Below the pieces are notes generated by a model that did no database searches, was not told the DNA's origin, and worked only from the letters and a program-made list of their open reading frames with translations. The position numbers were made by a program, and so were the translations under genes. From Microcaldota archaeon (GTDB taxonomy: Archaea > Micrarchaeota > Micrarchaeia > Norongarragalinales > UBA97): a DNA stretch of 33,001 nt. The DNA is taken from contig JACQBR010000013.1 of the NCBI GenBank assembly GCA_016194335.1, positions 1 through 33,001 on the forward strand, in the 5' to 3' direction. How positions within the stretch are numbered: position 1 is the stretch's first letter; each line of letters begins with the position of its first letter. Shown in pieces: positions 1 to 33,001 of the stretch.

Positions 1-156
1 GGCCTGGAGAAGGTCTTCGTCGTGCACGGGGAGGGAAGCAAGAGCGACGAGCTTGCAAGCGACATTGAAAAGCAGTGCAATCGTGGCAGGCCCGGGGCGC
101 ACGAGGGGAAGGTTGCCGCCGTCGTCCCCGAACTGGGCGAAGTGCTCGAATTGTAA
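1..156 (+). CDS. C-terminal end of a beta-CASP/RMMBL metallo-beta-lactamase-fold nuclease (partial)
   Basis: The window opens inside this gene: frame 1 is open from base 1 to the TAA at 154-156 (51 residues). The visible part contains VFVVHGEGSK near the start and AVVPELGEVLEL at the very end. These match the RMMBL segment that closes beta-CASP ribonucleases, where the 'VHGE' histidine contributes to the metal centre and the protein ends in a 'P..GE...L' strand. Members act as 5'-3' exo- or endoribonucleases in RNA decay and processing. The beta-lactamase and beta-CASP cores lie upstream of the window, so the subfamily (aRNase J or aCPSF-like) cannot be told. A TATA-like box for the next gene follows the stop after 4 nt, so the two are probably transcribed separately. 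Confidence 0.7.
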   Translation, partial: GLEKVFVVHGEGSKSDELASDIEKQCNRGRPGAHEGKVAAVVPELGEVLEL

Positions 157-160
157 AACC

Positions 161-167
161 TATAAAA
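161..167 (+). promoter_or_regulatory. TATA box of the membrane protein gene at 191
   Basis: TATAAAA lies with its centre 27 nt before the GTG at 191. Archaeal TATA boxes are centred about 26 nt before the transcription start, so the mRNA should begin at or next to the GTG (leaderless). This argues against the upstream in-frame start at 53, which would sit inside the preceding gene. Confidence 0.65.
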
Positions 168-190
168 GGGTCTTCGGATTAACATTCTGC

Positions 191-838
191 GTGAACCTGT
201 TCGCAAAACTGAAGGAAATCACCCTCGTTTCCCAAGCGGCTTACTTCTTCTGGGACAATGACGAGGCAATAGTCCCGCCGGCTTTTTTCATCACGCTCAT
301 CTCCCTTTTGCAGAATGCGGCTTTCGTGCTGCTTCTTTTCGGCGTTTTCCACCCCATTCTCTTCTACCTAGCGACGACCTCCATCTTCAGCTTCGCATTC
401 ACCATCTCGGTGGCCGTGGGCGGGTTCTACTCCGGATTCGGGTGCAAGCCCAGGGCCGGCGGAGTTTTTGAAAAGTTTCGCCTGTCGCTTGAAGTTTCGC
501 TCATTTCCATCGTGCTTTGGACGCTTTCGATTGCGGTAGTGCAATTCGCAACCGCGGCAATTGCCTGCGCCCACTCTTTTTCGGTCGGCCCCTCATCGTC
601 CTGCATCGCATACGACCTTCAAGCGATCTACAACATCACCCCCACGCTCATTTTCAGCCTCATCTTCGCCCCGCCCGCAGCTCTTGCCGGCGCTTTCGCC
701 GCTCTTATTTACGCGAGGGTGAGGGGCGGAAAGGCGGAGAAGGTGGGAAAATCAGTTGCGGCGAAGGCCCGCTCCAAACGCCCTCTTGTTAGAAAAAATT
801 CAAGAGGGAAGAAAAACCATTCAGCCAAAAAAAAGTAG
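191..838 (+). CDS. Hypothetical polytopic membrane protein with lysine-rich tail
   Basis: A 215-residue protein if started at GTG 191, the first start downstream of the TATA box. Four hydrophobic stretches are visible (around VPPAFFITLISLL, PILFYLATTSIFSF, VSLISIVLWTLSIAVV and ITPTLIFSLIFAPPAALAG). The last ~35 residues are very rich in Lys and Arg and should stay in the cytoplasm, perhaps contacting nucleic acid or lipid head groups. Length and topology are reminiscent of Yip1-type small membrane proteins, but I do not recognise a family motif, so no function is assigned. An earlier in-frame start at 53 exists but would overlap the beta-CASP gene by 100 nt and add a low-complexity N-terminus. 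Confidence 0.7.
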   Translation: MNLFAKLKEITLVSQAAYFFWDNDEAIVPPAFFITLISLLQNAAFVLLLFGVFHPILFYLATTSIFSFAFTISVAVGGFYSGFGCKPRAGGVFEKFRLSLEVSLISIVLWTLSIAVVQFATAAIACAHSFSVGPSSSCIAYDLQAIYNITPTLIFSLIFAPPAALAGAFAALIYARVRGGKAEKVGKSVAAKARSKRPLVRKNSRGKKNHSAKKK

Positions 839-845
839 CGGCGTT

Positions 846-1100
846 TCAAACTGCCTTCATGCCCTTTTCGCTAAGTTTCCAGTAATTCCACTTGACCGCT
901 TCGCCCTTCGTCTTTTTCGCGGCCTTGCCAACCATCCCGTGCTGCTCTAGGTATTGCATGACCTTGAGCACGAATTCCTTGTCCCGCGCCAGTTCCAGCG
1001 CAACAGCGCGCGTGGTGAGGGGTTGCGGAAAGGATTCGTGAAGCGTTCCGAGGGCGTCTTCTGCAATTCGGTGCATCGTTTTCTGGGAAATTTTCGACAT
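846..1100 (-). CDS. Small winged-helix DNA-binding protein
   Basis: 84 residues. The pattern of an initial helix (MHRIAEDALGTLHE), a second helix pair (LTTRAVALELARDKEFVLKVMQYLEQHG) and a basic strand-rich wing (KAAKKTKGEAVKWNYWKLSEKG) is that of a winged helix-turn-helix, as in small archaeal transcription factors. No effector domain is present. A TATA-like CTTATTAG (minus strand, 1123-1130) is centred 26 nt from the ATG, predicting a leaderless mRNA. The gene converges with the membrane protein gene (7 nt between stops) and is divergent from the DHH gene at 1264, which it could regulate; that is only positional inference. Confidence 0.7.
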   Translation of the reverse strand: MSKISQKTMHRIAEDALGTLHESFPQPLTTRAVALELARDKEFVLKVMQYLEQHGMVGKAAKKTKGEAVKWNYWKLSEKGMKAV

Positions 1101-1263
1101 TGGAGGAGTAACGAGAGTTAGGCTAATAAGTTTGGCGGTATGGCGCTATGGTTTGTGCAGGGTGCGCAAATGGGTTTGAAGCCTAGCCCGTCGCCCACTT
1201 GTCCCTTTCCAATCCTCCCTTTTCCTAAACCGTTAATTCCCTTTTCCCTGACCAACTAGTTTT

Positions 1264-2808
1264 ATGGATTCGACAATTCCCTCAACCGGCGATTTTGAAG
1301 GCTGGCTCGCCGCGTCCGCAGCAGTGGGCAAGGCCGTTCTGGAGGATTTCAGCAACCCCCTTGTTGTCCATCATTACGATTGCGACGGGATTGCGAGCGG
1401 TTCTGTCGTTCTCAACGCCCTCATGCGCGCCAAGACGCCCCACTCCTCGATGATGCTCAAGCGCGTGGATGCCGAGGGGATGGCCCGCGTGGCCAAGATT
1501 GCCGCTGGCGAGGTGGAAAAACCCGTCGCCGGTTGCGCAAACGTTGCGGCTTCCGGCGTGCAGGAAACTGGAAGGCGCGACGTGGTTTTTGTCGATTTGG
1601 GAAGCGGCCAGATTTCCATGGTGGAGGAGCGGCTTTTGTCCTTGGGGGTGAAAGTGGCCGTGATTGACCACCACGTGCCCCAGAAACCGGTCGAGTCCGG
1701 CCGCCTGCTTCACGCAAACTGCATGCTCCACGGTTTTGACGGGAGCCTCGACGCGTGTGCAGCTTCCACGGCATTCTACTGCTTCAAGGATGCGAGGTGG
1801 GCCAACGCCATTAGCGGGGAGGGGCGCGACAACTGGGATTTGAGCAGGCTGGCGATTGTTGGCGCCGTGGGTGACATGCAGACTGATGTTAACGGCTTGC
1901 GTTCGCTCAACGGCTGGGTGGCGGCGGAGGCGGAAAAGCGCGGGTTCTTGCGGATGAAGCGCGACTTGCGCATGTTCGGCCGCGTTTCAAGGGGGCTGGT
2001 TGACTTTCTCCAATATTCCACCGAGCCGTTCCTTCCCGGCCTCACGGGAAGCGCGAAAAACTGCGCGTTGTTCCTTGCCGACCGGGGCATCCCGGTTCAG
2101 GACGGCGCGGGCAAGCCGCTCCACTACAACGACCTAGGCACTGAAGAGCAACGCAGGCTCGCAAGCGCGCTTATCAACTACGCCTACTCGCGCAAGATGG
2201 AGGAAGAGGCGGTGGGGGAAATCGTGGGCATGGTCTTCGAATTCCCTTCCGAAGAGAGGCACAGCGAGCTTTTCGACGCGTCTGAATTCTCCACGCTCCT
2301 CAACGCCTGCGGCAGGCACGGAAAGATCGAAGTGGGCGTGAGGGTGTGCCTTGACGAAAAAGGCGCGCTTGAAGAGGCGAAGGAAGTTCTCAAGCTCCAC
2401 CGCATGATGATAAGCCAGGGAGTTTTTTACGCAAGGCAGCATACGATTGACCTCGGGCCCTTCTATTTCCTCGACGCGAGGGGAAAAATCGAGGACACCG
2501 TGGTCGGCACCGTAATCGGCAACTTCTTCTCTTCAGGCATCTTAGCCCGCACCAAGCCCATCATCGGTTTTTCAATAGACGAGGAAAACGGCGGGGTGAA
2601 GGCGTCGGCACGCGCGGGAAAAAAACTCGTGGAGAAAGGATACGACGTGAACCTCGTGATGCGCGGGGCCGCCTCGGCAGTCGGGGGGTTGGGCGGCGGG
2701 CACAAGACCGCCTCCGGCGCGTCATTTCCATTAGGGAAAGAAAACGACTTTCTCAAGAAATGCAAGGAAATCCTTGAGGCGCAGGTTAGGAATTTCCCGC
2801 CTTCCTGA
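1264..2808 (+). CDS. RecJ-like DHH/DHHA1 phosphoesterase (ssDNA exonuclease family)
   Basis: 514 residues. DHH-family metal motifs are visible in order: HHYDCDGIASG (about 36-46), VVFVDLGS (motif II), the name-giving DHH at 135-137 (VAVIDHH) and GAVGD (motif IV). The C-terminal DHHA1 substrate domain has its glycine-rich GGGHKTASG at about 477-485. Archaeal members (RecJ-like nuclease / GAN) degrade single-stranded DNA or RNA and associate with GINS in the replisome. Length is slightly above typical for the archaeal group. The 3' end overlaps by 23 nt the convergent hypothetical gene ending at 2786. All key metal ligands seem intact, so activity is expected; DNA versus RNA preference cannot be read from sequence. 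Confidence 0.88.
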   Translation: MDSTIPSTGDFEGWLAASAAVGKAVLEDFSNPLVVHHYDCDGIASGSVVLNALMRAKTPHSSMMLKRVDAEGMARVAKIAAGEVEKPVAGCANVAASGVQETGRRDVVFVDLGSGQISMVEERLLSLGVKVAVIDHHVPQKPVESGRLLHANCMLHGFDGSLDACAASTAFYCFKDARWANAISGEGRDNWDLSRLAIVGAVGDMQTDVNGLRSLNGWVAAEAEKRGFLRMKRDLRMFGRVSRGLVDFLQYSTEPFLPGLTGSAKNCALFLADRGIPVQDGAGKPLHYNDLGTEEQRRLASALINYAYSRKMEEEAVGEIVGMVFEFPSEERHSELFDASEFSTLLNACGRHGKIEVGVRVCLDEKGALEEAKEVLKLHRMMISQGVFYARQHTIDLGPFYFLDARGKIEDTVVGTVIGNFFSSGILARTKPIIGFSIDEENGGVKASARAGKKLVEKGYDVNLVMRGAASAVGGLGGGHKTASGASFPLGKENDFLKKCKEILEAQVRNFPPS

Positions 2809-3124
2809 AGGAAAAACGGTATTCCCTGTATTTTCCCCCGATATTCTCGGTTGAGAATTCAAGCCCCCGTTTTTCCGCAAGTGAGTTGCCGTGAGCCTCC
2901 AGTTCGGCCGCAACCCTTTCGTAATCTCTTTCAAGAAGGGGGTTTGATTCCGGCTCCGCCTGTCCCCCAACGTCGCGGGTGTAGAGCTTCACCTTGAGGA
3001 ATGATGTTCCCCTAACGGTGTCCTTCACCGAGGAAACCGTTGCGGTAAGCCGGTTCCTCTGCTTGGATTCCATAATAAGGCTTTGCAACTTTGCATGGAG
3101 ATTATCCCGAGCAAATTTAGGCAC
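2786..3124 (-). CDS. Conserved-looking hypothetical protein downstream of the histone gene
   Basis: 112 residues from GTG 3124, which lies 10 nt after the histone stop. An internal ATG 17 codons later (MESKQRNRL) is an alternative start. The composition is charged and mixed alpha/beta, with no membrane segment or cysteine motif. The same-strand position directly behind the histone suggests co-transcription. I do not recognise the family. Codon use matches the neighbours and the frame is open across the whole stretch, supporting a real gene. Confidence 0.55.
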   Translation of the reverse strand: MPKFARDNLHAKLQSLIMESKQRNRLTATVSSVKDTVRGTSFLKVKLYTRDVGGQAEPESNPLLERDYERVAAELEAHGNSLAEKRGLEFSTENIGGKYREYRFSFRKAGNS

Positions 3125-3134
3125 GGCTATCCCT

Positions 3135-3362
3135 TCATCCCGCCAGCCTCATCAACTGCGCCGCGAGGAGGATATCTTCCCTCTTAACTTCCTTCCTTCC
3201 AGCGTGGGCCGAAAGCTTCTTCGCGCGGAAGAGCAGTTCCTTTCCACTCTCCTCAAGCACTTCACCGAGTTTTTTGGAAGCGCATTCGCTTACCCTCTCG
3301 GCGCCGCCGTTCCTTAGGAAGTCGTCCATGTCGAACATGGAGAAAACTGTGCGTCTTGCCAC
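3135..3362 (-). CDS. Archaeal histone (HMf-like, single histone fold)
   Basis: The core matches archaeal histones: GAERVSECASKKLGEVLEE, then KLSAHAGRKEVKREDILLA. It keeps the AERVS element, the RK of loop L2 (HAGRK) and the ED-I-LA of the last helix. I chose GTG 3362 (75 residues, V/M-ARRTVFSMFD) because the TATA-like AAAATAAAAT at 3381-3390 is centred about 24 nt upstream, predicting a leaderless start there; GTG codons at 3374 and 3377 and ATG 3323 are alternatives. The protein should dimerise and wrap DNA as eukaryotic H3/H4-like units do. The short N-terminal extension before the fold is slightly longer than in HMf. It is followed closely by the 112-aa hypothetical gene. Confidence 0.9.
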   Translation of the reverse strand: MARRTVFSMFDMDDFLRNGGAERVSECASKKLGEVLEESGKELLFRAKKLSAHAGRKEVKREDILLAAQLMRLAG

Positions 3363-3380
3363 TTGTCGTCCCACCACCGG

Positions 3381-3390
3381 ATTTTATTTT
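3381..3390 (-). promoter_or_regulatory. TATA box of the histone gene
   Basis: On the minus strand the sequence reads AAAATAAAAT, centred about 24 nt before GTG 3362. It is the only strongly A/T-rich element in a GC-rich stretch upstream of the histone and decides the start-codon choice. Confidence 0.55.
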
Positions 3391-3502
3391 CCCAACGCGC
3401 CCCTTTGCCCACCACGACATGAGGGCCCGTTGAGTCAAGCGATCGTTTTTTTTTCTTTTAACGAAAGAAATTAATTTCTCTCCCAATCAATTTTTGGATT
3501 TT

Positions 3503-3649
3503 TCAGCCCATCCTCTTCGTGCCGCGGAGGAGGCCGCCGTAAATGCCGTCCACGCTCATCTTGACAATCCCATTCTGAACTTCGAACTTGAACGGCGTCT
3601 TGCCAGCGTGTTCGGTAAGCTGTCCTATTGACATAAGGTTTGCATCCAT
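3503..3649 (-). CDS. 48-residue hypothetical protein with a strong Shine-Dalgarno
   Basis: ATG at 3649, stop TGA at 3503-3505. The product starts MDANLMSIGQLTEH and contains KTPFKFEVQNGIVKMSVDGIYGG, ending in a basic LLRGTKRMG tail. AGGAGGTG lies 8 nt before the ATG, one of the best SD sequences in the window. The gene begins 49 nt after the stop of the AAA+ ATPase on the same strand, so the two are probably one transcript. The predicted structure is a helix then two beta strands; the family is not recognised. Because it is so short, standard length cut-offs would miss it. Confidence 0.65.
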   Translation of the reverse strand: MDANLMSIGQLTEHAGKTPFKFEVQNGIVKMSVDGIYGGLLRGTKRMG

Positions 3650-3657
3650 CCAATTCC

Positions 3658-3665
3658 CACCTCCT
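3658..3665 (-). promoter_or_regulatory. Shine-Dalgarno AGGAGGTG of the 48-aa gene
   Basis: On the minus strand AGGAGGTG stands 8 nt before ATG 3649 and is fully complementary to the usual archaeal 16S 3' tail. Many first genes in this window look leaderless, so this site suggests the small gene is translated from within a polycistronic mRNA. Confidence 0.7.
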
Positions 3666-3697
3666 TTGTTTTGCCAATCGCGTTTTTCTTCTTCCCT

Positions 3698-4933
3698 TCA
3701 CGTCGTGGTGAAGAGGTTGCGCACCTTTTCCGACGCGTAGTAGAGGTTCTTCTTCCTGCCGCCCACGAGCTTCGCCCTCGCCTCCACCAGCGGGAACGGC
3801 ACTTCCTTCTTGCGTTCCAGTTCCTTCCCGTCGTCCCCGCGCAACTGGTAGAGGGCGTTGAAGGCCGTGTTCTGGGATAGGCCCGCCCGCTTGCACACTT
3901 CGGAAAGCGTCAGCCCGCCCCCCTCGAGCAGCAGTTCCATGACCTTCTGCTGGCTGGGGGAGAGCATCACCCACCAGTCGGCGTGGGCGTGGGTGATTTT
4001 GCCAAAGGCTTGCGCGCCCATTGCGGCAGCCCCGTTTCCGTTCCTTCCGTTCACGTCGGCAATCGCGGCCTGCACTATCGGGTCGTTCACGCTGAGGCGC
4101 GACGATTCCTCCTTCGGGTCAATCCTGCCCGAAGCCATTTTCGCCAGCCTGTTGTTCAGCTCGTCAAAGACGTAGCGGGGGGTGAGGAGGTTCTGCTCGG
4201 TAAGCACCTCGTCAAGGGCGCCGTCCGAAAACGGGTGCGTCCCGCTGCCCCCCACCGCCGAAATCCTGTGGCCTATGATGCGCTTCATTTCGGGCGCGCT
4301 GAACCCCTTCCTCGCAAAAACGTTGTTCTCGCCGATGAGGTGCATGAGGCTGTCGGGAAACGGCGAGCGGTCAAGCCCGCAGAAGACCATCCTCAACTGC
4401 GGCACCTCGTCAAGGAGGTACTTGAACTCCATGTACATCTGCGGGTTGGGCGCAAGGTGCGCCTCATCCACGAAAGCCACGAGCTTCCTTTCCCTCCTCT
4501 TGAGCCTCTCGGCAATTTCCGCCCTTGAAATGCCCTTTTCCCTCCTCGCGATTCCAAGCGCGCCTGCGATGGGGGCGAAGAGCCCGCCAAGGACCGAAGG
4601 CCTGTTTCCCACGCCCAATTCCTCAGCAAGGCCGTCAAGCGTTGAGGGGGGTTCCTTGATTATCGCGCTGTCGAATTCCCCGGCCGGAAGGGAATATTTG
4701 GTGTAATAAATCGCGCTGGTCTTGCCCACGCCCTTGGGCCCCACGAGGAGCACCGCCTTGGCGTCGAAAGCAAGCCTCTCGACGATTTTCTCGCCGTCAA
4801 GCGGGCAGTGGTATTTGAGAAACCCTTCCCGGTCCTGCTGCCGCAGGTCCTTGACAAAGGGGTTCTCCCTCCAGCCAAGGCCCGAAAGCAGCTTTTGCTT
4901 GCCCTCGAAAATCTGTACCGGTTCTCCCGCCAT
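3698..4933 (-). CDS. AAA+ ATPase with C-terminal winged helix (ExeA/ORC-like architecture)
   Basis: 411 residues. The N-terminus has the LGWRENPF lead-in seen in ExeA-like ATPases. The Walker A motif is GPKGVGKT (65-72), Walker B is KLVAFVDEAH (about 150-159), and a sensor-1-like strand MVFCGLDRSPF follows. The lid helices (GFSAPEMKRIIGHRI, LLTPRYVFDELNNRL) are followed by a C-terminal winged helix (about 325-405) with recognition helix LTLSEVCKRAGLSQNTAF. AAA+ plus winged helix is the layout of Orc1/Cdc6 initiators, but the sequence is not a clear Orc1/Cdc6 and could instead be a STAND/ExeA-type regulator. A TTTTAAAA box at 4962-4969 is centred about 32 nt before the ATG. Immediately upstream is a helically phased repeat array, so binding to it by this protein is an attractive inference. 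The 48-aa gene follows on the same strand. Confidence 0.75.
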   Translation of the reverse strand: MAGEPVQIFEGKQKLLSGLGWRENPFVKDLRQQDREGFLKYHCPLDGEKIVERLAFDAKAVLLVGPKGVGKTSAIYYTKYSLPAGEFDSAIIKEPPSTLDGLAEELGVGNRPSVLGGLFAPIAGALGIARREKGISRAEIAERLKRRERKLVAFVDEAHLAPNPQMYMEFKYLLDEVPQLRMVFCGLDRSPFPDSLMHLIGENNVFARKGFSAPEMKRIIGHRISAVGGSGTHPFSDGALDEVLTEQNLLTPRYVFDELNNRLAKMASGRIDPKEESSRLSVNDPIVQAAIADVNGRNGNGAAAMGAQAFGKITHAHADWWVMLSPSQQKVMELLLEGGGLTLSEVCKRAGLSQNTAFNALYQLRGDDGKELERKKEVPFPLVEARAKLVGGRKKNLYYASEKVRNLFTTT

Positions 4934-4961
4934 TTCGATCTTCTGTAAGTACGCAGTTGTC

Positions 4962-4969
4962 TTTTAAAA
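4962..4969 (-). promoter_or_regulatory. TATA box (palindromic TTTTAAAA) of the AAA+ gene
   Basis: TTTTAAAA is symmetric; on the minus strand it predicts a transcript starting a few nt before ATG 4933. The same element could fire towards the plus strand into the repeat array; no coding region follows there until nreA. Confidence 0.5.
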
Positions 4970-4983
4970 GGCTTGTTCTTCCA

Positions 4984-5120
4984 GTAAGAGGCCATAGGAG
5001 GCCAGTAAGTGGCTTCAAGAGGCAAATGGGCCTTTTTACGGGGCTGGTATGGGGCCAGCCGGTGACCTGTAAGTGGCTTGTATGAGTTACCTATGGGGCT
5101 CGTAAGGGGGTTAAGTGGCT
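4984..5120. repeat. Helically phased array of degenerate ~11-bp repeats
   Basis: The unit is roughly GTAAGTGGCTT, all copies in the same orientation. Best copies are GTAAGAGGCC (4984), GTAAGTGGCT (5005 and 5069), GTATGGGGCC (5047), CTATGGGGCT (5091), GTAAGGGGGT (5102) and TTAAGTGGCT (5111); weaker ones lie at 4994, 5015, 5023 and 5036. GGC cores fall at 4990, 5000, 5011, 5021, 5029, 5042, 5053, 5075, 5097 and 5117, so the mean register is about 10.6 bp, one DNA turn. An outlying CTGTAAGTACGC lies at 4943. The array occupies the non-coding stretch between the AAA+ gene and nreA, and a period of 11 is incompatible with coding. Operator iterons or an origin-like element are the main ideas. Confidence 0.7.
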
Positions 5121-5283
5121 CACGGCCCGGCTCTCTCCGCTTCCGGTAATCCCGAGGTTCAAATCGCCTTCCGGCAGGCGGTAGTTAAGCATACCATAAT
5201 GTGCAATTCCATTATTTTCCTTCCAGAATCTTGGGACGAGTACGCCCCCCGGCCTCCCCAAATCCCACCAAACGCCCCCGCAA

Positions 5284-5402
5284 ATTTTTTTCCACATTTT
5301 TTTGAAGAATTTTTTTTTCTTTTCTTTCCAAAAGATTTCGGGTTTTTCCATTGGGTTCTTTTTTCCTTCAAAGTCTGATTTTTTTCACAAAAAGTATTTT
5401 TG
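5284..5402 (+). other. T-rich low-GC tract between the repeat array and nreA
   Basis: This ~120-bp stretch is dominated by runs of T on the plus strand, in sharp contrast to the GC-rich surroundings. Between 5121 and 5283 I see no gene, only a hairpin-like CGCCT..AGGCG around 5165-5180. The T-tract could be a DNA-unwinding element, a U-rich archaeal terminator for an unidentified plus-strand transcript, or upstream promoter sequence of nreA; AAAAGTATTTTT near 5392-5402 is a plausible TATA region for nreA. Confidence 0.5.
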
Positions 5403-5424
5403 GGGGATTCGCCAAATTTCACCC

Positions 5425-6789
5425 ATCTTCATTTGCACGAAGGGCGGCAAGCCGGTTGCGCAACGCTTTTCTTGCATCGCCCCCCCTCCTAAATGCGTGA
5501 AAGTCGTCTCTTCCGTTTTCGGCCTTCCGAAGCGCTCGGTCTTTAAGGATCTGGAGGTGGTGAGCAGCGGGGGTTCGGTGATGCTGCGCCACGGGGGGAA
5601 GCTCTACCCCGCCTCGCAATCCTCACCCGTGCTTGCGGAGGTTCTTGCGCGCAGGGACTTGGCCCAAAAGCTGCCTTACGATTTCTTCGGCCCCACGCCG
5701 CCGAACATTTTCATCGGCGAGGAGGGCTATCCCGGCGTTTTTGGCGGTCCCCTACTTGCTCTGGAGGGCAACTGGGCAGGTTCGGAAGGAAACGGGGCGC
5801 TCAAAGCCGGCATTTTGGACGACCCGACCCGCTGGAGCTCCCTTTCGTACGCGGACCTGGTCAGGATGCGCCTGCAACTGGTCAGGGGGAAGAAGCGCAT
5901 TTCGGTAAGGGAACCGGACTCGAGGTTCGCGACTGAATTGCAGGACAGCGTGCTTTCCACAACGCCCGTTGACGTGGAGGCTTCATTCTCCAAGCCCCCT
6001 TCCTTCTCGATGTATTTCTCCCCGGTAGCGCAGCCAACAGGGCCCAGCGGGATGATGGAACGGATGGAACTGGCCGGCAACCCCTCCATTCCCGCCAAAA
6101 TCGATTCGGTTATCGGGGAGAAGCTCAAGGTCGCAACGGCCGTCCCGGAATTGCTCGGGCACGGCTTTGGCTACTACTATCTGCAGAAGCTGCTGAGCGC
6201 GGGCGTGCTCGGCGTGCAGAGGCGGCTCGTCCCCACCAAGTGGGCGATTACCGCCACGGACGACATCATCGCAAAATCCGTTCTTCAAAGGGTGAGGGAC
6301 CTGCCGGAAGTGGGGGAATTCTCGATTTATTCCAACACCTTCCTATCCAACCATTTCGAAATACTCCTCATTCCAGGCAAGTGGGAATTCGAGCAGTTCG
6401 AGGCTTGGGCGCCCGCCACGCCGTGGGCGGCAATGGGCGAAGGCGGGATAATCCAGGAGCACGAGCCGTTCGAAGGCCGCACCACTTACGCCGAGAACGA
6501 GGGCGGCGGCTATTACGCCGGCAGGCTCGCCTGCGCCGAGGCCCTCGACGCCCTCAACCGCCAGGCGCGCGTGGTGGTCTTCCGCGAAATAGGCGCGGGT
6601 TACGAAGTTCCCCTCGGCGTGTGGCAGGTTCGCGAAAATGTCCGCAACGCGTTTCGGAATTCCCCCGCGAAATGCGCAACGCTTCAGGAAGCTCTCGGCG
6701 TGCTGGGCTCGCGGCTCGAGCGGCCCATTAGGCACTACGTCTCCAAAAGCGTAATCCTCTCGCAGAAAAGGATGGGCGAGTGGTTTTAG
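5425..6789 (+). CDS. nreA: DNA repair protein NreA (DUF650 family) with C-terminal PIP box
   Basis: Family landmarks are GEEGYPGVFGGPLLALEGNW, the MRLQLVRGKKRISV stretch, SKPPSFSMYFSPVAQPTGP, the segment AGNPSIPAKIDSVI, and GVQRRLVPTKWAITATDD. The last residues, QKRMGEWF, form a PCNA-interacting (PIP) box, as reported for archaeal NreA, which is linked to repair of alkylation/crosslink damage. The start is unresolved. Homologous-looking sequence with a Cys-rich N-terminus begins at ICTKGGKP (TGC codon near 5434), but no ATG, GTG or TTG is in frame between TTG 5302 (which would give a Phe-rich leader) and GTG 5497 (which would lose the cysteines). ATC 5425 or ATT 5431 would fit the TATA at about 5392-5402. 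A sequencing indel near the T or C runs is the alternative. Confidence 0.85.
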   Translation: MFICTKGGKPVAQRFSCIAPPPKCVKVVSSVFGLPKRSVFKDLEVVSSGGSVMLRHGGKLYPASQSSPVLAEVLARRDLAQKLPYDFFGPTPPNIFIGEEGYPGVFGGPLLALEGNWAGSEGNGALKAGILDDPTRWSSLSYADLVRMRLQLVRGKKRISVREPDSRFATELQDSVLSTTPVDVEASFSKPPSFSMYFSPVAQPTGPSGMMERMELAGNPSIPAKIDSVIGEKLKVATAVPELLGHGFGYYYLQKLLSAGVLGVQRRLVPTKWAITATDDIIAKSVLQRVRDLPEVGEFSIYSNTFLSNHFEILLIPGKWEFEQFEAWAPATPWAAMGEGGIIQEHEPFEGRTTYAENEGGGYYAGRLACAEALDALNRQARVVVFREIGAGYEVPLGVWQVRENVRNAFRNSPAKCATLQEALGVLGSRLERPIRHYVSKSVILSQKRMGEWF

Positions 6790-6825
6790 AATGCGTACCA
6801 CATAATCTAGCGTGGTGGGTCGCTT

Positions 6826-7173
6826 ATGCAGGAACTGGCCAGAAATTTGCACCAGCTCAAGGGAGTCAAGGTCGACCTTGAGAATGCGGCTCTTGGTCAT
6901 GAAAATGCAAAAAGCCGGCTTGACATCTCATATGTCACGATACGCCCCCGAGTTGCTTTGGCCCTCGCAACGCCTTCACTTCGAGCGGCCGAGAAACTCC
7001 TGAGGATGGAAGGGTTCCACTCTTTGCCTGGAGTGAGGTTCGTCCGCAAGCCCGGTTCGATTGAACTCTCTTCAGTTGCCGGCGAGGACGAGAGCGGGAA
7101 ATTCAGGGAACTTGTTCTTGCATTCCAGAAACTTGGGCTTAGGCAGAGGGCCATTCCGCGGAGCAGATTCTAG
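6826..7173 (+). CDS. Hypothetical protein downstream of nreA
   Basis: 115 residues from ATG 6826. A CATAATCT element at 6801-6808 is centred about 22 nt upstream, roughly compatible with a short-leader or leaderless mRNA. The protein has an N-terminal helix (QELARNLHQLKG), a central beta-rich region and a basic C-terminus ending in AIPRSRF. There is no cysteine cluster or membrane segment, and I do not recognise the family. It is separated from nreA by 36 nt and could share its transcript. It converges with dtdA; a small CAATTC..GAATTG inverted repeat follows the stop. Confidence 0.55.
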   Translation: MQELARNLHQLKGVKVDLENAALGHENAKSRLDISYVTIRPRVALALATPSLRAAEKLLRMEGFHSLPGVRFVRKPGSIELSSVAGEDESGKFRELVLAFQKLGLRQRAIPRSRF

Positions 7174-7244
7174 CCGTAAAACGCATTCAATTCCATCTTG
7201 AATTGCCGCGTCCGGATGAAGCGTTCGGAGGCAGTTGCCATTTT

Positions 7245-8090
7245 CTATATCCTCTCCCACTGCAAATCCATTTGCCCGAAGGCGTTTTTGAGCCTCTCGC
7301 GCTGGGGCTGGTTCGTCCCCTTCCAGTCCACGAGTGCAACCTCTACTCCCCCGGCCGTTTTTTCCATCATTTGCGCAACCATCTTTCCATCCAGCGAATC
7401 GATTGCGTATTTCGGGGCGACAAACGACACGCAGTATTTTCCGTCCTCGACCAAAGGGTTGAATTTGGAGCAATAGTGCGTGCCTCCAAAAGCCATTGCG
7501 GCCTTGCCCGGCTCGTTTTTCCAATTGCCGCAAATGTGGAGAATGCAGTCGGCAACGTGCCGTGCCGCGTCTTCCCTTCCCCATTCGTTCTCGCCGCTTC
7601 CCAATTCCACAAAAACGCAGGGCGCCGCCAGCGAGGTGGGGCCGTGGTGCGTGGCCTCCATCGAGTTTTCAAATCCCTCGAAATTATGTTTGCAAAACCA
7701 CCGGTATGCGCACGCAATCGCCCTTGCGCTCGTCTTCCCCAATTCCCTTTCCCTTCCGCCCCACTTCAGCCCGCCGCCCCAGTTTCCCGTGGAGTGGGCG
7801 GTGAATGACGGCGTGCCTTCGGCGCTGCGGTGCCTTGAAGCGAAAATGACCAGCTCGCACTTTCTCAATTCTTCAAGTTCGGAGAGGAATTCGCTCTGGT
7901 TGCTCAGGCGCGAATCTGCCTTGAAGAGTGATAGCGGAATGCCTTGGAAGTTTCCCGTGTGGAGCCCGACCTCGTGCCTGCCGTCTTTGGAGGCGAGGCC
8001 GTCTTCCTGCTGCAATCCGGACTTTTCGCTGATGGCGCTTGCTATGTTGGTCCCGGCCGCATCTTCGCCGGAATAGACTATCCCGATCAT
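7245..8090 (-). CDS. dtdA: D-aminoacyl-tRNA deacylase, archaeal/plant GEK1 type
   Basis: 281 residues. Characteristic DtdA blocks are present: ELVIFASRHRSAEGTPSFTAHSTGNWG, MEATHHGPT, CVFVELGSGENEW and the AFGGTHYCSKF segment. The enzyme hydrolyses D-amino acids mischarged onto tRNA, recycling the tRNA and protecting translation. The start at ATG 8090 is supported by a TATA-like element (GAATTTAATC on the minus strand, 8113-8122) centred 27 nt upstream, implying a leaderless mRNA. It is divergent from the E1-like gene at 8153, the two sharing a 62-nt promoter region. Length is normal for the family. Confidence 0.92.
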   Translation of the reverse strand: MIGIVYSGEDAAGTNIASAISEKSGLQQEDGLASKDGRHEVGLHTGNFQGIPLSLFKADSRLSNQSEFLSELEELRKCELVIFASRHRSAEGTPSFTAHSTGNWGGGLKWGGRERELGKTSARAIACAYRWFCKHNFEGFENSMEATHHGPTSLAAPCVFVELGSGENEWGREDAARHVADCILHICGNWKNEPGKAAMAFGGTHYCSKFNPLVEDGKYCVSFVAPKYAIDSLDGKMVAQMMEKTAGGVEVALVDWKGTNQPQRERLKNAFGQMDLQWERI

Positions 8091-8152
8091 GGCTAATCAT
8101 TTGAACGCAACGGATTAAATTCGGATGGGGCAAAATACCTTCCGGGATAACA

Positions 8153-8995
8153 ATGTCCGAAATCATCGACGCCGACCAGTGGGACCGCCAGAAGCGCATC
8201 AGGGGCTGGGACCAGTCCGCGATTGAAAACTCCCGCTGCCTCGTGGTGGGCGCGGGCGCGCTTGGCAACGAGGTCGTGAAAAACCTCCTGCAGCTCGGCG
8301 TGGCAGAGATTGTGGTGGTCGATTACGACCGCGTGGTTGCGGCCAACCTCAACCGCTGCGTGCTTTTCACCCCGCAAGACGCCCTTGACGGCGGGCAGTT
8401 CAAGGCCAGGGCGGTTGCGCGCGGGGCTAAGGGGATAAACCCGACCGCGAGGGTCGCGGCGGTTGTCAAACGGGCCGAGGAACTTCCCGAAGGCCTTTTC
8501 CTCAACTTCGACTTCTGCTTCTCCTGCCTGGACAACCTCGGCGCGAGGCTGCACCTCAACGCCCACTGCTACGGAAAGTGCGCACTCATTGACGGCGGGA
8601 CGTTCGGCTTCAACGGCAAGGTGCAGGTGGTGAAGGGAGGCAGCGCGTGCCTTGAGTGCGGGGTTTCGCGCAGGGACTATGCCGCGATGTGGGGCAGGTA
8701 TTCCTGCACGGGGGAGAAGCTGGAGTTTCTCGACCCCAAGTTTCCCGCGATTGCAACCGCAACTTCCTTCACCGCCGCGGTGCAGGCAAACGAGTTCGTG
8801 AAAATTGCGATGAAGTCCAATTTGCCTGAAGAAATGAATCCGCTCAACGGAAGGCCGCTTTCCTCAAGGAAGGAGCGCAAGTTCGAGGCGCTGGAGGACA
8901 ATCTCGTTGGCAAGTACCTCTTTTTCAACGGCTTGACCAATTCCGCGTCGGTCTTCGAGGTGCCAAAGAGGCCCAAGTGCCCCGTTCACGGCTGA
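8153..8995 (+). CDS. E1-like ubiquitin/Ubl-activating enzyme (ThiF/UBA adenylation fold)
   Basis: 280 residues. The Rossmann ATP site is VVGAGALGNE (about 31-40), followed by VVVDYD (54-59) and the NLNRC segment (65-69) with the conserved Asn and Arg, then a Lys in QFKAR (84) and D127 in SCLDNLGAR. A Zn half-site CLEC (166-169) pairs with KCPVH at the C-terminus. Cys185 in RYSCTG is a candidate catalytic cysteine for the thioester. E1/ThiF enzymes adenylate the C-terminal Gly of a beta-grasp protein; a ThiF/MoeB role in sulfur transfer is the alternative. The ubiquitin-like, E2, RING-like and JAMM genes within 6 kb make a ubiquitin-type E1 the better reading. The protein is a single adenylation domain, far shorter than eukaryotic UBA1. 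Confidence 0.82.
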   Translation: MSEIIDADQWDRQKRIRGWDQSAIENSRCLVVGAGALGNEVVKNLLQLGVAEIVVVDYDRVVAANLNRCVLFTPQDALDGGQFKARAVARGAKGINPTARVAAVVKRAEELPEGLFLNFDFCFSCLDNLGARLHLNAHCYGKCALIDGGTFGFNGKVQVVKGGSACLECGVSRRDYAAMWGRYSCTGEKLEFLDPKFPAIATATSFTAAVQANEFVKIAMKSNLPEEMNPLNGRPLSSRKERKFEALEDNLVGKYLFFNGLTNSASVFEVPKRPKCPVHG

Positions 8996-9031
8996 AAACT
9001 GCCAGGGTTGCGCCCGCCTTTTAATCGCAAG

Positions 9032-9038
9032 GTATAAA
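9032..9038 (+). promoter_or_regulatory. TATA box of the cupredoxin-like gene
   Basis: TATAAAA centred at 9035 predicts transcription from about 9061, giving an 8-nt leader to GTG 9069 or a ~44-nt leader to ATG 9105, which is preceded by AAGGTGG (9089-9095). Confidence 0.6.
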
Positions 9039-9104
9039 ACCGCCTCAAAACACAAGTATTCCAGCCCCGTGAAGCGGGTTAACTTTTCAAGGTGGTTGCG
9101 ACTC

Positions 9105-9563
9105 ATGGAAACCAGGTATGTCGTAGGTATCGTAGTTGTCCTGCTTGTCGGAGCCGGGCTTATCTACCTGCTCTCGCCCCAGCCGGCGGCGCAGGCAGCA
9201 GCGACCCCCACTCCGGAATCACCCGCAGTGCCAGAGGCCACGGCAACGCCGAAGCCCTCGTTCATCCCTCTCGTCACGCCCACCCCCGTCCCTGCGGGCG
9301 CGACTCCCGTTGCGACCAACCAGGTTGCAATCATCAACGGCGGGTTCACCCCGTTTGAAATCAGCGTGAAGGCGGGCATTACCGTAGCGTGGGAGAATGA
9401 CGACGGCGTGCTGCATGACTTCAGCGTCACCAGCGGGCCCGAGAAATTCTCAAGCGGGCTCATCTCGCCTAGGCAGAAGTTCTCAAGGCAGATGAACGCA
9501 GTCGGCACTTACGAATACGTCGAAAGCCGCTACGGGACCAAGGGGAGAATCATCGTGCAGTAA
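9105..9563 (+). CDS. Membrane-anchored cupredoxin-like domain protein with degenerate copper site
   Basis: 152 residues from ATG 9105 (SD-like AAGGTGG 9 nt upstream); GTG 9069 would add 12 basic residues. One N-terminal membrane anchor (VVGIVVVLLVGAGLIYLL) is followed by a Pro/Thr/Ala linker (about 25-70) and a cupredoxin-like fold: INGGFTPFEISVKAGITVAW, DGVLHDFSV, and the closing VGTYEYVESRYGTKGRIIV. The first copper-ligand His is kept (LHDF, about residue 104), but the usual Cys, second His and Met of the loop are replaced (YEYVESRYGTKG), so type-1 copper binding is unlikely. It should sit on the outer face of the membrane. It separates the E1 gene from the rest of the ubiquitin-like locus; a link to that system is not apparent. 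Confidence 0.78.
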   Translation: METRYVVGIVVVLLVGAGLIYLLSPQPAAQAAATPTPESPAVPEATATPKPSFIPLVTPTPVPAGATPVATNQVAIINGGFTPFEISVKAGITVAWENDDGVLHDFSVTSGPEKFSSGLISPRQKFSRQMNAVGTYEYVESRYGTKGRIIVQ

Positions 9564-9585
9564 AGCGCGACTTCCCCTTTCTCTT

Positions 9586-9659
9586 GTTCTTTTTCAATTT
9601 CCTCTTGTTTTTTTTTGTTTTCTTTTTTCCCATTACTTTTTTTCCTTTACCCCTTTTTT
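9586..9659 (+). terminator. U-rich transcription terminator behind the cupredoxin gene
   Basis: Several runs of 5-9 T residues on the plus strand follow the stop at 9563. Archaeal RNA polymerase terminates on such U-rich tracts without a hairpin. The rest of the intergenic stretch to 9725 shows only a short GAGA..TCTC hairpin around 9695. Confidence 0.6.
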
Positions 9660-9724
9660 GCGTCTTGCCTGATGGCAATTCGGGTTTGTTATAGGAGATA
9701 GTTTCTCTGTTCGCTCTCCTTCCG

Positions 9725-10882
9725 TTACTCGAACGCGTTCTTTATGCCCCTCATGCTCTCCCTGCTGTGCCGGTCGAGGATGATTTCCAGTTCCTTGCCG
9801 CACCGCGCGCAGCCCAGCTTGTTCCCAAGCATCTCATCGTAGCAGTCGCGGTGGTATGCCGCGCCGCAGAAGCAGTGGCCGTACTTGGGGTTGCCACCGC
9901 TGACGTGCAGGGTGAATGCCGCCTTGCACAGCTCGCACTTCTCGCCGCCCGCGGGAATCCTGGCTGCCGTTTCGTTAATCTCCCTCGGGGGTGAAAGCGG
10001 CGCCCGTGATGCCGGCATCGGAGCGGTTTGGGCGCTTGGCAGGAGTTGCCCTATGCCCCTCCTGGCGGAAATTTGGTTTTGTCTGGTGTCGGCATCGGTT
10101 TCATTTTCCGTTTGCCGGTGGGGTTTCTGCCCCTTTCTCGGCGCTCCCCGCGCAATCAATTCCCCCAAGTCCATCGCGGCGTGCGCAGGGAGGGGCTCCG
10201 GCGGTTTGGGCAATTCCGGTTGGGCCGTAGGAATTGTTCCTGCCGCAGGCGTTGGGGCAGGCGAATTCATTGCGGTGTTGCCTGTTGCGGTTTCGTTGTT
10301 TTCCCTTCCCATTGCTCCCATTGCAATGGAGCCGGTTTTTGCCCTCGCGGTTTTTCCCATCATCTTCTTCTCGAGCGAGAGCGTGAGGTCGCGGGGGTCG
10401 AATGCGTTGTATCCCCTTATCGTGAGGCGTATGGCGTCGGGGTCGAGCTTGTCAAACGCGACCATGCCCCTCTTCTCGAGCGCGAGCATCCGTTCCCGCG
10501 CAATCGCGGGCGCCACCCCGAGGATGTCGCAGATTTTCCTGAAGCTCCACTCGCCACGCCGCACGAGCTTGAAAAAGTCGGAATCGAACTTGGAGAGCGG
10601 GCGTTTCCTGGCGGGTTTAGGCTTCCTTGGGGATCTTGCCTTGGCAACCTTCGCGGTCTTTTTTGTTTGTTGGTAAATTATTTTCCCCTCCGTTGCGGCA
10701 TTTCCATTCGTTTCCCCAATCGGGTTCGCCTTGCCCTCAGGCGCTTGCGAATCCCCATTCTCCTTTTCCGGCTGGCCTTTGGCCTGCTGGGCGCTGGATG
10801 GGTTCCTTTCTTCCGATTCGAGCCTGGTTTGCCTAGGCCTTTCGGTAGGTTGCGAATCCTGCTTCTCTGTAGCCGTCTGCAT
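9725..10882 (-). CDS. Winged-helix plus RING-like zinc-finger protein (candidate E3 ubiquitin ligase)
   Basis: 385 residues. The N-terminal ~95 residues are disordered and Lys/Pro-rich. About residues 96-170 form a winged helix (FDSDFFKLVRRGEWSF, KICDILGVAPAIARERML, LEKRGMVAFD). A long Pro/Ala linker follows. At 316-361 there is an eight-ligand cross-brace pattern: C316, C319, C337, C339, H344, C347, C358, C361 (C-x2-C-x17-C-x-C-x4-H-x2-C-x10-C-x2-C), a C4HC3 RING-variant/PHD-like arrangement. RING domains bring charged E2 to substrate; small RING proteins accompany the archaeal ubiquitin operon of Caldiarchaeum. The ATG at 10882 overlaps the JAMM gene by 50 nt in another frame. PHD-like reading or a pure zinc-structural role are alternatives; the neighbourhood favours E3. 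Confidence 0.75.
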   Translation of the reverse strand: MQTATEKQDSQPTERPRQTRLESEERNPSSAQQAKGQPEKENGDSQAPEGKANPIGETNGNAATEGKIIYQQTKKTAKVAKARSPRKPKPARKRPLSKFDSDFFKLVRRGEWSFRKICDILGVAPAIARERMLALEKRGMVAFDKLDPDAIRLTIRGYNAFDPRDLTLSLEKKMMGKTARAKTGSIAMGAMGRENNETATGNTAMNSPAPTPAAGTIPTAQPELPKPPEPLPAHAAMDLGELIARGAPRKGQKPHRQTENETDADTRQNQISARRGIGQLLPSAQTAPMPASRAPLSPPREINETAARIPAGGEKCELCKAAFTLHVSGGNPKYGHCFCGAAYHRDCYDEMLGNKLGCARCGKELEIILDRHSRESMRGIKNAFE

Positions 10883-11303
10883 TCCCTGACACCAGTTTGA
10901 ACGCCTTCGTCTCCCTCCTCACGGGGTCGGTGACGACTGCGGTGCTGAATTCTTCAGTGAAGTAAGTCTTCTGCGTCCTCACGTCCGTTGCCGAGAGGAA
11001 ACACCCGTAGTTGGGGTGCGAGTGGATCCAGCCCACGATTATTTTTCCCTTCCTTTTCGCTTCGTTTATCCTTTTGGCAAGTTCGCCAAACGATTCGTGG
11101 CCGAATTTCACGCTCACCGCCGTGGAGTCGTTGCCTGCGGTGATGTACTCGTCGGCAACCGCGTATGCGTTTCCACGGAAGGCATAGGCCCTGCCGGCAA
11201 GGAGCCCCATGCACTCGCGGCTTTTGCCTGCGGCTTCCCCTGCCTGCGACAATGCCTTTTCAAACTCGCCCTGCTCGAGGTAAAGTCCGAACATGGGTTT
11301 CAT
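10833..11303 (-). CDS. JAMM/MPN+ metalloprotease (CSN5/Rpn11-type deubiquitinase)
   Basis: 156 residues. The full JAMM zinc motif is present: Glu30 in SRECMGLL, then WIHSHPNYGCFLSATD (92-107) giving H94, H96, S104 and D107. The core HSHP-x-YGC-x-LS--D followed by VRTQ is strikingly like eukaryotic CSN5 and Rpn11 (HSHPGYGCWLSGID). Such enzymes cleave isopeptide bonds of ubiquitin-like modifiers. The protein is one MPN domain with no targeting extension. It lies 44 nt behind the disordered-protein gene and overlaps the RING gene, so all three should share a transcript. Expected role: removal of the 80-aa ubiquitin-like protein from targets. It could alternatively process sulfur carriers, as some bacterial JAMMs do. 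Confidence 0.88.
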   Translation of the reverse strand: MKPMFGLYLEQGEFEKALSQAGEAAGKSRECMGLLAGRAYAFRGNAYAVADEYITAGNDSTAVSVKFGHESFGELAKRINEAKRKGKIIVGWIHSHPNYGCFLSATDVRTQKTYFTEEFSTAVVTDPVRRETKAFKLVSGNADGYREAGFATYRKA

Positions 11304-11347
11304 CCGCCTTTTTGGGGAGTTTGCCGCCTCAATCCGATTTGGTTTTT

Positions 11348-12670
11348 TCAGATGTGCAGCAAACCCCTGATTTTTGAGACGAGCGAGCGCTTTCTCCTGT
11401 TTTCCTCGTCAATCTTTATCGCAAGCTCCACTTCCCTCTGTTTGCGCGTGGCATCGTCCATCACGAGCGGCTCCCCCGCTCCGGGCTGGAGTGGCAGAGC
11501 GTCGCGGCTCGCCTGCTCCCTTTTTCTCCTTTCCAACTCGCTTTGGTAGTCAAGCGGCCTTCCGTTCACCATCTCCCCGCGCGCAAGCGGCCGTCTCCCC
11601 ACGAGCATCGAGTAATCCCGTTCCTCCACCACGCGCGGCCCCGGCGCGCCTTCAGACGCGGCTTGCGTTTGCCGAGGCTGCGCCTGCGGTTGTGGAACGG
11701 CTGGAGTTTGTTGCGATTGGGGTTGCGGTGGTGCCTGCAGTTGGCCGGCTTGCCGGTATGGCTGTTGCGGCTGGGGCTGTTGGGGTGATTGTGTCTGGGC
11801 TTTGCCCGCGGAGATTACCCTCGGCCTTGCCGTTGGCGGCGTTTCGCGGGGAAGCTCGGCCGCCTTGATTTCATCCAACTCCCCTTCGTTCATCGGCGTT
11901 TGCGGCAGGGGCGCTTCCTCCAGCACCGTCGCAGGGGCGGTTTTTTTTCTTGAAGCCGCAGGGGGCTCGTGATTTTGGGCGGGGGCCGTGGGTGGTGCCT
12001 GCCGTTGGTCTTGCGGCAGTTGGGTTTCCTCCTCGTTCAGTGCGGCGTCCTCGCGTGCAGTGCCCTCCGCTTCTTCATTTTGCAATGGAGTTGGTGCGGC
12101 CGTAGGCTCTGCGGCGGGGTTCGTCCTCGTGCGGCGGACGGCAGTGCGCTTCACGTGCGTCACGCGCGGCTTGGCAGTGGATTTGGGGCGGAGTTTCTTC
12201 CTTTCAACCGCCTCCCGTTCTATCCTGTCCTTCTCTTCCTTGGTGATTTCCCCCCGCTTGTGCATCTCGTCAAGAAGGCTCTTTTCCAAAACCGTGAGGC
12301 TCTCGTTTTCTTCCTTCACCTGCTCGGCAATCGCGGGAATCGTGGGCCTTGGCTCCGATTGGGGTGGTTGGGTTTGGAGAGCATTTGAGGCTGCTGGTGG
12401 TTGGGTTTGCGGGGCGTTTGGTGAAAGCGGCTGGATGGGCGTTTGGTTTTGAGCCGCGGCTTGCTGGTTTTGGGTTGGTTGGATTTGGCCCGTCGGCCGT
12501 GGAGCGGGTGCGGGTTGGGGTTCCGCCGCGGGTGGGGTGGGCGCCGATTGTTGGGCTTCCCCAGATGACTGCGGTTGGGCCGGGGGTTGTTCGCAAGCGG
12601 GGTTCGCAAGCTGGGTTTGGGGCGGTCCCTTTGCTCTCTTCTCTTCTTCCGTTGGAGTCTCCCCGTCCAT
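11348..12670 (-). CDS. Large Pro/Gln-rich disordered protein at the head of the JAMM-RING operon
   Basis: 440 residues. Residues 1-110 and about 190-350 are Pro/Gln/Ala-rich and disordered. A charged segment near 115-160 (LLDEMHKRGEITKEEKDRIE) resembles a SHOCT-like helical hairpin and is followed by a basic KPRVTHVKRTAVRRTRTNP stretch. The last ~90 residues are helical and basic, ending in KRSLVSKIRGLLHI. No enzyme motif is seen. First gene of the minus-strand operon, 44 nt before JAMM. A possible TATA (CTAAAAC, minus strand, near 12698-12704) is about 30 nt upstream. The C-terminal tail is similar to that of the 55-aa protein at the other end of the locus, suggesting a shared partner. It might be a scaffold, an adaptor or a main substrate; this is inference. 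Confidence 0.7.
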   Translation of the reverse strand: MDGETPTEEEKRAKGPPQTQLANPACEQPPAQPQSSGEAQQSAPTPPAAEPQPAPAPRPTGQIQPTQNQQAAAQNQTPIQPLSPNAPQTQPPAASNALQTQPPQSEPRPTIPAIAEQVKEENESLTVLEKSLLDEMHKRGEITKEEKDRIEREAVERKKLRPKSTAKPRVTHVKRTAVRRTRTNPAAEPTAAPTPLQNEEAEGTAREDAALNEEETQLPQDQRQAPPTAPAQNHEPPAASRKKTAPATVLEEAPLPQTPMNEGELDEIKAAELPRETPPTARPRVISAGKAQTQSPQQPQPQQPYRQAGQLQAPPQPQSQQTPAVPQPQAQPRQTQAASEGAPGPRVVEERDYSMLVGRRPLARGEMVNGRPLDYQSELERRKREQASRDALPLQPGAGEPLVMDDATRKQREVELAIKIDEENRRKRSLVSKIRGLLHI

Positions 12671-12782
12671 TCCCTTCCCTACCCCCCTCTTGACCGTTTT
12701 AGCGCTCGAAAGCTTAAAGCTTGAACCAGCCGGCCAACGCGGCCAACTTCCTTCGGCGGGAGTGTAAGTATAAACCCTAACG

Positions 12783-12796
12783 TTAATTAAAAATAG
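12783..12796 (+). promoter_or_regulatory. A/T-rich promoter element of the ubiquitin-like gene
   Basis: TTAATTAAAAATAG is the only strong A/T element upstream of the plus-strand Ubl gene and predicts transcription near 12815-12820. This gives either a nearly leaderless start at ATG 12823 or a ~45-nt leader to the SD-preceded ATG 12865. Confidence 0.5.
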
Positions 12797-12851
12797 GTCG
12801 CCGAAATAAAGGCGGCGCCATTATGCGGGGCCAACAGGCAGTTGCCCATTT

Positions 12852-12858
12852 GAGGTGG
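12852..12858 (+). promoter_or_regulatory. Shine-Dalgarno GAGGTGG of the ubiquitin-like gene
   Basis: GAGGTGG stands 6 nt before ATG 12865, the same sequence used before L7Ae (24339-24345, minus strand). It supports the shorter, ubiquitin-sized product over the 94-residue reading from ATG 12823. Confidence 0.65.
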
Positions 12859-12864
12859 TTTTCA

Positions 12865-13107
12865 ATGCCCGAATACAACATCACCGTCACCCACTCGACA
12901 AGCGGGAAGGAAATAGTGCTTGCTGTGGAGGAGAAGTTCACCGTCTCAAGCGTGCTTGACGTGCTGGCGGAAAACCTCCAGCTCAAGGACCGATTCGTCC
13001 TCGCGACGAAGGACAACAAGATACTCTCGCCCGAGGCGACTCTTGCCGAGGCGGGAGTGCTTACGGGGAGCGAGCTCATCCTCATGCCCGACCCGACGGG
13101 AGGCTGA
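12865..13107 (+). CDS. Ubiquitin-like modifier ending in Gly-Gly
   Basis: 80 residues from ATG 12865. The pattern is a beta-grasp: strand EYNITVTHS, strand KEIVLAVEE, helix VSSVLDVLAENLQL, strand RFVLATKD, LSPEATLAEAGV (like the ubiquitin LEDGRTLSDYNI turn) and strand GSELILM, then the flexible tail PDPTGG. The chain stops right after Gly79-Gly80, so no maturation protease is needed. Size is close to ubiquitin (76) and above typical MoaD/ThiS carriers. Five lysines (15, 24, 41, 49, 52) could accept chains. A sulfur-carrier role is possible for any GG beta-grasp protein, but the E2 gene 212 nt downstream points to protein conjugation. First gene of the plus-strand arm of the locus, 15 nt before the 56-aa gene. 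Confidence 0.85.
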   Translation: MPEYNITVTHSTSGKEIVLAVEEKFTVSSVLDVLAENLQLKDRFVLATKDNKILSPEATLAEAGVLTGSELILMPDPTGG

Positions 13108-13122
13108 AGCCCCTAATCTCAC

Positions 13123-13293
13123 ATGGAAACGCATTGCCATTGTGGAAGGATAATGAAGCGGGCCAATCTGAAGCTCAGAGGCCTGGTTATTCCGGGTTTT
13201 AAGTGCGATTGTGGAGGGGAGTTCTTCAATCCATTTGATGTCGAACGTGTAAGAAAAGCGAAAGAATGGCCACTGGCCCCCCCGCCTGTTTAA
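13123..13293 (+). CDS. 56-residue CxC...CxC putative zinc protein between Ubl and E2
   Basis: ATG at 13123, stop TAA 13291-13293. The sequence begins METHCHCGRIMKRANLKLRG and continues LVIPGFKCDCGGEFFNPF, then a basic helix (VERVRKAKEW) and a Pro-rich end. The paired CHCG (5-8) and CDCG (28-31) motifs look like a four-cysteine zinc ribbon, similar in layout to the N-terminal zinc domain of YgiT/MqsA-type proteins. The gene starts 15 nt after the Ubl stop and ends within the promoter of the E2 gene, so co-transcription with Ubl is likely. No SD is seen. I cannot assign a family; a zinc-binding accessory of the ubiquitin-like pathway is an inference. A later ATG at 13153 would lose the first cysteine pair. 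Confidence 0.55.
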   Translation: METHCHCGRIMKRANLKLRGLVIPGFKCDCGGEFFNPFDVERVRKAKEWPLAPPPV

Positions 13294-13297
13294 ATCT
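13289..13297 (+). promoter_or_regulatory. TATA box of the E2 gene
   Basis: TTTAAATCT is centred 27 nt before ATG 13320, predicting a leaderless E2 mRNA and deciding against the longer in-frame start at 13266. It overlaps the stop codon of the 56-aa gene. Confidence 0.55.
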
Positions 13298-13319
13298 TTT
13301 CCTCGCCCACTACATTCGT

Positions 13320-13817
13320 ATGCCCTTCCTGCCCGAATCCATCTGGCGCCGCAGGCTTGCAAGCGAGAAGGCCGAGCTTGACGCGAGCGGCGAGAGCTTC
13401 AGCGCCAATTCCGACCTCACCCAATACGACTTTACCGTTAGGGGCGCTGGGTTTTTTCTTAATTCCGACGGCTCGGTGGGCAAGGCCGGCTCCCACCGCG
13501 TGCGAGTTTCGCTCAAGCGCGAGTATCCCTACGCTGGGGGGATGGACGTGGTGTGGCTCACTCCAATATTCCACCCCAACATCCGCAGCGAAGACGGCAA
13601 AGTGTGCATCCACCTCCTCAACGCGTGGGCCGAAGGCCAGACCGTCGCTTCCCTCGTGGCCGGGTTGCGTCAACTGCTTGCCAACCCCAACCCCCAAGAC
13701 CCGCTTAACAAGGAGGCGGCGAAATTCTTTATCGAACACCCCGACGCGCTAAGCGCAAGCGCCCTGCCTCCCTCCCAGAATAAGCTTACCCGGCCAAAAA
13801 TAGTTTTCAGCAGTTAG
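13320..13817 (+). CDS. E2 ubiquitin-conjugating enzyme (UBC fold)
   Basis: 165 residues from ATG 13320. The UBC fold is clear: N-terminal helix (ESIWRRRLASEKAEL), strands (YDFTVRGAGFF, HRVRVSLKREYPYAGGM), the VVWLTPIFHPNI stretch with the HPN motif at 85-87, and GKVCIHLLNAW with catalytic Cys96. Then come Trp103 and the helix TVASLVAGLRQLLANPNPQDPLN, where the P-x-P-x-x-P-x-N element matches eukaryotic E2s. After UBC about 20 residues rich in Ser/Pro end in KIVFSS. The enzyme should accept Ubl from the E1 as a thioester and pass it to lysines, perhaps with the RING-like protein. The only plausible alternative is a catalytically inert UEV, which the intact HPN and Cys argue against. Own TATA at 13289-13297. 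Confidence 0.9.
   Translation: MPFLPESIWRRRLASEKAELDASGESFSANSDLTQYDFTVRGAGFFLNSDGSVGKAGSHRVRVSLKREYPYAGGMDVVWLTPIFHPNIRSEDGKVCIHLLNAWAEGQTVASLVAGLRQLLANPNPQDPLNKEAAKFFIEHPDALSASALPPSQNKLTRPKIVFSS
13797..13805 (+). promoter_or_regulatory. TATA-like box of the 55-aa gene
   Basis: AAAAATAGT inside the 3' end of the E2 gene is centred 26 nt before ATG 13827, so the small gene may have its own leaderless transcript besides read-through from E2. Confidence 0.45.
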
Positions 13818-13826
13818 TGAGCAACG

Positions 13827-13994
13827 ATGGACAAGCCCAGAGTCGTAGGAGTGAAGGCACTCGTGCTTGAAGAGCGCGCGCCTCCCGCCAATGAGCTGAT
13901 TGTGCAGAGGCACGGACCGGAAATTATTGTCGGCGGGGAGACGAAAAAAGAAGGAGGGTTTCTAGCGAGAATCAGGAAGATGTTTGGGATTTGA
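13827..13994 (+). CDS. 55-residue protein with amphipathic C-terminal tail, downstream of E2
   Basis: ATG 13827, stop TGA 13992-13994, 9 nt after the E2 stop. It starts MDKPRVVGVKALVLEER and ends GGFLARIRKMFGI. The middle (ELIVQRHGPEIIVGGE) looks like a beta hairpin. The last 11 residues, FLARIRKMFGI, align with the end of the 440-aa disordered protein, LVSKIRGLLHI, as an amphipathic basic helix. A TATA-like box is correctly placed. The family is not recognised. Position and tail suggest it belongs to the ubiquitin-like locus, perhaps as a docking peptide or membrane-tethering helix; this is speculative. U-rich sequence (13993-14012) follows as terminator. Confidence 0.55.
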   Translation: MDKPRVVGVKALVLEERAPPANELIVQRHGPEIIVGGETKKEGGFLARIRKMFGI

Positions 13995-14012
13995 TTTTGT
14001 TTTTTGTCTTGT
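13994..14012 (+). terminator. U-rich terminator behind the 55-aa gene
   Basis: A T-rich stretch with runs of 4 and 6 T directly after the stop, in the 30-nt gap before the convergent lhr gene. Confidence 0.4.
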
Positions 14013-14024
14013 GTGAATTGTCCT

Positions 14025-16922
14025 TCACGCCCTCCAGTATTTTCTCGTCTTGATAAACTGCTTCTGCGCTTCGAGCATGTCGGTGTAGAACTCGTTCTCG
14101 TCGTCGCGCAGGCGGGTGAGGAGGCGCGCGGCATTCTGCGGCCCGACTCCGTAAGTTGAGAGCGCAATGAGCGCCTTGCCTCCGTAGGCGCTGATGAGGG
14201 ACTCGGCACGCCGCGCCTCGTCAAGCTTGCCGCGTTCAGGGGGGGTAAGGGCCTTGCCTTCGTTTGACTTCTTCACAACAGCGCGGTATTCGCCAAGCGT
14301 CGCCTGGGTCGAGCCGCAGTTGGGGCACGAGATGGCGCTCCCCGCCTCCTTGAGGGCGAGGCTGAAGGGGTTGAGGCAGTAGTTGCACGATAGGAAGGCG
14401 CGCTGGCGCAGCAGATTCTCCTTGAACGCCTTCACCACCATTTCCGTGGGCTCAACCGGCGCGAGCAGCTCGCCAAACCCGCAGAACTCGAGAAAGTCCT
14501 TGGAAATGGGGGAGAGTTCAGCCTTCGAAACGATGCACGTTTTCCACCCTGCCAGAACCTTCTTTGCATTCTCCACGTCAAGCTTGTAGTAAAGAAGCTC
14601 GGCAAGCGCCTCGCGGAACACGGGCGTATTCTCGTTCGCCTCAACGAGGCGCTTGAGGTTTATGCGATTGAGGTCTGCATCCTTTCGGATGAGGCCGAAC
14701 CTTTTGGCCACGTCGACAAACCGCGTGCGGAACATCGGGGTGTGGGGGACGGCGCGGTTGAGGACCGACTCGAGCGAATCGCCCTTGAGCTCGCCAAGAA
14801 GCTTGAGGAGCTTCTCAAGGGGATATTCCTTCGAAAACTCAAACGCCATGGAAAACGCGCTTGGCCTCATCCTCACGCTCTGGCCCAGAGAGGCGCTCAC
14901 GAGAAATGAGAGTGCGCGGCCGATGGTTTCATTCACCTGGTTGCCTGCAAACGAATGGATGATGATGGTTTTTCCCGACGATTCGATAGAGAATGTTCTC
15001 GGCTTGGGCGTGAAAAACGGCCTTTGCCTCTCGGCGAATTGCGAGATTTGCGCAACGGCGTTTTTTGCGCAGTGGTAGTCCTTGGTCAACTGCCACTCGC
15101 CGGTTTTCCCCTCAATCACCCCGTCCAAAAGGGATGCCACTTCCTGGCAGGCCTCAAGCGAAACTGGAATCTCCTCCCCCACCCAGTCGGGCACCGCCGC
15201 GGTGTAGCTGCCTTCCTGCTCTACAACCACCTCCTGCCCCGCAATGCTGAGAACCTTCCAGGGCAGTCCGCGCGCTATGAACGCCGCGTCCTTGGAGAGG
15301 TATTCCGCCACGAACTCCTCGTCAAGCGTGGCGACGATGCGGCGGGTGCCCGCGTCCTTGACGATGAATTTCCTAAGGTCCGGGATCGTGGAGAGGTTTT
15401 CGTAGTAATAGAGCTTGGTCGCCCGCGATGTGGTCATCAGCGAATAGTCGTCCGAGAGTGAAATGAGGCGCTGGCTCGAAATCTGCTTGCACGTGTGGAT
15501 GAATTCCTCGTAGGAAAGGGTCTTGAACTGGGCCGCGCGCCTGAAGATTCCAAACACTTTGCCGCACTCCACGTTCTTCCCGTCGTTGTCAAGAAGAATG
15601 CCTGCAATCTGGTGCGCCAGCACGTCAAGGCTGTTGAGTGCGAAGCGCGAATGCTCAAGCAGCCGCCTTCCCGCCCTGTCCGCCATCACCGCGCTTTCCA
15701 CGCAATCCATTCCTTCCACCGCGATGATGAGCCCGTGGGGCGTGAGGTTCTTGGAGTGCCCGCTGCGGCCAACCCTCTGGAGCAGCCGCACCACCTGCCT
15801 TGGCGAGTGGTATTGCACCACCTGGTCAACGCTTCCAATGTCGATTCCCAATTCGAGGCTTGAGGTGCACACGATTGCCTTGAGCTTGCGCTCCCCGCCC
15901 TTTAGCTTGAACTCCCGTTCCGCCTCAAGCCGCGCTTCCTTAGCGAGGCTTCCGTGGTGCACCGCAATCTTTCCCCGCAGCTGCTCTATCTGGAAAAGCA
16001 ATGCGCTCAGGCTCTCGGCAAGCGAGCGGGTGTTGGTGAAAACAAGCGTCGCGTTCCCTTTTCCGATAAGTTCGGCAAGCCTATCGAGCCGCGCGGCAGT
16101 CGCTCCGTCAAGCCCCAAGCCCGCGGGGATTTCGTCACCCGGCGCCCTTGAGGGATATTCCACCGTGAGCTTCATTTCCCTCTCGAGGCCCATCCTCACC
16201 GTCGTAGTTTGGGGCGAGAGGAACTCCGCGGCCTTCACCTCGTCGCCCACCGTCGCGCTCAGGCCTATGATTTGAAAATTGTTTCTGGGAGTGTTTTTTC
16301 CATCAACAACGGGATTCTGCGCATCGGTGGAAAAGTCCGAATCTTGGTTTTGATTTCGTATGCCGCCCTTTTCCCCCACCCTCTCCCTCAGCCTCTCAAG
16401 CGCGAGGCCCAATTGCGTTCCCCGCTTGGAGTCGAGCAGCTCGTGCACCTCGTCCACCACCACCCATTGAATGTTGCGGAGGTTGTCCCGGATTTTCGGC
16501 GCGATTAAGAGAGAGTTGAGGCTTTCGGGAGTGGTGACCAGAAGCTGCGGCGGTTTTTCCCTCTGCTTAACTCTCTCCGTTTGCGTCGTGTCGCCGTGCC
16601 TGACTGCCAATGAGATTCCCAGCAAGTGGCACCAGTAGGCAAGCCTTTCCATCTGGTCGCGATTGAGCGCGCGCAGGGGTGTGATGTAGAGGAACTGGAT
16701 CCCTTCGGTCTTGCCGGCGTCGATGTTGGCAAGCATCTTGCTCAAAATCGCCAGGGTGCAGCTTTCAGTCTTGCCGTATCCCGTGGGCGCAATCACGAGC
16801 ACATCATTCCCCCGCATCACGTGGGGGATCGCCTTTTCCTGGATTTCCGTCAGCTCGCCAAACCTCGCCTTCGCCAGGTCCGCAACGCGCTTGTCGAGAA
16901 GTCCGTAACTGCCGCTTGCCAT
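14025..16922 (-). CDS. lhr: Lhr-type superfamily 2 DNA helicase
   Basis: 965 residues. SF2 motifs in order: Q-like ELTEIQEKAIPHV, motif I APTGYGKTES, Ia TPLRALNRDQ, motif II VVDEVHEL, motif III GLSATVGD, motif IV TLVFTNTRSLAE, motif V SSLELGIDIG and motif VI QRVGRSGHS. The C-terminal Lhr winged-helix/beta-barrel region follows. Near residue 850 a zinc pair CNYC and CPNC is visible. Lhr is a large 3'-5' helicase implicated in replication-fork repair and RNA:DNA unwinding. ATG 16922 has a TATA-like element (CATTTATC, minus strand, around 16942-16950) at about -25. Length fits archaeal Lhr. It is convergent with the 55-aa gene. The 134-bp gap upstream to uvrC holds no gene I can see. Confidence 0.92.
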   Translation of the reverse strand: MASGSYGLLDKRVADLAKARFGELTEIQEKAIPHVMRGNDVLVIAPTGYGKTESCTLAILSKMLANIDAGKTEGIQFLYITPLRALNRDQMERLAYWCHLLGISLAVRHGDTTQTERVKQREKPPQLLVTTPESLNSLLIAPKIRDNLRNIQWVVVDEVHELLDSKRGTQLGLALERLRERVGEKGGIRNQNQDSDFSTDAQNPVVDGKNTPRNNFQIIGLSATVGDEVKAAEFLSPQTTTVRMGLEREMKLTVEYPSRAPGDEIPAGLGLDGATAARLDRLAELIGKGNATLVFTNTRSLAESLSALLFQIEQLRGKIAVHHGSLAKEARLEAEREFKLKGGERKLKAIVCTSSLELGIDIGSVDQVVQYHSPRQVVRLLQRVGRSGHSKNLTPHGLIIAVEGMDCVESAVMADRAGRRLLEHSRFALNSLDVLAHQIAGILLDNDGKNVECGKVFGIFRRAAQFKTLSYEEFIHTCKQISSQRLISLSDDYSLMTTSRATKLYYYENLSTIPDLRKFIVKDAGTRRIVATLDEEFVAEYLSKDAAFIARGLPWKVLSIAGQEVVVEQEGSYTAAVPDWVGEEIPVSLEACQEVASLLDGVIEGKTGEWQLTKDYHCAKNAVAQISQFAERQRPFFTPKPRTFSIESSGKTIIIHSFAGNQVNETIGRALSFLVSASLGQSVRMRPSAFSMAFEFSKEYPLEKLLKLLGELKGDSLESVLNRAVPHTPMFRTRFVDVAKRFGLIRKDADLNRINLKRLVEANENTPVFREALAELLYYKLDVENAKKVLAGWKTCIVSKAELSPISKDFLEFCGFGELLAPVEPTEMVVKAFKENLLRQRAFLSCNYCLNPFSLALKEAGSAISCPNCGSTQATLGEYRAVVKKSNEGKALTPPERGKLDEARRAESLISAYGGKALIALSTYGVGPQNAARLLTRLRDDENEFYTDMLEAQKQFIKTRKYWRA

Positions 16923-17056
16923 TGCAAAACACTGGGTGGGGATAAATGGGGTTGGCTGCAGGCAATGTCCTGCCCGCAGCCTCTGAAGGATAGTAGATTG
17001 GCAAAGGGTTATACTCCGTGCGGGTCAATGGCCGGGCGGCTGGCGCGGGAGTCCCT

Positions 17057-18799
17057 TCAGTAGTTGAACGGCAGTTCGGGCTCTTGCGGTTGAGGTTCTT
17101 TTTCTGAAGCAGTTCTTTTTCCAAATGGGGCTGCATCACGCTTATTTCCTATTCTGGCCAATTCCTCGTCCTGCTTCGGCGCGGTCATTCCCTTCCCCCT
17201 CAGCTTGCGGTGGTAGGTGATGGCAAAGCGGTGTGCCTCGTTCCTCGCCCTCTGGAGGAGCTTGAGGCCGGGGTGGGAGTGAGGCAGGCGCAGGGGGGCG
17301 AGCGCGTTGGGCGAGTAAATTTCCTCTAACCGCTTTGCAAGCGCGATGCAGGGAATATCAGCGCCCGCCAGGACAAGCGCGTCAAGCGCTGCGGAGAGCT
17401 GGCCCGGCCCGCCGTCAATCACGATTAAGTCGGGGCCGGGCATCTGCCCTGCAAGCGTGCCGGCAAACCGCCTGAAGACAATTTCCCCAATCGAGGCAAA
17501 ATCATCGGGCTTTTCCCCCGCGGTCTTCACCTTGAATTTCCTGTAGCGCGACTTTCGCGCCTTGCCATTTTCGAACCGCACCATGCTCCCTACGGTGAAA
17601 GAGCCGGAGAGCGTGCTGATGTCGAAGCATTCGATTGCGTTCGGGGGGGAGTCGAGCTTGAGTGCCCGTTGGAGAGCAAGCACGTCGTTGGGCGTGTCCG
17701 CCTCTCCGGCAAGCAGCGCTGCGTTCCTTTCGGCAAGCTCGAGCAGTTCCATCTTCCCGCCCTTTTCGGGAACCGCGATGCGCACGCGCCCCTTTTTCGT
17801 TTCCTCCAGAAACTTTTCGAGCGAATCGGAGTCGTCCGGCCTTTCGCGGACTATGATCAAGTCCGGAACCAGCCTCTCTGCGTAGTAGCCGGAAATGAAT
17901 TGGGAAAGCATTCCGGAAGGCTCCACCGCATCCAGCGCGTATGCCTGCCTCTGCGCAATCGCGCCTCGCGTTATTGAAAAGACGTTCACGAAAAATTTCC
18001 CGCCCTTCCTTGCGATTCCGATCACGTCCTCATTCGAGGCCACGTGCCTCTCCACCACCTGCCTCTGGGAAACGCGTCCTACTGCCTCGATTTTGTTCCT
18101 GAGCGAAAGCGCCTTTTCGAATTCCATGCGCCCGGAAGAGGCCCTCATCTCCCCTTCCATTTCCCGAATGATTTCCCCTCCCCTGCCTTCCAGGAGGTCA
18201 ACCGCGCGCCTCACGTCCCTTGCGTAATCCTCCTTTGAAACCAGCCCTGCGCACGGGCCCGAGCAATAGCCGAGGTAATACTGCAGGCACGGCTGCCTGG
18301 GCAGCGTCTGGCAAGTTCGGATTTTGAACGTCTTTTGGGCGAATCGCACGAAATTCCCGCGCGAGATTCCGCTGGTGAACGGGCCGAACACCTTCCCGCC
18401 GGCCTTTGGCCCCTCCGGCGGCTTGCGGACGGTGAGCAGCCTGGGGAATTCCTCTCCCGTCACGACGAGGTAGGTGTAGCGGTGGGAGTCCTTGAGGTCG
18501 CTGTTGAACTCGGGGCGGTGCTGCTTGATGAGGGCGTTTTCCAGGACGAGCGCCTCGTGCCCGCTGTTGGTGGAGATGAATTCCACTCCTTGCGCCCGTT
18601 GCATCAGCGCCCTGGTCTTCCCAAACTGCCTTTCTGGAGGGAGGAAATAGTACCGGATGCGCTCGCGCAGCACGTTGGCCTTGCCTACGTAAAGCACCTT
18701 CGCCACGGCGTCGCGGAAAATGTAAACCCCCGCAGAAGCGGGGGCTCTGGAAGGCTCGAAGCTGAACATTGCGCGTTTCTCCCTCCACATTGTTTGCAC
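17057..18799 (-). CDS. uvrC: Excinuclease UvrC, lacking the C-terminal helix-hairpin-helix domain
   Basis: 580 residues. The GIY-YIG nuclease is at the N-terminus (GVYIFRDAVAKVLYVGKAN). The Cys-rich CQTLPRQPCLQYYLGYCSGPC segment follows, then a UVR motif (RMEFEKALSLRNKIEA). The RNase H-like half has ECFDIS, VIDGGPGQ and RNEAHRFA. Normally a helix-hairpin-helix pair follows the EAHRFA helix; here the sequence turns into a charged tail ending in EPELPFNY, so the HhH region is missing. UvrC makes both incisions in UvrABC repair; no uvrA or uvrB is in this window. UvrABC in archaea is generally taken as acquired from bacteria. GTG 18799 and ATG 18790 are both possible starts; the TATA-like element at 18818-18825 fits either approximately. 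Confidence 0.93.
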   Translation of the reverse strand: MQTMWREKRAMFSFEPSRAPASAGVYIFRDAVAKVLYVGKANVLRERIRYYFLPPERQFGKTRALMQRAQGVEFISTNSGHEALVLENALIKQHRPEFNSDLKDSHRYTYLVVTGEEFPRLLTVRKPPEGPKAGGKVFGPFTSGISRGNFVRFAQKTFKIRTCQTLPRQPCLQYYLGYCSGPCAGLVSKEDYARDVRRAVDLLEGRGGEIIREMEGEMRASSGRMEFEKALSLRNKIEAVGRVSQRQVVERHVASNEDVIGIARKGGKFFVNVFSITRGAIAQRQAYALDAVEPSGMLSQFISGYYAERLVPDLIIVRERPDDSDSLEKFLEETKKGRVRIAVPEKGGKMELLELAERNAALLAGEADTPNDVLALQRALKLDSPPNAIECFDISTLSGSFTVGSMVRFENGKARKSRYRKFKVKTAGEKPDDFASIGEIVFRRFAGTLAGQMPGPDLIVIDGGPGQLSAALDALVLAGADIPCIALAKRLEEIYSPNALAPLRLPHSHPGLKLLQRARNEAHRFAITYHRKLRGKGMTAPKQDEELARIGNKRDAAPFGKRTASEKEPQPQEPELPFNY

Positions 18800-18817
18800 C
18801 GTTGGAAATCAAAAGCC

Positions 18818-18825
18818 TTTTTATC
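18818..18825. promoter_or_regulatory. A/T box probably shared by divergent uvrC and membrane-protein genes
   Basis: TTTTTATC (GATAAAAA on the minus strand) is the only A/T-rich element in the 50-bp gap. It is centred about 28 nt from ATG 18850 on the plus strand and 23-32 nt from the uvrC start candidates (GTG 18799, ATG 18790). A single TBP site would therefore serve both directions. Confidence 0.45.
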
Positions 18826-18849
18826 ATCGGCCATGCCTCTTCTTACTGA

Positions 18850-19224
18850 ATGGCACTCCTCGAGTTCCTCATTCTCCTCTCCCGCGCCGCGTCGATAGCC
18901 GTCGCGCCGGTGATGATTTTCTACTCGCTTGCGGGAATGCATTCCGCCGAAGGGAGGCAAAGCCGGAGCGAGCAGGGGAGCTACTGGATTCTCCTCCTCT
19001 GCGGCGTTTTCCTCGGCATTTCGGAGCTTGCGCTGATATACTTCGACGTTTCGCAAAACTCAATCGCCGGCCTTGCCGCGTCCCTCCTGCGCATGTGCGC
19101 GTTTCTCGCCCTCATCCTCCACGTGAGGGGCAGGGCGAAGGTGAGCGCAAGGCCCCACCTCGAGGCGCAGATGAGGAAGGCCTACCGGAATAAGGGGAAA
19201 ATCGCGGGGCAGCGGGATTCATAG
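18850..19224 (+). CDS. Small membrane protein, three predicted helices
   Basis: 124 residues. Hydrophobic segments: LLEFLILLSRAASIAVAPVMIFYSL, SYWILLLCGVFLGISELALIYF, and SIAGLAASLLRMCAFLALILHV. The C-terminal ~30 residues are basic (GRAKVSARPHLEAQMRKAYRNKG) and should be cytoplasmic. No family is recognised. Divergent from uvrC with a shared promoter region. Two tandem inverted repeats start at the stop codon. Confidence 0.65.
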   Translation: MALLEFLILLSRAASIAVAPVMIFYSLAGMHSAEGRQSRSEQGSYWILLLCGVFLGISELALIYFDVSQNSIAGLAASLLRMCAFLALILHVRGRAKVSARPHLEAQMRKAYRNKGKIAGQRDS

Positions 19225-19264
19225 CAAATCGCATTAATTCTGGAACTTTAGAAGTGCGATTTGC
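19224..19264. repeat. Perfect 10-bp inverted repeat, 21-nt loop
   Basis: GCAAATCGCA (19224-19233) pairs exactly with TGCGATTTGC (19255-19264) around a 21-nt A/T-rich loop. It begins on the last base of the preceding stop codon, so as RNA it may protect or terminate that mRNA. Confidence 0.75.
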
Positions 19265-19267
19265 AAC

Positions 19268-19310
19268 TAGCGGATTGCTGGCAATGTTTCATTATTTATG
19301 CAATCCGCTA
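19268..19310. repeat. Perfect 11-bp inverted repeat, 21-nt loop, related to its neighbour
   Basis: TAGCGGATTGC (19268-19278) pairs exactly with GCAATCCGCTA (19300-19310), again with a 21-nt loop. Its arm GCAATCCGC resembles the GCAAATCGC arm of the first repeat, giving four related 9-mers in the order + - - +. Confidence 0.75.
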
Positions 19311-19331
19311 TCAGCCGGTGCGGTTTGAGAA

Positions 19332-19424
19332 TCAAATTCCCGAGAGCGCCAGGATTAGGATGGCGAGCACTATCGTCCAGTTCTTGTAGTCTTCAATATC
19401 CCAGCCCGGCGTTACTCCCAGCAT
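19332..19424 (-). CDS. 30-residue single-helix membrane peptide (candidate)
   Basis: ATG 19424 to TGA 19332-19334. The product is MLGVTPGWDIEDYKNW followed by a hydrophobic helix TIVLAILILALSGI that runs to the C-terminus: a short polar head, one membrane helix and no tail. GGGGGATTGGA precedes the ATG at a spacing that could serve as a weak ribosome site. It lies 68 nt downstream of the eS1 gene end (19493) on the same strand and may be co-transcribed. Reminiscent of tiny tail-anchored subunits, but no family is assigned. The clean hydrophobic segment in a GC-rich region makes it worth listing; chance cannot be excluded. Confidence 0.4.
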   Translation of the reverse strand: MLGVTPGWDIEDYKNWTIVLAILILALSGI

Positions 19425-19492
19425 TCCAATCCCCCTTTGCAATAGGAGTTAAGGGAGGAAAAGTAGTTTTAACCAATTGGGCGCGTGAGCGT

Positions 19493-20242
19493 TTAGGCGG
19501 GGGCGGCTTGCGCTTCGGCCCGCTCTTCCGTTTCCTGCGCCTGGGGCGTTTCCTCTTGCTGCTGCGCGGGTTCTTCCTGCGCGGGCTGTTGGGTTTCCTG
19601 CCTTCTGGGCCGCCTTTCGTACTGGGGTTCCTCGCTTTGGGGAACGTCGAGCTTCTCTTCGGTGTCGAAAAGTTCCTTCAGTTCGGTCTTCCACACTTCC
19701 ACCTTGCGAACTGGCGTGATGGTGTGGAGGATTTTTTGCAGGTCTTGGGCGCTGTGGCCGAAAATCACTTCGCGCACGAAATCGCCGAAGTTCTGCGCAT
19801 TGGCGCGCTTGGCCAATTCCATGGTGATGGCCTTGCGGATGGCCTTCTTCTGCGCCTCGCTGCAGCGGAATTCGCTCACCGCCGTGGCCTTGATGCGGAA
19901 TTCGACGCCGTCTTTTGAAACCGCGTCGAACACTGCGTCCACGACGTCCCTGCGCCTGCGCACGAGGGTTCGCATGTACTCGCGGGCGACGCTGTGGCCG
20001 ATGAACTTTGTGTTCGCCTTCTTCCCCTCGATGTCAGTGACGCGCAGGCGGATGGTGGTGTAGATGTGGCCCATGTCCTTGGTGAGTTCCTTCAGCGGGA
20101 TGTCGATGATGCGGTTGATGAGCTTGTCGTCCTCGTAGGCCGTCACTTCCGCGGCATGGATGTTGTTGAGGAAGTTGGGCGCGATTACCGCATACCACTT
20201 CTTCTGCTTCCACGTGAGCGTCTTTTTGGGAGTCACTGCCAT
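19493..20242 (-). CDS. rps3ae: Small-subunit ribosomal protein eS1 (S3Ae)
   Basis: 249 residues. The N-terminus KKTLTWKQKKWYAVIAPNFLNN and the segments KFIGHSVAREYMRTLVRRRRD and EFRIKATAVSEFRCSEAQKKAIRK are typical of S3Ae/eS1, a protein of the 30S platform contacting the mRNA exit region. After the conserved core (to about 205) there is a ~45-residue Gln/Glu/Pro-rich disordered tail (QQPAQEEPAQQQEE), unusual for this family. A TATA-like AGATAAAAG (minus strand, 20260-20270) is centred about 24 nt before the ATG, so the mRNA is probably leaderless. It follows uS15 on the same strand with its own promoter. Confidence 0.95.
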   Translation of the reverse strand: MAVTPKKTLTWKQKKWYAVIAPNFLNNIHAAEVTAYEDDKLINRIIDIPLKELTKDMGHIYTTIRLRVTDIEGKKANTKFIGHSVAREYMRTLVRRRRDVVDAVFDAVSKDGVEFRIKATAVSEFRCSEAQKKAIRKAITMELAKRANAQNFGDFVREVIFGHSAQDLQKILHTITPVRKVEVWKTELKELFDTEEKLDVPQSEEPQYERRPRRQETQQPAQEEPAQQQEETPQAQETEERAEAQAAPA

Positions 20243-20284
20243 CGTTTTTTCACGCCTTTTCTTTTATCTAATGCCTGTCGAAAA

Positions 20285-20734
20285 TCACTTGACGAGGAGC
20301 GCGGCGCTTTCGGGGTCGTACTTCCAGTCGGCGGGGAGCTTCCTTCCCCGGTAGTACTTCACCAGCCGCTTGACCTTGCTTTCGGTGCGGTCAAGCATCG
20401 CCTTGTTGATGTGGTCCTGCTTGTTGTTCTTGAGGTGCTTGCGCAGGCCGACGGCCTTGCGTATGAGGTGGATGAGGTCGGAGGGGTATTGGAGGAGCTT
20501 GTTCTTCTCCAGAATCTGCGATATCTTCCTTCCCGTCACGCCCCGCGTGCTGGGGATGCCGTGCTTGTCCCGCAGCGTCCGGCCGATTTGGGCGGGGTCG
20601 GTTCCCTGCCTTGCCAGCTCGATGATCTTTTCGGTGACTTCCTCCTTTGAGGATTCCACCCATGAGGGCGCGTTTTTTGCCTGGGGCTTGCTGCTGCCGG
20701 CAGAGCCCCTTTTTCTCGAATGCATCCTTGCCAT
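20285..20734 (-). CDS. rps15: Small-subunit ribosomal protein uS15
   Basis: 149 residues, the long archaeal/eukaryotic S15 form: MARMHSRKRGSAGSSKP, then SWVESSKEEVTEKIIELA, GIPSTRGVTGRKISQIL and the rRNA-binding core LIHLIRKAVGLRKHLKNN with KRLVKYYRGRKLP. It binds the central domain of 16S rRNA. The ATG lies only 2 nt after the valS stop codon, so translation is probably coupled to valS. Confidence 0.96.
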   Translation of the reverse strand: MARMHSRKRGSAGSSKPQAKNAPSWVESSKEEVTEKIIELARQGTDPAQIGRTLRDKHGIPSTRGVTGRKISQILEKNKLLQYPSDLIHLIRKAVGLRKHLKNNKQDHINKAMLDRTESKVKRLVKYYRGRKLPADWKYDPESAALLVK

Positions 20735-20736
20735 TG

Positions 20737-23199
20737 CTACACTCTCGGTTCAATTGAATTTTCATTGCCGCCCGCTTCGGGGCTCACCTGCAAGATCCTG
20801 CCCACCTCGCGCAATTCCTCCTCTATGAGGGGAAAGTCGCGAAGTTCGCCCTCCTTAAGCGTGATTTTCGCAAAAGAGAGCTCCTGGTTGAGCGCAAGGC
20901 CTTTTGACGCCTTGAACTTCCTTACTTCGGCAAGCAGAAAGTGGAGAACTTCAACAATATTTTGCTCTGGAGGATTTATATACTCTTCTTCCGGCGAGGG
21001 GTATTCGGTTTTGTGGATGCTGTGCGCCTTTGGGCTTGAGCCTCCCGCATGGCGCACGCCCGCAAACATCTCCTGGTGGATTTCCTCCGTGAGGAAAGGC
21101 GCGAATGGCGCGAGGAGGCGCAGGGAGGTTTGCAGCGCCTTTGCAAGGCAGTGCTTTGCGGCCTTCGAGCTTGCCGTCTCATCCTGGGAATACGCGCGGT
21201 ATTTCACTTCCTCGAGGTAGAAGTCGCAGAAATCGTGCCAGACGAAAGAATGGATTGCGGTTATTGCCGCGTAGTAGTCGTATCCCTTCAGCGCGTCGTT
21301 GCATTTCTTCACCGTTTCGTTCAGCCTTCCCATCAGCCACTTGTCGGTCGCGCGCATTCCCGCAGCCGCCTCTTCGGAAAGCTCGAGGTGTCCTGACGCC
21401 GGACCTTTCCCATCGCCCAAGACCTTCTCCACGAATCGCGATGCGTTGTAGAGCTTGACCAGAAAAGACTGGCCGTATTCCACGTCCTTGTAGGAGAACG
21501 GCCTGTCGCGCGCGAACGCACCCGATAGCGCGGCCCATTGCCTGAGCGCGTCCGCGGCGTATTTGTTCAGGAGCAGTTCGGGGTCCTCGTAATTGCCGGC
21601 GCTCTTGCTCATCTTCTTCCCGTCCGTGCCCAGCACGCTTCCGTTGATGAGCACTTCCCTAAACGGCGCCTCCCCGGTGAGGGCGAGGCAGCGCACTATG
21701 GTGTAGAACGCCCACGTGCGGATGATTTCAAGCCCCTGGGGCCTCAGCGTCGCTGGGTAGGCGCGCCTTAAGAGTTCGGAGTGTTTTTCATCCGGCCATC
21801 CCGTGATGACCAGGGGTGTGATGCTCGAGTCCACCCACACGTCGCAGGTGGAGCTTTCGCCCACTATGTTCCCGCCGCAGTCGGTGCACTTTCCGCCTTT
21901 CCCGAAGGGGGTTTTGGACGGGTCGATGGGAAGCCGGGAATACCCGGGGGCGTAGCCCTTGCCGCACTTTTCGCAGTAATAGAACGGGATGGGCGTGCCG
22001 TAAACCCGCTGGCGGGAAATCACCCAGTCGTACTCGATGAAATTCGCCCAGTCCTCAAGATACTGGATGGAAAACTCGGGGATCCACCGCATCTTCCTTG
22101 CCGCGTTGACGATTTTTTCCTCAAGCCCCTTTATCCGCACGAACCACTGCATAGTCGCGAGGAAGTCAACGGGCTTTCCGCAGCGGTCGTGCGTCTTGAT
22201 GGTGCGCCTAACCTTTTCCTGCGCAAGCAGCTTTCCCTGCGTCTTCAGTTCCTCCAGCACGCGCTCTCGCATTGCGTTGATTGCAAGCCCGTCGAAACCG
22301 GGCCCCGCGTTGAGCACCTTTCCCGCGTGGTTCCACGCATCCGACACGGGAAGCTTGTGGCGGTAGATCCACGTGACGTCCTCCTTGTCTCCAAAGGAGC
22401 ACACCATCACGCAGCCGGTCCCCAATCCCTTCTCGACGTCGGCATCGGCGATTATGGGCACGGCCTTCCCGAAGAGGGGGGTGACTGCGTGCTTTCCGGA
22501 GAGGGATTCCGCCCTCGGGTCTTGGGGATGAATCAAAACCGCATGGCACGCGTGAATCATTTCCGGCCTCGTGGTGGCAATCGGCAGCGGCTCCCCGGTT
22601 TCCTCCACCGTGAATTGGATGGTGTTGAAGAGGCCCTCGTGTTCGGTGTCTTCCGTCTCGGCCTTTGCAATCGCGCTCTGGCAGCCGGTGCAGAAGAGCA
22701 CGGGGTGCTTCGCCCTGTAAACCAGCCCCTTCTCGTACATCGCAATGAGGGAGTGCTGCACCCGGCGGTGGTAGTCGTCGTCCATCGTGCGGTATTCAAA
22801 CCGCCAGTCGGGCGAGAAACCCATCCGGTCCATCTGCGCCCTCATTGCGGAAATGTTCGCGAGGGTGAATTCCCTGCACTTCTCCAGGAATTGCCCGCGG
22901 GGAAGGCGGCCGAATTTCTTCTCCACCCTTATTTCAGTCGGGAACCCCTGGCAGTCCCATCCCTGGGGGAAAAAGACGTTGTGCCCCTTCATCCGCTTGA
23001 AGCGGGCCGCGAAGTCGAAGTAGGAATAGGAGAGCATGTGCCCCATGTGCAGGGCGCCGCTGGTGAACGGAGGGGGCGAGTCGATGGAATAGACTGGGGA
23101 AGTAGTGTCGGAATCGTCGAAGCGGTAGGTGCCGCTTTCCTGCCAGTTTTTAGTCCATTTGGCTTCGATGGCCTTGAAGTCGAGCTTTGAAAGAGGCAT
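20737..23199 (-). CDS. valS: Valyl-tRNA synthetase
   Basis: 820 residues. Class I signatures: PPPFTSGALHMGHM (HIGH at about 46-49), FFPQGWDCQGFPTE, the editing-domain segment ATTRPEMIHACHAVLIHPQD, CDVWVDSSITPLVI and KKMSKSAGN (KMSKS). A C-C zinc pair (YCEKCGKGYAPG, CTDCGG) is in the insert before the catalytic half. It charges tRNA-Val with valine and hydrolyses Thr-tRNA-Val. It lacks the long C-terminal coiled coil of bacterial ValRS, as usual for archaea. ACTTTAACC near 23221-23229 (GGTTAAAGT on the minus strand) is centred about 26 nt before the ATG, suggesting a leaderless start. uS15 follows directly. Confidence 0.95.
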   Translation of the reverse strand: MPLSKLDFKAIEAKWTKNWQESGTYRFDDSDTTSPVYSIDSPPPFTSGALHMGHMLSYSYFDFAARFKRMKGHNVFFPQGWDCQGFPTEIRVEKKFGRLPRGQFLEKCREFTLANISAMRAQMDRMGFSPDWRFEYRTMDDDYHRRVQHSLIAMYEKGLVYRAKHPVLFCTGCQSAIAKAETEDTEHEGLFNTIQFTVEETGEPLPIATTRPEMIHACHAVLIHPQDPRAESLSGKHAVTPLFGKAVPIIADADVEKGLGTGCVMVCSFGDKEDVTWIYRHKLPVSDAWNHAGKVLNAGPGFDGLAINAMRERVLEELKTQGKLLAQEKVRRTIKTHDRCGKPVDFLATMQWFVRIKGLEEKIVNAARKMRWIPEFSIQYLEDWANFIEYDWVISRQRVYGTPIPFYYCEKCGKGYAPGYSRLPIDPSKTPFGKGGKCTDCGGNIVGESSTCDVWVDSSITPLVITGWPDEKHSELLRRAYPATLRPQGLEIIRTWAFYTIVRCLALTGEAPFREVLINGSVLGTDGKKMSKSAGNYEDPELLLNKYAADALRQWAALSGAFARDRPFSYKDVEYGQSFLVKLYNASRFVEKVLGDGKGPASGHLELSEEAAAGMRATDKWLMGRLNETVKKCNDALKGYDYYAAITAIHSFVWHDFCDFYLEEVKYRAYSQDETASSKAAKHCLAKALQTSLRLLAPFAPFLTEEIHQEMFAGVRHAGGSSPKAHSIHKTEYPSPEEEYINPPEQNIVEVLHFLLAEVRKFKASKGLALNQELSFAKITLKEGELRDFPLIEEELREVGRILQVSPEAGGNENSIEPRV

Positions 23200-23260
23200 T
23201 GTGGCCCTGGTGACTCACTTGGACTTTAACCGGAATAGGCCGGGAGGGATGGCGGAGAAA

Positions 23261-23479
23261 CTATTTTGCGGCCTTAGGCGTTCTGGCGGCCTTGGCAACT
23301 GCGCCTTGCTTCTTGGCCCACTTGAACTTGCGGGCGTCGCGCTTCATTTCCTGGTTCCGCCTGCATTTGCGCGAGCAGAAGTGCCTTGCAGTGCCGTCGC
23401 GTTCGAAGACGGTGAAGCCCCCGTTCATTCCGGAGTATTCCCTTGAGCAGAAAGAGCATTCGGCCATTTGTTCGTTCAT
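23261..23479 (-). CDS. rpl24e: Large-subunit ribosomal protein eL24
   Basis: 72 residues from ATG 23479; GTG 23482 and ATG 23467 (MAECSFC) are alternatives, and the homologous part begins at AECSFC. The zinc finger is C-x2-C (CSFC) with HFCSRKC as second pair, then the basic KRDARKFKWAKK. The C-terminal AVAKAARTPKAAK extension is basic and probably disordered. Follows eS28 by 12 nt, in the archaeal L7Ae-S28e-L24e order. Confidence 0.93.
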   Translation of the reverse strand: MNEQMAECSFCSREYSGMNGGFTVFERDGTARHFCSRKCRRNQEMKRDARKFKWAKKQGAVAKAARTPKAAK

Positions 23480-23491
23480 CACTTCGAAGTT

Positions 23492-23797
23492 CTACTTAGC
23501 AACCTTGGTCTTGATGGGCTTGGCTTCCCTCTCGGTTTCGAGCAGGATGATGTGGTCGCCCTTGCGCACCGGTCCCTTGATGTTGCGGCGGATTACGCGC
23601 CCGCGGTCGCGGCCTTCAAGCACCTTGCACATCACCTGCTTGACCTCGCCGAAAACGCCCGTGCGGCCGATTATCTCCACCACTTCGGACTCGAACCCGG
23701 CAGCTTGGATGAGTGCGGCCTTCTTCTCCTCGGGCCTGCCCGCCTGCGCCCCGCCTTCGGGCTCCTTTTTGGAAATTATCTTTTTCTTCCCGGCCAT
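23492..23797 (-). CDS. rps28e: Small-subunit ribosomal protein eS28
   Basis: 101 residues. The OB-fold core begins at [35 protein letters not shown] and ends [19 protein letters not shown], the conserved eS28 end. The first ~33 residues (Lys/Glu/Gly/Ala-rich) and the last 9 are extra relative to the usual ~70-residue protein. It sits near the mRNA exit channel of the 30S subunit. Located 29 nt behind L7Ae. Confidence 0.94.
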
Positions 23798-23826
23798 TCT
23801 GCAAAACCATCCCTTATTGGAAAAAT

Positions 23827-24333
23827 CTACTCTTTCTTCACTTCAGCGGGTGCGGCTTCCTTCTTTTCCGGCGTTGTTGGAGGCTTTTCCTCCTTCTTCT
23901 TCGCCGGCGCCTTCTTGGCGGCAGGGGGCTTGGCTTCCTTCTTTTCCGCCGCGGGCTTGGGCATTCCGCTGACTAACTCGCGGACCTTCACAAGCACGCC
24001 GCGCAAAGCTTCCTCGCTCGCGCCCGGCTTGGTAATCGCAATTGCCGCGGTGGGAACCCCGAGGCCAGCGGCCTTGCCCAGCGAGAGCTTCTCCGCCACG
24101 TAAGTGTAGGGGATGTTCTTCTCCTGGCAGAGGATGGGGAGGTGCATGACAATCTCTTCGGGCGTCACGTCCTCGGCAATGACTACGAGCTTGGCCTCGC
24201 CGCGCTCGATTGCCTTGGTGGTTTCGTTCGTCCCCTTTCGCACTCCGCCGGCGGCCTTTGCCACTTCGACCGCCTCGAGGGTCTTTGCCTGCATGTCGGC
24301 AGGAGCGTTGAACTTGACGTGAGCCTTTGCCAT
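23827..24333 (-). CDS. rpl7ae: Ribosomal protein eL8/L7Ae (kink-turn RNA-binding protein)
   Basis: 168 residues. The L7Ae core spans about 1-122: [29 protein letters not shown] is the K-turn-binding face, followed by [12 protein letters not shown] and [20 protein letters not shown]7Ae is shared by the large ribosomal subunit, box C/D and H/ACA RNPs and RNase P. An Ala/Lys/Pro-rich, highly charged tail of ~45 residues follows, unusual for archaeal L7Ae (~120 residues). GAGGTGG precedes the ATG by 5 nt. A TATTTAAA element (minus strand, about 24452-24459) predicts a ~95-nt leader, with an inverted repeat at 24400-24424. Confidence 0.95.
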
Positions 24334-24338
24334 CTAAT

Positions 24339-24345
24339 CCACCTC
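24339..24345 (-). promoter_or_regulatory. Shine-Dalgarno GAGGTGG of L7Ae
   Basis: GAGGTGG on the minus strand, 5 nt before ATG 24333; identical to the site before the ubiquitin-like gene. Confidence 0.65.
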
Positions 24346-24399
24346 AAAAACGAATTTCATTTGGCGAAAACCTTTCGTACGCCTTCACTTCTTCCAGCG

Positions 24400-24424
24400 C
24401 TGTTTTGACAAAACGTAAAAACAG
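24400..24424 (-). repeat. Inverted repeat in the presumed L7Ae leader
   Basis: CTGTTTT (24400-24406) pairs with AAAACAG (24418-24424) around an 11-nt spacer. It sits just inside the transcript predicted from the TATTTAAA box near 24455. It may be a 5' hairpin or a repressor site; it does not show the GA/AG tandem of a kink-turn. Confidence 0.4.
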
Positions 24425-24486
24425 TTGCAGAATACGCTTAAGCCCGCAAATGCTTTAAATAGGTTGCGAAATCACAGAAATCAAAC

Positions 24487-24861
24487 TCACGCCTCAAGGC
24501 GGGAGATTACTTTTGGTTGTTTGAGAAACCGCACGAACCGGTTGCGCTTGTCGACCAGGATGTTTAGCGCATGGACTGGTTTGTCTGTCAATTCGAAGCC
24601 CATCACGATTATTTCCTCTCCAGGCTTGATCAAATGGGCGGCAGCGCCGTTCATGCAAATTGTCCCGGAATTCCTCTTCCCGAGAATGACGTATGTTTCC
24701 AGCCGGGCTCCGCTGGTATTGCTGGCTACCAAAACCTTTTCTCCCTCCATCAGGCCCGCTTTTTCCACCAAACCGGAGTCAATGGTGATGCTGCCGACAT
24801 AGCCGGGGTTTGCATCCGTTACCGTGGCCTTGTGAATCTTGGACCGCAAAACCCAGCGCAT
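24487..24861 (-). CDS. panD: Aspartate 1-decarboxylase, pyruvoyl type
   Basis: 124 residues from ATG 24861 (MRWVLRSKIHKATVTDANPGY). The self-processing site GYVGSITID contains the Gly-Ser bond cleaved to make the pyruvoyl group; later VASNTSGARLETYVI and MNGAAAHLIKPGEEIIVMGF match PanD, including the NGAAA turn. The enzyme converts aspartate to beta-alanine for pantothenate and CoA. GGGGTGG 4 nt before the ATG is a good SD. Most archaea use a PLP enzyme (MfnA-like) instead, so this bacterial-type gene suggests transfer. It follows the glutamyl-tRNA synthetase gene by 61 nt on the same strand. The C-terminus (VDKRNRFVRFLKQPKV) is longer than the E. coli active core but plausible. Confidence 0.88.
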   Translation of the reverse strand: MRWVLRSKIHKATVTDANPGYVGSITIDSGLVEKAGLMEGEKVLVASNTSGARLETYVILGKRNSGTICMNGAAAHLIKPGEEIIVMGFELTDKPVHALNILVDKRNRFVRFLKQPKVISRLEA

Positions 24862-24922
24862 AATGCCACCCCAATCTCCGTTTCCGATGACGAACTTGAC
24901 CGTTCCCTCATTTGGGAAGGGT

Positions 24923-26579
24923 TCAGCAGCTCCACACGAACTGCATCGCGCCGTCGGCGTCCCTGCCGTCAAATCGGCAGAATCCCACCCTCTCGAACTG
25001 GACGACGTCGCCCATCTTGAGGCCCGCACACGCCTTTTCGCAGTAGCCCTTCTGCACGAGCAGGCTGTCTGGATTGAACTCGCCTTTATCATCAACAAGC
25101 TCGAGGGCCTTGAGGAGCGTGCAGGGAACGGCCTCGCCCTTTTCGGCGCTGACCCACTGGATTTTTTTCCCCTCGCGCAATTCCGTCCCCGCAAACTCGC
25201 CGACGATTCCAGTCTTCTTCTTTCCCACGACCTTGACGTTGAACGCGTCCTTGAGCCGCAAAACATCCCCGACGTTGAGTTCCGCCGCGTCGCTCCAGTC
25301 GATGAACACTTTGCTTGAGAGTGCGTGCGTTCTCATTCCCATTTCGGGCTTGCCTGCAAGAATTGGAACCTCGATTTTCTTCCCTTCCATTTCCCCGATT
25401 CCTCCAATCGAAAGCCTCGCCGGGTTTGCGACAAAATAATAATGCCCCGCGCGGGGGTCGAGGAGCTTCCTGTTGCAGCTTAGGAGCGCGTCCCAGTTCG
25501 GCTCGCTTTCCACCTTGCTCAGGCCGAATGAGAGGACGAATTCCCTAATCGCTTCTGGAAGGATTCCCCTGCGGCGCAACCCCGCAATTGTGGGCAGGCG
25601 CGGGTCGTCCCAGCCCATCACCTTCGTAAACTACGGGCTTGCGCAATGCAAGCCTGTCCAAAATCGCGTAGTAGAGCTCGTCGCGAAGTTCGTATTCCTT
25701 GCTGCGCAGCGCGTGCGTCACGCCGGTTACCGAATCGGCAATGCACACCTCGAAGTCGTACGATGGCCACGCCTTGAACTTGCTTCCCTGCCGGTAGTGC
25801 GGCGCATCGATGATGCGGAACATCGCGGGGTCGCGCATCACCGTGTTGAGGGATTTCATGTCTCCCTTAAATCGGATGATGGACTGCCCCTCCTTCGCCT
25901 TTCCTTCAACCATCCCTTCGAAAGTTTTCAAGTTTTCGTCCGCGCTCCTGTTCCTGCAGGCGCATTCCGCCATCTTCTCGCGGTTTTCCCTAATCCGTTC
26001 CTGCGTGCAGTCGCACGCGTATGCCCCTGCGCAAAGGATGAGCTCGCGGCCGTAGCCGTAAAGCATTTCCATCAAGTCGCTTGCGTAGCTCTCGCCGTGG
26101 AAATTCACTCCCAGCCACTGCAAATCGGCCTTGATAACGGAGAGGAACTGGGGGTCTTCCGCCTCGGGGTTGGTGTCGTCAAAGCGCAGGAGGCATTTGC
26201 CATTCCAGTCGTCGGCCGCCTTTCGGTTGAGCCAGGCGGCCTTCGCGTGGCCTATGTGGAGAAAGCCGTTGGGCTCGGGCGGGAAGCGGGTGACCACAGT
26301 GCCTTCAACCGCATCGTGGAGCCGCAGCTTGTGCGGTTCTTCCTTCTTTTGGGCAAACTCGAACTTGTGCAGCTCGCGGGCGAGCACTTCCTTTGGGAGC
26401 TTGTTGGCGATCTCCACCTGCTGCCGGATTATCTGCATCGCCGTTCTCATGTCCGTCTTGGCTTCTGGCGCCTCGGCAATTACCTTGCCAACCACCGCCG
26501 ATGGGTTGGCACTGCCGTACTCAAAGGCATTCTTGAGCGCGTGCTTGTACGCCGCTTCAGTCACTTTCCGGGAGTCCAT
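24923..26579 (-). pseudogene. gltX: Glutamyl-tRNA synthetase (archaeal class) interrupted at the KMSKS segment
   Basis: Two frames together give one archaeal-type GluRS. The N-terminal part (26579 to about 25623) starts MDSRKVTEAAYKHALKNA and has TRFPPEPNGFLHIGHAKAA (HIGH motif), LLRFDDTNPEAEDP and DFEVCIADSVTGVTHALRS, reaching LRKPVVYE. The C-terminal part (25621 to 24923) starts VMGWDDPRLPTIAGLRRRG and runs through the anticodon-binding beta barrels to MQFVWSC. Between YE and VMGWDDP, family members carry roughly 20-25 residues including the KMSKS-like loop; here they are absent and the frame changes by one base at 25622. The start is set at ATG 26579 by TTTAAA at 26607-26614, close to leaderless. 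GluRS is essential, so an assembly collapse is as likely as a true lesion. panD follows. Confidence 0.85.
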
Positions 26580-26661
26580 TGGAAATAGGATTAGGTTGGT
26601 AATTCGCTTTAAACCCATAATAATGGGGAACGGGAGAAATGAGAAACAACCAGCAACATCC

Positions 26662-27708
26662 CTACTGCCCTTGAAGCAGCCTTGCCTTGCGCAGCGCTTG
26701 GAGGTTTGAACTGCCTGTCCCGAAGCACGCCATTTTCAATTCGTTCTTCCAGCGTTGGATGAGCGTGCGCACTCCCGCCTCCCCGCCGGCGGCCTGCGCC
26801 TTGAGGAACGGCGATGCCCCGCCGGCAAGGGCCGCACCCAGCCTGATTGCCTTTGCCGCCTCAAGCCCGTTGCGGATTCCGCCGCTTGCGATGATTGGAA
26901 CCTTCACTGTTGAGACGCACTCGGCCACGGCGGTAGCGGTGGGAATGCCCCAGTCCCAGAAAGTGTCGGCTTCCGGCCTGCCGCCTCGGAAACTTTCCAC
27001 CCCGCCCGCCCAGCTCGTGCCTCCCGCTCCGCTGGCGTCAATGGCCTTCACGCCAGCTGCCTCCAGTTGTTTGGCCTGCGGCCCGCCGATGCCCGTGCCA
27101 ACCTCCTTGGCGATGACGGGAATGTCGAGCTGTTTGCATGTTTTCTCAATCGCGCTTAAGACGCCGCGCCAGTCGAGGTCGCCTTCCTTCTGCACCGCCT
27201 CGTGCATGGGGTTGAGATGCACGCACAGCGCGTCGCACCCCACTTCGGCGAGAACTTTCTGCAACCGCCTCATGTCTATTGCCTTGAGCTGTATGCCGCC
27301 GATGTTGCCGCAGAGAAAGACGCTTTTCGCCCGCCTTCGCACGACGTAGCTTGAGGCGAGTTCGGGCCTCTCGAAAATCGCGCGCATGCTTCCCAGCCCG
27401 AAGGCCACGCCCTCCTTTTCGCACGCCGCGGCAATGTCGCCGTTGATTTCCTCGGCCTTGCCGTAGCCTCCGGTCATGCCGGTGACGATGAGTGGCGCCT
27501 GCAGTTTCTTCCCAAGGAAAGTAGTCTCCAGGCTCACGTCGCCGTAATTGATTTCGGGAAGCGCGTTGTGGGCGAATTCAATCTGCTCCAAACCGGTTTT
27601 CTTCAGCCGGTATTCCACGTTCTTGCCCAGCACGATCTCCACGTGCTCTAGCTTGCGCTGCTCAATGCCGCTTCCCGGCGATGCGCTCATAGGCGTTTTC
27701 CTTTCCAT
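26662..27708 (-). CDS. fni: Isopentenyl-diphosphate delta-isomerase, type 2 (FMN-dependent)
   Basis: 348 residues from ATG 27708. Motifs: IVTGMTGGYGKAEEING, FGLGSMRAIFERPE, CGNIGGIQL, the LCVHLNPMHEAVQKEGD substrate loop, IAKEVGTGIGG, DASGAGGTSWAGG and IASGGIRNGLEAAKAI, all typical of the TIM-barrel type 2 isomerase using FMN and NAD(P)H. It interconverts IPP and DMAPP, the last step before archaeal lipid synthesis. The start at 27708 is chosen because the TATTAATA box lies at -31 to -40; an in-frame ATG at 27753 would place that box inside the coding region. Divergent from the HAD gene at 27770. Confidence 0.95.
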   Translation of the reverse strand: MERKTPMSASPGSGIEQRKLEHVEIVLGKNVEYRLKKTGLEQIEFAHNALPEINYGDVSLETTFLGKKLQAPLIVTGMTGGYGKAEEINGDIAAACEKEGVAFGLGSMRAIFERPELASSYVVRRRAKSVFLCGNIGGIQLKAIDMRRLQKVLAEVGCDALCVHLNPMHEAVQKEGDLDWRGVLSAIEKTCKQLDIPVIAKEVGTGIGGPQAKQLEAAGVKAIDASGAGGTSWAGGVESFRGGRPEADTFWDWGIPTATAVAECVSTVKVPIIASGGIRNGLEAAKAIRLGAALAGGASPFLKAQAAGGEAGVRTLIQRWKNELKMACFGTGSSNLQALRKARLLQGQ

Positions 27709-27736
27709 GGGCAAGTAGCCCTTAGGGTCTTTTGTT

Positions 27737-27748
27737 CTTTTATTAATA
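27737..27748. promoter_or_regulatory. Palindromic TATTAATA box shared by fni and the HAD gene
   Basis: TTTTATTAATAT is centred about 26 nt before GTG 27770 (plus) and about 35 nt before ATG 27708 (minus), so one symmetric TBP site could drive both divergent genes, with a leaderless HAD mRNA. Confidence 0.5.
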
Positions 27749-27769
27749 TTCATCGCGATTAGTTAGTTC

Positions 27770-28474
27770 GTGAAGGGACGAATCGCCTTTTTCGACGTCG
27801 ACGGGCCGCTTATCAACGGCTATTGCAACACGGAATTCTTCAGGGTGCTTGCCGAAAAGGGGGTTTTTCCCAAGAAGGAATGGGATGCCGCCCAGAAAAT
27901 CACCGCCGACTTCCGTGCCGGAAGGATTTCCTACGTGCAAAGCTCGCCACTCTACATCGGGGCCCTTGCGGCCGGGCTCGAGGGAAAGAAGGAAACCGAA
28001 ATCCTAAAGGAAGCGAGGCGCTTTCTCCCCCATTTCAAGAAAATCCTGCGCCCCTACGCCTCCGGGCTGCTTTCGCTTCTCAAGCCGCATTTCACCCTCG
28101 TCTCCGTCTCCGCTTCAAACCGCGAGGTGGCGGGGCTGATGGAGGCGTTCGGGATGGACTACACAATTGCAAGCGCGTACGAGGTGCGTGACGGAATTTA
28201 CACGGGCAGGGTTTCATTCCCCGTTATCAGCCCGCGGGAGAAGCTCGATGCCGTGAGCGAATTCGCATCAGAGCGGGGGATTGAACTCGGAAAATGCATC
28301 GCATTCGGCGATTCGCCTTCGGACGAGATGATGCTTGATGCCGTGGGAAAGGCGTTTGCGCTGATGCCCAACGCCGAGCTTCACGAGCTGATTGCAAAGA
28401 AGGGCAAGAAGTGGGTTGAGATTGTGCGGGAAGGGGATGCGATCGCAATTATTCGTAAGGAACTCGGATTCTAG
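27770..28474 (+). CDS. HAD-superfamily phosphatase, subfamily IB (SerB-like)
   Basis: 234 residues from GTG 27770, placed about 26 nt behind the shared TATTAATA box. Motif I FFDVDGPL (nucleophile Asp9, general acid Asp11), motif II SVSASNREV, a Lys region at SPREKLDAV and motif IV AFGDSPSDEMML are intact. The helical cap between motifs I and II is of the C1 type seen in phosphoserine phosphatase and HAD-IB hydrolases. The substrate is unknown. Its place inside an isoprenoid cluster allows the guess of a small phosphorylated intermediate or a lipid precursor, but nothing in the sequence proves it. A T-tract terminator follows. Confidence 0.85.
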   Translation: MKGRIAFFDVDGPLINGYCNTEFFRVLAEKGVFPKKEWDAAQKITADFRAGRISYVQSSPLYIGALAAGLEGKKETEILKEARRFLPHFKKILRPYASGLLSLLKPHFTLVSVSASNREVAGLMEAFGMDYTIASAYEVRDGIYTGRVSFPVISPREKLDAVSEFASERGIELGKCIAFGDSPSDEMMLDAVGKAFALMPNAELHELIAKKGKKWVEIVREGDAIAIIRKELGF

Positions 28475-28480
28475 GCGCGC

Positions 28481-28497
28481 TTTTTTTCTTTTTTTTT
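28481..28497 (+). terminator. Poly-T terminator behind the HAD gene
   Basis: Seven and nine T residues separated by a C directly behind the stop, preceded by GCGCGC, in the 35-nt gap before the convergent mevalonate kinase gene. Confidence 0.6.
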
Positions 28498-28509
28498 CCA
28501 AAAGTCCCA

Positions 28510-29553
28510 TCAATCGACCGACGCCCCCCTTTGCGAGAAGGTGACGGGATATGCTGCGAATTTCCTTTCCGCAAGCGCCTTCCTGATTTTCGGGATGCCC
28601 TTCTTTTCGCAGAGGGCGAGCACTGCCCCGCCGTTTCCCCCCGCGCCGATGAGCTTGGCGCCGAGCGCCCCGTTTTGCCTTGAGATGGAAACGCATTCCT
28701 CGATGCATTCGCTTGACACGCCGCTTTCCGCAAGCAGCCGGTGGTTTTGGTCGAACAGCCTTCCAAGTTCGGCCGGATTCCCCCCGGCCGCGAATTCCTT
28801 TTCCATCTTTTCCACGATCGCATCAAATGGCGCGGTAACGGTCTTTCTTTCCGTTTCAGGCAATTCCGCAGGCGGTTTTGCAATCCCGTGCCTGCGGGCG
28901 AATGTTGAAATCTGCTCGGCAGTGTTTGCAAGCGGCCCAGACTTGTACGAGTCTGCGAGGAGCAGTTCGGTCCCTTCCGGCGGCCTCAATCCAACGTTGC
29001 GGTACTCGAACGACGCCGTCCCGTTGGCGAAAACCTTCCTGAAAAGGAGCGGCCCGGCGCTGATTACCGCCCTCACGTCCCCGCCGCTGCTTTTCCCCCC
29101 GTGGTAGATGTTGTCAACGGCGTACGCCGCGTTGAAGATGTCATCCTCGCCCGGGGTAACCCCCAGCTGCCGGTAGAGCGCAGCAGCCAATGCCGCTGGA
29201 ATTGATGCGGAGTTTCCCGTTCCCTTAGGCGCCCCGCCGTAATGCAGGACGCATTCGAATTTCCTGCCGCTTCCCCTGAGGGAAAATCCTGTTTTCTCAA
29301 ATACCGCCCTGACGCACTGGGCCATTGGGAAATAAATCTCGGCACCGCCCTGGCTGCCGTCGGGCCGTATGGCGAACCTTCCCAAATCGCCGCTGAATAC
29401 GAATTCCTCCTCACTGGATTCGGAGACCGAAAGCTCGACGCTGTTGCGCCTCCCTTCAAGCTCGACCGGCGCAATGAGGGCAAGCCCTCCGTAGACCACG
29501 CTGTGCTCCCCTGCGATGTGGATCTTGTTTGGTGCGGACGCGTGGATGGCCAT
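28510..29553 (-). CDS. mvk: Mevalonate kinase (GHMP family)
   Basis: 347 residues. GHMP motif 1 SAPNKIHIAGEHSVVYGG with the catalytic-site Lys/His typical of mevalonate kinase, motif 2 GGAPKGTGNSASIPAAL (the P-loop-like glycine turn, here PKGTGNSAS rather than PxGxGLGSS), a DN...GGKSSGGD block and motif 3 KLIGAGGNGGAVLAL. It phosphorylates mevalonate to 5-phosphomevalonate. The start ATG 29553 lies about 27 nt behind a CAAAAATC element, implying leaderless mRNA. Divergent from mvaD across 98 bp. The altered motif 2 is unusual but keeps the Ser/Gly pattern. Confidence 0.9.
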   Translation of the reverse strand: MAIHASAPNKIHIAGEHSVVYGGLALIAPVELEGRRNSVELSVSESSEEEFVFSGDLGRFAIRPDGSQGGAEIYFPMAQCVRAVFEKTGFSLRGSGRKFECVLHYGGAPKGTGNSASIPAALAAALYRQLGVTPGEDDIFNAAYAVDNIYHGGKSSGGDVRAVISAGPLLFRKVFANGTASFEYRNVGLRPPEGTELLLADSYKSGPLANTAEQISTFARRHGIAKPPAELPETERKTVTAPFDAIVEKMEKEFAAGGNPAELGRLFDQNHRLLAESGVSSECIEECVSISRQNGALGAKLIGAGGNGGAVLALCEKKGIPKIRKALAERKFAAYPVTFSQRGASVD

Positions 29554-29576
29554 TTTGTGTTTTCAGCCCCAGTGCG

Positions 29577-29629
29577 ATTTTTGATCTTTTTTACCGTTTT
29601 CCGGCCTTTGCTAATAAATAACTTAATAG
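29577..29629. promoter_or_regulatory. Divergent promoter region between mvk and mvaD
   Basis: CAAAAATC (minus strand, 29577-29584) is centred 27 nt before the mvk ATG, and ACTTAATAG (plus, 29621-29629) is centred 27 nt before the mvaD ATG. Both genes should make leaderless mRNAs from back-to-back promoters. Confidence 0.5.
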
Positions 29630-29651
29630 TTAATGTTCGCCTAGTGTTTTT

Positions 29652-30728
29652 ATGCAAACCGTTTCCACCTGCGAGGCAACTGCAAACATCGCGGTGGTCA
29701 AGTATTGGGGAAAACGGGATGAGAAACTGGTCCTTCCCACCAACTCCAGCCTGAGCTTCACCATGGATGAGCAGCTCAAGACCCGCACGACCGTGATGTT
29801 TTCCGAAAAGTTCAGCCACGACGAGTTTTGGCTCAACGGCGCGAAGGCAGACCTGAAGTCGGGCGAATTCGCAGAGAGGATGGTGCAGCTCCAACTCGTC
29901 CGCGAAATGGCCGGCATCAAGACGAAAGCCAAGGCCGTTTCCCTCAACTGCTTTCCCACTTCCGCGGGTTTCGCATCAAGCGCAGCGGGCTTTGCCGCAC
30001 TTGCGTGCGCCGCGAGCAAGGCCGCTGGCCTCAACCTCGATGCGAGGGAACTTTCCATCCTCGCAAGGAGGGGTAGCGGAAGCGCGTGCCGCAGCGTGCT
30101 TGGCGGTTTTGTCGAATGGAAAAAGGGCGACCGGGCCGACGGAAACGACTCTTACGCGCAGCAAATCGCTTCCCACACCCATTGGACAGAGCTGCGCAAC
30201 GTCATTGCAGTCGTGGAGGCGGGAAGGAAGAAAATCTCCTCAAGGGCGGGAATGAAACAAACGGTTGCGACCAGCGGGCTTTTTGAGGCGCGGCTTAAGG
30301 GCCTTCCCCAAACAGTTGAGGCGATGAAAAAAGCCGTGCTTGCAAAGGACTTTCCCAGATTTGCGGAACTTGCGATGCGCGAGAGCTCCAACATGCACGC
30401 GGTGATGCTCGACACGTGGCCGCCCATTGCCTACCTCAACGACCATTCGAAGGAGATAATGAATTCCGTTATGGAACTCAACTCCGGCGGCGCGGTGGCG
30501 GGCTACACTTTCGACGCCGGGCCCAACGCGCACATTTACACTCTGGAGAAGGACGTTTCAAAAGTCCGCAGGAAGCTTGGCGAAATTCCGGGAGTGAAGG
30601 AAGTAATCGTCTGCAAGGTCGGGGCGGGGCCCAAGTTCCTCATGGACGAAAAGGAGCATCTTGTCGATTCGGACGGGAACGTGAGGGAGCACTCGTTTTC
30701 GAAGGGGAAGGGAATCGTAATCAGCTGA
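29652..30728 (+). CDS. mvaD: Diphosphomevalonate decarboxylase, classical eukaryotic/bacterial type
   Basis: 358 residues. Signatures: ATANIAVVKYWGKRDEKLVLPTNSSLS, the FPTSAGFASSAAGFAAL loop, ARRGSGSACRSVLGGFVEW, MRESSNMHAVMLDTWPPIAYLN and AGYTFDAGPNAHIY with catalytic Asp288. The complete Tyr-Trp-Gly-Lys-Arg, Arg-Gly-Ser-Gly-Ser-Ala and Asp set points to true MVA-PP decarboxylase (ATP-dependent, giving IPP) rather than phosphomevalonate decarboxylase. Most archaea lack this and use modified routes. Leaderless start at ATG 29652. The ERG8-type kinase follows after 16 nt. Confidence 0.93.
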   Translation: MQTVSTCEATANIAVVKYWGKRDEKLVLPTNSSLSFTMDEQLKTRTTVMFSEKFSHDEFWLNGAKADLKSGEFAERMVQLQLVREMAGIKTKAKAVSLNCFPTSAGFASSAAGFAALACAASKAAGLNLDARELSILARRGSGSACRSVLGGFVEWKKGDRADGNDSYAQQIASHTHWTELRNVIAVVEAGRKKISSRAGMKQTVATSGLFEARLKGLPQTVEAMKKAVLAKDFPRFAELAMRESSNMHAVMLDTWPPIAYLNDHSKEIMNSVMELNSGGAVAGYTFDAGPNAHIYTLEKDVSKVRRKLGEIPGVKEVIVCKVGAGPKFLMDEKEHLVDSDGNVREHSFSKGKGIVIS

Positions 30729-30744
30729 GCTTCTGGGGAAGTGG

Positions 30745-31914
30745 GTGTTTAAATTCGTGTCGGCAACCGTTTCCGCGCCCGGAAAAATTCTCTGGATAGG
30801 CGGCTATTCCGTTCTTGAGCGGCCGTGCGTTTCGTACGTCACGGGAGTGGACAAGCGGGTTTATGCGACCGTCCGCAAGCGCCAGGATTGGAGGATAATA
30901 ATCCGGGCCCCACAGTTCAACGCGGTTCTTGAGAGAAAGCTCGGCCCGAAAACCGGTTTGATCAACCGCATTGAGTCGGGCAACGCTGAAAACTCCCGTG
31001 CTGCAAAAAAAACCCAGTTCGTGCTGAAGGCCGCCGAAATTGCGGTTGCCGTCCTCCTTTACCAAAATGCCGGCATTAGCGGTTTTGAGGTTGAGACCAG
31101 GAGCGACCCGGAGTTCGGCTTCGGGCAGGGAAAGGCGGGGCTTGGAAGCAGCGCAGCCGTGACCGTAGCGACAGTCGGGGCGATTTTCGAGGAGTTCGGC
31201 AAGCCAGTTAGGCATAACCTCGAGCTGGTCCACAAGACCGCCCAAATGGCGCACTCGCTCGCGCAGGGAAAGGTGGGCAGCGGGTTTGACGTTGCGGCAT
31301 CGTGCTTCGGAAGCTGCCGCTACGTGCGCTACTCGCCGGAAATAGTCAGGAAGGTTAGCGAAGGCCCGATGGACGAAATTGTCGTCGCCATAAATTCCAA
31401 ATGGGATTGCATTGTCGAGCCCGTCGTTCTTCCTCCTTCGTTTCACACTGCCATCGCCAGCTTTGCGGGGCAAAGCACCAACACTTCGGAAATGGTGAAG
31501 AAAGCCATCGAGTGGAAATCATCGCGGCCCAAGGAATACGCAGAGCTGATTGGGAAACTGGACGGGGAGAACGGAAAGGCAATCAACGCGTTGCAAAAGA
31601 GGCGCCTTGAGGATTTCAAGAGGCATTTTGTGCAGGGACGCAAGCTTACTAAGGCGCTGGGGGAGAAAAGCGGCGCGCCAATAGAGCCCGACGATTTCTC
31701 CGATTTGATTGCCCAGAGCGAAGGGAACGGCGCGTTTGTGGCAAAGCTTCCCGGCGCAGGCGGCGGGGACGCCATTGCCGCGCTTTGCCTAAGCTCAGCG
31801 GACAAGAAAAAGCTTGAAGGTTTTTGGCGTGGCTATGCGAAAAAGAAACTCAAGGTTTTGGACTTGGGCGTGAGCAACGAGGGAGTGAGGAAAGAAGAGC
31901 GTGGCATTCCCTAG
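30745..31914 (+). CDS. mvaK2: Phosphomevalonate kinase, ERG8 type
   Basis: 389 residues from GTG 30745 (GTG 30757 is also possible). GHMP motif 1 SAPGKILWIGGYSVLE, motif 2 KAGLGSSAAVTVATV, the ERG8 hallmark AQGKVGSGFDVAASCFGSCRYV, and motif 3 KLPGAGGGDAIAAL. It converts phosphomevalonate to diphosphomevalonate, the substrate of the decarboxylase encoded directly upstream. The extra N-terminal loop length and the GSCRY block fit the fungal/bacterial PMK type rather than archaeal enzymes. Its 3' end overlaps the methyltransferase start by 14 nt. Confidence 0.92.
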   Translation: MFKFVSATVSAPGKILWIGGYSVLERPCVSYVTGVDKRVYATVRKRQDWRIIIRAPQFNAVLERKLGPKTGLINRIESGNAENSRAAKKTQFVLKAAEIAVAVLLYQNAGISGFEVETRSDPEFGFGQGKAGLGSSAAVTVATVGAIFEEFGKPVRHNLELVHKTAQMAHSLAQGKVGSGFDVAASCFGSCRYVRYSPEIVRKVSEGPMDEIVVAINSKWDCIVEPVVLPPSFHTAIASFAGQSTNTSEMVKKAIEWKSSRPKEYAELIGKLDGENGKAINALQKRRLEDFKRHFVQGRKLTKALGEKSGAPIEPDDFSDLIAQSEGNGAFVAKLPGAGGGDAIAALCLSSADKKKLEGFWRGYAKKKLKVLDLGVSNEGVRKEERGIP

Positions 31915-32590
31915 GGCTGCTCTCCGCGCGCTTGACAGGCGCCAGGGCGCCTTGGCAGGAAAGTTCAGGCGCACGCCGGGATCCGGAGTTATCCGCGCTT
32001 GCAATGGGCGGAAGTTTATAGTTTTCAAAAACGTTTTCTGGGCGTTTTACGACAATCCCCTTCTCGAAGATTTTCCCGTCAAGGTTGGAGAATCCGTTTT
32101 GGATGTCGGCACGGGAACCGGGGTTATTGCAATTTTCGCCGCTTACAAGGACGCGGGGAGGGTTCTGGCCGTTGAGGTCAATCCGTCTGCGGTGAAATGC
32201 GCACGGGAGAACGCCAGGCGGCACGGGTTTGGCAAAAAGATCGAAGTGAGGCTTTCGGACATGTTCGATTCGGTACGGCCTGACGAGAAATTCGACGTGA
32301 TTGCCGCCAACCTCCCGTTTCGGGACAAGCCCGCCGCGGACTTGGCGGAAGCTTCGATGTGGGACGGGAACCTGCGGGCGCATAGGAAATTCTTTGAGGG
32401 CGTTGCCTTGCGTTTGAATCCGGGCGGCCGCATTTACGTCAACCAATCGAATTTTGGCGCCGTCGCCGAAATGAAGAAGCTTGCGCGTAAAGCCGGCTTT
32501 TCATTCAAGCTTTTTGCGACTAAAAGATATCCGAAGGGAAATCCGCTTTATCCCTGCGAGTTCTATGCGTTTGAACTGAAGGTGAAATAA
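31901..32590 (+). CDS. Class I SAM-dependent methyltransferase (PrmC/RsmC-like)
   Basis: 229 residues from GTG 31901, overlapping the PMK gene by 14 nt, so translationally coupled. Motif I VLDVGTGTGVIAI, then the acidic strand end VLAVEVNPSAV, motif FDVIAANLPF (an N-x-P-F variant of the NPPY/NPPF motif) and GGRIYVNQSNF. NPPY-type enzymes methylate glutamine amide or exocyclic amines of nucleic acids; here the second position is Leu. The first ~45 residues form an extra basic region. The substrate is unknown; PrmC-like (release factor) or rRNA modification are options. It ends 14 nt from the convergent HMGR gene. Confidence 0.85.
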   Translation: MAFPRAALRALDRRQGALAGKFRRTPGSGVIRACNGRKFIVFKNVFWAFYDNPLLEDFPVKVGESVLDVGTGTGVIAIFAAYKDAGRVLAVEVNPSAVKCARENARRHGFGKKIEVRLSDMFDSVRPDEKFDVIAANLPFRDKPAADLAEASMWDGNLRAHRKFFEGVALRLNPGGRIYVNQSNFGAVAEMKKLARKAGFSFKLFATKRYPKGNPLYPCEFYAFELKVK

Positions 32591-32604
32591 GCTGGCAGTG
32601 CAAT

Positions 32605-33001
32605 TCAGTCCGTCGGCATCCTCTCATCCAGCGGTTCGATTGCGCTTTGCTTCCTCCTGCCTTTTCTCATGTCGTCAAGAAGTTCCTTCGCGCGCTCTGC
32701 GCGCACGCGTCCTTCCTGTGACATTCGCGCAGCGACTTCCTCGGCCTCGGGCCCGCTCGCCCCTGCGGCGATGGCGATGTTGCGTGCGTGGAGCTTCATG
32801 TGCCCCCGCTGGATGCCTTCGGTTGCAAGCGCGCGCATGGCCGCAAAGTTCTGCGCGAGGCCCACGGCGGCGATGATTTCCGCAAGTTCGTAGGCGTGGG
32901 TCACGCCGAGCATTTTCACCGCGATTTTCGCTACGGGATGGGTTTTTGTCGCGCCGCCCACCAGCCCCACGGCCATGGGCAATTCAATTTCCCCAACGAG
33001 G
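32605..33001 (-). CDS. hmgA: HMG-CoA reductase, C-terminal part (truncated by window end)
   Basis: About 132 residues are visible, starting off the window. The sequence [22 protein letters not shown], then [41 protein letters not shown] is the NAD(P)-binding/catalytic end of HMGR, with the conserved HMKLHARN His. It reduces HMG-CoA to mevalonate, the committed step of the pathway encoded here. The C-terminal tail (about 45 residues, [16 protein letters not shown]..) is longer and charged. The QRGHM context and short tail resemble class II (bacterial) as much as class I enzymes; the missing N-terminus would decide. Confidence 0.93.

Follow-up and report, generated by a model that had tools for sequence, protein, structure and literature searches.

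The repeat unit of parC in plasmid R1 is 11 bp long. In this type II partition system, parC/ParR, the repeat array surrounds the promoter of its own operon, is bound at one repeat per dimer and confers autorepression (PMC5016525). At archaeal promoters autoregulated by Lrp-type proteins or Lrs14, the sites lie on one face of the helix and are bound by oligomers, and Lrs14 occludes the core promoter (PMC2995911). Here we describe an array of short direct repeats, phased to the DNA helix, upstream of a gene for an AAA+ ATPase in a Micrarchaeota genome. The analysed stretch of DNA (hereafter the window) corresponds to a single contig, 33 kb long, in an assembly of 1.18 Mb.

As in parC/ParR, direct repeats are found at the promoter of their own operon; the cooperative binder of parC is encoded in that operon, and the same is presumed here. 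Unlike parC/ParR, the locus is chromosomal and archaeal, its presumed binder is an AAA+ winged-helix protein, a histone gene is its neighbour and no ParM partner accompanies it, so that a partition role here would be hypothetical. Lrp sites are two or three turns apart and are occupied by dimers of 15-kDa proteins, whereas in the present array nearly every turn carries a unit, with up to 10–20 units beside the gene of an AAA+ ATPase. It is unusual for an operator array to have a site at nearly every turn along ten to twenty turns. The literature searched described no such array at the gene of an AAA+ ATPase or at a histone locus of archaea, and it had nothing direct on operons that combine an AAA+ ATPase with a histone or on archaeal arrays phased to the helix, which is no proof of absence.

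The initial annotation of this DNA had recorded a series of GGC cores at regular steps of ∼10.6 bp. The cores are present in the sequence, and on the plus strand they form the 3′ ends of a longer minus-strand unit. Read on the ATPase coding strand, this unit is GYCTYTTAY plus 2 nt; its version in the window is mostly GCCnCnTAC, also given as GCCnCTTAC (...GCCACTTAACCCCCTTACGAGCCCCATAGGTAACTCATACAAGCCACTTAC...). A position-weight matrix was derived from the 21 other orthologous loci, with the window left out, and the whole window was scanned on both strands for chains of units 10–12 bp apart. Because the matrix comes from relatives, only the score of the window is an independent test. The best phased chain lay on the minus strand from 5110 to 4984 and comprised 12 units in 10–11 bp steps, with a score of 51.7. 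The runner-up, a T-rich run at 9579–9684, scored 33.1, and 100 Markov sequences of 33 kb and the same composition gave a mean of 19.4 and a maximum of 26.7. An additional unit (5111–5119) lengthens the array outward, and a TATA-containing unit (4964–4972) is located two turns inward. The regular spacing was confirmed as a 12-unit phased chain, but not for every core: the one at 5029 is off phase, and around 5064 and 5086 the units of two turns are degenerate. Neither a tRNA nor a structured RNA was found in a search of the array. The features of the locus are compiled in Table 1.

Table 1. Features of the array locus in window coordinates.
Feature	Position	Strand	Description	Basis
Helically phased array	4984..5119	-	12–13 GYCTYTTAY-like units (GCCnCnTAC here), one per 10–11 bp	Chain scan and ortholog conservation
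Unit-like TATA box GCCTTTTAAAAG	4961..4972	-	Two helical turns off the last strong array unit	Sequence
AAA+ ATPase, C-terminal winged helix, 411 aa	3698..4933	-	Presumed array reader	Pfam AAA_22 and HTH_24
Small ORF, 48 aa	3503..3649	-	Resembles ∼45-aa ORFs in the same place at most orthologous loci	
Histone paralog A	3135..3377	-		Pfam CBFD_NFYB_HMF and NCBIfam archaea_histone
Nre gene, divergent	5494..6789	+		Archaeal Nre_N/Nre_C
T-rich tract	about 5280..5400	+	Array-to-Nre interval; not conserved	Sequence

Comparison of draft assemblies from one Micrarchaeota order placed the same array ahead of the ATPase ortholog in about 20 of 22 genomes. At the 21 other loci the same place mostly has cleaner copies of the unit (GTCTTTTAC plus two bases), the arrays of two (G007 and G025) are weak, that of G023 ranks among the strongest, and unit number differs between genomes. 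When unit distances were pooled over these loci (400 pairs), the best period was 10.7 bp, with a mean cosine of 0.81 vs. a maximum of 0.19 for random placement. Gaps that skip units cluster at 20–22, 30–34, 41–44 and 51–54 bp, close to whole turns, indicating that helical phase is kept beyond what mere tandem duplication would give. The units also have a polarity, with 141 forward vs. 19 reverse matches relative to the gene. In one genome (G002, locus L007) many units, or part of the array, are inverted with respect to the gene, and the ∼11-bp spacing is retained.

The array stands in a regular relation to the ATPase promoter. In the window it reaches up to the TATA box of the gene, and at most loci this box has the form CTTTTAAATG or CTTTTTATATG, which is itself unit-like. 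The last strong unit is commonly about 20, 30–32 or 42–43 bp from the TATA box (usually two to four turns; 71 bp at one locus), and at several loci a further unit follows 11 bp downstream of the TATA-box unit. A different element, TAGTGGAA, precedes the TATA box by ∼20 bp in ATPase or histone promoters of L004, L006, L014, L185 and L186. It persists even where the ATPase and the array are lost, and in a scan of four long stretches no TATA box elsewhere was preceded by it.

The initial annotation had asked for a motif search elsewhere. With a three-unit pattern (≤3 mismatches), all 32 matches in 20 whole genomes fell upstream of the ATPase gene and on its strand, and the reversed pattern gave no match in the same genomes; the more degenerate array of the window itself falls under the threshold of this pattern. 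Of the matches to a two-unit pattern run on 28 genomes, only three, in G007 and G026, were not at the ATPase locus. A wider regulon was considered on the strength of the two-unit matches at G007:C9:85190 and in G026:C5 and was rejected, as they are inside ECF/ABC transporter genes, in coding sequence, and were taken as chance. Apart from such chance matches within coding genes, the search revealed no array outside the ATPase locus.

The most constant neighbour of the ATPase gene is a histone gene, found downstream on the same strand at 21 of 22 loci; the remaining contig ends too early to tell. Two histone paralogs exist in the order: A is the one linked to the ATPase, B has no such linkage, and f7 genomes that lack the ATPase have histone B at most. 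Within the ATPase–histone interval a protein of ∼45 aa is encoded at most loci (e.g., the small ORF of the window, L003, L004, L009, L011, L013, L017 and L019). The ATPase–histone gaps extend up to several hundred bp, leaving room for a separate histone promoter. Nre is adjacent at most loci but not at all, and at loci without Nre as a neighbour the array is still found next to the ATPase; hence the array is assigned to the ATPase and not to Nre.

Natural loss of the ATPase separates the array from the rest of the neighbourhood. In G004 and G028 the Nre, histone A and DHH genes are contiguous and the ATPase gene is missing. No array was detected there (best chains 13.4 and 16.7, at noise level), but the TAGTGGAA element and a TATA-like box are retained ahead of the histone gene. 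The array thus goes with the ATPase gene and not with the histone or the neighbourhood. Pattern scans of the f7 genomes G010 and G013 likewise found no array.

The ATPase belongs to an order-specific family that 22 of 29 genomes of the order encode; across 301 genomes of the phylum, three remote relatives were identified. Relatives of the ATPase appear in public records mainly under the name Candidatus Micrarchaeota. The AAA+ domain and winged helix ascribed to the adjacent gene were corroborated by its Pfam matches, and the recognition helix of the winged helix is more conserved (0.85) than the protein on average (0.66). The AAA_22 domain is shared with ExeA/TniB-like and archaeal ATPase_2 P-loop ATPases, and an N-terminal W-x-x-NPF motif presumably resembles that of ExeA-like ATPases; the present family differs from these groups in its order-specific distribution, C-terminal winged helix and putatively cognate repeat array. 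Its layout had been called initiator-like. This holds insofar as an AAA+ domain precedes a winged helix, as in Orc1/Cdc6, and remote profile similarity to Orc1 covers the AAA+ core, or P-loop domain, only. It does not extend to family membership: neither the Cdc6 lid nor the Cdc6_C winged helix was matched, although both are present in the genome's own, separately encoded Orc1, so the identification of the ATPase as Orc1/Cdc6 was rejected. The best fold matches of a structure model were to Orc1/Cdc6, but at its low confidence (pLDDT 65.5) they weakly support a shared layout, not membership. Searches of PDB sequences found no relative.

A remote homolog in G043 has a different repeat, CCATACAAA, in direct and inverted copies clustered at its own promoter (L024, G043:C1:268158–268217). 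This suggests that the cognate repeat may change together with the protein. Upstream of other remote homologs (L025, L026, L028 and L029), TCGnCAAA...TTTGnCGA-like inverted repeats were seen by eye around the TATA box, before a small gene and the ATPase homolog; the short ORF that precedes these homologs is weakly similar to the ∼45-aa ORF.

The initial annotation had offered two readings, a replication origin or an autoregulatory operator array. As an origin, the array would provide iterons bound by an ATPase initiator, with the T-rich tract as the unwinding element. The AAA+ plus winged-helix layout, the fold matches and P-loop profile similarity to Orc1, and the presence of one site per genome favour this reading. 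However, canonical Orc1/Cdc6 is encoded at other loci in 59 of 60 genomes (on other contigs in the genome of the window), the ATPase gene and array are lost in relatives, and the T-rich tract, although present in the window, is missing from most orthologous loci, a comparable one occurring essentially in this genome and two AT-rich genomes only. In G011 a sharp GC-skew switch occurs at 63.5 kb in AT-rich intergenic DNA, 12 kb off the array at 75.7 kb. The region around that switch (62.0–64.4 kb of G011:C1, about 1800–4400 in L117) is AT-rich, apparently mostly non-coding and adjacent to an Lhr-like helicase gene, and it is a good candidate for the chromosomal origin of the genus. A weak skew minimum lies ∼20 kb from the array in G005, there is none near the array in G007, and in G014 the skew reading stops at the contig end. 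On the window contig, cumulative GC skew falls until about 30 kb (about 30000) and then rises. Clusters of ORB-like AGTGGAA, sought as origin markers, were not found. According to the initial annotation, a skew minimum and orc1/cdc6 at a different locus, together with lack of conservation of the array, would speak against an origin; the first part holds, with skew minimum and orc1 at other places, but conservation of the array is strong. Taken together, the origin with iterons and unwinding element is very unlikely.

The array may nevertheless be near the origin in some genomes, and for this reason a centromere-like role was kept among the alternatives: the ATPase would polymerise on the array, one protomer per helical turn, into a chromosome-organising or segregating complex with the dedicated histone, doubling as a promoter switch for the cassette. 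A single array per genome beside its presumed binder, a parC/ParR-type architecture with direct repeats around the operon's own promoter, skew minima 12 kb (G011) and ∼20 kb (G005) from the array, and a histone neighbour suggestive of a chromosome role are consistent with it. No ParM/ParA-like or separate motor gene was identified in the cassette, however (the presumed binder is itself an ATPase), G007 has no nearby skew minimum, G004, G028 and the f7 genomes manage without the array, and autoregulation alone explains all data equally, which makes this role unlikely. Rather unlikely, too, is control of the ATPase–histone cassette through the array by another protein, either the histone itself or an unlinked regulator. 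No neighbour is as constant as histone A, the period matches one helical turn and 10-bp periodic DNA favours histone wrapping, but a 9-bp word of predominantly single polarity is unlike a histone preference, the array is lost with the ATPase though histone A remains, and an unlinked regulator should have further targets, none of which was seen in the two-unit scan. Variation in unit count is what a degenerate tandem repeat without binding function would show; the same word and phase across families, the phase across skipped units and the gain or loss with the ATPase gene leave this explanation extremely improbable.

Since the array is confined to the ATPase locus and is lost with the ATPase gene, its most likely role is that of a switch by which the ATPase controls its own gene, and not that of a replication origin. 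Judged from comparative sequence data, we consider it probable that the adjacently encoded ATPase binds the array cooperatively as an operator, through which the ATPase–small protein–histone cassette is autoregulated. The single cis-linked site, its fixed strand, its regular relation to the TATA box and its loss together with the ATPase gene all fit the autoregulatory alternative of the initial annotation. An operator of this kind is expected at the promoter of its regulator, and in about 20 of 22 genomes the array ends at the TATA box of the ATPase gene; it is also expected to be gained or lost with the regulator gene, as observed in G004, G028, G010 and G013. Ten to twenty units, however, far exceed the needs of simple repression.

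In the proposed mechanism, each 10.6-bp unit would bind one winged-helix domain of the ATPase, and successive protomers would lie along a single face of the double helix, where their ATPase domains could touch, so that AAA+ contacts would confer cooperativity. The assembly would extend into the TATA box, a unit-like sequence in helical phase, and would set transcription of the ATPase, its ∼45-aa partner protein and the dedicated histone paralog, the latter presumably as part of the same transcript. The most likely sign is repression, with the core promoter being covered at high ATPase levels (negative autoregulation).

The locus links an ATPase restricted to one order with a dedicated histone paralog in Micrarchaeota, a group of little-known chromosome biology. 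It offers a defined DNA site and a protein for in vitro testing, and the array may show how the dosage of a histone variant is set in these archaea.
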